Below, one piece after another: positions 1-64,000 of a stretch of DNA of 64,000 bases (positions are counted from its first letter, which is position 1; the number at the start of each line of letters is the position of its first letter). Source of the DNA: Eledone cirrhosa (Eukaryota > Mollusca > Cephalopoda > Octopoda > Eledonidae). The notes beneath the pieces were generated by a model. The model did no database searches, was not told the DNA's origin, and saw nothing but the letters and a program-made list of their open reading frames with translations. A program made the position numbers and the translations under genes. Where the stretch lies: contig OZ024743.1 of the NCBI GenBank assembly GCA_964016885.1, forward strand, positions 172,553,176-172,617,175. The letters are read 5' to 3'.

Positions 1-47
1 CAATAATAATAAGGTTACTGATAATAATAGTAGTAGTGGTAGCAGTA

Positions 48-150
48 ATAGTTAACTTCGACGGGATTTGAACTCAGACCGTAAAGAGACGTAATTGTGC
101 TGGAAAGCATGGCGTCCGACTCTCTACCGATACTGCCAATTCACTGCCCC
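48..150 (-). mobile_element. tRNA-derived SINE, partial (head half)
   Basis: Reverse-complemented head of the SINE that recurs through the window. The box-B-like stretch (reverse complement of gggatttgaactcaga) and the box-A-like end (reverse complement of ctctaccgatactgcca) are both visible. The 3' half and ATT tail are missing, so the copy is truncated. Polymerase III promoter function is inferred from the tRNA-like boxes. Confidence 0.75.
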
Positions 151-317
151 TAACAATAACAATAATAACATGGAAAAAGTGGGGAAACTTTACCCATCCT
201 CACTATTATCAACCGTCAGTTGACCAATCGGACATTAAATCAATCGGCAATCCCTCAACTTTTTCATAGACACATCCTCTCACCCAACGTTACCATTAAT
301 CCTCACCCCTATTAACA

Positions 318-501
318 TAATTGTTTCTACTTTTGGCACACGGCCAGCAATTATCCCAGTGTATTACTGGTACTTTATTTTATCGACCACGCAAGGATGA
401 AAGGCAAAGTTAACCTCGGCGGGATTTGAACTCAGACCATAAAGGGGCATAACTCTTTGCTGCAAAGCATAGCGTCCGACCCTCTACCGATACTGCCTTC
501 A
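318..501 (-). mobile_element. tRNA-derived SINE, near full length
   Basis: Minus-strand copy running from the tail (reads as attgtttctacttttggca on the plus strand) to the tRNA-like head ending at ctctaccgatactgcc. The same roughly 185-bp unit recurs at 584, 3217, 30778 and 38077. Box B is around 425-445. Nothing in it codes for protein. Such SINEs are mobilised in trans by a LINE; which one is not evident here. Confidence 0.85.
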
Positions 502-583
502 ACCTTAATCATCCATCTCTTATCATTGTCTTTTTACTTTTTATTCTCTATTTATTGGTTTTTATTATTTTTATTTTGGCGGT

Positions 584-768
584 GGATTGGCAGTATCGGT
601 AGACGGTCGGACGCCATGCTTTGACGTATAGAGTTGCGGCCCTTTCCATTCTGAATTCAAATCCCGCCGAGGTTAACTTTGCCTTTCATCCTTACGGGGT
701 CGATAAAATAAAGTACCAGTAATATACTGGTTAATTGCTGGTCTTGTGCCAAAATTAGAAACAATTAT
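584..768 (+). mobile_element. tRNA-derived SINE, near full length
   Basis: Plus-strand copy. It starts with the box-A-like ggcagtatcggtaga, has the box-B-like gaattcaaatcccgcc near 653, and ends with the tail ccaaaattagaaacaatt followed by att units. It lies just beyond the broken 3' side of the minus-strand APE LINE copy 1. Confidence 0.85.
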
Positions 769-824
769 TATTGTTATTGTCATTACCATTTTACGCATCT
801 ATCCACTCATCATTACAACTATTA

Positions 825-2899
825 CTAGCAATTTAACCGGTCCGTCCGTCCAGCGCCCGATGACGCTGTTGGGCGGCATGGAGCTGCAGGCCCACCGACT
901 TTTCCTGGTTGATCATTGCTCCTGTCACCGCTTCGTATTCTCTTACTGTAGTGCCGATCGCCTCGGTGTGTTTGGCGGAAATATCGTCCGCATATGCTGA
1001 CACGGATCTTCCACATCCTAGTTCGCGCGAGACCCCTCAACGTCTCCAGTTTGTGCAGTAATGGCTCGAGAGTCAATACATACAAGAGGGGACATCCTTG
1101 GCGGACCGAGCGCATGATGTTGAACGGTTCCGAAAGGTTACCGTTCACTCTCATCACAGAGCAAATGTCGCTGTGCATGGCCACTGATCTAAATTGATCA
1201 AGGACCCACCGGTGCCAGGTTCCCTAGCAACCCTCTCCACGATATATCGCATGAGGTGGAAGTTGTCGTGGATGGATCTGTCGGGAATGGCACATGTCTG
1301 CGCCTCTTCCACCAGACCATCAACGACAAGCGCCAACCTCTTTGCTAGCACCTTGGCCAAAATCTTGAACACTGTGTTTAGCAGAGTTATGGGCCTGAAA
1401 TTATCTATGTTATCCCCCTTGTTCGGATCCTTTCCCAGCAGCGCCACAGCTCCTCGGCTCACAGAGCTGGGAATACTCCCGTTCTGTTGCAGTAGACGTC
1501 CGCCAAAAGGCCTCTGACATCTGGCATCTGTACGTAAAGTTCATAGGGCAGACCATCCAAACCAGGCGATTTACCCCTTGTGCAGCCAGTCATTGCCTCC
1601 CGTATTTCAGCGGCTGTTATCAGCTTTGGACAACACTCCGCCTCAGTGGCCGAGAGTTAGACACTAAAGTCCGTCGAGGTAGACACTAAAGTCCATCCCT
1701 CGATCCGGCCCGCCGCTGCCCCCGAACAGCTGAGCGAAGTGTCGCTGAAAAACTTCATACATTTGCCCGGGATCGAGTAGCATGCGCCCGTCGTGGTCCA
1801 CCACTCGGGCCCATTGAACGGCTTTCGTCCCCTCGTGTCTGAGAGTGCGCACCCTAGCTCTGACAACGCAGCCTTCGTGCTTTGCATTGAAGAATTGGTC
1901 AAGGGCCAATTTCGGCGCAAGTACGTCGGTAGCCATGCCTTTGCTAAGCGCCTCGTCTAATTTTCTAACTAGTTCTCCCTCTGCTCTATTTTTCTCTATT
2001 GTTAAAGCCTTACTAAAGCTAATGAACTCTATTCTAAACGATCTTTTGAGAGCAAACCACCTTTTGTTGTTGACTATGGCCCCCGTCAATGTTCGCTTAA
2101 CTAGTTCGATAATCCGGTCTCTGTAGGCCTTGCGCGCTGGTAAGGACGCGTTTAGCTTCCAGTAGCCGGGTCCTCGTCTATGAAGCCTATCTAAGTCAAG
2201 CACACAGATCACGAATTTCTGGTCCGTGTAGCTGACTATCTTGAATTGTGGACAGTCTATGCTAGACATATCTATTTCCCTACAAAATACTCTATCTAGA
2301 TATGATCTGGATGAACCGATGCTGTTTGTTCAAGTCCACATTGGCACATTCGGGAAATCCAATCGGTACCTGTCAGATAGTTCAAAACGCCTGAGCAGGT
2401 TGGTGAGGCTTTTGCACCCTCCTCCCCTATCCGCTAATCCCACACAGTCCCAGCGTGCATCTAAGATCCCGTTCCAGTCGCCCACTAACACTAAAGAGCG
2501 GGACGTTCCAAGAAAGGTCTCCAGACGCCGGAAGAAATCAGGCCGCCCTGCTCCTGTCGGGGCATAGACGGCCACTAACCTGAAAGCTTGCCCGTCTCCG
2601 CTGGTCACGTCCAGCACCACCAACTTACCTTCTGGGTCCAGGAAGATGGCCCGTATGGCGAGATCCAAACCCCTCCGAAAAAGCACATCAACTCCTCCCC
2701 CCGATCCCGGACGGCTGGGAGATGCGTATACATCGTAGCCGCCGAAGATCAGTGCGAAGGCCCGTGCTTCGGAGATGCTGGTCTCGCTGATGGCCACTAC
2801 ATCTATGTTTAGTGACCTGAGGTCGTTGAGCAGGTGTCCTTGCTTCCATGACGACCCCAAGCCACGCGCATTTATGCTGCTTTTTCTGAGTGAGGTCAT
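825..2899 (-). pseudogene. ORF2 remnant (APE endonuclease + RT) of APE LINE copy 1
   Basis: The minus-strand reading starts at 2899 with an APE-type endonuclease: ISET, YAPTG and GDWN motifs. It then enters a linker and the RT domain, where RT-1 (RPITLLN) and the motif-A start (LINLDQ) are visible. Compared with copy 2 it has many small deletions, for example near 885, 975, 1090 and 1190, which break the frame and remove part of RT motif A. The endonuclease TDH motif reads TDQ near 2228, so the catalytic histidine is lost as well. The element family normally nicks DNA and reverse-transcribes its own RNA. This copy cannot. Confidence 0.8.
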
Positions 2900-2999
2900 G
2901 TTGAAATGGAGTGGAAAAGATGGGAAAGACCACTTACCTTACTTCTCGTAGAGGAAGGATGGTTTGTCCATCCTTTTCACTGCTTGTGGCCTTCTCCGG

Positions 3000-4564
3000 A
3001 AGGATGTCCTTATAAATCCTCCTGGAGAGTGTTTGTCGGAAGTCTCCGATGTCTTTGGGGAATTTTTGTTTTAGTGTCGTGTACGTTTTCTGTGTGATGC
3101 GAGTGATTTGTATGTGTGGAGGTGGTATGAACTTTTGGGTTGTTGTGTAGTCTTTTTCTGTGATGCTGGTGTTGTGTTGCATGTAGTGTAATAATTGGTT
3201 GTTGTTCAAATTTAATTGTTTCTACTTTAGGCACAAGGCCAGCAATTACCCAGTGCATTACTGGTACTTTATTTTATCGACCCCGTAAGGATGAAAGGCA
3301 AAGTCAACCTCGGCGGGATTTGAACTCAGATCGTAAAGGGACGTCACTATGCGTCAAAGCATGGCGTCCGTCCCTCTACCGATACTGCCAATCCACCCCT
3401 TGTTGTAATAATTGGTTGTTGTTCAAATTTAATGCTGTGTAGTGTGTATCGTTTTGGTTGTTTTGTTTTGTTTGCGTTTGTTGTGGGTTTGTTTCTGTTA
3501 CGCTTTTTGGTGACTTTTGTGGTGTTGATGATGGTGGTGTTGGGGTTAATGATGGTGATGGTGTTGGTGTTTGTGGTGATGGGGTTGGTGATGCTGGTGT
3601 GGATGGTGGCATATCTGTCCTAACTTTTTTGTATGATAATTTATTTGTTTCCCTCTGTATTTTGTTTTTGGAGGGGGAAGGAAGAGGATTTTTTTCTTTT
3701 TTTGGTTTCTTTTTTTCGTTTTTCCTGATACCGTTTCCCACTCCTCGTCGTCACAATCTGTCTCCAGTTGCGATAAGCCGGGGAGTGGAAAATCCTCCAC
3801 ATGCGTTGGTTTTGGTTGTGGCGTGGTGGATGGTGTAGGCGCTAGTGCTAGTTCTGGCGCGTTGGGTGGTGCTGGTGTTGGTTTTGCTACTGTAGCTGGG
3901 GTTGTTGCTGTTACAGTTGCTTCTGTTGTTGCTGCTACAGTTGTTGTTGCCATTTCTGCTGCTGGTGCTGTTGATGGTTGAGTCACTGGGGTTGGTAAGA
4001 GAGGTGGCCTCAACCTTTTAGCCTGAGGGCAGAAAGCCCTCAGGTGGGTTGCTTCACCACAAACGACACACCTAGGTCTTCTGCCCTCGACAATTACCGT
4101 GACGTGGCTGCCGTCAGTGAGGTCTATTACCTCTGGGATCTCCTCAATGCTTTTATGGTCCGCTTGGATTAGGAGCTCCATCCCAGATCCGGACCAGTTC
4201 TCCTGCTTTTCTTTCGCTATTTCTTGGTGTTAGCCTCGATGCCGGCGAGGACGGCAACCATTAGCCAGGGAATTTCGATGGCCGGTGGAACGTGGGTCAC
4301 CCTGATCTTCACAAGTCTCTGGCCACAATAGCTTGGGGTGAGTGCGAAGTCGTCACTTCTTAATGGGGTCATGGAGTGTTCTCTGGCCTCCTGTGGTATT
4401 TCAAAGAACACGTCCACGGTTCCATACTTCTGCCCACGTCTGATGTGGGGGTTTTTTGCCCACACATGTCCCAAAGCTTTCTGTATTTGGGACTCGGATG
4501 CCCGTTCCACTCGGCGCGATTTTATGTTAATTGTCCGATAAGACACGGTGCATAGGCGACACAT
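3000..4564 (-). pseudogene. ORF1 (Gag-like, CCHC) remnant of APE LINE copy 1
   Basis: Minus-strand ORF1 remnant in two main pieces (4564-4217 and 4181-3546). The N-terminal half corresponds to the conserved block that begins near RRLCTVSYRT in copy 2. A single zinc knuckle (CVVCGEATHLRAFC, CX2CX4HX4C) lies near 4080, followed by a Pro/Thr-rich low-complexity tail. Frames shift between the pieces and a SINE insertion at 3217-3403 splits the C-terminal region. Proteins of this type bind element RNA in the RNP. The true N-terminal part present in copy 2 has been deleted. Confidence 0.75.
3217..3403 (-). mobile_element. tRNA-derived SINE inserted in APE LINE ORF1
   Basis: Complete minus-strand SINE from the tail (tgtttctactttaggcac) to the head (ctctaccgatactgcca). 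It is flanked by a 30-bp direct repeat (3187-3216 and 3404-3433), the target-site duplication. Copy 2 of the host LINE shows the uninterrupted site near 22965-22995. This is a clean, datable insertion. Confidence 0.93.
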
Positions 4565-4784
4565 GTTTCAATTTGCCTTCGCTGACTTTGTGCTAATAGC
4601 TTGATCTGATCAATTCCTAAATCAGTTAGTAACTATTTTTTAGTGTCCTTTTCAGAAATCAATGTATGTGCAATTATATACAGTTAACAATAACAATTTT
4701 CCATAAATGGCAATTTTAAACAACTGAAAATAACAAACCTTTGCGGAGCTCACGATGATGCGATTTACTACGTAGGTGGCCTAT

Positions 4785-4787
4785 AAC

Positions 4788-4837
<50 letters not shown>
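4785..4837. repeat. (AAT)n microsatellite
   Basis: About 17 AAT units separate the 5' end of the minus-strand APE LINE from the 5' end of the plus-strand RLE LINE A. They act as the boundary of both elements. Confidence 0.97.
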
Positions 4838-5003
4838 GGGAAGAAGACGCACGATGTGACGGAGGTCATGAAATCGCTCCCGTAAGTTTTGAATTTTTAA
4901 CATATTTAAATCATTTGTGAAATAACAACTCTTAGTACAAATGCTACGTAAAGCACCCGGCTTGAGCCCCAAAAAAATTCGGACCCAAAATATATTGTTA
5001 TAA

Positions 5004-5648
5004 GGCTCAAATATTCAAATATTCAACTTTGTATTGTACACTGTATATCCAAAAAAAAATGGCTATAAATGGAAGAAGAAGAACCCCCCCCCCCTCCTCT
5101 CCTCTGGCTACACTATATAGGACAGCTAAACTCACCAACACCAGAAACTAGATACACCACCCACCCCATCATCTGTGTACACTGAACACAACAGCATTTT
5201 CACCTTCACCGCCACCGCTCACTACGGCCATCATTACCACCACTATCCCATCACCGCCGCCACCACCCCTTGACTCCTTCACTGCTGCTGCCACCGCTAC
5301 AGCACCATCACTACAGTAATACGGCTCAAATATTCAAATATTCAACTTTGTATTGTACACTGTATATCCAAAAAAAAAATAAAATGGCTATAAATGGAAG
5401 AAGAAGAACCCCCCCCCCCCTCCTCTCCTCTGGCTACACTATATAGGACAGCGAAACTCACCAACACCAGAAACTAGATACACCACCCACCCCATCATCT
5501 GTGTACACTAAACACAACAGCATTTTCACCTTCACCGCCACCGCTCACTACGGCCATCATTACCACCACTATCCCATCACCGCCGCCACCACCCCCTGAC
5601 TCCTTCACTGCTGCTGCCACCGCTACAGCACCATCACTACAGTAATAC
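5004..5648 (+). repeat. Tandem duplication in the 5' UTR of LINE A
   Basis: Two nearly identical units of about 320 bp (5004-5322 and 5323-5648). Each starts ggctcaaatattcaaatatt and contains a TATA-like ggctataaatgg, a C run, ctatatagg, and a CACC-rich stretch. Family 2 (LINE F) has one diverged unit at about 25258-25440. The units may be promoter monomers of the kind seen in other LINE 5' UTRs. This is inferred only. Confidence 0.85.
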
Positions 5649-6219
5649 GGTCGCATCACCGCCACCACTGCCTCGGTATCGACATCACCACCACCACTGT
5701 CTCAGTATCGCCAACGCCGCCAGTCTCTGCTGGCTACCACTTCCACATTATAGAATTCCTACTACTAACAAAGAGGAAGGCATCAAAATATATAGATAGA
5801 CTCAAAAAAAAAAAGAAAAAACAAACAACAAAAGCAGCACAGCAACAACAGTAAAAAACGAGAAAAACAGAGAAAAACAAAAACAAAAAAAGAAACCCCC
5901 AAAACGTAAAGAAAATAAGAATGAAGAGAGAAGCAGGCGGACGGACAGAGAAGAGGGGGGAAAAAGTAAAACTTAAAAAACAAAAACTAAGTCAGACATT
6001 CGAATACTACATTACAATGAAACTTATGCTTATTCATTTTTGGGGCCCTTTCTGCCCGGGTGTTTGTTTGTTTATGTGTGTCCGTATACAGCGTGGTGAT
6101 AATGCCACACAAGGGCCAAGTGGGATGGCGGATCCACAGATGGCTATGTAAACATACATTCGCCAATCCTCGATAAGAGTGTTTAAATATCGAACATAAA
6201 CAGTTCGAATAACGGTGAA

Positions 6220-9200
6220 ATGGAGACTAGAACGTCATGTGACAGACTCTCACCCAACAGGTGCCTCCTGGCTCAGCAGCAGGAACCTGACTGTCAACCA
6301 AATACTGCTGATGTTGGAGGAAGAAGAAGAAGGAAAGGGGCCAGAACCAACTGGACGAAAGAATTGAATAGAACTGTTATGCAATGCTACCTGAAAAGTA
6401 ACCCCAAGGAGAGGGGCTACAGGAGACGGATGCATAACATCTGGAACGAGATTGGTTTATTTAAATTAGATGAACAAAAATTGGCCGGGCAGGCTCGGGT
6501 AATAAGAACTAATGGGTGGATAAGCGAGCTGGAACTGGAGGAACTGAGCAGAGAGAATGGCTTGGAGATGGCGGGTGTAGTATGCCAGACAAGCGAGCCG
6601 GCGGGAAATGAAGGTGAGGAGGTCCTGAGAACGGAGGAACCACCCGAAGCAGACAATGATCTGAATACTGAGATAAATAATACCTGGAACAGAGAAACGG
6701 CCACTGAGGAGATGAATGCTGACGGGCTAGGACAAGATTCGGTTGACATCCTAAATTTAGTGGTAGATGAGTTGAACAATGATAGTGGGAGACCTATGAA
6801 CCTAAGATTTGTAGACAGGAAAAAGTTAAAAGAAACAACAGCTAAGGTAAACAAAGTCATCCCATACCTTGAGGCGAGGAGTCTTCACCAGTGCAACAAT
6901 ATCCTCAAAGCAACAGCAAATACGGTGAGGAAACTACTTGGTATAAAAGCGAGAGGAAACAACAGACAAGAAAGAGCAGAGCCGTGGTGGAAGAAGCGAC
7001 TGAGTGGGCAAATCGGGGAAATGAGAAATGACATAGGAAAGCTTGAGTCACTACTGAATGGGACACTAAAAAACATAGGCACTAAAAATAGACTGGAAAT
7101 AAAATACAAAACTAGGAGTAAAAAGCTAAATATTATCATAGAGGAATTGAAGCAACGCATTGTAGCAAAGAGTGCCAAAATCAGGCGATACGAGAACAGA
7201 GTCAGTCAGTATAAACAGAACCGCATGTTCGACAACAACCAGAAGATGCTGTTTGGACAGCTTGAGGGGAAAGAAAGAGGCAACGACTTGATCCCTGGGG
7301 CGGAACAAGCTAAAACATTCTGGAGAAGAATATGGGAGCAAGATGTTAGACACAATGCCCAGGCAGGGTGGATTGAGACAGTACAGAGGGAGATCGGTGA
7401 GCAGGCACAGCAACAGACTGATTTGAGTATCACAGTTGAAACTCTTAAGGGGCAAGCCAAAAAACTAACCAACTGGAAATCACCAGGCCCAGATGGTGTG
7501 CAGGGGTATTGGATTAAACATTTAACATCCCTCCACCCGAAGCTGACGGCCATGTTCAATGACTGCTTGGTGTCGGGTGAGGTGCCAGAGTGGTTGACAA
7601 AAGGTACCACAGTTCTGATAATGAAAGACCGAATCAAGGGTAATGATGTTACCAACTATAGACCTATCACATGTCTGCCCGTAAAGTGGAAACTGTTGAC
7701 GAGCATTGTGTCTGAGGAAATCTACCATCACCTCCACACAAACAACTTGTTGCCGGACGAACAGAAAGGATGCCGAAAGAAGTCACGTGGTACAAAGGAC
7801 CAGTTGCTTATTGATAAGATGGTAATGGGGAATTGCAGGAGGAGACACACTGATCTTGCCATGGGATGGATAGACTACAGAAAGGCATTTGACATGGTGC
7901 CTCATTCCTGGATCACCAAAAGCCTGGAGATCTTCAGGGTGGCAGATAACATCAGACAGTTGCTGGGCAGGAGTATGGGGTCCTGGGAGACAGAGTTGAC
8001 ATCAACTGGAGTATCCTTGGGAAGCGTGAAGATCAAGAGAGGTATCTTCCAGGGAGATAGCCTGTCCCCTCTGTTGTTTGTCCTTGCCCTGATGCCCTTG
8101 ACCATTATGCTGCGAAAAGTGAGAGCAGGATACAAGTTGGGAAGGGGAGAGCTTACCATCAATCACCTCCTCTTCATGGACGATCTTAAGCTCTTCGGGA
8201 AAAGTGAGAAGGAGTTGGATGTGCTTGTTGACACTGTCCGTATTTTCAGCAGTGATATATGTATGCAGTTTGGTATTGGTAAATGTGGAGTCATTGTGAT
8301 GAGGAGGGGTAGGTTGAGCAGAAGTAACGGGATCCAGATACCAACAGGTGAGATGATAAAGGAAATTGACTCTGAGGAAGGATACAAGTATTTGGGCGTT
8401 CTGGAGGCTGATGGCATAAAGAACAAAAAAATGAAGGAATTGTTAAGAACTGAATACATTCGGAGAGTAAGGAGCGTATTGAAGTCACATCTGAACAGCA
8501 GAAATGCCATAAGCGCAGTAAATTCCCGAGCTGTGTCTATTATTAGGTACAGTGCGGGAATTCTGAGATGGAATGTTGCTGAACAAAAAGAAATGGATAG
8601 GAAGACTAGGAAGCTATTGACTATCTACAACATGTTCCACAAGAGGAGTGATGTCGATAGACTCTACCTAAGGAGATCTGAGGGTGGAAGAGGTCTTATC
8701 AGCATAGAGGACTGTGTTCAGATGGAGAAAAACAACCTATACAAATACGTGACCTATAGTAAGGAGCCAATGCTCAGAGCTGTACTGAAGGAGGGGACAG
8801 TAGGCCAGGGGATACCCAAGGAGGAAATAACATCAAGGAGGAAGAGCAGCCTTAAGGGAAAATCCCTTCATAGTACCTTCTTTGAGAAAACTGAATTTAG
8901 AGATCCACAGACATGGAACTGGTTGAGAAGAGGAGACCTCAAAAAGGCTACAGAAGGAATGCTAATGGCTGCGCAGGAGCAGGCCCTCAAAACGAAGTGG
9001 TTGAAGCACCATATCTACAAGGAGGAGGCTAGCCCACTGTGCAGGATCTGTGGAGAGAGAGAGGAGACTGTGGCTCACATTGTGTCCGAGTGTAAACACC
9101 TAGCCCAGACCCACTATAAGGGCTGGAGACACGATGTGATGGGCAGGGTGATCCACTGGCACCTGTGCAAAGTAAACAATCTACCACATTCTGAGAAATG

Positions 9201-9612
9201 GTATGAGCATAGGCCAGAGGCGGTGATGGAGAACAGTCAGGTGAAGGTGCTGTGGGATTTTAGGATACAGACGGACAAAAAACTGGAGCACAATAGACCT
9301 GACCTGGTGGTTGTGGACAAAGAAAAAAGATCGTGCCTGATTGTGGATGTGGCCTGCCCGTTCGACACGAGAGTGCAAGAGAAGGAGAGGGAGAAAATTA
9401 ACCGATACCAGGACCTAAAGTGGGAGGTGAAAAGGATTTGGAACTGCCATGAAGTCAAAGTGATCCCGATTGTCATAGGCGCACTGGGGACTATCTCCAA
9501 AGGTTTCCAGGGATGGTTAAAGAAAATCGGCCCCTTCACGCTTTTTGGAACGCTTCAAAAGGCATGCTTGCTTGGAACGGCAAGAACCCTCCGATACGTC
9601 CTGAATATCTGA
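6220..9612 (+). CDS. Reverse transcriptase / restriction-like endonuclease, RLE LINE family 1 (1130 aa, intact)
   Basis: Single-ORF replicase of an RLE LINE. It would nick its target and prime reverse transcription of its own RNA. The N-terminus (about residues 35-115) is basic with spaced Trp/Tyr/Leu residues, reminiscent of a Myb/SANT-like DNA-binding fold, and is partly conserved in family 2. RT region: NWKSPGPDG near 418, motif A WIDYRKAFD near 549, motif B GIFQGDSLSP near 608, motif C FMDD at 652-655. A CCHC motif (C941, C944, H953, C958) precedes the endonuclease, with RPD (D1028) and IVD (D1043) as likely catalytic acids. No stop or frameshift interrupts it. The start is the first ATG of the open frame and is preceded by stops. 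By eye it is potentially competent. Confidence 0.9.
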   Translation: METRTSCDRLSPNRCLLAQQQEPDCQPNTADVGGRRRRKGARTNWTKELNRTVMQCYLKSNPKERGYRRRMHNIWNEIGLFKLDEQKLAGQARVIRTNGWISELELEELSRENGLEMAGVVCQTSEPAGNEGEEVLRTEEPPEADNDLNTEINNTWNRETATEEMNADGLGQDSVDILNLVVDELNNDSGRPMNLRFVDRKKLKETTAKVNKVIPYLEARSLHQCNNILKATANTVRKLLGIKARGNNRQERAEPWWKKRLSGQIGEMRNDIGKLESLLNGTLKNIGTKNRLEIKYKTRSKKLNIIIEELKQRIVAKSAKIRRYENRVSQYKQNRMFDNNQKMLFGQLEGKERGNDLIPGAEQAKTFWRRIWEQDVRHNAQAGWIETVQREIGEQAQQQTDLSITVETLKGQAKKLTNWKSPGPDGVQGYWIKHLTSLHPKLTAMFNDCLVSGEVPEWLTKGTTVLIMKDRIKGNDVTNYRPITCLPVKWKLLTSIVSEEIYHHLHTNNLLPDEQKGCRKKSRGTKDQLLIDKMVMGNCRRRHTDLAMGWIDYRKAFDMVPHSWITKSLEIFRVADNIRQLLGRSMGSWETELTSTGVSLGSVKIKRGIFQGDSLSPLLFVLALMPLTIMLRKVRAGYKLGRGELTINHLLFMDDLKLFGKSEKELDVLVDTVRIFSSDICMQFGIGKCGVIVMRRGRLSRSNGIQIPTGEMIKEIDSEEGYKYLGVLEADGIKNKKMKELLRTEYIRRVRSVLKSHLNSRNAISAVNSRAVSIIRYSAGILRWNVAEQKEMDRKTRKLLTIYNMFHKRSDVDRLYLRRSEGGRGLISIEDCVQMEKNNLYKYVTYSKEPMLRAVLKEGTVGQGIPKEEITSRRKSSLKGKSLHSTFFEKTEFRDPQTWNWLRRGDLKKATEGMLMAAQEQALKTKWLKHHIYKEEASPLCRICGEREETVAHIVSECKHLAQTHYKGWRHDVMGRVIHWHLCKVNNLPHSEKWYEHRPEAVMENSQVKVLWDFRIQTDKKLEHNRPDLVVVDKEKRSCLIVDVACPFDTRVQEKEREKINRYQDLKWEVKRIWNCHEVKVIPIVIGALGTISKGFQGWLKKIGPFTLFGTLQKACLLGTARTLRYVLNI

Positions 9613-9685
9613 GGCTGCAGGTAGTGGCTTGATATTCAATCCAACGGACTTTCCAGTTAACCAACGTCAATGACTGAGATTCAAG

Positions 9686-9687
<2 letters not shown>

Positions 9688-9769
<82 letters not shown>
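9688..9769. repeat. (AAT)n microsatellite
   Basis: About 27 AAT units form the 3' tail of LINE A and, at once, the 5' boundary of truncated LINE B. Confidence 0.97.
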
Positions 9770-9770
9770 G

Positions 9771-11559
9771 ATGGTAATGGGGAATTGCAGGAGGAGACAC
9801 ACTGATCTTGCCATGGGATGGATAGACTACAGAAAGGCATTTGACATGGTGCCTCATTCCTGGATCACCAAAAGCCTGGAGGTCTTCAGGGTGGCAGATA
9901 ACATCAGACAGTTGCTGGGCAGGAGTATGGGGTCCTGGGAGACAGAGTTGACATCAACTGGAGTATCCTTGGGAAGCGTGAAGATCAAGAGAGGTATCTT
10001 CCAGGGAGATAGCCTGTCCCCTCTGTTGTTTGTCCTTGCCCTGATGCCCTTGACCATTATGCTGCGAAAAGTGAGAGCAGGATACAAGTTGGGAAGGGGA
10101 GAGCTTACCATCAATCACCTCCTCTTCATGGACGATCTTAAGCTCTTCGGGAAAAGTGAGAAGGAGTTGGATATGCTTGTTGACACTGTCCGTATTTTCA
10201 GCAGTGATATATGTATGCAGTTTGGTATTGGTAAATGTGGAGTCATTGTGATGAAGAGGGGTAAGTTGAGTAACGGGATCCAGATACCAACAGGTGAGAT
10301 GATAAAGGAAATTGACTCTGAGGAAGGATACAAGTATTTGGGCGTTCTGGAGGCTGATGGCATAAAGAACAAAAAAATGAAGGAATTGTTAAGAACTGAA
10401 TACATTCGGAGAGTAAGGAGCGTATTGAAGTCACATCTGAACAGCAGAAATGCCATAAGCGCAGTAAATTCCCGAGCTGTGTCTATTATTAGGTACAGTG
10501 CGGGAATTCTGAGATGGAATGTTGCTGAACAAAAAGAAATGGATAGGAAGACTAGGAAGCTATTGACTATCTACAACATGTTCCACAAGAGGAGTGATGT
10601 CGATAGACTCTACCTAAGGAGATCTGAGGGTGGAAGAGGTCTTATCAGCATAGAGGACTGTGTTCAGATGGAGAAAAACAACCTATACAAATACGTGACC
10701 TATAGTAAGGAGCCAATGCTCAGAACTGTACTGAAGGAGGGGACAGTAGGCCAGGGGATGTCCAAGGAGGAAATAACATCAAGGAGGAAGAGCAGCCTTA
10801 AGGGAAAATCCCTTCATAGTACCTTCTTTGAGAAAACTGAATTTAGAGATCCACAGACATGGAACTGGTTGAGAAGAGGAGACCTCAAAAAGGCTACAGA
10901 AGGAATGCTAATGGCTGCGCAGGAGCAGGCCCTCAAAACGAAGTGGTTGAAGCACCATATCTACAAGGAGGAGGCTAGCCCACTGTGCAGGATCTGGTGG
11001 AGAGAGAGAGGAGACTGTGGCTCACATTGTGTCCGAGTGTAAACACCTAGCCCAGACCCACTATAAGGGCTGGAGACACGATGTGATGGGCAGGGTGATC
11101 CACTGGCACCTGTGCAAAGTAAACAATCTACCACATTCTGAGAAATGGTATGAGCATAGGCCAGAGGCGGTGATGGAGAACAGTCAGGTGAAGGTGCTGT
11201 GGGATTTTAGGATACAGACGGACAAAAAACTGGAACACAATAGACCTGACCTGGTGGTTGTGGACAAAGAAAAAAGATCGTGCCTGATTGTGGATGTGGC
11301 CTGCCCGTTCGACACGAGAGTGCAAGAGAAGGAGAGGGAGAAAATTAACCGATACCAGGACCTAAAGTGGGAGGTGAAAAGGATTTGGAACTGCCATGAA
11401 GTCAAAGTGATCCCGATTGTCATAGGCGCACTGGGGACTATCTCCAAAGGTTTCCAGGGATGGTTAAAGAAAATCGGCCCCTTCACGCTTTTTGGAACGC
11501 TTCAAAAGGCATGCTTGCTTGGAACGGCAAGAACCCTCCGATACGTCCTGAATATCTGA
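9771..11559 (+). pseudogene. RT/RLE fragment of LINE B, frameshifted in the CCHC motif
   Basis: The frame is open from 9771 (starting MVMGNCRRRH) through RT motifs A, B and C (FMDD) to 11042. A one-base G insertion near 10996 (ggatctggtgg against ggatctgtgg in LINE A) shifts the frame inside the CCHC zinc motif. The original frame resumes as the 11017-11559 stretch carrying the RPD...IVD endonuclease. There is also an in-frame 6-bp deletion near 10268. It lacks the N-terminal domain and the start of the RT, so it is a dead copy. Confidence 0.9.
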
Positions 11560-11645
11560 GGCTGCAGGTAGTGGCTTGATATTCAATCCAACGGACTTTC
11601 CAGTTAACCAACATCAATGACTGAGATTCAAGGAATAACAATAAC

Positions 11646-11646
<1 letters not shown>
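9771..11646 (+). mobile_element. 5'-truncated RLE LINE B (family 1)
   Basis: Begins abruptly within the RT domain (matching LINE A from about 7819) immediately after (AAT)n, and keeps the same 3' UTR before the next AAT tract. It is almost identical to A, so it is a recent insertion. 5' truncation is the usual result of incomplete target-primed reverse transcription. Confidence 0.92.

Positions 11647-11681
<35 letters not shown>
11647..11681. repeat. (AAT)n microsatellite
   Basis: Tail of LINE B and 5' boundary of LINE C, with interrupting aac units at its left edge. Confidence 0.95.
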
Positions 11682-11683
<2 letters not shown>

Positions 11684-14600
11684 CACATATATTAAACATA
11701 CGCGACACAAATGCATAGATACTACAGATCAAACAAAACTAGTCTATTCAACACAGATATTAAACATACACGACACAAACGCATAGATACTACATATCAA
11801 AAAAAAACTAGTCCACTCAACAAAACTCAGTAACAACAACGCCACCGCCGCCACCACTCCTTCATTGCTACCACCACTATTCCCCTGTTAACTTAAGAAA
11901 GGGGAAGGTGGCGGTATCACTAGACAAGGGAGAGGCTAGCAAAAGATATAAATAGATTGACTTAGTGACCAGGCCACCGGCCAAACGTCAACAACTATGA
12001 CACTGCTGGCTCCCCCCTTCCTCACCAACAATATAAAAAGCGCCAGCACCACCACCGACATAGCCAACAACAATAACAGGCAATTCAGCAAAAAGTATAT
12101 TATATTATTGTAATGCACTGGGTGATTGCTGGCCTTGTGCCTGGAGTGGAGACAATTATTATTATTATTAATAATTTCATTCTTAAGCCACGCAATGCTC
12201 ACATTAAGGAACCATAATAACAATTTAAAAAAACAACAAAAAAGAAAACTCCGTGACCAAGAAATACCGGGATGGCGGGCGGCCGGCGGGGAATAGCCGT
12301 GTCTCTAGGGGAGAACGACCCCTCTAGTCTTGGTTGACACTCGTTCTAGAAGTGGTAACACGAAATGATTACCCCTTGGCGGATAAGGATAAAACGCGAC
12401 AAAATAAAGTAAATGTCTAATGATAAAATCTCATACCGGATCGGCCGTCACCCGGGTAAAAAAGGGCCGCGTCCCTCAGAGAGGAACCAGACTGGGGTCG
12501 AAAAATCAGCTAATGGTTCAAACCTTCCCATCACTTCGGAGCTGGAGACCTCGCATAACCGGAATACTCCTACTGTTGGCCCTCCATGCTCACCACCAAT
12601 AAATCCAAAGTAAAAGAGAGCAAAATGGTCAAGGGAAGATAATAAAGAAGTCCTTGAGGCTTTCTACACTGCCATGTACTACCCATCAAATACATCGAAT
12701 ACAGAACAGACATATATCAACTGCAAAAAGAAACATCCCGAAAACAGAGGCTATATTGACAGTAACAAACTAGCCAATATACGAAGAAATATTGTAAAAA
12801 AAGAGTTACTAACTGATATAGAAATTGATCAGATCAAGCTATTAGCACAAAGTCAGCGAAGGGAAAATGAAACATGTGTCAGTGAAAACGAGGTAAATTG
12901 TAACACTTCGAATCCCAGAGTTGAAGCGGAATCACTGGCAACAAAACAAATTAAAGAAAGGATCGAAAAAGTAGAGGGAGTGCATGCTCAAGATGAAACT
13001 CCAAATGAAAATAATGAGATCGTAAATGATAAAGAAATGAATGAGAATTAACTTGCCAACTTGAAGGATGAAATTATGATCGAATGGATGAAAATGAAAG
13101 AATATGACATGGGACAACGAGACACCCTCCCTAAGATCCAGAACTCCAAACAGAACCAAAAGATAATACACAAGACTAACATAATTCTCAAAAACATTAT
13201 CATCACAAACAAACTAAACATTACTGATTTAAATCATCTCTATTATGCATCGGCTAAAGTCACCACTCACTTATGTGGAGTGAAGATGAAAAAACAAAGG
13301 AATTCCCACAAGAAATCTACTTGGCAAGAGAACATCAATCGCCAAATAAACCTTCTCCGATCTGACATAGAAATTTTAACAAACTATAAAGTAGGTGAAC
13401 ATGTTAAACAAACTAAACTTAGAAAATTGAAAAGAAAGTACAGTATAAAATCAACAAGTGACATAGACATGCTGATAGAAATAATCAAGCAAAAAGTGTC
13501 GGCCAAAGCTGCTCGTATAAGGCGCTTTGAAAAACGATCTAGATTCTATAAGGACAATAATATGTTCAAAAACAACCAAAGAAACTTCTACAGAAAAATT
13601 GGTAAGTCAACAATAACTGCTAAATCAATACCACCCAAGGAAGAAGTGCAAGAATTCTGGGAAAAGATCTGGGCCGAAGAAAAAGTTCATAACATACATG
13701 CCCCATGGATAGACAGACAAATGAAAGATACAGCTCACCTTGAGGAACAAATATGGGAAAATATAACAGTTGAACAGTTGCGCTTGGTTCTAAGAAAAAC
13801 CAGCAAATGGAAATCCCCAGGAAAAGACAAAATACAAAATTTTTAGATAAATGCCTTCACAGAGTCTCATGAGCTGTTAGCCCAACTTTACAATGAAATA
13901 GTTAAGGAGCCAGAAAAGATACCATTATGGCTAGTTAACGGCATTACATTCCTGCTTCCGGAGAATGATGAGACAAACAATCCCAAAAATTACAGACCGA
14001 TAACTTGCTTGACCACAATGTATAACATTTTAACATCAGTCCTAACTGAATACACATATGACCACCTGATAACAAATGACCTATTTCCCATTGAACAGAA
14101 AGGGTGTAAACGAGGCTCATATGGCTGTAAGGATCAGCTTTTGGTTAACAAAATGATACTGGAAGATAATAGACACAAAAATCTATCAATTGCTTGGATA
14201 GATTATAAAAAAGCATTCGATAGTTTGCCACACAGTTGGATTGAAAAATGTTTAGAGATTTTCAAAATATCCCCCGTTGTCAGGAGGTTTTTGTCATTCA
14301 GTATGAAGACATGGAAAACGACACTCCTTTTGAATAGTGAAACAAAATCACTGGAAGCTGGAGAAGTTAATATTAATTGTGGAATTTTTCAGGGTGACTC
14401 TTTATCACCGCTTTTATTCTGCATCGCACTTATACCATTAAGTAAAATGCTCAATGAAACAAAACATGGATATAAAGTCTATGACAAAACCATTAATCGC
14501 CTGTTCTACATGGATGACCTGAAACTATTTGCAAAAAATGATGAACAATTGCAAGGGCTATTATCCACTGTGGAGCAGTTCAGTGATGACATTAAAATGG

Positions 14601-16200
14601 AGTTTGGACTAGATAAATGCGCCAAAGCAACGTTCACCTGAGGAAAGCTGCTGAAGAGTTCAGACATTAATCTTGATCGGGGGAACGTGATAAGAGAACT
14701 TGATCAAGAAAAAACTTACAAATATCTAGATGTTTGTGAAGGAGACGGAATCAAGCACTCGACAATGATGGAAAGGATAAGGAAGGAATGTTACCGCAGA
14801 GTAAGAGCAATCTTAAGAACGGAATAGAATGCAAGGAATAGGATCGATGCCATAAACACGCTTGCCATACCAGTAGTAACCTACAGTTACAATGTCATCA
14901 ACTGGTCAAGCACAGAGATCCGTAGGTTCGATACAAAAATTCGAAAATTCTTAACCATGCACAGAATGCATCACCCTAAGGCAGATATAGATAGAATATA
15001 TCTATCTAGGAAAGAAGGAGGACGTGGGTTAGTCCAGTTAGACATTGCGTTGAAAACTGCAACAATTGGATTATCTACATATCTAAGGGAATCACATGAT
15101 TGGATGATCAAACTCGTTTTGAAACACGAAAGCATCAACAGATCATACTCCATTACAAAAGATGCACAAAGATACAGTAATGGACTACAAATTTCAGAAG
15201 TCCTATTTACTGCTGAAATGGAAAACACAGAAAAAGCAAAGCAGGTAAAAGTAACTGCAAAGAAAGAACTGCTACAGAAACTGGCTAAGAAATGGCAAGA
15301 AAAGCCTCTGTATGGAAAATACCCAGAGCGAGCTAACAATCCTGATGTTGACAAAACCTTAACTCATCAGTGGTTGGCATCCTCTGGACTGAAATCGGAG
15401 ACTGAAGGACTGATTATATCAGCACAAGTTCAATGTCTGCCAACAAAAAATTACCAAGCCAACATAATAAGAAATGGATGCAGCCCATTATGCCGTGTAT
15501 GCAAAAAACAACCAGAGACCATTGATCATATAATTTCAATGTGCAGTCCTATAGCTCCAACCGAATACCTAAACAGGCATGACAGAGCTGCACAATACAT
15601 ACATTGGATAATGTGTAAGCATTTTGACCTGCCCCATCAAAAGAATTGGTGGGGGCATCAACGACCGCCCATACTTGAAAAAGATCATATCTCAATCTTG
15701 TGGAACTTTAGCATCCAAACAGACCGAAAAATAGATGCGAATAGACCTGATATAATATTGAAGGACTTTAAAAAGAGGGTATGCCTGCTAATTGATATGT
15801 CCGTTCCAATAGACAAGAATGTATCTATAAAAACATTTGAAAAATTGAGCAAGTATAAGGACCTGGAGATAGAAATTGGAAAAATGTGGAAATTGAGAAC
15901 TAAAACAATACCAGTGGTTGTAGGCGCTCTGGGAATGATACCTAAGGGGTTTAATGATTACTTATCGCAAATCCCAGGAAACCCGCGTATAGGAGAAATA
16001 CAAAAGATAGTACTAATGGGAACTGCCCATATACTAAGGAAGATTCTGTCAATATAAGTACATCACAAGTCTAAACACTAAAGATTCATGTGTGAGTATG
16101 TATGTTCTTTCTTGAACATGGCGGACCTTGTTGTCTCTTGAGGTCACTGGTTGTGACTTGATGATAACTCGTATGAACATAAAGCAAGATAAATGCAACT
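11682..16200 (+). mobile_element. RLE LINE C (family 2), slightly 5'-truncated, dead
   Basis: Second RLE LINE family, highly similar to intact LINE F. It starts about 430 bp into the family-2 5' UTR and includes a roughly 70-bp tandem duplication at 11683-11822. The coding region is 12413-16057, and the 3' UTR ends at gcaactgtaat before (AAT)n. The 5' UTR contains a GC-rich, probably structured block (about 12265-12345) also present in LINE F. Confidence 0.9.
12413..16057 (+). pseudogene. RT/RLE of LINE C with five nonsense codons
   Basis: Aligns colinearly with the intact family-2 ORF (26191-29841). In-frame stops lie near 12611 (AAA to TAA), 13049 (GAA to TAA), 13844 (TGG to TAG), 14639 (AGA to TGA) and 14825 (TTG to TAG). 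The only length change I see is an in-frame 6-bp loss near 14166, and no frameshift is present. RT motif A (WIDYKKAFD), motif B (GIFQGDSLSP) and YMDD are recognisable, as are the CRVC...H...C zinc motif and RPD...LID endonuclease motif. Decay is by substitution only. Confidence 0.9.
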
Positions 16201-16224
16201 GTAATAATAATAATAATAATAATA
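16201..16224. repeat. (AAT)n microsatellite
   Basis: Short AAT tract between LINE C and LINE D. Confidence 0.95.
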
Positions 16225-18012
16225 GAAAGGATGCCGAAAGAAGTCCCGTGGTACAAAGGACCAGTTATTTATTGATATGATGGTAATGAGGAAAGTCTTG
16301 CCATGGGATGGATAGACTACAAAAAGGCATTTGACATGGTGCCTCATTCTTGGATCACCAAAAGCCTAGAGATCTTTAAGGTGGCAGATAACATCAGACA
16401 GTTGTTGGGCAAAAGTATGACGTCCTGGAAAACAGAGTTAACACCAACTGGAGAATCCTTGGGAGGCGTAAAGATCAAGAGAGGTATCTTCCAGGGAGAT
16501 AGTCTGTCTCCTCTGTTGTTTGTCCTTGCCCTGATGCCCCTGACCATTATACTGCGAAAAGTGAGAGCAGGATACAAGTTGGGAAAGGGAGAGCTTATCA
16601 TCAATCAACTCCTCTTCATGGACGATCTTAAGCTCTTCGGGAAGAGTGAGAATGAGTTGGATGTGCTTGTTAAAACTGTCCGTATTTTCAGCAGTGATAT
16701 ATGTATGCAATTTGGTATTAGTAAGTGTGGAGTCCTTGTGATGAAGAGGGGTAAATTGAGCAGAAGCAACGGAATCCAGGTACCAACAGGTGAGATGATA
16801 AAGGAAATTGACACTGAAGAAGGATACAAGTATTTGGGTGTTCTGGAGGCTGATGACATCAAGAACAAAAAAATGAAGGAATTGATAAGATCTGAATACA
16901 TTCGGAGAGTAATGAGCGTATTAAAGTCACATCTGAACAGTAGGAATGCCATAAGTGCAGTAAATTCCCGAGCTGTGTCTATTATTAGGTACAGTGCGGG
17001 AATTCTGAGATGGAATGTTGCTGAACAAAAAGAAATGGATAGGAAGACTAGGAAGCTATTGACTATCTACAACATGTTCCACAAGAGGAGTGATGTCGAT
17101 TGACTCTACTTAAGGAGATCTGAAGGTGGATGAGGTCTTATCAGCATAGAGGACTGTGTTCAGATGGGGAAAAAACAACCTACACAAATATGTGACTGGG
17201 AGTAAGAAGCCAATGCTCAGAATTGTACTGAAGGAGAGGACAATAGACCAGGGGATGTCCAAGGAGGAAATAACAAGGAGAAAGAGCAACCTTCATGAAA
17301 AATCCCTTCATAGTACCTTCTTTAAGAAAGCTGAATTTAGAGATCCACAGACATGGTTACAGAAGGAATGCTAATGGCTGCGCAAGAGCAGGCCCTCAAA
17401 TCGAAGTGGCTGAAACACCATATTTACAAGGAGGAGGCTAGCCCACTGTTAAGGATCTGTGTAGAGAGAGAAGAGACTATGGCTCACATTGTATCCGAGT
17501 GTAAACACCTAGCCCAGACTCACTATAAAGGCTGGAGACATGATGTGATGGGCCGGGTGATGCACTGGCACCTATGCAAAGTAAACAATTTACCACATTC
17601 TGAGAAGTGGTATGAGCATAAGCCAGAGTCGGTGATAGAAAACGATCAGGTGAAGGTGCTGTGGGATTTTAGGATACAGACGGACAAGAAACTGGAACAC
17701 AATAGACCTGACCTGGTGGTTTTGGACAAAGAAAAAAGATCGTGCCTGATTGTCGATGTGTCCTGCCCATTCGACACGAGAGTGCAAGAGAAGGAGAGGG
17801 AGAAAATTAACCGATACCAGGACCTAAATTGGGAGGTAAAAAGGATTTGGAACTGCCATGAAGTCAAAGTGGTCCCGATTGTCATAGGCGCACTAGGTAC
17901 TATCTCAAAAGGTTTCCAGGGTTGGTTAAAGAAAATTGGCCCCGCCACGCTTTTTGGAACGCTTCAAAAGGCATGCTTGCTGGAACAGCAAGAACCCTCC
18001 GATACGTCCTGA
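16225..18012 (+). pseudogene. RT/RLE fragment of LINE D, broken
   Basis: Main open pieces are 16303-17103 (RT motifs A, B and FMDD) and 17353-18012 (zinc motif region and RPD...IVD endonuclease). An AGA to TGA stop falls at about 17101, another TGA near 17130, a one-base shift near 17165, and a deletion of about 30 bp near 17355. In the zinc motif, the stretch before CVEREETMAHIVSEC has lost the first cysteine of the CX2C pair (LRIC where A has CRIC). The extreme C-terminus is also frameshifted. Confidence 0.88.
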
Positions 18013-18098
18013 ATATCTGAGGTTGCAGGCAGTGGCTTGATATTCATTTCAACAAACTTTCCAGTTAACTAACATCAATGACTGAGACTCAAAGAATA
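16225..18098 (+). mobile_element. 5'-truncated RLE LINE D (family 1), older
   Basis: Matches LINE A from about 7766 to its 3' end but with visibly more substitutions than LINE B, plus deletions near 16290 and 17355. It is bounded by AAT tracts on both sides. Confidence 0.9.
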
Positions 18099-18115
18099 CT
18101 AATAATAATAATAAT
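18099..18115. repeat. (AAT)n microsatellite, short
   Basis: About five AAT units between LINE D and LINE E. Confidence 0.9.
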
Positions 18116-18832
18116 CCTGATGTTGACAAAACTTTAACCCATCAGTGGTTGGCATCCTCTGGACTGAAATCGGAGACTGAAGGACTGATTATATCAGCAC
18201 AAGATCAGTGTCTGCCAACAAAAAATTATCAAGCCAACATAATAAAAAATGGATGCAACCCATTATGCCGTGTATGTAAAAAACAACCAGAGACCATTGA
18301 TCATATAATTTCAATGTGCAGTCCTATAGCCCCAACCGAATACCTAAACAGGCATGACAGAGCTGCACAATACATACATTGGATAATGTGTAAGCATTTT
18401 GACCTGCCCCATCAAAAGAATTGGTGGGAGCATCAACCACCTCCCATACTTGAAAAAGATCACATCTCAATCTTGTGGAACTTTAGCATCCAAACAGACC
18501 GAAAAATAGATGCAAATAGACCTGATATAATACTGAAGGACTTTAAAAAGAGGGTATGCCTGCTAATTGATATGTCCGTTCCAATAGACAAGAATGTATC
18601 TATAAAAACATTTGAAAAATTGAGCAAGTATAAGGACCTGGAGGTAGAAATTGGAAAAATGTGGAAATTGAGAACTAAAATAATACCAGTGGTTGTAGGC
18701 GCTCTAGGAATGATACCTAATGGGTCTAATGATTACTTATCGCAAATCCCAGGAAACCCGCGTATAGGAGAAATACAAAAGATAGTACTAATGGGAACTG
18801 CCCATATACTGAGGAAGATTCTGTCAATATAA
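18116..18832 (+). pseudogene. C-terminal RLE fragment of LINE E
   Basis: Open frame without internal stops, covering the CCHC motif (CRVC, then H and C) and the RPD...LID endonuclease up to the normal C-terminus (ends RKILSI). The RT is absent, so the fragment cannot act as a replicase. No promoter is evident. Confidence 0.85.
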
Positions 18833-18978
18833 GTACATCACAAGTCTAAACACCTAAAGATACATGTGTGAGTATGTATGTTCTTTCTTGAACATGGCGG
18901 ACCTTGTTGTCTCTTGAGGTCACTGGTTGTGACTTGATGATAACTCGTATGAACATAAAGCAAGATAAATGCAGCTGT
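18116..18978 (+). mobile_element. 5'-truncated RLE LINE E (family 2)
   Basis: Starts at a position matching LINE F near 29126 and runs to the family-2 3' end. Its AAT tail (18979-19002) is shared with the oppositely oriented tail of APE LINE copy 2, so two different LINEs converge on one microsatellite. Confidence 0.92.
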
Positions 18979-19002
18979 AATAATAATAATAATAATAATA
19001 AT
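18979..19002. repeat. (AAT)n shared by two convergent LINE tails
   Basis: Serves as the 3' tail of plus-strand LINE E and, read as (ATT)n, as the 3' tail of minus-strand APE LINE copy 2. Confidence 0.93.
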
Positions 19003-19259
19003 GTTTTCTTTATTAACCACAAGGGTTTACATAAAGTAGACATTAAGGACAGTACAGGACAATACAGGACGGTACAAATGGGCATTTCTGCGTGTAAAAA
19101 AAACAGAGGATGAAATAAAATAACAAAGAAAAAAAACAAAGAAAAATTCCCCAATAGGGGGGAGACTTCCGAGGGACATTTGTGGAGAAAGCCCATTAAA
19201 AGACCACAGTGGCCCTGACCACCAGGGCAAGTGCCCTCTCCCAGTTTTCCACCTTTAAT

Positions 19260-22200
19260 TTACAGACACATACTCAGAGAAGGCCCATTCATTCGGGCCA
19301 TACTTGCTTCTCTCACCCATCTTTCAACAAAATGCTGGGAAGAGAGCACTTCCCTCTCTACCCTGATTTTCCTTTTCAGATGAAATTTGAAAAAGTTAAT
19401 CAGGCCATCACCGAAGAGGTAAGTGCTCGTCTTCAGCCCTTTCAAACGTGTCCAGCATACTATCTCTTTCGCCATGGCCACCAGACAGATAAAAACTGCC
19501 TCCCCTCCCGGCTAAAGGAAGAGGGCGGGGCAATCCTCACGATGGACTCAGCTGATAGCTGGATCCGTCCTACACGTGACAGCAGGTGTTCGACATAAAC
19601 CCACAAGTCAGCAATGCTCGGACACTGGACGAGTGCGTGCAGGACGGTTTCGTCGCCCTATGCGCATCTCGGACATGCCCGGCTGACGGCACCTCCATGC
19701 CTGTAAAGTTTATCCCGAACTGGCAAAGCACCCCGGTAGCACTGCCAGGCCAGGGATTTCTGGAAGTTGTCCATAGGCCCCGGCCCGAAAGTCCTTCCGA
19801 AGAGATTGGCTAGTTGATTTTCGTCGACGCCTAGAGTTTCTCCAAGTACGTCGTCGCTCTTCCCCTCCACTAATCCCCTATAGAACGCCAAGGTGTAGTT
19901 TCCACCGATCACATTGCCCGATTGGTCGAGGGCTGTGAGCGCCTGAAGACATTCCAGTCTCCAAGCGCTCCCTCTCGGTCTTCGCTTGACCCAGGACTGC
20001 AGCTCCGTCAAGGAGACGAGCTGGGGAAAAACGTGTCTAGCAAACGGCGACCACACCTGATCACCGTCGAGGAAGAGGTGGAGATGTCGTAGCCTGAGCG
20101 CGTGTCTGCGCATCATCAGCCACGGCATGCCCAGCCCTCCACGTAGCGGGTGTTGACAGCAGATGGACCGCCTGACCATCGGAGCGCGTCCCTTCCACAA
20201 GAAGCGAAACAGCAAACGCTCCAGCGCAGTCAGGCGGGGCTTAGGACAAGGTACGACGGTCAGGCGGTAGTAGATGACGGACGCGATGTACGCGTAAGCC
20301 ACCTCCGCTCGACCTTTCAGGGATAGCTTCCTCTCGGCCCATTTCTGGGTGAGAGAAGCCACCCTGCTCGTCACCTCGTCCCAGTTTTTGTCCGTCTGGA
20401 TGTCTGGACCGAACCAGACCCCTAGCAATTTAACCGGTCCGTCTGTCCAGCGCCCGACGACGCTGTTGGACGGTATGGACCTGCCTCTCCAGGTGCCGAG
20501 CTGCAGGCCCACTGACTTTTCCTGGTTGATCATTGTTCCTGTCACCGCTTCGTATTCTCTTAGTGTAGGGCCGATCGCCTCGATGTGTTTGGCGTTCGAC
20601 ACCACTACGGTGACATCGTCGGCATATGCTGACACAGATCTTCCGCATCCTAGTTCGCGCGGGATCCCCCTCAACGTCTCCAGTTTGTGCAGTAATGGCT
20701 CGAGAGTCAATACGTACAATAGGGACGAGAGGGGACATCCTTGGCGGACCGAGCGCATGATGTTGAACGGTTCCGAAAGGTGACCGTTCACTCTCACTAC
20801 AGAGCAGATGTTGCTGTGCATGGCAGCGATCCAGCCTCTGAAGACGGGCCCAAAGCCAGCCGCCCTCAGGACTGCCACTAGGTAACGATGGTCGACCCTA
20901 TCGAAGGCTTTCGACTGATCTAAATTGATCAAAGACCCACCCGTGCCAGGTTCCCTAGCTACCCTCTCTACGATGTATCGCATGAGGTGGAGGTTGTCGT
21001 GGATGGATCTGTCGGGAATGGCGCATGTATGTGCCTCTCCCACCAGACCACCAACGACAAGCGCCAACCTCTTTGCTAACACCTTGGCCAAAATCTTGAA
21101 CTCTGTGTTTAGCAGAGTTATGGGCCTAAAATGATCTATGTTATCCCCCTTGTTCGGATCCTTTCTCAGCAGCGCCACTGCTCCTCGGCTCACAGAGCTG
21201 GGAATTCTCCCGTTCTGTTGCCAGTTGCAGTAGACGTCCGCCAAGAGGCCTCCGAACAAGTTTGGCATTTGTACGTAAAGTTCATAGGGCAGACCATCCA
21301 AACCAGGCGATTTACCCCTTGTGCAACTAGTCATTGCATCCCGTACTTCAGCGGTTGTTATCGGCTTTTCGCAACACTCCGCCTCAGTGACCGAAAGCCG
21401 CGGCAGTCCGTCGAGGTAGACACTAAAGTCCATCCCTCGATCCGGCCCGCCACTGCCCCCGAACAGTTAAGCGAAGTGTCGCCGAAAAGCTTCACACATT
21501 TGCCCGGGATCGAGTAGCATGCGCCCGTCGTGGTCCACCAAAGACCAGATCGTGGCTTTGTTGCCACGACGCGCCTCCGCCACTCGGGCCCATTGAACGG
21601 CTTTCGTCCCCTCGTGTCTGAGAGCACGCACCCTAGCTCTGACAGCGCAGCCTTCGTGCTTTGCATTGAAGAATTGGTCAAGGGCCAATTTCGCCGCAAG
21701 TACGTCGGTCGCGATGCCTTTGCTAAGCGCCTCATCTAATTTTCTAACTAGTTCTCCCTCTGCTCTATTTTTCTCTATTGCTAAAGTCTTACTAAACCTA
21801 ATGGACTCTATTCTAATTGCTCTTTTCAGAGCAAACCACCACTTGTTGTTGACGATGGCCCCCGTCAACGCCCGCTTAACTAGTTCGCTAATCCGGTCTC
21901 TGTAGGCCTTGCGCGCTGGTAAGGACGTGTTTAGCTTCCAGTAGCCGGGTCCTCGCCTATGAAGCCTATCTAAGTCAAGCACACAGATCACAAATTTGTG
22001 GTCCGTGTAGCTGACTATCTTGAATTGTGGACAGCCTATGCTATACCTATCTATTTCCCTACAAAATACTCTATCTAGATATGATCTGGATGACCCTATG
22101 CGATTTGTCCAAGTCCACATTGGTACATTCGGGAAATCCATTCGGTACCTGTCAGACAGTTCAAAACGTCTGAGCAGGTTGGTGAGACTCTTGCACCCTC

Positions 22201-22678
22201 CTTCCCTATCCACTAATCCCACACAATCCCAGCGTGCATCTAAGATCCCGTTCCAGTCGCCCACTAACACTAAAGAGCGGGACGTTCCAAGAAAGGTCTC
22301 CAGACGCCGGAAGAAATCAGGCCGCCCTGCTCCTGTCGGGGCATAGACGGCCACTAACCTGTAAGCTTGCCCGTCTCCGCTGGTCACGTCCAGCACCACC
22401 AACTTACCTTCTGGGTCCAGGAAGATGGCCCGTATGGCAAGATCCAAACCTCTCCGAAAAAGCACAGCAACTTCTCCCCCCGATCCCGGACGGCTGGGAG
22501 ATGCGTACACATCGTAGCCGCCGAAGATCGGTGCGAAAGCCTGTGCTTCGGAGATTCTCGTCTCGCTGATGGCCACTACATCTATGTTTAGTGACCTGAG
22601 GTCGTTGAGCAGGTGGCCCTGCTTCCATGACGACCCCAAGCCACGCGCATTTATGCTGCCTATTCTGAGTGAGGTCAT
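19260..22678 (-). pseudogene. ORF2 (APE endonuclease + RT) of APE LINE copy 2
   Basis: Starts at ATG 22678. The APE endonuclease occupies roughly residues 1-240, with ISETRIS, YAPTG, GDWNG, SYLDRVF and an intact YTDHK. A nonsense codon at about 21470 (CAG in copy 1, TAA here) ends a 403-aa piece. The same frame continues to 19658 through RT motif A (NLDQSKAFDRVDH), motif B (RQGCPLSSLLYVL) and motif C (YADD). A TAG near 19656 interrupts the C-terminal CPRC...ETVLH...C zinc motif, and the reading continues with a shift to about 19260. Very few lesions separate it from an intact ORF2, so it is recently dead. Confidence 0.88.
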
Positions 22679-22788
22679 GTTGAAAAGGAGTGGAAAAGAT
22701 GGGAAAGACCACTTACCTTACTTCTCGTAGGGGAAGGACGGTTTTTCCATCCTTTTCACTGCTTGTGGCCTCCTCAGGAAGGATGTCC

Positions 22789-24706
22789 TTATAAATCCTC
22801 CTGGAGAGTGCTTGTCGGAAGTCTCCGATGTCTTTGGGGAATTTTTGTTTTAGTGTCATGTACGTTTTCTGTGTGATGCGAGTGATTTGTATGTGTGGAG
22901 GTGGTGTGAATTTTGGGGTTGTTGTGTAGTCTTTTTCTGTGATGCTGGTGTTGTGTTGGATGTAGTGTAATAATTGCTTGTTGTTCAAATTTAATGCTGT
23001 GTAGTGTGTATCGTTTTGGTTGTTTTGTTTTGTTTGCGTTTGTTGTGGGTTTGTTTGTTTCGCATTTTGGTGACTTTTGTGGTGTAGCTGATGGTGGTTT
23101 TGGAGTTAATGATGGTGATGGTGTTGGTGTTTGGGTTGATGGGGTTGGTGATGCTGGTGTGGATGGTGGCATATCTGTCCTAACTTTTTTGTTTCTTAGT
23201 TTATTTGTTTCCCTCTGTATTTTGTTTTTGGAGGGGGAAGGAAGAGAATTTTTTCTTTTTTGGTTTCTTTTTTTTCCGGATATCGTTTTCCACTCCTCGT
23301 CGTCACAATCTGTCTCCAGCTGTGATAGGCCGGGGAGTGGAAAATCCTCCACAGGCGTTAGTTTTGGTTGTGGCGTGGTGGATGGTGTAGGCGCTGGTGC
23401 TAGTTCTGAAGCGTTGGGTGGTGGTGGTGTTGGTTTTGCTGGTGGTGGTGGTGGTGGTGTTGGTTTTGCTACTGTTGCTGGGGTTGTTGCTGTTATAGTT
23501 GCTTCTGTTGTTGCTGCTACAGTTGTTGCTGCCATCTCTGCTACTGGTGGTGTTGATGGTTGTGTCACTGGGGTGGGTAGGAGAGGTGGCCTCAACCTTT
23601 TAGCCTGAGGGCAGAAAGCCCTTAGGTGGGTTCCTTCACCACAAACGACACACCTAGGTCTTCTGCCCTCGACAATTACCGTGAGGTGGCTGCCGTCAGT
23701 GAGGTCTATTACCTCTGGGATCTCCTCAAAGCTTTTTTGGTCCGCTTGGATCAGGAGCTCCATCCCAGATCCGGACCAGTTCTCCTGCTTTTCTTTTGCT
23801 ATTGCTATTATTTTCGTGTTGGCTTCGATGCCGGCGAGGACGGCCGCTATTAGCCAGGGAATTTCGATGGCCGGTGGAACGTGGGTCACCCTGATCTTTA
23901 CGAGTCTCTGGCCACAATAGCTTGGGACGAGTGTGAAGTCGTCACTTCTTAATGGGGCCATGGAGTGTTCTCTAGCCTCCTCTGGTGTTTCAAAGAACAC
24001 GTCCACAGTTCCATACTTTTGCCCACGTCTGATGTGGGTTTTTCTTGCCCACACTTGTTCCAAAGCTTTTTGGATTTGGGACTCGGATGCCCGTTCCACT
24101 CGGCGCGATTTTACATTTATTGTTCTATACGACACGGTGCATAGGCGCCGATGCTCCATTTTATTAGGTGGGGGGGGTGAGGCTGATCCTGTACCCATCT
24201 TTTTTTACCATTTGTTTGGCATTTTCTAAATCCTCCTGAGTTACCGTAAATGCTTCGAACGGTTTTGCTACTCTGGCGAAACTGAGGGTCGGTTTTATAA
24301 TGTCATTGTTGTTGTTGTTGCTATCGTTATTTGCATTAATATTAATTTTAGTTTCAGTTGTGGTTGTGGTGACGTCAGTCGTCTTTGGTGGGGAAGAGTC
24401 CATTTTGCTTGATTTCATTTCGACATCACGAGTTAATTCATTTTTTTCTTCTTTTGTTTCTGTTGTCGCGGTGGTGGTGGGGGTGGTGGTTGTCGCGGTG
24501 GTGGTGGTGGTGGAGGCTTTAACACCTGCAGTCATTGGTAATGGCGGGAAATGAATGTCTGCCTGAGACAAATTTAAAATATTGCTAGTGCTTATATTTT
24601 TTTTAGTGTTGGCAAACGTAGTAACATTTACAATGGTGGTGTCGGTGTGAGGTTTTAATTTGTGAGAAAGGCTTTCAGCTGCTTCGTGCAGAGGTGAATT
24701 AGACAT
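22789..24706 (-). pseudogene. ORF1 (Gag-like, CCHC) of APE LINE copy 2, one frameshift
   Basis: Two overlapping minus-strand frames: 24706-24164 (180 aa, Thr/Asn-rich N-terminus) and 24198-22789 (469 aa). They switch at a run of eight C on the minus strand (about 24170), which suggests a one-base slip, although programmed frameshifting cannot be excluded from sequence alone. The second part has a conserved globular block, one CX2CX4HX4C knuckle (CVVCGEGTHLRAFC) and a long Pro/Thr-rich C-terminus. It lies about 110 bp upstream of ORF2 and would coat element RNA. Confidence 0.82.
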
Positions 24707-24919
24707 TTTTTTTTTTCAAAGAAATTTTTTGATAATAATAAAAGTTAAAATTTTGGGCACAAGGCCCCAATCTTTTTGGGTGTCCTTTTTTGGAAAACAA
24801 TGTATGTGCGCTTATATATGGTTAACAATAAAAATTTTCCATAAATGGCAATTTTTAACAAACGGAAATAACAAACCTTTGCGGAGCTCACGATGATACG
24901 ATTTACTACGTAGGTCGCC

Positions 24920-24954
<35 letters not shown>

Positions 24955-25031
24955 TTTCTTTATTAACCACAAGGGTTTTATAATAATAATAATAATAATA
25001 ATAATGATTTCTTTATTAACCACAAGAGTTT

Positions 25032-25086
<55 letters not shown>
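24920..25086. repeat. (AAT)n with two tiny APE-LINE tail insertions
   Basis: AAT tracts at 24920-24952, 24981-25004 and 25034-25086. They are separated by two segments of about 29 bp (24953-24980 and 25005-25033) reading gatttctttattaaccacaa, which are minus-strand copies of only the last bases of the APE LINE. They look like extremely 5'-truncated insertions. Confidence 0.88.
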
Positions 25087-25087
<1 letters not shown>

Positions 25088-25891
25088 GGGAAGAAGACGC
25101 ACGAGGTGGTTGAACGTCACGAAATTGCTCCCGTAAGTTTTTTGATTTTTAACATATTTAAATCAATTGTGAAAGAACAATTCTTAGCACAAATGTTGCA
25201 TAAAGGCACCGAATGAGGTCCCATAAAGTTTCGGATCCATATTATATTGTTGTATCGCTCAAATATTCAATTTTGTATTATATATTTTGTATTCAAAAAA
25301 AGAAAATGGTTATAAATGGAACAAAACACCCTCTGTCTACACTATATAGAACAGCGGCAATTTCAATTTCACCAACACCAGAAACTTGATACACTACCTA
25401 TCCCATCACACTAAATATAACGGCAACTTCACCGGCATCATAATAATAATTACTATTATTATTGTCTCAAATTTTAAAAAATGTTTAATTCAAATTTTAC
25501 GGGAATATGTCAACACAAAATATAATGAAAATATATATTAAACATACGAACACAAACTCATAGATACTATATCAGTAACCACAACACCACCGCTGCCACC
25601 TCCCCACCACATCCATCATCGCCGCCACCACTCATTCAATGCTACTGACACTATTCCCCTGTTAACTTGAGAGAGAAAAGGGAAGGTGGTGGTATCACTA
25701 GACAAGAGAGAGGCTAGCAAAAGATATAAATAGATTGACTTGGTGACCTTGCCACGGACAAACGTCTACATCAACAATTATGGGACTGCTGGCTCACCCC
25801 TTCCTCACCAACAATATAAAAAGCCCCGGCACCACCACCGACATAGCCAGCAGCAATAACAGCCAACTACAACAAAAAGTATATTATATTA

Positions 25892-25943
25892 TTGTAATGC
25901 ACTGGGTGATTGCTGGCCTTGTCCCTGGAGTGGAGACAATTAT
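25892..25943 (+). repeat. SINE 3'-tail-like sequence inside the family-2 5' UTR
   Basis: Reads tgcactgggtgattgctggc then cttgtccctgg and gagacaatta, closely matching the 3' part of the window's tRNA-SINE. The same stretch sits in LINE C at 12112-12165, so it is a fixed part of family 2 rather than a fresh insertion. Confidence 0.75.
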
Positions 25944-26190
25944 TAATAATTTCATTCTTAAGCCACGCAATGCTCACATTAAGGTACCACTCATGATAAT
26001 AACAATTTAAAAAAAACAACAAAAAGAAAACCCCGTGACCAAGAAATACCGGGATGGCGGCCGGCGGGGAATAGCCATGTCTCTAGGGGAGAACGACCCC
26101 TCTAGTCTTGGTTGACACTCGTTCTAGAAGTGGTAACACGAAAAGATTACCCCTTGGCGGTTAAGGATAAAACGCGACAAAATAAGGTAG

Positions 26191-29100
26191 ATGTCTAATG
26201 ATGAAATCTCATACCGGATCGGCCGTCACCCGGGTAAAAAAGGGCCGCGTCCCTCAGAGAGGAACCAGACTGGGGTCGAAAAATCAGCTAATGGTTCAAA
26301 CCTTCCCATCACTTCGGAGCTGGAGACCTCCCATAACCGGAATACTCCTACTGTTGGCCCTCCATGCTCACCACCAAGAAATCCAAAGAAAAAGAGAGAA
26401 AAATGGTCAAGGGAAGATAATAAAGAAGTCCTTGAGGCTTTCTACACTGCCATGTACTACCCATCAAATACATCGAATACAGAGCAAACATATATCAACT
26501 GGAAAAAGAAACATCCCGAAAACAGAGGCTATATTGACAGTAACAAACTAGCCAATATACGAAGAAATATTGTAAGAAAAAAGTTACTAACTGATATAGA
26601 AATTGATCAGATCAAGCTAGTAGCACAAAGTCAGCGAAGGGAAAATGAAGCATGTGTCAGTGAAAACGAGGTAAACTGTAACACTTCGAATCCCAGAGTT
26701 GGGGCGGAATCACTGGCAACAGAACAAATTAAAGAAAGGAGCGAAAAAGTGGAGGGAGTGCATGCTCAGGATGAAACTCCAAATGAAAATAATGAGATCG
26801 TAAATGATAAAGAAATGAATGAGAATGAACTTGCCAACTTGAAGGATGAAATTATGATCGAATGGATGAAAATGAAAGAATCTGACATGGGGGAACGAGA
26901 CACCCTCCCTAAGATCCAGAACTCCAAACAGAACCAAAAGATAATACACAAGACTAACATAATTCTCAAAAACATTATCATCACAAACAAAATAAACATT
27001 ACTGACTTAAATCATCTCTATTATGCATCGGCTAAAGTCACCACTCACTTATGTGGAGTGAAGATGAAAAAACAAAGGAATTCCCACAAGAAATCTACTT
27101 GGCAAGATAACATCAATCGCCAAATAAACCTTCTCCGATCTGACATAGAAATTTTAACAAACTATAAAGTAGGTGAACATGTTAAACAAACTAGACTTAG
27201 AAAATTGAAAAAAAAGTACAGTATAAGATCAACATGTGACATAGACATGCTGATAGAAACAATCAAGCAAAAAGTGTCGGCCAAAGCTGCTCGTATAAGG
27301 CGCTTTGAAAAACGATCTAGATTCTATAAGGACAATAATATGTTCAAAAACAACCAAAGAAACTTCTACAGAAAAATTGGTAAGTCAACAATAACTGCTA
27401 AATCAATACCACCCAAGGAGGAAGTGCAAGAATTCTGGGAAAAGATCTGGGCCGAAGAAAAAGTTCATAACATACATGCCCCATGGATAGACAGACAAAT
27501 GAAAGAAACAGCTCACCTTGAAGAACAAACATGGGAAAATATAACAGTTGAACAGCTGCGCTTGGCTCTAAGAAAAACCAGCAAATGGAAATCCCCAGGA
27601 AAAGACAAAATACAAAACTTTTGGATAAATGCCTTCACAGAGTCTCATGAGCTGTTAGCCCAACTTTACAATGAAATAGTTAAGGAGCCAGAAAAGATAC
27701 CATCATGGCTAGTTAACGGCATTACATTCCTGCTACCGAAGAATGATGAGACAAACAATCCCAAAAATTACAGACCGATAACCTGCTTGACCACAATGTA
27801 TAAAATTTTAACATCAGTCCTAACTGAATACACATATGACCACCTGATAACAAATGACCTATTTCCCATTGAGCAGAAAGGGTGTAAACGAGGCTCATAT
27901 GGCTGTAAGGATCAGCTTCTGGTTAACAAAATGATACTGGAAGATTGTCATAATAGACACAAAAATCTATCGATTGCTTGGATAGATTATAAAAAAGCAT
28001 TTGATAGTTTGCCACACAGTTGGATTGAAAAATGTTTAGAGATTTTCAAAATATCCCCCGTTGTCAGGAGGTTTTTGTCATTCAGTATGAGGACATGGAG
28101 AACGACACTCCTTTTGAATAGTGAAACAAAATCACTGGAAGCTGGAGAAGTTAACATTAATTGTGGAATTTTTCAGGGTGACTCTTTATCACCGCTTTTA
28201 TTCTGCATCGCACTTATACCATTAAGTAAAATGCTCAATGAAACAAAACATGGATATAGAGTCTATGACAAAACCATTAATCACCTGTTCTACATGGATG
28301 ACCTGAAACTATTTGCAAAAAATGATGAACAATTGCAAGGGCTATTATCCACTGTGAAGCAGTTCAGTGATGACATTAAAATGGAGTTTGGACTGGATAA
28401 ATGCGCCAAAGCAACGTTCACCAGAGGAAAGCTGCTGAAGAGTTCAGACATTAATCTTGATCGGGGGAACGTGATAAGAGAGCTTGATCAAGAACAAACT
28501 TACAAATATCTAGGTGTTTGTGAAGGAGACGGAATCAAGCACTCGACAATGAGGGAAAGGATAAGGAAGGAATGTTACCGCAGAGTCAGAGCAATCTTAA
28601 GAACGGAATTGAATGCAAGGAATAGGATCGATGCCATAAACACGCTTGCCATACCAGTAGTAACCTACAGTTACAATGTCATCAACTGGTCAAGCACAGA
28701 GATCCGTAGGCTCGATACAAAAATCCGAAAATTCTTAACCATGCACAGAATGCATCACCCTAAGGCAGACATAGATAGAATATATCTCCCTAGGAAAGAA
28801 GGAGGACGTGGGTTAATCCAGTTAGACATTGCGTTGAAAACTGCAACAATTGGATTATCCACATATCTAAGGGAATCACATGATTGGATGATCAAACTCG
28901 TTTTGAAACACGAAAGCACCAAAAGATCATATTCCATTACAAAAGATGCACAAAGATACAGTAATGGACTACAAATTTCAGAAGTCCCATTTACTGCTGA
29001 AATGGAAAACACAGAAAAAGCAAAGCAGGTAAAAGTAACTGCAAAGAAAGAACTGCTACAGAAACTGGCTAAGAAATGGCAAGAAAAGCCTCTGTATGGA

Positions 29101-29841
29101 AAATACCCAGAGCGAGCTAACAATCCTGATGTTGACAAAACTTTAACCCATCAGTGGTTGGCATCCTCTGGACTGAAATCGGAGACTGAAGGACTGATTA
29201 TATCCGCACAAGATCAGTGTCTGCCAACAAAAAATTACCAAGCCAACATAATAAAAAATGGGTGCAGCCCACTATGCCGTGTATGCAAAAAACAACCAGA
29301 GACCATTGACCATATAATTTCAATGTGCAGTCCTATAGCTCCAACCGAATACCTAAACAGGCATGACAGAGCTGCACAATACATACATTGGATAATGTGT
29401 AAGCATTTTGACCTGCCCCATCAAAAGAATTGGTGGGAGCATCAACCACCTCCCATACTTGAAAAAGATCACATCTCAATCTTGTGGAACTTTAGCATCC
29501 AAACAGACCGAAAAATAGATGCAAATAGACCTGATATAATATTGAAGGACTTTCAAAGGAGGGTATGCCTGCTAATTGATATGTCTGTTCCAATAGACAA
29601 GAATGTATCTATAAAAACATTTGAAAAATTGAGCAAGTATAAGGACCTGGAGATAGAAATTGGAAAAATGTGGAAATTGAGAACTAAAACAATACCAGTG
29701 GTTGTAGGCGCTCTGGGAATGATACCTAAGGGGTCTAACGACTACTTATCGCAAATCCCAGGAAACCCGCGTATAGGAGAAATACAAAAGATAGTACTAA
29801 TGGGAACTGCCCATATACTAAGGAAGATCCTGTCAATATAA
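26191..29841 (+). CDS. Reverse transcriptase / restriction-like endonuclease, RLE LINE family 2 (1216 aa, intact)
   Basis: Intact single-ORF replicase. The N-terminus (about residues 70-140) has a Trp-rich basic block (KWSREDN, WKKKHPENRGY, LANIRR) that parallels the SANT-like block of family 1. A long acidic, Glu/Asn-rich linker follows. RT: SKWKSPGKD near 464, motif A WIDYKKAFD near 597, motif B GIFQGDSLSP near 659, YMDD at 701-704. The CCHC motif is C1029, C1032, H1041, C1046. The endonuclease RPD is at D1115 and LLID at D1130. The ATG start is supported by its conserved position in LINE C (12413). No lesions are visible and it is potentially active. Codon use is AT-rich compared with family 1. 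Confidence 0.9.
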   Translation: MSNDEISYRIGRHPGKKGPRPSERNQTGVEKSANGSNLPITSELETSHNRNTPTVGPPCSPPRNPKKKREKWSREDNKEVLEAFYTAMYYPSNTSNTEQTYINWKKKHPENRGYIDSNKLANIRRNIVRKKLLTDIEIDQIKLVAQSQRRENEACVSENEVNCNTSNPRVGAESLATEQIKERSEKVEGVHAQDETPNENNEIVNDKEMNENELANLKDEIMIEWMKMKESDMGERDTLPKIQNSKQNQKIIHKTNIILKNIIITNKINITDLNHLYYASAKVTTHLCGVKMKKQRNSHKKSTWQDNINRQINLLRSDIEILTNYKVGEHVKQTRLRKLKKKYSIRSTCDIDMLIETIKQKVSAKAARIRRFEKRSRFYKDNNMFKNNQRNFYRKIGKSTITAKSIPPKEEVQEFWEKIWAEEKVHNIHAPWIDRQMKETAHLEEQTWENITVEQLRLALRKTSKWKSPGKDKIQNFWINAFTESHELLAQLYNEIVKEPEKIPSWLVNGITFLLPKNDETNNPKNYRPITCLTTMYKILTSVLTEYTYDHLITNDLFPIEQKGCKRGSYGCKDQLLVNKMILEDCHNRHKNLSIAWIDYKKAFDSLPHSWIEKCLEIFKISPVVRRFLSFSMRTWRTTLLLNSETKSLEAGEVNINCGIFQGDSLSPLLFCIALIPLSKMLNETKHGYRVYDKTINHLFYMDDLKLFAKNDEQLQGLLSTVKQFSDDIKMEFGLDKCAKATFTRGKLLKSSDINLDRGNVIRELDQEQTYKYLGVCEGDGIKHSTMRERIRKECYRRVRAILRTELNARNRIDAINTLAIPVVTYSYNVINWSSTEIRRLDTKIRKFLTMHRMHHPKADIDRIYLPRKEGGRGLIQLDIALKTATIGLSTYLRESHDWMIKLVLKHESTKRSYSITKDAQRYSNGLQISEVPFTAEMENTEKAKQVKVTAKKELLQKLAKKWQEKPLYGKYPERANNPDVDKTLTHQWLASSGLKSETEGLIISAQDQCLPTKNYQANIIKNGCSPLCRVCKKQPETIDHIISMCSPIAPTEYLNRHDRAAQYIHWIMCKHFDLPHQKNWWEHQPPPILEKDHISILWNFSIQTDRKIDANRPDIILKDFQRRVCLLIDMSVPIDKNVSIKTFEKLSKYKDLEIEIGKMWKLRTKTIPVVVGALGMIPKGSNDYLSQIPGNPRIGEIQKIVLMGTAHILRKILSI

Positions 29842-29981
29842 GTACATCACAAGTCTAAACACTAAGGATGCATGTGTGAATATGTGTGTTCTTTCTTGAA
29901 CATGGCGGACCTTGTTGTCTCTTGAGGTCACTGGTTGTGACTTGGTGATAACTCGTATAAACATAAAGCAAGATAAATGCA

Positions 29982-30035
<54 letters not shown>
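29982..30035. repeat. (AAT)n microsatellite
   Basis: Tail of LINE F and 5' boundary of LINE G. Confidence 0.97.
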
Positions 30036-30036
<1 letters not shown>

Positions 30037-30560
30037 TGGCTCACATTGTGTCCGAGTGTAAACACCTAGCCCAGACCCACTATAAGGGCTGGAGACACGA
30101 TGTGATGGGCAGGGTGATCCACATGCACCTGTGCAAAGTAAACAATTTACCACATTCTGAGAAATGGTATGAGCATAGGCCAGAGGCGGTGATGGAGAAC
30201 AATCAGGTGAAGGTGCTGTGGGATTTTAGGATACAGACGGACAAAAAACTGGAACACAATAGACCTGACCTGGTGGTTGTGGACAAAGAAAAAAGATCGT
30301 GTCTGATTGTGGATGTGGCCTGCCCTTTCGACACGAGAGTGCAAGAGAAGGAGAGGGAGAAAATTAACCGATACCAGGACCTAAAGTGGGAGGTGAAAAG
30401 GATTTGGAACTGCCATGAAGTCAAAGTGATCCCGATTGTCATGGGCGCACTGGGGACTATCTCCAAAAGTTTCCAGGGATGGTTAAAGAAAATCGGCCCC
30501 TTCACGCTTTTTGGAACGCTTCAAAAGGCATGCTTGCAAGAACCCTCCGATACGTCCTGA
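30036..30560 (+). pseudogene. C-terminal RLE fragment of LINE G
   Basis: Open frame with RPDLVVVD...LIVDVACPFD endonuclease motifs. Ten bases of the family-1 sequence near 30536 are missing (tgcttgcaagaaccc), so the last residues are frameshifted. The RT is absent, so it is non-functional as a replicase. Confidence 0.85.
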
Positions 30561-30646
30561 ATATCTGAGGCTGCAGGTAGTGGCTTGATATTCATTCCAA
30601 CGGACTTTCCAGTTAACCAACATCAATGACTGAGATTCAAGGAATA
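30036..30646 (+). mobile_element. 5'-truncated RLE LINE G (family 1)
   Basis: Only the last 610 bp of family 1, from just upstream of the zinc-motif histidine (gtggctcacattgtgtcc) to the 3' UTR, bounded by AAT on both sides. Confidence 0.92.
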
Positions 30647-30651
30647 ACAAC

Positions 30652-30735
<84 letters not shown>
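30647..30735. repeat. (AAT)n microsatellite, long
   Basis: About 29 AAT units, the right edge of the LINE nest. Confidence 0.97.
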
Positions 30736-30777
30736 CGCAGTAATGATAATAATAGTGGTAGTAGAATCATCAATAAT

Positions 30778-30974
30778 AATAACTGTTTCTACTTTTGGCA
30801 CAAAGCCAGCAATTATCCCAGTGCATTTCTGGTACTTTATTTTATCGACCTCGTAAGGATGAAAGGCAAAGTTAACCTGGGCGTAGATTTGAAATCAGAT
30901 CATAAAGGGATGTAACTCTATGCTTCAAAGCATGGCGTCCTACCCTCTACCGATACTGCCAATCCACCAATGAT
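30778..30974 (-). mobile_element. tRNA-derived SINE
   Basis: Minus-strand copy from tail (ctgtttctacttttggcac) to head (ctctaccgatactgccaatc), more diverged than most. The tail side continues into aat units. Confidence 0.85.
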
Positions 30975-31054
30975 GGTAATAATGGTAGCAATGTCATTAC
31001 ACCTACTGATGATGTGATCACTACCATAACAAATAATGACAATAATAGTTATTA

Positions 31055-31200
31055 CTAGCAGAGTGGCCCGGCGTTGCTTGGGATTTGCTTTAGGATTCTT
31101 ATATATTTGATATATATTTATCCTTATCGAACCTCGTGAGATAGATACGTTTGTTTATATTTTGCTATTGTGTATGCAAAAATATTTGTACACGAATATA
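31055..31200 (-). mobile_element. Helitron-like 3' terminus fragment
   Basis: On the minus strand it ends in ccgggccactctgctag followed by T, matching the 3' ends of the Helitron-like elements at 42425 and 51478 (GC-rich short hairpin, then CTAG). Its left extent is uncertain. Confidence 0.5.
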
Positions 31201-31221
31201 TAATTATATATATATGTATAT

Positions 31222-32598
31222 AAAATTGAAAAAGTGGAGAATAACATGGTCAACAGTACAAAAAAGGGGATTTTTTTACAGTCTAACAATTGTTTCACTG
31301 ATAAAGTTGTCTAAAAATTGCTGAACACTAGAAGCAGTGCCACGCAATTTTACATACGATGTTAGCTCGATCATATCTTCGGAAACTGTTATAAAAAATA
31401 TATATAACCGGAAAATTTACAAATTCAAATTACATCATCAATAATAATATTAATAATAAAGATAAAGAGAGAAAAGAAGGAAAGGAAAAAGAAGAAGGAA
31501 AAAGAAAAAGAAAAAGAGAAAGAAGAAGAAAAAGGAGAAATGATTACAGAGAAGAAAATATATGGAAAATGATGGTAGGCAGAGGAGAGACAAGCATAAG
31601 GAGAAATAACCTAGAATAGAAAGAAAAATAGAGGGAAAAATAATGATAACACCAATAAATGAATAAACGTTAATATATGAATAAATGTAAATAAAAATAA
31701 AAATAAATATATAAAAAATAGATAAAATAGATAAATAAATAAATAAATAAATAAATTAATTAATTAATAAATTACATCTAATGTGATATAAAATGGTATA
31801 AAATGTGAAAAATGAAAAATGAAAATAAATATGTAAAAGAAGTAAAAATGTGCGAAGAATATTTAAACATATTAAAATTATTGAGAATGGTTTTTGAGAA
31901 TTGTTAAATATATGGAGAGATATGAATGTAAAAATATGATAATGTTAAATATATTTATGTGCGTATTGGTTATTTTAATAAATAAATAAATTAGTTTTAA
32001 GTTATATTATATGATAAAATAAAATGTCAGAGATGAAATAACTTTAAGGAGAGAAATATAAAGATAGAGACTGAAAGATAGAGATATATAAAATCAGAAT
32101 GTCAATATAAGAGGTTTTGATGTTGTTCTTTGATAGATGATGACAATTATAATTATAATCCTAATTATAATGATGGTGATGATGCTGATAATGTGATATT
32201 ATAATAGATCTAAGTGGTACAATCTGGGTTATGTAATAGATAAGATGGGATTAAGCTGTTCTAATGTTCTCAAATTTGGTCGCCGATTTATGTCGACAGA
32301 AAATAGTTCTTTCAATTTTACTGTTAAGAAGCATTTTGTTATAATTTAAAATTTGGAAAAGTTCCATATTACAGAGACCGCAGTGGGATATACCATTTTG
32401 ATAGGCCGTTGCTTTTGATAGCTTCGTCCAGCTGATTTTATATTCCATGTTTTTCTATGTACGTACCACCTTTTCTTAAGCTCCCAGATGTGGAACCAAT
32501 GTAATGCCATGCTAAGCTACCTGAATTTATAGTACATAGGTAAACTATATTTGTCTCTAGGCATCAATTTTGTAAAGGGCATTTGTCAGGTAGATGGC
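31222..32598 (-). repeat. Left inverted arm of Penelope-like element 1
   Basis: Reverse complement of 33784-35380. It includes a minus-strand copy of the element's C-terminal coding end (32448-32251, with HCGLCNMELFQIL). A partial duplication of the inner end (tttgtaaagggcatttgtca) occurs again at about 32629-32648. This arm retains 17 bases that the right arm has lost near 34044. Confidence 0.88.
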
Positions 32599-32659
32599 AT
32601 TAAAATCTGGCAACTCTATGCATCTATTTTGTAAAGGGCATTTGTCAGGTAGATGCCAA

Positions 32660-34186
32660 TGAAATTGAAATAATACTAGCTGCTAGAAGAACAATCATTA
32701 AATTCGACAATAGTTACTGGGAGCGAAAAAATAGACAATATAACTTCGATATAACTATGGGATCAAATGATTCAGCCCAAGTTACAGACATTGTCGGAAT
32801 TTATATAGCACATTTCTTACATAGGGAATTTGATAACCTACAAGGCGGAATCTATAGAGACGATACACTACTTTTAGCTAAAACCCTAAATAATCAAAAC
32901 TTAGAAAGATTAAGGGAAAAGATTAGAAAATTATTTAATAATTTAGGCCTTAACATCACTTTTGAACCCAACTCTAAAAAAGCTAACTTCTTAGATATCG
33001 CTCAACCTTAACTCAGGACTAATAGAACCCTTCCATAAAAATAATGGAAATTTAGCTTACATTGATTATAACTCTAATCACCCTCAATCCATAATTAACT
33101 CCATAGCTCATAGTATATCCCTTAGAATCTCGCGCCTATCTTCTAACCTAGAGATTTTTAACGAACACGCTAACTACTACAACATAGCTTTACTTAAGGT
33201 AGGCCATAAAGAGAGACTCAAATACATACCAGATACAAAAAATGACAACACACTTAATATTAATAGCACTATCCACCCCTATAGAAACAACAAATCTAGG
33301 ACTAAACATAGAAATTGGCAACAAGCAGGTAAATTAAATGAACAGAATACTAATATAAAGACCACTAATAACTATAGAAGATGCAAAAATAGAAACTACT
33401 TATGGTTCAATCCAATGTTTAACTCCTCTATAAAAACAAAACTACCTTACACTTTCTTCAAATTGGTTGACAAACACTTCCCTAAAATTCATAAATATCA
33501 TAAAATCTTTAATAGAAAATCTATGAAACTATCATACTCCACTGCCATCAACATAGAATCGCACATACATAAAATTAACTATAAAAGAATTTATAATACA
33601 AGTGGCCCGCAAATAAGTACCATAACACCAAATACAAAACATAAGCATATAACATCATCACAACCAAACACACGTCAGTACGCATCACTACAATACAGCA
33701 ACAAACCCAATTCTCAGCCCATACATAGCAACCTACAAAACCATATCGAAGAACCGGCGCATAGAAAAGCATCTAAGTGTAACTGCCATCTACCTGACAA
33801 ATGCCCTTTACAAAATAGATGCCTAGAGACAAATATAGTATTCCTATGTATTATAAATTCAGGTAGCTTAGTATGGCGTTACATTGGTTCCACAGCAGGG
33901 GAGTTTAAGAAAAGGTGGTACGTACATAGACACTTTATGATTAACAAGAATCTCTTAAATACAACGACTCTCGCCAATAAAATCTGGCAACTCAAGGATG
34001 CAAACATGGAATATAAAATCAGCTGGAGGAAGCTATCAAATTGGTATGTACCACTGCGGCCTCTGTAATATGGAACTTTTCCAAATTTTAAATTACAACA
34101 AAATGCTTCTTAACAGTAAAATTGAAAGAACTATTTTCTGTCGACATAAATCGGCAACCAAATTTGAGAACTTTAGACCAGCTTAA
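32660..34186 (+). pseudogene. Penelope-like RT/GIY-YIG protein remnant
   Basis: From about 32660 the frame gives FDITMGS and GIYRDD, RT motifs typical of Penelope-like elements, followed by NFLDI. The track from 32757 ends at 33011 because of a one-base shift near 33001. In the next frame it continues NLNSGLIEPF...YIDYNSNHP through to a cysteine-rich linker (CNCHLPDKCPLQNRC) and a GIY-YIG core (WRYIGS...FKKRW). A 17-bp loss near 34044 shifts the C-terminal HCGLCNMELF segment into another frame. The RT N-terminus is missing. The clade within Penelope-like elements is not resolved. Confidence 0.8.
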
Positions 34187-34429
34187 TTCCATCTTATCTC
34201 TTACATAACCCAGATTGTACCACTTAGATCTATTATAATATCACATTATCAGCATCATCATCATTATGATTATGATTTTAATTATAATTGTCATCATCTA
34301 TCAAAGAACAACATCAAAACCTCTTATATTTACATTCTTATTTTATATATCTCTATCTTTCACTCTCTATCTTTATATTTCTCTCCCTAAATTTATTTCA
34401 TCTCTGACAATATATTTTATCATAATTGT

Positions 34430-34508
34430 TTCTACTTTTGGCACAAGGCCAGCAATTACCCAGTGCATTACTGGTACTTTATTATATCGACCCCGTAAGG
34501 ATGAAAGC
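34430..34508 (-). mobile_element. SINE 3'-end fragment in the right arm of Penelope-like element 1
   Basis: Tail-side 79 bp of the tRNA-SINE (attgtttctacttttggcac to gaccccgtaaggatgaaag). It interrupts a stretch that is continuous in the left arm (about 32010), so it arrived after the arms formed or on one arm only. The head is missing. Confidence 0.85.
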
Positions 34509-34750
34509 ATATAATATAACTTAAAACTAATTTATTTATTTATTTATTAAAATAACCAATACACACATAAATATATTTAACATTATCATATTTTTACCTT
34601 CATATCTATCCACATATTTTAACAATTCTCAAAAACCACTCTCAATAATTTTGATAGGTTTAAATATTCTTCGCACATATTTACTTCTTTTACGTATTTA
34701 TTTTCATTTTTCATTTTTCACATTTTATACCATTTTATATCACATCAGAG

Positions 34751-34755
34751 GTAAT

Positions 34756-34794
<39 letters not shown>

Positions 34795-35075
34795 TCTATT
34801 TTTATCTATTTTTTATATATTTATTTTTATTTTTATTTACATTTATTCATATATTAACGTTTATTCATTTATTGCTGTTATCATTATTTTTCCCTCTATT
34901 TTTCTTTCTATCCTAGGTTATTTCTCCTTGTGCTTGTCTCTCCTCTGTCTACCATCATTTTCCATATATTTTCTTCTCTTTATATCTTTCTCTGTAATCA
35001 TTTCTCCTTTTTCTTCTTCTTTCTCTTTTTCTTTTTCTTTTTCTTTTTCTTTTTCTTTTTCTTTTTCCTTCTTTT
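34751..35075. repeat. (TTTA)n and (CTTTTT)n low-complexity tracts
   Basis: Simple repeats within the right arm (TTTA units about 34751-34797, pyrimidine run about 35007-35075), mirrored as (TAAA)n and purine runs in the left arm at about 31470-31520 and 31720-31760. Confidence 0.9.
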
Positions 35076-35541
35076 TTCTTTTTCCTTTCCTTTCTTCCTG
35101 TACTGTATCTAGCTCCCTTTCTTCCTTCTTTTCTCTCTTTATCTTTATTATTAATATTATTATCGATGATGTAATTTGAATTTGTAAATTTTCCGGTTAT
35201 ATATATTTTTTATAAGTTTCCGAAGATCTGATCGAGCTAACATCGTATTTAAAATTGAGTGGCACTACTTCTAGTGTTCAGCAATTTTTAGACAAGTTTA
35301 TCAGTGAAACAATTGTTAGACTGTAAATAAATCCACTTTTTTGTACTGTTGACCATATTATTCTCCACTTTTTCAATTTCATTACTCCAAGATAAACTTA
35401 CATAGGAATACAAGTGAAATCATAAACTCGTCATCTACGTAAACATCGTGTTGAGTCAAACAACGCCGTACGCTAAAACTATCCATAACAAGAAGTATTC
35501 ACAACCTCTAACTGGATTACCTATAACGATATTTTGTTATC

Positions 35542-35547
<6 letters not shown>

Positions 35548-35577
<30 letters not shown>
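35548..35577. repeat. (TA)n microsatellite
   Basis: Short TA tract. The following 60 bp (35580-35640, cagattaaagtttaagcaaa) recurs beside another TA tract at 44970-45030. Confidence 0.9.
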
Positions 35578-35582
<5 letters not shown>

Positions 35583-35737
35583 TATCAGATTAAAGTTTAA
35601 GCAAATAATCGCTGCTCTCACCCTTAACGGAATCTTCTGAGACTAAAAAAATCAATCTGTGAACGCCGAGGTAAATATTTCGAAAAACGTTAGACACTAT
35701 ATATATATATACACACACTATATATATATACATATAC

Positions 35738-35965
35738 ACACACAAACACACAGCGTCATAATGTCGTAATGCAGACAGCCAGACATACAGACAGATATTA
35801 TAAGGGCGCAACTTTATATCTATGTCTCTATTTAAAAAGAAAGACTAAGAATTATAGAGACAGATCGCTAAATCGCCTATTGCGGTCCCTAGGGCATTGA
35901 AAATTTGACATTTATTTTGCTCAGAACACTCAATAGGACCATAAGTATTACATGTGTAAAGTTTG
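35738..35965 (-). mobile_element. Helitron-like internal fragment
   Basis: Inverse of 41660-41890 of the Helitron-like element, including the stretch reading gcaatgcgg/ctaaatcgcctattgcgg and the agacagccagacatacagac block. No termini are present. Confidence 0.65.
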
Positions 35966-36368
35966 AAAACAATCTCCCGTGGTGGTGGTGTGTGGGGTGG
36001 GGGGGTTCTGCCATGTATATGAAGAAATAGAAGGCAATAAAATGAAGAAAACAGAAAATAAATAATAAATAGAGAATAAATGGAGAATAAATGGAAAATT
36101 AATGAAAAGTTAATGAAAAAATAATGCCATATACATGGCAGAACCCCACCACCACCACCACCACCAATTCCTTTGACTGAGGAATGTTCTAACAACTGAC
36201 CAATGAGAGGAGAAGAAGCCCTTTGACGCTGAAATTCGTTTGTTTAAATTCATATGATTCCAGTTCCTCAGTGAAATAACAACCCAACCAGGAACTGGGC
36301 ATATCAGAGTATTGACAAAGTTAAACACCTCAACAACATGTGTACTCGTCTCTACCACACTAATTCGG

Positions 36369-36423
36369 ACTGCCGGAAGAGGTCACAGCCAAAGATGGCT
36401 GTCACCGAAATATATATCGTAGT
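36369..36423 (+). ncRNA. Hammerhead-ribozyme-like motif (core mutated)
   Basis: Stem I ACTGC 36369-36373 with GTAGT 36419-36423 (one G-U). Core CGGAAGA 36374-36380 has one change from CUGANGA. Stem II GGTCACAGCC / GGCTGTCACC (36381-36406) has a single C-C mismatch at the fourth pair. GAAA is at 36407-36410. Stem III is AT / ATAT loop / AT, with position 17 a C and cleavage predicted after 36418. AATAAA and then (TA)n follow downstream. Confidence 0.65.
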
Positions 36424-36469
36424 AATAAACGAGGCCAAATTTTAAACATTTGACTTATTTATTTTATTT

Positions 36470-36473
<4 letters not shown>

Positions 36474-36517
<44 letters not shown>
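36474..36517. repeat. (TA)n microsatellite
   Basis: TA dinucleotide tract between the hammerhead-like unit and a second SINE type. Confidence 0.95.
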
Positions 36518-36518
<1 letters not shown>

Positions 36519-36520
<2 letters not shown>

Positions 36521-36690
36521 CTTGAGGTTGTGAGTTCGTTTCCTGGACCGGGCGATGCGTTATGTCCTTGAGCAAGACACTTTATTTCACGTTGCGACCG
36601 ATAGATAGTATTAGCAACTAGAAAGACCGGCACAAACATTGTTTCCTCGGTCCGATTTGACGAAAGTCGATCGATGTGTATGTATGTAAA
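36519..36690 (+). mobile_element. Second tRNA-related SINE type
   Basis: Contains the box-B-like ggttgtgagttcgtttcc and then a conserved-looking central part, ccttgagcaagacacttta, that differs from the common SINE of this window. It is probably truncated at the head (it follows a TA tract directly). Confidence 0.55.
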
Positions 36691-37499
36691 AGATAAACAG
36701 AAATAACAACACAATCAGTACTGTATATGGAAGGAATATATTGAAATAGCAGGGAGAGGGTCTTAAAGTTTCGGACTGAGTGTATACATTTATAAATACA
36801 TATTTAATTTATTACATATATATATACAAAACATTCATATATTCAGTGGCGCACTGGGTCTAAACACATTGGTTGCCAGGAGATAAAGGAGGCCCACTCA
36901 TATATAGAATGCTATCATTTAGTTTTTATAATGAATGAATAACATTTTCAAAAGTGAAAACAAAACATTGCAATCAAATTTTTGCGGGGAAAATGATTAT
37001 TTGTTTACTAATTATTGTGTATATATACTGTATATATTACTGGAAGTATACAGTAATACTAAATGTTAATACAGAATATTATAATTGAATTTTTAAATAA
37101 TTGTGAATGTATAGTATACTGTTATTTAGAGTAGAGTATATCAAGTGACCGCTCTTAACATCTCCAGTAAAAAGTATACACATCTAAAGAATTTCAATAA
37201 TGACCTTTGGTCTTTCACACTCACTCAATATATATATCTCTGGGAGTGTGTGTATATGTGTACATGTGTATATATAGATAGATAGATATATATGTATACA
37301 TACATGTTTTCAAATTGTACAAACATTATTTGGCGACTCATTCTCACTAGAGACTTTAGACTGAAGAACTGACCTCTAATTGATTTTACATATGTCTTTT
37401 GGCCAACAGCTCGTGTGTATGTGTAAGCATATATATGTCCCAAGGCTCTGATACAATCAACACCATAAACACAGAGCTGGCATATCTAAGAACTGACTA

Positions 37500-37535
37500 A
37501 CTGCCTGATGAGGTCAGCGAAATATATATAGCAGT
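37500..37535 (+). ncRNA. Hammerhead-ribozyme-like motif with very short stem II
   Basis: ACTGC (37500-37504) pairs with GCAGT (37531-37535). The core CTGATGA (37505-37511) and GAAA (37519-37522) are intact. Stem III is AT with an ATAT loop, position 17 is A, and cleavage is predicted after 37530. Only GGTCAGC separates the boxes, so stem II is almost absent. It is probably a deleted form of the 36.4-kb class. AATAAA follows. Confidence 0.6.
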
Positions 37536-38076
37536 AAATAAAGGATTATGAGTTCATGCAATTGATTTATGTTTCGTCACTATATATATATATATGCGTG
37601 TGTATGTGTCTATGTATGTATTATGTATGTATTATGTATGCATGCATGAATGAATACAGTAAGCCAGTGACTCTAACTGTTAGCGCTATCATATATGTAG
37701 TGACCTACGTTCCGAGGGCTCATGGATACATTCTCCGTGCGTTGTTTGGCTCAGTTCAGCCAATCGCCTCCAGCGTAGGAGAATGTATCTCGACACGCCC
37801 TGAGAGAAAAATTGCCGCGGTGATTCAGAAATATTTCTCTTGCTGCTTGGGACTCTGAGAAATGAACACGCGACCATGTAACGGTGAGATTTGCACTTTG
37901 GCCTGTCGGCCTTCCTTGGGCCTGGTACAATGCCACATCCTTTTTATAACCTTTATATTGTTAACTTTAATTATCCAATTCAACAAACATTTACTTTGTG
38001 GATAACTTTGTCTCTTTCTCACTACAACAAATAAACTTACATTCATCATAATTATCCGTAGAAACAATTATTATAT

Positions 38077-38242
38077 TGGCAGTATCGGTAGAGGGTCGGA
38101 CACCATGCTTTGACGCATAGAGTTACAGCCCTTCCATACTGAGTTCAAATTCCGCCAAGGTTAACTTTGCCTTTCATCCTTACGGGGTCGATAAAATAAA
38201 CTACCAGTAATGCACTGGGTAATTGCTGGCCTTGTGCCAAAA
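38077..38242 (+). mobile_element. tRNA-derived SINE with 19-bp duplication
   Basis: Plus-strand copy from tggcagtatcggtagaggg to ccttgtgccaaaa. It is flanked by a 19-bp repeat, gtagaaacaattattatat (38058-38076 and 38243-38261), which is also the normal 3' tail of the SINE. Confidence 0.88.
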
Positions 38243-38261
38243 GTAGAAACAATTATTATAT

Positions 38262-40000
38262 CTTTCTGCTAAAATGGTGAGTCTTGGTGATATCTATTAT
38301 TATAAACTACTGCTAAAAATGGTGCCTCCGACGGAGGAAAATTAGCAGTATTTAAAAAAACTTTCAACACGAGGAAATTAGTTTCAAAATGGCTATCACC
38401 AAGTCCTCCACTACCAACAACAGCAGCAGCAGCGACAACATTGGTTAACCACTAACCATAAACAACGGAATAACTATGTGGCAACTTCTTCGTTGGAACA
38501 AAACGAACACAAAAAAATTCTATTCCCACCTCACGTGGTGACAACGTTCAAATGCTTCTCACTTGGCTGTTTACACTTTCGCTATATCTTACTACGAACC
38601 ATTCATTAAATTGGACTCTTTCATTTTCGAACATGATATTTCTTTTTCTGAAAATTACACCTTGTGTCTTTCTCGTTCAGCCAAGCTTTTGTTTAAGACC
38701 AACAACCAATATGGCGACTGTTGCCTTCCTCTTTCATTTTCGAGCAGCCATCTTGTCTTCTTCGTTTCGTCATTTTCACGCGCGGCGGATTTTACCAACA
38801 CACTCATTGCTATTCATCTCAAAGAATAGTTCGGCCACGAGCTACTTTATTAATGCCAGTAAAAAAATTGCGACACCTTGCGTCGTAAATTGACGTCACT
38901 TGCTGGGCATTTTTATGCACGTTCGTTCTGCGGTCAGCTACTTAAAACTTATCTGGACTCACTCAGATCAACAACCGCTCATCTGGACTTACTCAGATCA
39001 CAGCTCTCAACTGTTTCTTTTTTTCAACATTGACCAACACATCTTGGCTGAAATTTCTGGAAAAAAATTTTGCGCGCTCTTCTTTTGGGATCTTCTAACT
39101 CTGAACGAGTTGTTTCCCTTGGAACAACTTTAAAAGGCTGCGAGAGCGAACAACCACTTAAAAAACAATTCTTTCTTTCTTTTTTTTTTACAGGCAATGT
39201 TTGGACATTTATTTCTTTTAAACTGTATAATATGAAAATTCATTTTTTTTTCTCTATCATTGTATATATGACTGCAGGCACACATTTTATTTGCTGTATT
39301 ACATGCCTCCATATGCACACACATTTCTTTGTCACACACCAACATGTTGTTGTCTATAGTATATGATCTTCAAGCGCCGTAATATTCTGCGAGATCCCTT
39401 TTCACCTGGTGGAGGTACCAAAACATGCTGTCGACACTTGCAGCTTAATTCACCTGCACCGCAACACGAGAATGCTAATTGCAGCGGGATTCAAACAGTT
39501 TCGCTTCTCGTTGCACACTCATCGTCCTATAGCATAACAACCTCCATCTTGTTACTTTACCCGACTAACAGGGAAAACAACAAATGGAACTGGACCAGTC
39601 AGCATTTCCACCATTTCTCCTATGGATTCACCAGAATTATGGAATTACCGCTTCAACTGCTACCCACCTACAGATTCAACTTACTTTTTTCTTTTCAAAG
39701 CAACTAGCTATTTTTTCCTGGCTGCCTAGCACTTCCGGCAATTCATCTGGGAGGCCGACAATTTCTCGCCTACCCATCATCTTCTTGCAAGCTCTGCTAA
39801 AACATTTACCATCACAGCTCCAGCTATACAGCTCTGGTATAACATTTACCATAACAGCTCTGGTATAACACTTACCATAACAGATATACAGCTCTGGTAA
39901 CGCATGAACAGCACCATCATTGACAACAGCTACTGGTAAAACAATGTATTTCTAAGCACTCTTTGGTTATTCCTATAACTATATATATATATATATATAT
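38262..40000. other. No recognised gene; minor repeats
   Basis: I recognise no protein family here. ORFs of up to about 115 codons exist (38552-38893, 39363-39707) but show no motifs. There is a short tandem repeat of about 26 bp (cagctctggtataaca) at 39820-39900 and a short (TA)n at 39981-40000. Confidence 0.6.
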
Positions 40001-40126
40001 GAAGATAGATATAGAATATTCGAAAATATTCTGTATGTTTATAATAAACATTTTGAAGACCTAATCGCTATAGAATAGAATACGTCACGTATTACAATTT
40101 ATAGATTCTCGATAAAAGCAAGGGAA

Positions 40127-40169
40127 GTAACCTACGCGTTTCATTCTTATTAGAAATCTTCAGGATTAC
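40127..40169 (-). ncRNA. Hammerhead ribozyme, array unit 1
   Basis: Minus strand. Stem I is GTAATC with GGTTAC (six pairs, one G-U). The core CTGAAGA and GAAA are intact. Stem II is TTCT / AATA loop / AGAA after one T-T mismatch. Stem III is minimal (A-C / G-T around GC), position 17 is A, and cleavage is predicted just before GGTTAC. The sequence between the boxes is colinear with type I hammerheads that have a tiny helix III. Confidence 0.78.
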
Positions 40170-40436
40170 ATATCCAGTGCTTTTATCGAGAATGACACAG
40201 CTAGAGACTTATAGAATACTTAGCTGTGTAAAGGAACTGGTTTGAAAGAGCGGTTGCCGGTCCGGCAGAAATTAGAAATTGGATTAAATGCTCTGAAATA
40301 GCGATATATATGTGAAGATAGATATAGAATATTCGAAAATATTCTGTATGTTTATAATAAACATTTTGAAGACCTAATCGCTATAGAATAGAATACGTCA
40401 CGTATTACAATTAGATTCTCGATAAAAGCAAGGGAA

Positions 40437-40479
40437 GTAACCTACGCGTTTCATTCTTATTAGAAATCTTCAGGATTAC
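40437..40479 (-). ncRNA. Hammerhead ribozyme, array unit 2
   Basis: Identical fold to the one at 40127-40169, 310 bp further on. Transcription through the array on the minus strand would give unit-length RNAs if both sites cleave. Confidence 0.78.
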
Positions 40480-41149
40480 ATATCCAGTGCTTTTATCGAG
40501 AATGACACAGCTAGAGACTTATAGAATACTTAGCTGTGTAAAGGAACTGGTTTGAAAGAGCGGTTGTCGGTCCGGCAGAAATTAGAAATTGGATTAAATG
40601 CTCTGAAATAGCGATATATATGTGAAGATAGATATAGAATATTCGAAAATATTCTGTATGTTTATAATAAACATTTTGAAGACCTAATCGCTATAGAATA
40701 GAATACGTCACGTATTACAATTAGATTCTCGATAAAAGCAATCCTCAGATATGCCTCGGTATGTAAGCTTTCTCTGATTTTGTGCAGTAGATTGTTATAT
40801 TCAGCATATTCTAACAACGTGATATTCTGCGTTCCCTCATTAATTTCTCCCACCATTGGTTTATTTCCAAAATAGCGCCTACTCCCATCCGGTCATGTTG
40901 TCGTGTGCATTCATGCTTGAAAGGCTGTCTGTCTGACTTACACAGCCACACTTATTTTAAGTGTTCGTTAGACTATAAGTCTTACTTAGGATGCGTTGTT
41001 GTTGACAGGAGGGGGAGCGTCTACTACTAACTCTGAGCGTCAAAAAAACTACCCGAAAAGGAGAATTGGTCAACATCATTGGATGCTTCCGAAACCACAG
41101 GGGTTTTTTTTCAGAGTTTATCTCTCCTAGAGAGGTGTTGTTACAACAA

Positions 41150-41480
41150 CTGGGGCCTTTCACAATGAAGACCAAGGTCAAAGTGTATACCACATGTACA
41201 GCATTACTGTATGTGTGTGAGACATGGGTTGCCTACAAACGATCAAATCCAGAAACAGCTTTTGTATGGCGAGCTTTGTAAAGTAAAAAGAAACACCCCA
41301 AAGCTCCGAATCAAATATTGTGTAAAGGACTCATTGAAAAAAACTGGTTTGATGGTGGCTTACTGGGACAAAAATTCTAGTAAGAGGAACTTGGTGTGGA
41401 ATGGTAAATGATGGGTCCATAATTTTGAGGACTGACACATAGAGCACAAGAAAATCAAACGGTATATGCGTAAGCAATGC
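41150..41480 (+). pseudogene. LINE RT C-terminal fragment
   Basis: Frame-broken pieces read MKTKVKVY, LLYVCETW, then LLYGELCKVKRN, LRIKYCVKDSLKK and W-rich residues. This matches the usual C-terminal region of APE-type LINE polymerases (CR1/RTE-like). The two pieces are in different frames and the upstream RT is absent. Confidence 0.65.
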
Positions 41481-41594
41481 CCTGGTGTATCTCTTGAAAC
41501 AATCGGTGTATCTTACACTTCATTAACCTCCTACCACAACAAACACCAGACGCACACCCAAATTCATCTTTAATATAGAAAATTGTTGAAGTTA

Positions 41595-42425
41595 TCTATA
41601 TATATAAAACTGAGGATGTTTATCTGTGTGTATGTGAGTTTGAATCCCTAAAACTCGAGAAGCACCCAACCGACCGTTTTCAAACTTTACACATGTAATA
41701 CTTATGCTTCAGGGAGTGTTCTGAGCAAAAGAAATTTTTAATTTTCAATGCCCTAGGGACCGCAATAGGCGATTTAGCGATCTCTCTCTATAATTCTTAG
41801 TCTTTCTCTTTTTAGATAGATACATATATATAACGTCGCGTCCTTATAATATCTGTCTGTATGTCTGGCTGTCTGCATTACGTCACTTCCCTGAGGATGT
41901 CTGTCTGTGTGTGTGTCTGTGAGTTCGAATCCCTAAAACTCGAGAAGTACCCAACCGACTTTTTACAAACTTTACATGTGTATTACTTATGTTTCAGGGA
42001 GTGTTATGCACATAAAACATTCGTCAGACCGATTTCCTTGAAATTGTAACTATGTCTCTTCATACTGTGAGCTAAGAAAATCCAACTTTTTTATGGCCTA
42101 GGGATTGTATTAGGTGAAAAACTTCATTTTTTCAGCTTTTTAGGACTTTTTTGAGGCGTTACGTCTAGTCGATTTTTCCGAAATTTCAAGGCATGTTATG
42201 CACATAAAAAAAATTCATTTTCTTGATCCCCTATGGCCCGCATTAGGTGAAAACCTGTATGTTTCCTGCTTCATCGAGGAAAATCTTAAAGATTATCCAG
42301 CCATCAGAGTATTCGGTTTATTTTCTTTACATATTGTCGAGGCATGCAGTTTTTCCTGATTAGGTCTGTTGGCGGCCCGCGTTCCAAAATACCTTACCCC
42401 GTGCAACGCCAGGTACCACTGCTAG
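41595..42425 (+). mobile_element. Helitron-like non-autonomous element (831 bp)
   Basis: Begins TC (tctatatatataaaactga) after an A and ends gcaacgccaggtaccactgctag before a T, with a short GC-rich potential hairpin before CTAG. This is the terminal structure and A/T insertion preference of Helitrons. It has no Rep or helicase coding. The interior repeats a ctaaaactcgagaag block twice (about 41650 and 41930). Confidence 0.6.
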
Positions 42426-43161
<736 letters not shown>

Positions 43162-43229
43162 TTTGTTTTGTGTCCATTTATTAAACTATATATATATATA
43201 GTTATGTAATAAACAACATAAGATAATTA

Positions 43230-43290
43230 TTTCATTTACCAGTGGTTTCTTGAAAGCAAACAAAATTTGCTTTCAGTCATCAGAATGAAA
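43230..43290 (-). ncRNA. Hammerhead ribozyme, left palindrome arm
   Basis: Minus-strand mirror of the 43367-43427 ribozyme. The core is the complement of 43277-43283, and stem I strands are the complements of 43284-43290 and 43230-43236. All invariant positions are present. Confidence 0.85.
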
Positions 43291-43366
43291 AAATCCTTGT
43301 GTATTTATTGACAGTGGATTTTAAAAACCTTTTTAAAATCCACTGTCAATAAATACACCAGGATTT

Positions 43367-43427
43367 TTTCATTCTGATGACTGAAAGCAAATTTTGTTTG
43401 CTTTCAAGAAACCACTGGTAAATGAAA
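43367..43427 (+). ncRNA. Hammerhead ribozyme, right palindrome arm
   Basis: Stem I TTTCATT (43367-43373) pairs perfectly with AATGAAA (43421-43427). Core CTGATGA is 43374-43380. Stem II (43381-43407) has about ten pairs after one C-A mismatch, loop TTTTG. GAAA is 43408-43411. Stem III is ACC / ACT loop / GGT. Position 17 is A43420, with cleavage predicted between 43420 and 43421. It is the best-formed hammerhead in the window. Confidence 0.87.
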
Positions 43428-43540
43428 TAATTATCTTATGTTGTTTATTACATAACTAATAAGCTCTGTAACCTACATAGAGCACTCTTTTTTCCTGGAC
43501 CTTTCCGACGGAATTACTTCATTTATATATATATAAAGAA

Positions 43541-44976
<1,436 letters not shown>

Positions 44977-45117
44977 CAGATTAAAGTTTAAGCAAAGAAT
45001 CGGTGCTTTCACCCTTAACGGGATCTTCTTGAAACTCTTATCGAGCCCTCTTTGGATTTTAGTCTTCAAATTTATTATTATTACTGTATATATATATAGT
45101 TTAATAAATCAACAGAG

Positions 45118-45120
<3 letters not shown>

Positions 45121-45176
<56 letters not shown>
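45121..45176. repeat. (TA)n microsatellite
   Basis: TA tract flanking the snap-back element on its left; a matching tract (45620-45712) lies to its right. Confidence 0.95.
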
Positions 45177-45180
<4 letters not shown>

Positions 45181-45181
<1 letters not shown>

Positions 45182-45617
45182 TTGGTGCTCTGAAATAGCG
45201 ATATATATATGAATGTATATATAGTGTATTTTGCAATACACTGTATGCTTAATTAAAAGCATTTCGAAGACCTTACGCTATTGTTTTAGAGTAGTGACAG
45301 TCTCTCTTTAAATTTTCAGCAAACATATACATATACATATACGTATACATTCATATATATATCGCTATTTCAGAGCACCAATTCTAATTTTCAATTTCTG
45401 CTTGACCGGCAACATTCATGATTTTCAGCAAACAGGTGGAGTACTTAGCTTTGATAAGTACCAAAAAGTACGAAACAGTGTTCTGTCAGCTTTATCTTCC
45501 CTGTTTGCTGAAAATTTAAAGTAAGTGAGACTGTCATTACTCTAAAACAATAGCGTAAGGTCTTCGAAATGCTTTTAATTAAGCATACAGTCTATTGCAA
45601 AATACACTATATATACA

Positions 45618-45625
<8 letters not shown>
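45181..45625. repeat. Snap-back element with internal hammerhead-like motif
   Basis: Arms 45181-45325 and 45485-45625 are inverted repeats (block aagaccttacgctattgttt). The loop region carries a hammerhead-like motif and an inner inverted copy of the terminal ctatttcagagcaccaat. It belongs to the same superfamily as the elements at 40.0 and 59.6 kb. Confidence 0.83.
45446..45492 (+). ncRNA. Hammerhead-ribozyme-like motif (two core changes)
   Basis: Stem I AGCT with AGCT (45447-45450 / 45488-45491). The core reads TTGATAA (45451-45457) in place of CUGANGA. Stem II GTAC / GTAC has a six-base loop, and GAAA is at 45472-45475. Stem III CAG / CTG is closed by A-T. The GTC cleavage triplet ends at 45487. 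The fold is kept but the core mutations predict low or no activity. Confidence 0.6.
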
Positions 45626-45713
<88 letters not shown>

Positions 45714-45714
<1 letters not shown>

Positions 45715-46602
45715 GAGGTGTGTCAGAAAAGTTCCAGGACTTATGTCACAAAAGATTTATTTCAAACCCAAACTTCACACATAAGAGTTTTCTCCTTCAA
45801 AGTAATCCCCCAGGAGTATGTAACTGTAATCTCAGCTCTCTGCAGCGATCAAACATTTTTCTTCATAATTTTATATACATGTCCTCTGTTTCAGGTCGTC
45901 AAGCAATGAGCAACGAACAAACTTCAAGTTTCTGGTACGGTTAGGGAAAACTCCGCTGCAGCAAGTCTATGGAGATGAGACGATGTCACGCTCACGTGTT
46001 TTTGAGTGGTGCAAAAAGTTTAAAGAAGGACGCGAGGACGTGGAAGATGACCCCAGGAGCGGAAGGCCCTCAACAACCAGGACTGAGGTCAACGTTGAGC
46101 GCGTCAGGCAGATGGTGCGTAGCGATCGTCGGCTGACTGTTCGACTGATGGCAAATGAGCTGGGCATGAATCGGGACAGCGTCTGGAAGATTCTCACTGA
46201 AGATTTGGACATGCGGAAAGTCTGCGCGAAGATGGTGCCAAAACTGCTGAACGATGACCAGAAGGATTGACGCATACAAGTGTGCCAGGACATCCTCGGG
46301 TGTCTTGAAACCGAACCAGACTTGCTAGGGACAGTCATCACCGGTGATGAATGGATCTTCGAGTACGACCCGGAGGGGACCCGTTTTGAAGACGTGGACG
46401 ACATCAAAAAGGCCGTGACGACGGAACTGCGGAGGATCCCGGAAGAATCCTTCCAGGAGTTCATGCAAGCGTGGCAGAAAAGGATGGAAAAGTGCATTAG
46501 ACTCCAGGGGGATTACTTTGAAGGAGAACACTCTTAGTGTGAAGTTTGGGTTTGAAATAAATCTTTTGTGACATCAGTCCTGGAACTTTTCTGACACACC
46601 TC

Positions 46603-46603
<1 letters not shown>
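45714..46603 (+). mobile_element. mariner-type DNA transposon, internally deleted (890 bp)
   Basis: Terminal inverted repeats of about 100 bp start cgaggtgtgtcagaaaagtt at both ends, flanked by TA inside (TA)n. The interior has mariner transposase sequence with the catalytic centre removed. Confidence 0.92.
45906..46537 (+). pseudogene. mariner transposase remnant
   Basis: ATG at 45906 begins an N-terminus that shifts frame within about 15 codons. The next frame gives the HTH region (SRSRVFEWCKKFKEGRED, RSGRPST, then ANELGMNRDSVWKIL). A TGA at 46268 interrupts it. The first catalytic block (VITGDEWIFEYDPE) is present, but sequence then jumps to a C-terminal piece, so the second and third catalytic aspartates are missing. 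It cannot transpose itself but its ends could be used in trans. Confidence 0.88.

Positions 46604-46691
<88 letters not shown>
46604..46691. repeat. (TA)n microsatellite
   Basis: Right-hand continuation of the TA tract into which the mariner inserted. Confidence 0.95.
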
Positions 46692-46693
<2 letters not shown>

Positions 46694-46756
46694 ATACAGA
46701 GCTTAGTGTTTTGAAAATTAGCTTTGCTTACAAACAGCGGAGAATTTGAAAATTAT

Positions 46757-47021
46757 GTAGTGAAAGTGAAATAGGGCTTCCGCCGTATTTTTGACTAAGT
46801 AAATTACCCTAATAGTTAGAGTTATAAAACCCACAGAATGGGTGATGTATTGGTGTAAATGGTTAACACAGTGGGCATGATAGCTAAATATATGGGTTTG
46901 TGTCCCATGTACGTCAATGCTCATCTCTTTTCTATTCTGTGGATTTTTATAACTCTAACTATTAAGCTAATTAACTTAGTAAAAAATATGGTGGTAGCTC
47001 TATTTCACTATCTAATATATA
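46757..47021. repeat. Snap-back element, about 265 bp
   Basis: Arms 46757-46842 and 46935-47021 are imperfect inverted repeats (tagagttataaaacccaca against tgtggatttttataactcta). The loop holds a weakly tRNA-like stretch (ggttaacacagtgggc ... gggtttgtgtccc), perhaps a SINE remnant. Confidence 0.75.
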
Positions 47022-47189
47022 TATATATATAGGAGGAAATTGTAGTTTACTTGAAGCATTGCGTAATGAGGTATAAACGTTTGGAGTTGTAAAGCCAAAA
47101 CAATGCAGGTATGGATATAGAATATAAATACAAATGCAAAAGATATTGTTGACAATTATTCTTTTACCTTAAATTTATTTGAATATCCT

Positions 47190-47222
47190 TAATTTTCGAG
47201 ATAATATCTCTTCTTCGGAGGG
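47190..47222 (-). ncRNA. Hammerhead-like motif upstream of Penelope-like element 2
   Basis: Minus strand: CCT / AGG stem I, core CCGAAGA (one change), stem II GAGAT / ATCTC with a bulged A, then GAAA and a minimal stem III. It sits about 140 bp before the Penelope-like coding region, on the opposite strand. Lower confidence because stem I is short. Confidence 0.42.
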
Positions 47223-47359
47223 AAGTAAAGGGGTTAATCCAGTGTTCTAATTAGCTTGCCAAGTCATGCTGACAGGAAATGGTATAGAGATTCCATTCTA
47301 TTTCTAATGTCAAAGAAATAGCTACATACAAAAATTCTGCCTAAGAAAACTCATACAAC

Positions 47360-49640
47360 ACCTACACCGCACGCTACAACAACACATACGGTCTATTTCC
47401 AGCGTAGTACCACAACTCGCTGAAACCCCAAAACCTCTGCTCAGAGTAATTTCCGCCGCTATAGACAGGTCATACCACCATCGCCGCGATTACGAGAAAA
47501 TACGCCTAAAGCAAACATTTCTCAAACTCATCATGGCTGACCGTCTTAACAACAACCCAACTCTAAGCACCAACAGAGGCGAACAAGACGGTACCAACAT
47601 CGAACCTAGCGGCGCCCCGACCAACAACACACCTGACGCAAAACACCTCGTCACAGACTTGACAGGATCCCTCTACCGAGATAAACTAGACCTCCTCAGC
47701 CTGGGTCCCAAGTTCATATTGAAACAGCGACTGGACGACAAATTTTGGCTCGACATAGAAACGAATTTCTGTCGGGCCGCCTACCAACTAAAATGGATAT
47801 CGACCCTCGGCAACAACACCACGGAATCTAACACACCCAGATTCCCGATATACCAACTGGACCGCCCACTCTGTCCACTGCCTGCCAACCGCGAGCTGGA
47901 AGAAAAACTCTCGAGGCTTACGGAAACAGAAGATAGCCCCAAACCTCTCCAGGACGCAACAACTCGCCCTGAAGAACCTGCGGAAAAGGGAACTCATATA
48001 CTTACCATCCGACAAAGGTAAAGAATTTTGTATCGTCTCTCAAGCCACATACCTAAGCGTCAACGAACTGTATACAGAGGTCCCGGACATAACTGCAGCC
48101 CAGATCGCAAAACAGGCCAACTCCATCTGGTTCGACATCTGTAGTAGAAGACAACTCCCAAATAAATTTAAGTTCAACTACACCACTAGAAATATCAGAC
48201 TGCCCACTTTCTATCACCTCATCAAGACCCACAAGAATAGTACTAAGATAAATAAGACCCATCGTCTCTAGCATAGAAGGACCCCTATACAAAATCTCCT
48301 GGCTCCTCTCCCAGGTCCTCAAGCCTCTACTCTCCACCTTTCCCGGGCATGTCAGTAGCTCCGACGAGGTCATGCGTAGACTACACCAACTCCAGCCAGA
48401 ACAACTTAAATTAAATAGATAGCCTTTAGCCTCGACTTTGTCTCCCTCTACACTACAGTCCCCGCCCATCCAGCTGTCGGTTTATTGACGGACTGCGTGG
48501 TCGCAGAGGACATCCACTGTAACGGCCTCCATCCGACGGACATACACCAGCTTTTGTCCTTCACAGTGGACAACACGTAATTCACCTTCCACCACCACAC
48601 ATACAGACAGACAACAGGATTACCCATGGGATCCAGCCTATCGGGCCTGCTGGCCATCACCTATATGAACCAGCTAGAATGCCGGGCCCTCAACACCTGC
48701 CATTCCTATACCTTCTTCACCCGATACGTAGATGACATTCTCATCCTTACATCATCCTGTGAGAAAGCGGATAAAATATACACGACATTCTCCAGCATGG
48801 ACGCCAGTATAAAGTTCAGCATGGAACACCCCGATGACCGCAGATCCCTATCCCTACTGGACTTCCAACTCAGGGTAACAGAGGAAGGCAACATCCACAC
48901 CTGCTTCTATAAAAAAAAAGTCACCAGCAGGGACCTGCTCGTACATTTCAGATCGGCCCTCCCAGCCAGCGTTAAGTTCGGATACATTAGGAACGAACTA
49001 ACACATATCCGGAACAAATGCACCGACGCAAGAGACCGAGACACACACACCACACATTTCCTGGAAGTACTTAAACTGAACGGATACACGACATCCACCA
49101 CAAACCGTGCCAGAAACAACAAAGGACACTACACCCGAGGCACTAACACCTACTTCCTGAAGCTCCCACACTTCAGTGACGAAACAACAACAGCCATTCG
49201 CAGAGTTATCAGACGAGAGGGACTAGACATCCAGCTAGCTCACTCAGGACCTTCTCTACGCGGACAGCTAACCAAAGGACACTCCACCAGACATGACAGC
49301 CGCTGCAGGCTAGCCAACTGCCCCATCAACGACACAGACCTATGCCACCAGGCTTACGTGGTATACAGATTAGAGTGCGACAAATGCAGCAATTTCTACA
49401 TAGGTAGCACCACCAGACCACTTCACATAAGAATAAAAGAACACCTCAATACTAACGCTTCCTCATTTAAGAAACACCTAGTGAAATGCAAAAAGACCGA
49501 CAAAAACATAATAGTTAGGATAGAAACTAAGGAAAGAAACCTCGGCAATCTTAGAATTAAAGAAGCACTGATTATAGACAAAACACAACCACCAATCAAT
49601 AACAGACTAGAACTCAACACCCAGTTTTTAACATGATAGA
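47360..49640 (+). mobile_element. Penelope-like element 2
   Basis: Coding remains of a Penelope-like element in the order N-terminal domain, RT and C-terminal GIY-YIG endonuclease, spread across shifted frames. A GC-richer coding sequence sets it apart from its surroundings. Termini are uncertain. Confidence 0.85.
47533..49636 (+). pseudogene. Penelope-like RT + GIY-YIG polyprotein, broken
   Basis: 47533-48021 gives the N-terminal domain (LSLGPKFIL). A shift near 48015 leads to YLPSDKGKEFCIV and LPTFYHLIKTHKN. A further shift near 48250 restores PIVSSIEGPLYKI. A TAA stands just before FTFHHHTYRQ, near 48580. From 48626 a clean frame runs to 49636 with the RT motif (MGSSLSGLLA), YVDD near 48727, LLDFQL, and the GIY-YIG core (VVYRLECDKC, FYIGSTTRPLHIR, KEH). 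At least two frameshifts and one stop make it inactive. The second half is well preserved. Confidence 0.87.
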
Positions 49641-49862
49641 CACCTAGCCCCACACTTACACACACGCACACACACACATATGTATATACCTCCACTTATT
49701 ATCTCTCACACACACACACATACACACAAAGACCCGTTTTAACATGATAGAGCATCTAGCCCCCACATTTACATATAGACATATCCTCTCACACTCACAC
49801 ACACACACACGCATACTTACACCTTCACGTATTCTCTCACACACTTAAACATACATGTACAA
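49626..49862. repeat. Two-copy repeat with (CA)n
   Basis: A block starting gttttaacatgatag... is present at about 49626 and about 49736, each followed by CA-rich microsatellite. Confidence 0.75.
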
Positions 49863-49914
49863 AACCCCTTTTAAAGGGAGATAATTTATCTATATAAATT
49901 ACGTTACTGACGTC

Positions 49915-50240
49915 ATCAAGCACAGCAACATAAGAATCTTTGCAAATGATTCCAAGTTCCAGAAGGTCATCAATGGAGTGGGTGACCTGACATGCGTTTA
50001 ATCAGTTCTACTTGTTATCCAATGGGTAGAAAACAACAATATGCTGCTGAACGTGGATAAATTTGAATTAAGCCACTTTGAAAAAGAGGATGCACTGAAA
50101 CTCCCATATTCGCTTCCTTCAGGTGAAACTTTCATGATATCCAACAACATCAGACACTTGGGAGTAATTGTCGATAACAACATAAGCTGGACCACTCATG
50201 TAGACAGAAAAGTTGAAAATACATATGGCCATCAGTAACT
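49915..50240 (+). pseudogene. LINE RT fragment
   Basis: From 50041 the frame reads LLNVDKFELSHFEKE, LPSGETF, IRHLGVIVDNNISW. This is the thumb-side segment that follows the RT active site in APE-type LINEs. Flanking RT is lost. The preceding 49915-50040 reads partly as RIFANDSKF in the same family. Confidence 0.65.
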
Positions 50241-50453
50241 CGCTCGGTATGCAAATGAGGCTACTCAGCCGATGTGTACTTAAGAAAATACTATATATTT
50301 TCAACCGTTCAACACATTGGCAGAGCGGTATACAGTCCTGATGAAGGGTAATGACCCAGAAACATGTTGAAATAATGGATGACGATCGGTCACCGGCACG
50401 GCACAGCTTTAATCGGGCCGTTTATTTACAAACAAAGCGAACATGATTATTAA

Positions 50454-51478
50454 TCTATATATATAAAACTGAGGTTGTCTGTCTGTCTACTAAAACCTTC
50501 GGCACACATCTCCTCTTAAACCGTACATTCAAATTTCGGTGAAATTGCTACACTTATAGATGAAGGTCCGGCGGAACCATCGGTCAAATAAATTTTCAAA
50601 TAAGTTCTTGTTTTTGATTATGTCATCTATATATATAAAACTGAGGTTGTCTGTCTGTCTACTAAAACCTTCGGCACACATCTCCTCTTAAACCGTACGT
50701 TCAAATTTCGGTGAAATTGCTACACTTATAGATGAAGGTCCGGCGGAACCATCGGTCAAATAAATTTTCAAATAAGTTCTTGTTTTTGATTATGTCATCT
50801 ATATATATAAAGCTGTGATTGTCTGTCTGTCTATCGATTTTTGGCACACATCTCCTCTTAGAATCTCTGACGGATTTGCACCGAAATTGCTATACTTGTA
50901 CATTGAGCCCTAGCGAAGACATCGGAAAAAAAATATTTCAAATTGACCCACCCTATGTGACGAAATCGAATCTAATGTATCGATTTTTGAGCGTAAGTGA
51001 CGAGTTATTTCCCTTTGTTCTGTTTACGTCTTACGTTCTGTTTACATTTTCTGCGTGCAAAAATTAAAAAATTACGCTGGCTTTCTCAGCGTTTAAAATG
51101 ACATTAACACAATACACGAACAGTTGTCGAGCCAGCAAAATTTTGACCTGCAAAATTCATCAGTTCGAACACTAAGCTTCCGTTTTGCTTCATTTCCATT
51201 TAAAAGCCTTTTAAAACAATATTTTTACTTGAAAACAAGTCTATTTAAAGACTACGTAAAACAAGCAAATATTTCCTCTTTTGTTATAACATTCGGGTTA
51301 TCGTTATGTTTTCTTAACTTCATAAGGCATATTGTTGGTTGAGGGAATATTAATCAAAAACACCACATGCAAGTCTGCACAGTAGACACTACAGTTTTTA
51401 AGCCAAAAAAGAAACTTAACATTGTAACTTTAACACAGCTACTGAGCGACCCCGAGCAACGCCGGGCTTTACTGCTAG
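50454..51478 (+). mobile_element. Helitron-like element with triplicated 5' end
   Basis: Starts tctatatatataaaactgag after an A and ends gagcaacgccgggctttactgctag before a T. The first 172 bp occur twice almost identically (50454 and 50626), and a third, diverged start is at 50798. No coding. Confidence 0.6.
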
Positions 51479-51639
51479 TGTTCGATATAACTCATACGTA
51501 CATATGTGTGTGTGTGTGTGTGTGTGTGTAAGTTTGGAAGCAAATAAAAATGTTTTTAATAACAAGTAATACTAAATCTATTGACCAGCAACATACATGT
51601 AATTATACATAAATATCTTTAGAATATAATGTACAGAGT

Positions 51640-51975
51640 TTATTCAAAATGAGCCCCTCGTGTAGCAATAACAGCCTATAACCTCCGTTAAACACCCTTC
51701 ACCGATGTACGCAACATTTCTTGGGGAATTTCTTTACAAGTGCTCAGTAAAGATACTTTGAAATCATTGACTGTGTTATGGACTTTAGAACAGGCTTTTT
51801 CTTCAAGGATAGACCATAGTGAAAAGTCTATTTGGTTCAAATCAAGCGACCAAGATGGCCACATTGTGTTTACCAGAGCCTCGGAAGATGGTCTTTGCAC
51901 CAAGCTTGTGTGACATTTGCTATATGGGAAGTGGTTGCATCTTGTTGGGAGTTTCACAGATAATCATTGCCATAA
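51640..51975 (-). pseudogene. mariner/Tc1 transposase C-terminal fragment
   Basis: Minus-strand 51957-51688 reads WPSWSLDLNQIDFSLWSILE, the block around the last catalytic aspartate of mariner-type transposases, then LEEKACSKVHNTV. The rest of the transposase and the termini are not found. It is not from the same copy as the mariner at 45.7 kb, whose own C-terminal part differs. Confidence 0.72.
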
Positions 51976-52059
51976 TGATTAGTTGCAGAACCAAGCATAG
52001 GCTCCAGAAAAGCGTTTATGTAAGATTGGGAGCTGATTTTTGTCCTTTCTTCTAATTTT

Positions 52060-54165
52060 AAAATCACTCGTTCTTTTCACTCATATCTCTTGGATCATGC
52101 AATGCTTCGCAATAAAGTTTCATTCAATCTTCCAACCAAAAGGCTTCTTCAGAAGCCACCTGTCTCACCCAAGATTGATGTGGGCAAGCTGCGATCAGTT
52201 GATGGGAAACTGGAATATTCTGCAAAGCTTGACTCATCTCTCGACTCTGTCCAGATTTCTGATGACATTGAGGCTTCATGGAAAGCGCTCAAAGATGCCA
52301 CCCATGCAGCCTCTGTGGAAAGCTTAGGATTTCCTATGAGAAAACATCAGGACTGGTTTGATAAAGGCAACTCAAATGTGCATAACATTATCAATAGGAT
52401 TTGGTTTGGAGATAAAAGTTCAGCAACAAAAAAGATAGCCTACAAAGATTACAAGAATCAAAGGTCGATGAGGATGTAATACCATCTATTCCACAAAGGC
52501 CGGAGGTCCCTGAATTAGCATTACACCCAAACTTGAATGAAATAAAAGCTGCTATCAGGCAGATATCATCCAATAAGGCTTCTGGTAAAGATGGCATCCC
52601 ACCTGAAATCTTCAAATATCGTGGTAAAAGCAGGTTCGTAGGCTTCTTCAGCTGTTTCTGGAGATCTGGAGAGTTGAAAGTGTCCCCTGGGACTTCAGAG
52701 ATGCATCGATAATCCACCTGTTCAAAACCAAAGGTAAAACATTTATCTGCGACAATTCTCGTAGCATCGCCATTCTCTTACTGCTGATAAGATACCATAC
52801 CGTGTCATTCTCAACAGAATTACACCGACTTGTTGACGATATCTACCCTGAAAATCAGTGTGGTTTCCGCTCTGGTCGGAGTACTATTGATATGATTTTC
52901 TCTCTTCTCCAGGTCACAGAGAAGGTTCGTGAAAGGAACCAGAGCTGTTTATGGTTTTTGTTGATCTGACTCAGGCCTTTGACACTGTCAATCGCAAAAC
53001 TCTTTGGAAAATCCCGAAAAAGCTTGGCATACCTGATAATGTGCTAAATATCATTATATCTTTCCACAGAGGCATAAAAGCATCAGTTATGTCAGATGGT
53101 GAATGCTCTGAACTCTTTGCTGTTGCAAATGGTGCGGATCAGGGTTGTGTCATGGCTCCTGTCCTCTTTGCTTTGCTATTTTCTGTAATGTTCCAGCATG
53201 CATTTAACGATTTGGACACTGGTGTCAGATTTGAGTCCCGTACACTGGTGTCAGATTTGAGTCCCATCAGCGCTTTAAGGCTAAAACACTCACACGAACA
53301 AGTATCATTCACAATTTAATGTTTACTGATGATGCTGCACTTGTTGCAACATCCCTCAAAGAGGCACAGGAATTGATGAACTACTTTTCACATGCCTATA
53401 AGTGTTTTGGTCTAACAATCAGTATCAATAAAACTGAGGTGATACATCAACCAAATTAATCCCTCAGGTATGCAGGAGGCGTTAAACAGGTGCGGTCAGA
53501 TCAAAGGCATCCTCTTGTACTCATCACTATGATGGCAAAGATCTGAAATATGTGAGCTCCTTTACTTATCTTTGCATCCCTGGATGATGAGATTGTTAAT
53601 CGCATCCCTAAGGCAACTGATACTTCTGGCAAACTATATCACCACCTATGGAGCGTCAGAGGTATATCCCTGAAAACAAAAGTTGCAGTTTATCGTGCAG
53701 AGTCAGGGACACTTTACCGCACTCACATACATGAGCTTGATGTCTTCCACAAAGGCTGTCTTCGCTCTGTCTGTGGATATGCACTTTCTAACATTCTTCA
53801 ATGCCGAACTTTTCACAAGGTGCAACACTGGTCGTATTGAGTCATTTCTGATGCAATCCCAACTCAGATGGGCTGGTCATGTCCTACGGATGTCTGAGGA
53901 CCTCACACCTAACGTTCTGTTGTACAGTCAGCTCCAGGATGGTGCACATAGTGTGGGTAGGCCACAACTGAAGTTCAATCTTAAGTCTGTCAATGTGCCT
54001 CTTTCTTCGTTTGAAGCGATGACTGCCAACTGTAAAACATGGAGAACTGTTTGCCACAAAGGTATAAAGAACTTTGAGAAATCTCATTTGGCCCAAAGTC
54101 CGGTAAAGGCATTTGAGACTGCTTTGTTCGAGATCCTGACACCTGCACCGAATGCAGATTGATGT
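52060..54165 (+). pseudogene. APE-type LINE RT remnant, 5'-truncated
   Basis: Pieces in several frames: the linker after the endonuclease (52090-52479), KASGKDGIPPE-like RT entry near 52570, CGFRSGRSTIDMIF near 52860, motif A FVDLTQAFDTVNRKTLW near 52955, motif B GADQGCVMAPVLFAL near 53135, FTDDAAL near 53325, and the C-terminal LRWAGHVLRM block (53863). A 24-bp direct duplication (gtgtcagatttgagtccc) at 53222-53267 disrupts it. The motif-A and motif-B strings suit RTE/CR1-like polymerases. The endonuclease is absent. Confidence 0.75.
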
Positions 54166-54523
54166 GTAAATCAGCAGCTTGAATGAAGTGCCATTTGAGG
54201 CATAAACATAAAACAATGAACTGAAATGATGGTTGAACCTTCATACGACGAATCGACGGGAGAGCCCATAATATGTATATATATATGAACATAGAATTAG
54301 AATTTAGCTTCAGGCAACTTCTGGACTTTGAAAACAGGCGAGAATATATGGTTTTTTCGTCTGTTTAAGTGAGGAGATTAATCTCATTTGCATATGAAGC
54401 TGTATACGTTGGCTCAACGTATAATAGAATAGAATTAGAATTTAGCTTCAGGCATAGTTGTATGTATTGCAATTTCGTATTTCTAGCGGTGTCTGGTGGT
54501 GTCCATAGGAAGTAAGGGGGACA

Positions 54524-54569
54524 ATCGCCGATGCGCATTTCGAACTGAACTGGTTCTCCCCAGGACGAT
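54524..54569 (-). ncRNA. Hammerhead-like motif (one core change)
   Basis: Minus strand: stem I ATCGTC with GGCGAT (one G-U), core CTGGGGA (A to G at one invariant site), stem II GAAC / GTTC, GAAA, stem III ATG / CG / CAT, position 17 C. The fold is complete apart from the core change. Confidence 0.6.
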
Positions 54570-54907
54570 CCCTCCCACTCTTGCAACTGCTGGACGTTGA
54601 AAACAGGTGAGAATATATGGTTTTCTTGCTGCGTAAATGAGGTGATTAATCTCATTTGCATATGAAACTGTATAAGTTGACTTAACTTAATAGAATAGAA
54701 TTAGGATTTAGAATAATAGAATAGAATTAGGATTTAGAATAATAGAATAGAATTAGGATTTAGCTTCCGGCATAGATGTATGTATTGCAATTTCGTATTT
54801 CTAAAGAAATACGGTATGTTTAAAATAAACACTTAGAGAGCCGTAGCTATGCCAAAACACCAGCGGCTAACGCCGTCTGGCGGTGTCTAGCAGAAGCAAC
54901 GGGGACA

Positions 54908-54948
54908 ATCGCCGATTCAGATACGAGAACCAGTCAGTTCGAAATGCG
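54908..54948 (+). ncRNA. Hammerhead-like motif with degenerate core
   Basis: Same helices as the 54.5-kb motif (ATCGCC with GGCGAT; GAAC with GTTC; GAAA at 54931-54934; ATG / CAT), but the CUGANGA box is replaced by a longer unrelated stretch (54914-54920 onward), so it is presumably inactive. Confidence 0.5.
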
Positions 54949-55137
54949 CATCGGCGATAGTTCCCCTTGCTTCCTATGGACACCGCCAGACGGCGTTAGC
55001 CCCTGGTATTTTGACATAGCGACGGCTCTCTAAGTGTTTATTTTAAACATACTGTATTTCTTTAGAAATATGAAATTCCAAATCATATCTGTATACAGCT
55101 ATACCTGAAGCTAAATTCTAATTCTATTCTATTATAA

Positions 55138-56950
55138 GGAGCGGATGGTAGTTCGGTCCCCGAGGATGAGGACATCTTTTTAGGGGTCAGCTCTACCTGG
55201 AGGAGAATAGACCGCACGTCCAAAACGGAGGCTGCAGAGCTCTCAGCGTCGTGGTTGACATTCACCACCTCCGACTTGGACGAGTTGACCTGGAGGCCGA
55301 TTCCCGCCAGAGCAGGAACCACCGATCGTAGATCATGGCAGACAGTCTCCACAAGCCCGTCCAACGTAGCATCATTCAGGTACCAAACTTTGAGAGGGGC
55401 AGTGATACTCCGGGCTATGTAGTCTATACCAAGAGCAAATAAGAGGGGCCCAAAAGGTCACACCATGTGGGACCCCAGTGACTGAAGGTATGACCTATCA
55501 GCCGCAAGGAGCATGCCAGCGGGTAGGCAGAGGGGGCTCGGCTGGGGCAGGCATCGAGCAGATGGTCACGGCGTAGCCAGTTAAAGGCATTCTTCATGTC
55601 AAGCTTGAGAATGAGGTGCCTGGAGTCCCTGGATACCGGTTCCGGTGGGCAACTATTGAAGAACTGCCTGGTTGCATGTGCGGCCCCCTCACAATCACCG
55701 GACATGCTGACACCCAGTTTCATCGTGCTGAGCTCCTCGCCCAGTTCAGGTGTGATGGACCTGCAGACCACCTAGCCTCCAGAATATATTGCCCACGGCT
55801 ATGGGGTGTATACCACATTTCTTCCTGTGAGCGGTCAGGCTAGACGAAAAAAGAGGCCTCGAGCGTGAGGGTCCAGGGCACCATGGATGAACCTATTAGT
55901 GAGTCCCACAATTGCACTCAGAAGGCGGCGCCCAGCCTCAGCGGAGAGGGGAGATAACTCCTTGAGGTGGCCAGGTCGGAGGCCATCAGAACTACCGGTG
56001 CTGGGAAGGACTTGGTGGCAGACATGATGCCTGCGTTGGAATCTACAAAGAGCAAGTGAGAATCAGGTGGGGGTATGGATCTAAGGTCGGCGGGCGGCTC
56101 AGGGTGGTTGAGCAGTAGGACAGCCAGGACCTCCTCGGTGGGTTGGAGGACAGTGTCCTCCGAGGCATCCACTCTGACTGCAGCCGAGACATCACCCATG
56201 ATTAGTTTAGAATTTACGTAGTCGCGTAAACGCTTTGTGCTGGCCTCAGGGATGGAGGATTGGAGACACCCGAGAGCAGAGGCTGTGGTGTCCTTCGGCA
56301 TATATGGGATGGGCGCTTGCCCAAACGACGAAACATTGGCCTTGACAATGGCTACTGTCGACAGGCCGCCTCGGTCAGCGCCAAAGATGAGGAGGCCGAG
56401 GGTGAGTGGGGCGAATAAAAAAAGGCGCTCCCAGTCGCTGGCTCGATTAGAGTCCAGGGCCTTCTCGATTGAGGAAACGATGAAACCGGCTACCGGCACC
56501 CGGGCTGCTCTCGGGATCTTGAGCTAAATCTTCCGGAGCCGCTGAGCCGAGCGATGTTGACAAGCGAGGCTTGAGTATCAGACAAGCTCGGTGTCTCATC
56601 TAGTGCTGTAGCAGACGAGGGAATAGACATTTGCTGCATCTCCACGCTGAGAGGGCACTAGAAACTCGACGTGTCAAGCCAATACAAGTAAGGTGGTGGA
56701 AACGGCCGCACCCCGAATAGTTCCGGTCTCTCTTTAGCCTGTTCGTGGTGCTGCAAGTGCTGTAGGTGTCGATTGGTGGGTATGGAGGATGGGGCGTGGG
56801 CCGGCGACTGGAGCACTAAGTGGCATCAAGGGCGAGTGACTGGTTGCAACCGGCCTGGGTGCTAAGCTCAACGGTATGTGGTTGGAAGGGAAAAAAGCTG
56901 AATCGGGGATGTGGGCAGTGTGCTGATATGAGTGAGGCCTCATAGTTCAC
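55138..56950 (-). pseudogene. Non-LTR retrotransposon RT fragment, clade unresolved
   Basis: Minus-strand pieces: 56499-55918 (N-terminal region of the polymerase, ending LPSPLRLGAAF), 55771-55424 (GCEGAAHATRQFF-like block, then KLDMKNAFNWLRRDHLLDAC, which contains RT motif A), and 55364-55083 (GLQVNSSKSEVV, after the active site). The frame is shifted between pieces and the active-site motif C is missing. It is moderately GC-rich compared with its flanks. The sequence 56530-56950 upstream may be its 5' part but has no motif I can name. Confidence 0.68.
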
Positions 56951-57017
56951 CTGCACCAGATCAGGAGGCAACAGAAGACAAGACAGAAAGGGGGTGGAGG
57001 GGGATACACGTGAAAAT

Positions 57018-57048
<31 letters not shown>

Positions 57049-58697
57049 AAATAGGTGAACAAGCAAAACCAGGGGTTGTTCCCAGCGGAAAAACCTAGAG
57101 ATCTGCACGCACACATGAGAGCATGTTAACAGTTTCTCATAGAACCGTGTTGCTAAAATGAATCTATAAATCCTGAAAATATACATGTTGTCGATGTTGG
57201 CTTCCTCTTGTCAATAGTAGTGGTGTTGATTGCTGATATGATGATGGTGTATACACAAATATTTGTTATTGTTGGTGTTGTTGTTATTGTCACTACTACT
57301 GTCGTTGCCTTCCTCTTGTGATAGTTGATACCGCTACCTATTTCGGCTGTCAAGTTGGCTGCTGAATCAACTTCTGTGAGTGAAGTTTCAATGCCTTCTT
57401 TGATCGAAAATGCGGGGTCATTGGTTTTCGGCATTTTGAAATTTGGTGAAATTCTAATAAATATTTTGGGGCGGGGGTTTTAGGCGAGAGGGCCCGTTCC
57501 AGGGTGGTTTGTCAGAGGAAAATGTTCCAATGGGCCGCTTGTTCTCTGTGTAAGTGTTGGTATTAAACATTTTTTTTAAGAATGTTCACAAAACAAAACA
57601 AAAAAAAGGGTGAGAAACTCACCAGCGGAGAAAACATTAATCTACCATGTGCACCTTTATATATCCTTTTTATGATGTATTCGATGGTAATTTGGCATAG
57701 TTTCTAACTTTGGTTATTTCTTTTCAATTCCATATATTTTTCGATTTATTTAGACGGTTGTCTGTAATGTTTTATTTTGATTTGATGTAGATTACGGTGA
57801 GCTTTTGGTTGTACTTGCAGACACTTGGATATAAATAATGTAGTTACATATAATGTTTTCCGAGTCAGGTGTTAGTGCAGAACCTGTGGCTTTAGTGAAA
57901 GATTTGTAGTTATAGAAAATAACAATAGTAAAGTTGTTTTTTCAAAGTATTTTTTAGGGCTTTGAAATAGTATATAACGATTCTGATTCATTTATGGTGG
58001 TCAATTTAAGTTTGTTTTGATTGGGGATTTTGCTAGAAGGAATGTTTGGGAATGTGTGATAGATGAGGGAAAGGATTATAATGAAGAGATAAAAGATGGT
58101 GAGAGAGAGATGGTTGTGGGAAGCAATGGTTGGTGGGAGTTGCGAAAATGTGGCGTTTTGGCTGTTTCATGGACATTATGGCATTTATGTGGTGCGGTGG
58201 GGGTATAGCGGTTATTTGTTGGTCGTGTTGATAATTGATTGTGTTGTGGTGTTGATTCGTTTGTTGCGTGCGTACTCACTTGTAGCTTGCAATGTCGTAT
58301 GGTCACTGTTGTGTGATACAGTGTGACCAGAGGTTGTATGTGTGCAGGGAAGTGAGTAAGTATTCAACAAGATGATGATATGATAGTTCCTTGATCACGC
58401 AGAAAATGAATATATATAGAAATGAACCACGATGACACCAAACCGCTATATTATTAATTTCTTGAAAATAACTCACGCCGAAGCTATACTAAAAACACAC
58501 AAGAATTATGTACGTTATTTGTTAATTTGTAAAAGTAGAATTAAATTGTATTTACCAAGAAAACTTCATGAACTTCACTGTCTTGGTTAAGAGAGAGACC
58601 AAGAGATAGAGATTGAGTCAAAAAGAGAAAGTAAGAGAAATTAAGAGTCTATATGACCAGGAAAGAGAGAGAAAGAGAGAGGGAGAGAGAGAGAGAA

Positions 58698-58763
<66 letters not shown>

Positions 58764-59240
58764 TGTAGGCCCTAATGGGTCTGTAGAAAGCAAATGTTTT
58801 ACATCGTTACTCTATCAGAAACTGTTCCGAACTGCCTTTTGCTTGGTCTAAGATAGGCTATCTATATCTGTCGCTTCCTTTGTTCCTTGCTTTGAGACCC
58901 ACAGGAGTAACCTCGAAATATCACCTACGCACAAACTTGTTTAGGCCCAAAAGTGACCGTTAAATATCACCCAGGGGTCAAGGTGTGGACAGATTTCGCT
59001 ACAAGGGTGCTGGATGAGATTGTATGGGTTGTTAGGAGCAATAAGTGATGGGAGATGAAAGGATGCGATGATGGACTAGAGGGAGATGGGGTTTGTTCTG
59101 GTTAGATGTTTGGCTGGTCGGCCGTCGAAGAAACAACACCACGCGTTCGACCGGCCCCCTGTATCATGAAAAGAAAATCTTTTTTCGCGGAAATTATTAG
59201 ATTTTTCCAAATTTAAGGGTTTCTCGAGGACTTTCTATGT
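56951..59240. other. No gene recognised; simple repeats
   Basis: (AAAT)n at 57023-57048, GT-rich and AT-rich stretches, and (GA)n at 58667-58760. ORFs up to about 90 codons (for example 57434-57153, 58096-58326) have no recognisable motif. Confidence 0.55.
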
Positions 59241-59255
59241 TTATTTTAGGTTTTT

Positions 59256-59313
59256 CCGTCTGAAGAATTCAGGCTATCATAATTGATAGTCCTCAGTGAA
59301 ATATGTATAACGG
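59256..59313 (+). ncRNA. Hammerhead ribozyme, AT-tetraloop class
   Basis: CCGT (59256-59259) pairs with ACGG (59310-59313). Core CTGAAGA (59260-59266) and GAAA (59298-59301) are intact. Stem II (59267-59297) is long, with a C-C mismatch at the fourth pair. Stem III is AT / ATGT loop / AT, position 17 is A, and cleavage is predicted after 59309. AATAAA follows at about 59321. Confidence 0.75.
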
Positions 59314-59469
59314 AGTTTTAAATAAACCTGAATCAACTGAATATGGCCTCCGATCTTTTATTAATATATAATGCTCCGTCTTGTACCATTTATACAGGTC
59401 GTTGAGCGGTTCTTTTTATCTGCTTCACAACCGACAGACCATGGTGTGATCCGGCATCCTTGTTCTGTT

Positions 59470-59500
59470 AACCCCTTACTCTCTCTCTCTCTCTCTCTTG

Positions 59501-59565
<65 letters not shown>

Positions 59566-59583
59566 TGTGTGTGTGTGTGTGTG
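59470..59583. repeat. (CT)n, (TA)n and (GT)n microsatellites
   Basis: Adjacent simple repeats immediately left of the snap-back element. Confidence 0.95.
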
Positions 59584-59905
59584 TAGTATATTTGGCAATA
59601 TACCGTATGTTTAAATAAAAACATTTAGAAGACCATACGCTATCAGTTTTAAAGTAGTGACTATGTCACTTACTTCTTCTCGGCGAAAGAAGAGAGAGAA
59701 GCTGACAGTCTGTTTCACGCTGGTTGGCGTTCATCAGAGCCACGTACTCCCCTGCTTTCGCCGAAAAGAGGTGACATAGTCACTACTTTAAAACTGATAG
59801 CGTATGGTCTTCTAAATGTTTTTAATTAAACATACGGTATATTGCCAAATATACTATACATACATTCATGTATACATCGCTATTTCAGAGCACCAATCCT
59901 AATAT
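59584..59905. repeat. Snap-back element with canonical hammerhead in its loop
   Basis: Arms 59584-59675 and about 59770-59866 are inverted repeats (agtatatttggcaatatacc ... ggtatattgccaaatatact), then a terminal ctatttcagagcaccaat block as in the 45.2-kb element. The loop encodes a hammerhead on the minus strand. Confidence 0.88.
59700..59742 (-). ncRNA. Hammerhead ribozyme with GUC cleavage triplet
   Basis: Minus strand: core CTGATGA (complement of 59731-59737), stem II ACGC / GCGT with a six-base loop (59717-59730), GAAA (59713-59716), stem III ACA / GAC loop / TGT, then C at position 17, giving the canonical GUC site. Stem I is GGCT with AGCT (one G-U). All invariant bases are present. 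Confidence 0.82.
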
Positions 59906-59957
59906 ATATATATAAGGAATTTGGCCGGAGTATCGCTATTAGCTTTCTCCGATTATG

Positions 59958-60082
<125 letters not shown>

Positions 60083-60109
60083 AGAATCAAAGCTATGTTC
60101 AAAGCATTT

Positions 60110-60158
60110 ATTCACTTACAATTGTTTCATCCAAACCTAGGCTTGGAATCTTCGGAGC
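60110..60158 (-). ncRNA. Hammerhead-like motif, left arm of 1.2-kb palindrome
   Basis: Mirror of the 61164-61210 motif; the core is the complement of 60149-60155 (CCGAAGA). Stem II begins with a T-T mismatch in this arm. Confidence 0.55.
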
Positions 60159-60877
60159 ATTTTTCAATGTTTGTACACATAATTGACCTCCTTTCCAACG
60201 CAAGAGACATACAGATACATATGTATATATTGATGTACAGTGGAAGGACATATATTATATTATATTATTTCTGTATAGCAATTCAAATTCAAAATCAAAA
60301 TCAAAATTACAATTAAAACAAAATTAAAATACATTCGGCAGTTAACATAGATAATGCAAGAGGATAGTTTGTTAGTCAGATGTAGTAGTTAGTGTATGCG
60401 TTAGTTACACGTGGGGCATGCACGTGTGTCTCATTTATATATGATTATTGTATGGCAGGGTGTTACATGTAATACACGCACTTTAAGCGGGTAAGTAAGA
60501 GTATTATGGAGGTTGTAGTGGTAAGGTATTTTTTGTATATATTTTGGATACGAAAACCATAACTTTCTTTTGCTTCTCCTTTTTATTTTTATTTTTATGC
60601 ACACATACTTTTTTATTATATACAAAAAACACCTTACCACTACAACCTCCATAATACTCTTACTTACCCGCTTAAAGTGCTTGTATTACATGTAACACCC
60701 TGCCACACAATAATCATATATAAATGAGACACACGTGCATGCCCCACGTGTAACTAACGCATACACTAACTACTACATCTGACTTGCATTATCTATGTTA
60801 ACTGCCGAATGTATTTTAATTTTGTTTTAATTGTAATTTTGATTTTGATTTTGAATTTGAATTGCTATACAGAAATA

Positions 60878-61042
60878 TTTGTTTCTACTTTAGGCACAAG
60901 GCCAGCAATTACCCAGTGCATTACTGGTACTTTATTTTATCGACCCCGTAAGGATGAAAGGCAAAGTTAACCTCAGCGGGACTTGAACTCAGAATGGAAA
61001 GGGCCGTAACTCTATGCTGCAAAGCATGGCGTCAGACCCTCT
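60878..61042 (-). mobile_element. 5'-truncated SINE with 17-bp target duplication
   Basis: Minus-strand SINE lacking the last bases of its head (stops at gtcagaccctct). It is flanked by attgctatacagaaata at 60861-60877 and 61043-61059. The left palindrome arm shows the empty site near 60265-60285. Confidence 0.95.
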
Positions 61043-61163
61043 ATTGCTATACAGAAATAATATAATATAATATGTCACTCCACTGTACATCAATATACAC
61101 ATATGTATCTGTATGTCTCTTTCGTTGGAAAGGAGGTCAATTATGTGTACAAACATTGAAAAA

Positions 61164-61210
61164 TGCTCCGAAGAATCCAAGCCTAGGTTTGGATGAAACA
61201 ATTGTAAGTG
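61164..61210 (+). ncRNA. Hammerhead-like motif, right arm of 1.2-kb palindrome
   Basis: Stem I TGCT (61164-61167) with AGTG (61207-61210, two wobbles). Core CCGAAGA (61168-61174) has one change. Stem II is ATCCAA / TTGGAT, GAAA is 61195-61198, and stem III is ACA / AT / TGT. Position 17 is A61206. Confidence 0.6.
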
Positions 61211-61406
61211 AATAAATGCTTTGAACATAGCTTTGATTCTTGTGAATTCTATATAACTGTTCTGTAGAACAACTGATGTTATTACATTGAGCTATTTATC
61301 TTACTGGTAATAAGGTAGTAATAAATTACTGACCTTCACTGTTTAGGGTTTAAAATATATATAACTATAAAAGGTTTTGGTATATACATAACCATAAATA
61401 GTATCC

Positions 61407-61413
<7 letters not shown>

Positions 61414-61440
<27 letters not shown>
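61414..61440. repeat. (TA)n microsatellite
   Basis: TA tract between the palindrome and the next hammerhead-like unit. Confidence 0.9.
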
Positions 61441-61441
<1 letters not shown>

Positions 61442-61519
61442 CCACCAGTTCTTTGAGAAAACAACACCATACTTCGGGACAGGGCATACTGGGGGGTGGG
61501 GGTTCTGTTTGAGTTCTAG

Positions 61520-61576
61520 CTGTCTAATGAGGTCATAGTTGTTGAATAATGGTTATCACCGAAATATATATTACAG
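61520..61576 (+). ncRNA. Hammerhead-like motif, AT-tetraloop class
   Basis: CTGT (61520-61523) with ACAG (61573-61576). Core CTAATGA (61524-61530) has one change. Stem II GGTCATAG / TTATCACC has a C-C mismatch at the fourth pair. GAAA is 61561-61564. Stem III is AT / ATAT / AT. AATAAA follows at about 61585. Confidence 0.65.
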
Positions 61577-61624
61577 TGAATATGAATAAACGAAGTTAAT
61601 TTTAACCTTTTCATTTTTTTTTTT

Positions 61625-62231
61625 TATAAATATAGTTTCCATTTATTAATATATTGAATATTTACTCCAGTAAACTGTTGAGTGCTTTATATCAGTTATA
61701 AAACTTTTAAGCTTGTTGAATCCCAACAAATTAAATATAACTTCCGCATATATATATATATATATATGCGGAAGTTATATTTAATTTATATATATATATT
61801 TGTCTAACACTTTGATTGACCCGCCAAAAACCGGGGGTTATTTCCCTTGTTGCAAATAACACGTGACCACTAAATGTTCGAATCGCTGCTGTTAGCAACA
61901 CCATTTAGTGTTCGCCCCGTTCTTTGGTAGAACGAAATTCCTGTTGATGAAATGAGTCCTCTGTTCGATCATGAATACCACGAGCTTGCCAGTTACGTAA
62001 GTCTGATATTTGATTTCGGATTCATAGAAACACTTTAAATATATAACGTATGATTTGTCCAGGTGTATTTTTTCAACCTGTTCTTTCGTTACTTTGGTAT
62101 TGTGTGTTAGATTTTGCCTGCCACAATGTTCAATTTGTGAAGCTATTTAAACGTATGTTATTACTAACTCATTCATATCATAGGTCAAATTTGTTTGCAC
62201 ACGGCCAAAAATTCGATTTTACTAAGCCTCC

Positions 62232-62279
<48 letters not shown>

Positions 62280-62660
62280 GTAGAAGTTGTATTTAATTTG
62301 TTGGAAGTTCGACAAACATAAATGTTTATAACTGATTTAGAGCACTCAACAGATTACTGGAGTAAATATTCAATGATATTAAATAAAAGTTGTTGGAATA
62401 ATCACAAATGCTCTTTCCGAAAACTTGATAAAAAATGTTCAACTTCTCTATCAAACCTGATATGGAACTTAAAATGCAAAAATATGGACTATTCTTTAAC
62501 TTGGGAAATAAATTCGTAAGCACCCGCATACCGAAACAAAGCTTTATCTAGATTCTGCAAATTGTGTGTTGGGGAAATTTTCTTCATACTTAAATGTAAG
62601 AACTCTATTAATGTACGGACGAATTTATTTAGTTCTTGTAAACATCGCCTAAATTCAACA
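61625..62660 (+). mobile_element. Penelope-like element 3, 3'-end fragment with inverted copy
   Basis: 62275-62395 (gaagttgtatttaatttgtt onward) is mirrored at 61630-61765 in inverted orientation, with TA tracts between. 62322-62660 reads as the C-terminal end of a Penelope-like protein. The arrangement parallels that of Penelope-like element 1. Confidence 0.65.
62322..62660 (+). pseudogene. C-terminal fragment of a Penelope-like protein
   Basis: 62322-62519 reads TSLSNLIWNLKCKNMDYSLTW, then after a TAA it continues APAYRNKALSRFCKLCVGE, LKCKNSINVRTNLFSSCKHR. The spacing of IW.LK, C..C and the final C.H resembles the same region of Penelope-like element 1 (ANKIWQLKDANMEYKISW; HCGLCNMELF; FCRHK). 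It is a separate, diverged family member. The GIY-YIG core is not preserved. Confidence 0.7.
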
Positions 62661-63745
62661 TTTAGAACTATATATAAATTATAATTACACTTATAATATT
62701 TCTACTTATTTCCATAGCAATCTTATCCACTCTGTTTTAATATATTGTTATCTCTAAATCATATCTATAATATTTGCTATAATTTCACTTCTGAAAATTT
62801 CTTAAAATATATACATTTTTGATCCTAACTTTTAAATTTTTAAATTTTAATTTTAATTTTAATTTTAATATTTTTAAAGTTTTTTTAATTCTTTATTTTT
62901 TATTTATTATTTCTTAAATTTTTCATATATTTTTTTAAATTACTTATTTTTTTTTTTTAAATTACTTATTATTTTCCCGAATTTTTAATATTTTTTAATA
63001 AAATTTTTTAATATCTTTTATTAGATTTATAACCACTAACTAATTCAGGCTAAATAAATCTTTCAACATTTATATCTTTAACACTTATACTTATTTTGAC
63101 AAAATAGTCTCATACTAAAAAATAAATTTAAAAAACTGGAGTTTTTTCCGTATCTTCCCAATTTAAAATATATAAATATAAATATTCTTATTAACTCAGT
63201 TAACTTATTTACTCCCATTCAATACAAACCAATATACCTCATAACTCATTAAAACTATTATCTATAACACGATATACCCATCTATCCATTTATCTATCTA
63301 TTTATATATTTATCTATTTATTGATTTATTTTTCTATCTATTTATTTTTCCATATATTTTTCTATCTAATTTTAAATATATTTATTTTACTATATATATC
63401 TATTTATTTTTCTATCTACTTATAACAGTAAATATTATATTAGAAAAGAAATTTAACAACTAAATAATAGGTACCATTAGTAGATATATACTTAAAATGT
63501 ATTCCCCAAATTAACGTTACATGAGTTCTATTCATCCTCTTGTTAATTTCTCTCTCTATCTCGTAATATTAATATTTTTTCTCTCTCTCTTTCTCCAGTG
63601 TCATATAAATAAACGGTTGTTTTTCAATTATTTACATATTAATTTGCATATTCACACATAAGTTTGAATAATCCCTAATATATTTCCACTACCCAGTGAA
63701 TTTCCAACCGATAAGGTATGATTTTCATGGGTACGTCTCTATTTA
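62661..63745. other. AT-rich sequence, no gene recognised
   Basis: Very AT-rich with degenerate TTTA/TCTA runs, similar in character to the 3' region of Penelope-like element 1 at 34.6-35.1 kb. It could be that element's noncoding end. Confidence 0.5.
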
Positions 63746-63760
63746 TAAAACAAACTTTGT

Positions 63761-63823
63761 ATTTTAACTGATGAAAGCGTACCAATGTTGTCTTGATTGC
63801 CCTTGAAATATATATAATAAAAT
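63761..63823 (+). ncRNA. Hammerhead-like motif, AT-tetraloop class, intact boxes
   Basis: Core CTGATGA (63768-63774) and GAAA (63805-63808) are intact. Stem II AAG / CTT, then a C-C mismatch and further pairs. Stem III AT / ATAT / AT with cleavage predicted after 63816. Stem I ATTTTA with TAAAAT, after one A-A mismatch at the closing pair. AATAAA follows, and then a (TA)n tract at 63870-63900. Confidence 0.62.
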
Positions 63824-63864
63824 AAATATAGTTTCCATTTATTTAATATCATTGTATATATTTA

Positions 63865-63903
<39 letters not shown>

Positions 63904-64000
63904 GGAAAAAATGAAACGAAATTTCATTTCTCACTCTTGGTACGGCTGTTACTTAAATATAAGTATCCATACGTACATATATATATGTATACAGACGTAC

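Follow-up and report, generated by a model that had tools for sequence, protein, structure and literature searches.

Penelope-like elements (PLEs) usually carry their pseudo-LTRs (pLTRs) in a direct, tandem arrangement. An inverted arrangement is described for the Pen families of Adineta vaga, in which pLTRs are joined head to head in AT-rich targets (PMC3846280, in the part of that paper considered here). A 31-bp tail is optional on one inverted pLTR, and the palindromic junctions are read there as products of self-priming. The part of PMC11167929 drawn upon here deals with an anole PLE (Poseidon, PAc) that cleaves and extends both target strands and has two reverse-transcription start sites, the interval between them being the tail. 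A hammerhead at the start of its ORF acted only when protein was added, and in that part of the paper the two target strands do not differ in start site. In the same parts of both papers, steps of the mechanism are said to remain to be tested.

Hammerheads are also found in shorter elements. In the axolotl HHR_Amex2, which is weakly active (22% in one hour; PMC7229834, in part), the stem II foot is a U.U mismatch, and the W-elements of Schistosoma are satellite-like elements with hammerheads (PMC8490949, in part). Among open-access titles and abstract openings, no instance of hammerheads in a palindromic pLTR pair was found, which is not a claim of absence.

The window is the whole stretch of 64,000 nucleotides from Eledone cirrhosa that was analysed. 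Its ORFs include those of reverse transcriptases (RT), one with an endonuclease domain beside it, and microsatellites are present. The locus of interest is a non-coding palindrome of 260 bp that has no intact ORF of its own. Its two arms (43199-43327 and 43330-43458) are 129 nt each, 99% complementary, and separated by a 2-nt spacer. The palindrome, previously placed at 43201-43456 in a preliminary description, is real, with those limits falling 2 bp short at each end. As argued below, it is very probably the product of a single PLE retrotransposition that left two pLTRs head to head in an AT-rich microsatellite. Its parts are as follows, with other genomic loci designated by L numbers.

43187..43200, no strand: (TA)n to the left of the insertion, either target or short duplication
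43199..43327, minus strand: left arm, an inverted pLTR copy; its outer end (TAGTTATG..) lies at putative reverse-transcription start site 1 and adjoins (TA)n
43230..43290, minus strand: hammerhead motif, sense in the left arm; core from 43283 to 43237, predicted cleavage 43237^43236
43320..43337, no strand: palindrome centre (TTTAAAAACCTTTTTAAA), a head-to-head junction that differs in most copies
43330..43458, plus strand: right arm, a direct pLTR copy; L082, L085 and L087 have a near-identical arm before the PLE ORF
43367..43427, plus strand: type I hammerhead motif, sense in the right arm
43367-43373/43421-43427: right-arm stem I, UUUCAUU/AAUGAAA, 7 bp
43374-43380, plus strand: right-arm CUGAUGA core
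43382-43406: right-arm stem II lies within, 10-11 bp, with C.A at 43381/43407
From 43408, plus strand: right-arm GAA(A)
43411-43413/43417-43419: right-arm stem III, ACC/GGU, 3 bp
43419 and 43420, plus strand: right-arm U16.1 and H17 (an A), predicted cleavage 43420^43421
43459..43525, plus strand: one-sided PLE tail (ATAAGCTCTGTAACCTACATAGAGC...GGAATTACTTCATT), ending at putative start site 2 and followed by (TA)n

The genome (2.98 Gb, 1582 contigs) was searched with the palindrome. Out of 1534 first-look candidates, 40 places were scored (80 matches, each place on both strands), and all 40 copies were aligned. The Eledone cirrhosa genome contains at least dozens of copies like this palindrome, which is a common kind of genomic debris. 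Because the 40 genomic places have different flanks, an assembly artefact, which the preliminary description had allowed for, is very unlikely. Most copies have a conserved tail of about 67 bp after one arm, then (TA)n or (CA)n, while the opposite arm terminates at TAGTTATG and adjoins (TA)n. Both ends could be located in 39 of the 40 copies; the full 67-bp tail was on exactly one end in 37 of these, with a partial tail on one end in one and tails on both ends in one. The flanks are mostly (TA)n or (CA)n. Candidate target-site duplications of at least 10 nt were present in 9 of 54 copies against 4.4 expected, a count reached in 18 of 1000 shuffles; since the flanks are (TA)n, target-site duplications are only weakly supported.

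A search anchored on the tail gave 1877 candidates, of which 40 were scored and 30 loci used, three of them repeating earlier places. By manual count, an inverted left piece accompanied the tail in 22 of the 30 loci and was absent from eight. The fold-back point varies among these loci (arm positions 30, 43, 74/88, 94 and others), and single-arm copies extend beyond the palindrome centre into upstream sequence. In L078 the tail lies directly before an ORF region, and in L079 part of an RT lies between the inverted arms. An RT fragment between the arms of L070, taken as protein, had no Pfam RT match. The ORF region of L078 was searched against the genome (40 scored of 2115 candidates), and nine upstream stretches were fetched. 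In three of them (L082, L085 and L087) arm and tail run straight into the start of the ORF; of the other six, three are truncated in the 5' region, two are unrelated and one is mostly N. No direct pLTRs were noticed in the partial copies that were read, none of which is complete from end to end.

The L078 ORF fragment (393 aa) contains the RT motif YRDD and a GIY-YIG-like end, and has 548 relatives. A profile of 60 of these sequences aligned with the profile of the Pfam-matched RT/GIY-YIG ORF of the window over 397 columns (E 8e-11, probability 97%), and 12 of the 60 members had a Pfam GIY-YIG match at E<=0.05, the best at 5e-4. The L078 ORF itself had no Pfam match and no significant BLASTP match to the PLE ORF of the window (E 0.53); set against that ORF as a single sequence, the profile reached a probability of 28%. 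A comparison of A2 with solved structures returned two weak ASXL1 matches, none relevant. Read jointly, the profile-profile match, the GIY-YIG members and the arm and tail that run into an ORF identify the source as a PLE and the arm as its pLTR. Both linkage to the ORF and a one-sided tail on an inverted pLTR, by which a PLE derivative may be recognised, were found, and the palindrome is taken to be such a derivative, which the coding element either mobilised or left behind. The window also contains a separate PLE-type ORF (48626-49636) with RVT_1 and GIY-YIG, whose named relatives, among the matches listed, are all Octopus bimaculoides proteins (57% and 62% identity).

The likeness to the Pen families of Adineta vaga, as described in the part of PMC3846280 considered here, extends to the pLTR that precedes an RT/GIY-YIG ORF, the head-to-head inverted pLTRs, a tail on one of them (optional in Pen), the palindromic junctions and the AT-rich targets. 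In contrast to Pen, the copies read here are mostly pLTR-only, without the ORF, and many; the tail is 67 nt rather than 31, and the arm is about 129 nt in the palindrome and longer in some copies. With anole PAc (PMC11167929, in part) the elements share a hammerhead in the 5' part and AT-rich targets. Two start sites with the tail between them, and cleavage and extension of both strands, were shown for PAc and are putative here. An AC-rich stem-loop lies near the start sites of PAc, and GCTCT-GTAACCTACAT-AGAGC may be its counterpart here, as judged by eye. The hammerheads are placed differently: the predicted cleavage site here precedes start site 1 by about 38 nt and lies far upstream of where the ORF begins, whereas PAc is cleaved 26 bp inside the ORF, and here, unlike PAc, stem III is 3 bp and stem II 10-11 bp. 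Since the covered part of the anole study has no start-site difference between the target strands, the near-obligate asymmetry of the tail is not predicted by it. Animal retrozymes (PMC7229834, in part) are likewise short repeats with type I hammerheads that co-occur with PLEs, but they are direct tandem repeats without an ORF link, whereas the unit here is inverted and forms the 5' part of a PLE. Identification of the palindrome as an animal retrozyme (a direct tandem repeat of 170-400 bp with no ORF) was rejected, as the units are inverted and in some copies linked to an ORF.

Each arm has the layout of a type I hammerhead, with a CUGANGA core, GAAA, UH and the three helices in the order of that type. 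The two face-to-face motifs of the preliminary description are present, and its account of the boxes (CUGANGA and GAAA), the 7-bp stem I and the 3-bp stem III agrees with the layout, as does its stem II of about 10 bp, found to be 10-11 bp. The 5' product end that it gave, 43421, is also the site predicted from the layout, 43420^43421, with its mirror at 43237^43236. It was right as well that a transcript of either strand would contain one sense and one antisense motif. When a 73-nt stretch is folded in isolation, its minimum-energy structure is the hammerhead layout, with a predicted energy of -15.9 kcal/mol. As a control for chance, a layout scanner was run on one strand of simulated sequence, 951 Mb generated by a first-order Markov model with the composition of the window. 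At a minimal and much weaker setting (stem I at least 4, stem II at least 4 and stem III at least 2), 115 motifs were found, the best having 17 paired bases versus 21 in the observed motif; none in the simulated 951 Mb had a stem II of at least 10, and none was as good as that observed.

The foot of stem II in hammerheads is normally paired, as G10.1-C11.1. In the palindrome at 43199-43458 the corresponding letters (10.1/11.1) are C.A and unpaired. The preliminary description had named a covariance search with Rfam as the check on its motifs, and a search without a match as evidence against them. Over the window at the gathering threshold, Rfam gave no hammerhead match; at E<=10 there was none for both arms or for the right arm alone, and none was obtained in six relatives, five of them U-A carriers, or in the sister copy L029. 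The strong-looking scores of Rfam microRNA families on the palindrome (e.g., 102 bits for MIR2630, whose gathering score is 144) are due to the long hairpin and were set aside. The curated Rfam models, as run, miss a hammerhead form with a mismatched stem II foot. With the C.A foot and the lack of an Rfam match, the description of these ribozymes as fully formed was too strong.

Other parts of the window present hammerhead-like sequences. A direct tandem repeat of 310 bp at 39991-40741 (2.4 copies) has a hammerhead-like motif on the minus strand, with weak Rfam HH9 matches at 40113-40178 and 40423-40488 (17.1 bits, E 0.43, below gathering). By eye, this motif has a U.U at the stem II foot and a self-complementary ACGCGU stem III, and the repeat looks like an animal retrozyme array. 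On the minus strand at 59576-59864, an inverted repeat with 94-nt arms carries an apical hammerhead (for the stretch, 23.1 bits and E 7e-4 with Rfam HH9, below gathering); the segment 59660-59790 has a rod-like fold (-58.4 kcal/mol, z -6.5). A third, related repeat, inverted and with 108-nt arms, at 45180-45630 contains an apparently degraded hammerhead core near 45440-45520 (by eye), and a box like GGTGCTCTGAAATAGCGAT is common to this repeat and to those at 39991-40741 and 59576-59864 (by eye). Two further features have inverted repeats: an element at 45714-46607, with a broken mariner-like reading frame (by eye) and inverted ends of 155 nt (45626-45780/46537-46691, microsatellite included), and a large nested inverted repeat at 44104-44850 (272-nt arms, 97%).

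Conservation of the motif was considered across the family. From 103 matched arm stretches, 73 are distinct; 68 of these keep CUGANGA, and 64 also GAAAC. The letters at 10.1/11.1 in the 64 parsed stretches are C/A in 41, U/A in 17, A/A in five and C/U in one. Within the close family 93.6% of cells are paired, and covariation is slight, there being too little variation. Private differences, counted in the right arms of the 40 palindromes, amount to 0.48 per site in the hammerhead, 0.48 in the arm behind it and 1.16 in the arm before it, and to 0.31 per site at the 13 hammerhead core positions, which have no subfamily-level change. This pattern is at best weak as support for a conserved hammerhead. 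Diverged copies were found with a covariance model built in this analysis. In two sister copies (L029:959-1042 and L036:38-117) the sequence of stem II differs but still pairs, with two-sided pair changes that number three in L029 and two in L036 and may share one origin; in both, the C.A foot is kept and stem I is damaged. Retention of stem II by two-sided changes suggests a maintained RNA structure, and there is fair evidence that the hammerhead, mismatch included, was such a structure in the source element. In our judgement these compensatory changes outweigh the missing Rfam match as regards the existence of the motif. Two more distant pLTR relatives (L018:1862-1949 and 2602-2689) have a broken CUGANGA core and a retained stem III, with tail-like sequence adjoining the first, and a match at L089:246-314 is cut off inside stem II. 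Matches at L021:1896-1973 and L010:2709-2786 lack a hammerhead core, being other hairpins, and were discarded.

The manner in which the palindromes arose may be considered in terms of their centres and their arms. The 40 centres comprise 33 different sequences, with TTTAAA in eight. Since the centres differ in this way and other fold-back points occur in the tail-anchored set, most palindromes would have formed separately; copying of whole palindromes would account for them only if later mutation had made the centres differ. All 37 copies readable on both arms have the same letter at 10.1 in each. For 37 copies, arm divergence is 2.1% within copies and 5.2% between copies, and the copy's own right arm is the closest or joint-closest for just 15 of 37 left arms. 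Taken together, these figures point to both arms having been copied from one RNA, or one arm from the other. Under the PLE explanation, one pLTR copy would be primed at start site 1, where the arm ends, and the other 67 nt beyond it at start site 2, so that just one side would receive a tail. After such bilateral priming on one RNA, the two cDNA ends would be joined. As each pLTR has the type I hammerhead of the element, each strand would carry one sense and one antisense motif, and the role of the ribozyme may be to cut tandem PLE transcripts.

A more specific form of the PLE explanation may be put forward tentatively, as one that could well be wrong: the palindrome would be a one-step record of concerted bilateral priming at sites 1 and 2 of the same RNA, in which each target strand primes at a different start site, both cDNAs reach the 5' end of the RNA, and the two are joined with short filler. 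Another variant, somewhat unlikely in our view, replaces two-ended priming with snap-back self-priming of a single cDNA. Self-priming has been proposed for PLEs (PMC3846280, in part), the eight TTTAAA centres match exactly and lie inside the self-complementary TTTTAAAA of the parent, and the arms agree at 10.1; however, snap-back would copy the tail onto both ends, where two-ended tails were seen in one of 39 copies, and arms of unequal reach also occur. From the one-sided tail we infer that simple snap-back is disfavoured and that priming at two different start sites is favoured. An origin outside the PLEs, as a Tc1/mariner-type MITE with the arms as terminal inverted repeats, TA (2 bp) as the duplicated target and the hammerhead incidental, would suit long near-perfect arms flanked by TA, the many copies and insertion in (TA)n. 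It is very improbable, and was dropped, since the ends are unlike one another (just one of them has a full tail in 37 of 39 copies), fold-back points vary and single-arm copies exist, arm and tail are linked to a PLE by their position upstream of an RT/GIY-YIG ORF, and the longer candidate duplications of 10-11 nt occur in L010, L032, L034 and L054.

Whether the motif is a ribozyme at all, and what it does in the palindrome, are separate matters. A hairpin-rich repeat that merely resembles a hammerhead and was never a ribozyme would be consistent with the lack of an Rfam match, the mismatch at 10.1/11.1 and a hammerhead stretch that evolves no slower than the arm behind it. This is improbable given that 951 Mb of simulated sequence held nothing as good, that stem II is retained by two-sided changes in two sister copies, that the 13 core positions of the right arms lack subfamily-level change, and that the pLTRs of PLEs are a known home of hammerheads (PMC11167929, in part). 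The unusual switch raised in the preliminary description, by which a transcript would choose between a long hairpin and a self-cleaving hammerhead, draws on the fact that both folds are encoded and that the isolated 73-nt stretch folds best in the hammerhead layout. The full plus-strand transcript, however, is predicted to form one near-perfect hairpin that closes on a 4-nt loop at the palindrome centre. At -196 kcal/mol this hairpin makes up 41% of the ensemble and is favoured over the isolated ribozyme by about 180 kcal/mol. The hairpin could zip from its centre before the ribozyme is made, and the centres vary among most copies, so that in the main the arrangement is not passed on whole. 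A regulatory switch is thus most improbable, and the face-to-face arrangement, offered earlier as a device of this kind, is explained by PLE insertion through the one-sided tail, the ORF link and the varied centres. Because transcription reaches the hairpin centre ahead of the ribozyme in the 3' arm, the full palindrome should seldom allow that ribozyme to form, and little cleavage would be expected there. The predicted ribozyme in the palindrome at 43199-43458 most probably rides along as a passenger, hidden in the hairpin, and any importance that it has would be expected in PLE transcripts or single-arm transcripts.

By analogy with the systems described above, an inverted pLTR pair with a PLE ribozyme motif appears to be a known arrangement, and the double ribozyme may be regarded as a readable trace of Penelope retrotransposition. 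A PLE hammerhead with a mismatched stem II foot is missed by the Rfam models as run, so ribozymes of this form may be undercounted. Head-to-head junctions that vary in their centres and have just one tailed end can help to choose between self-priming and two-ended priming for PLEs. If concerted priming is correct, the near-obligate one-sided tail (37/39) would be a mark left by an asymmetric dimeric complex, and the family, with 40 copies read and 1534 candidates, would be a natural data set for the mechanism of PLE insertion.
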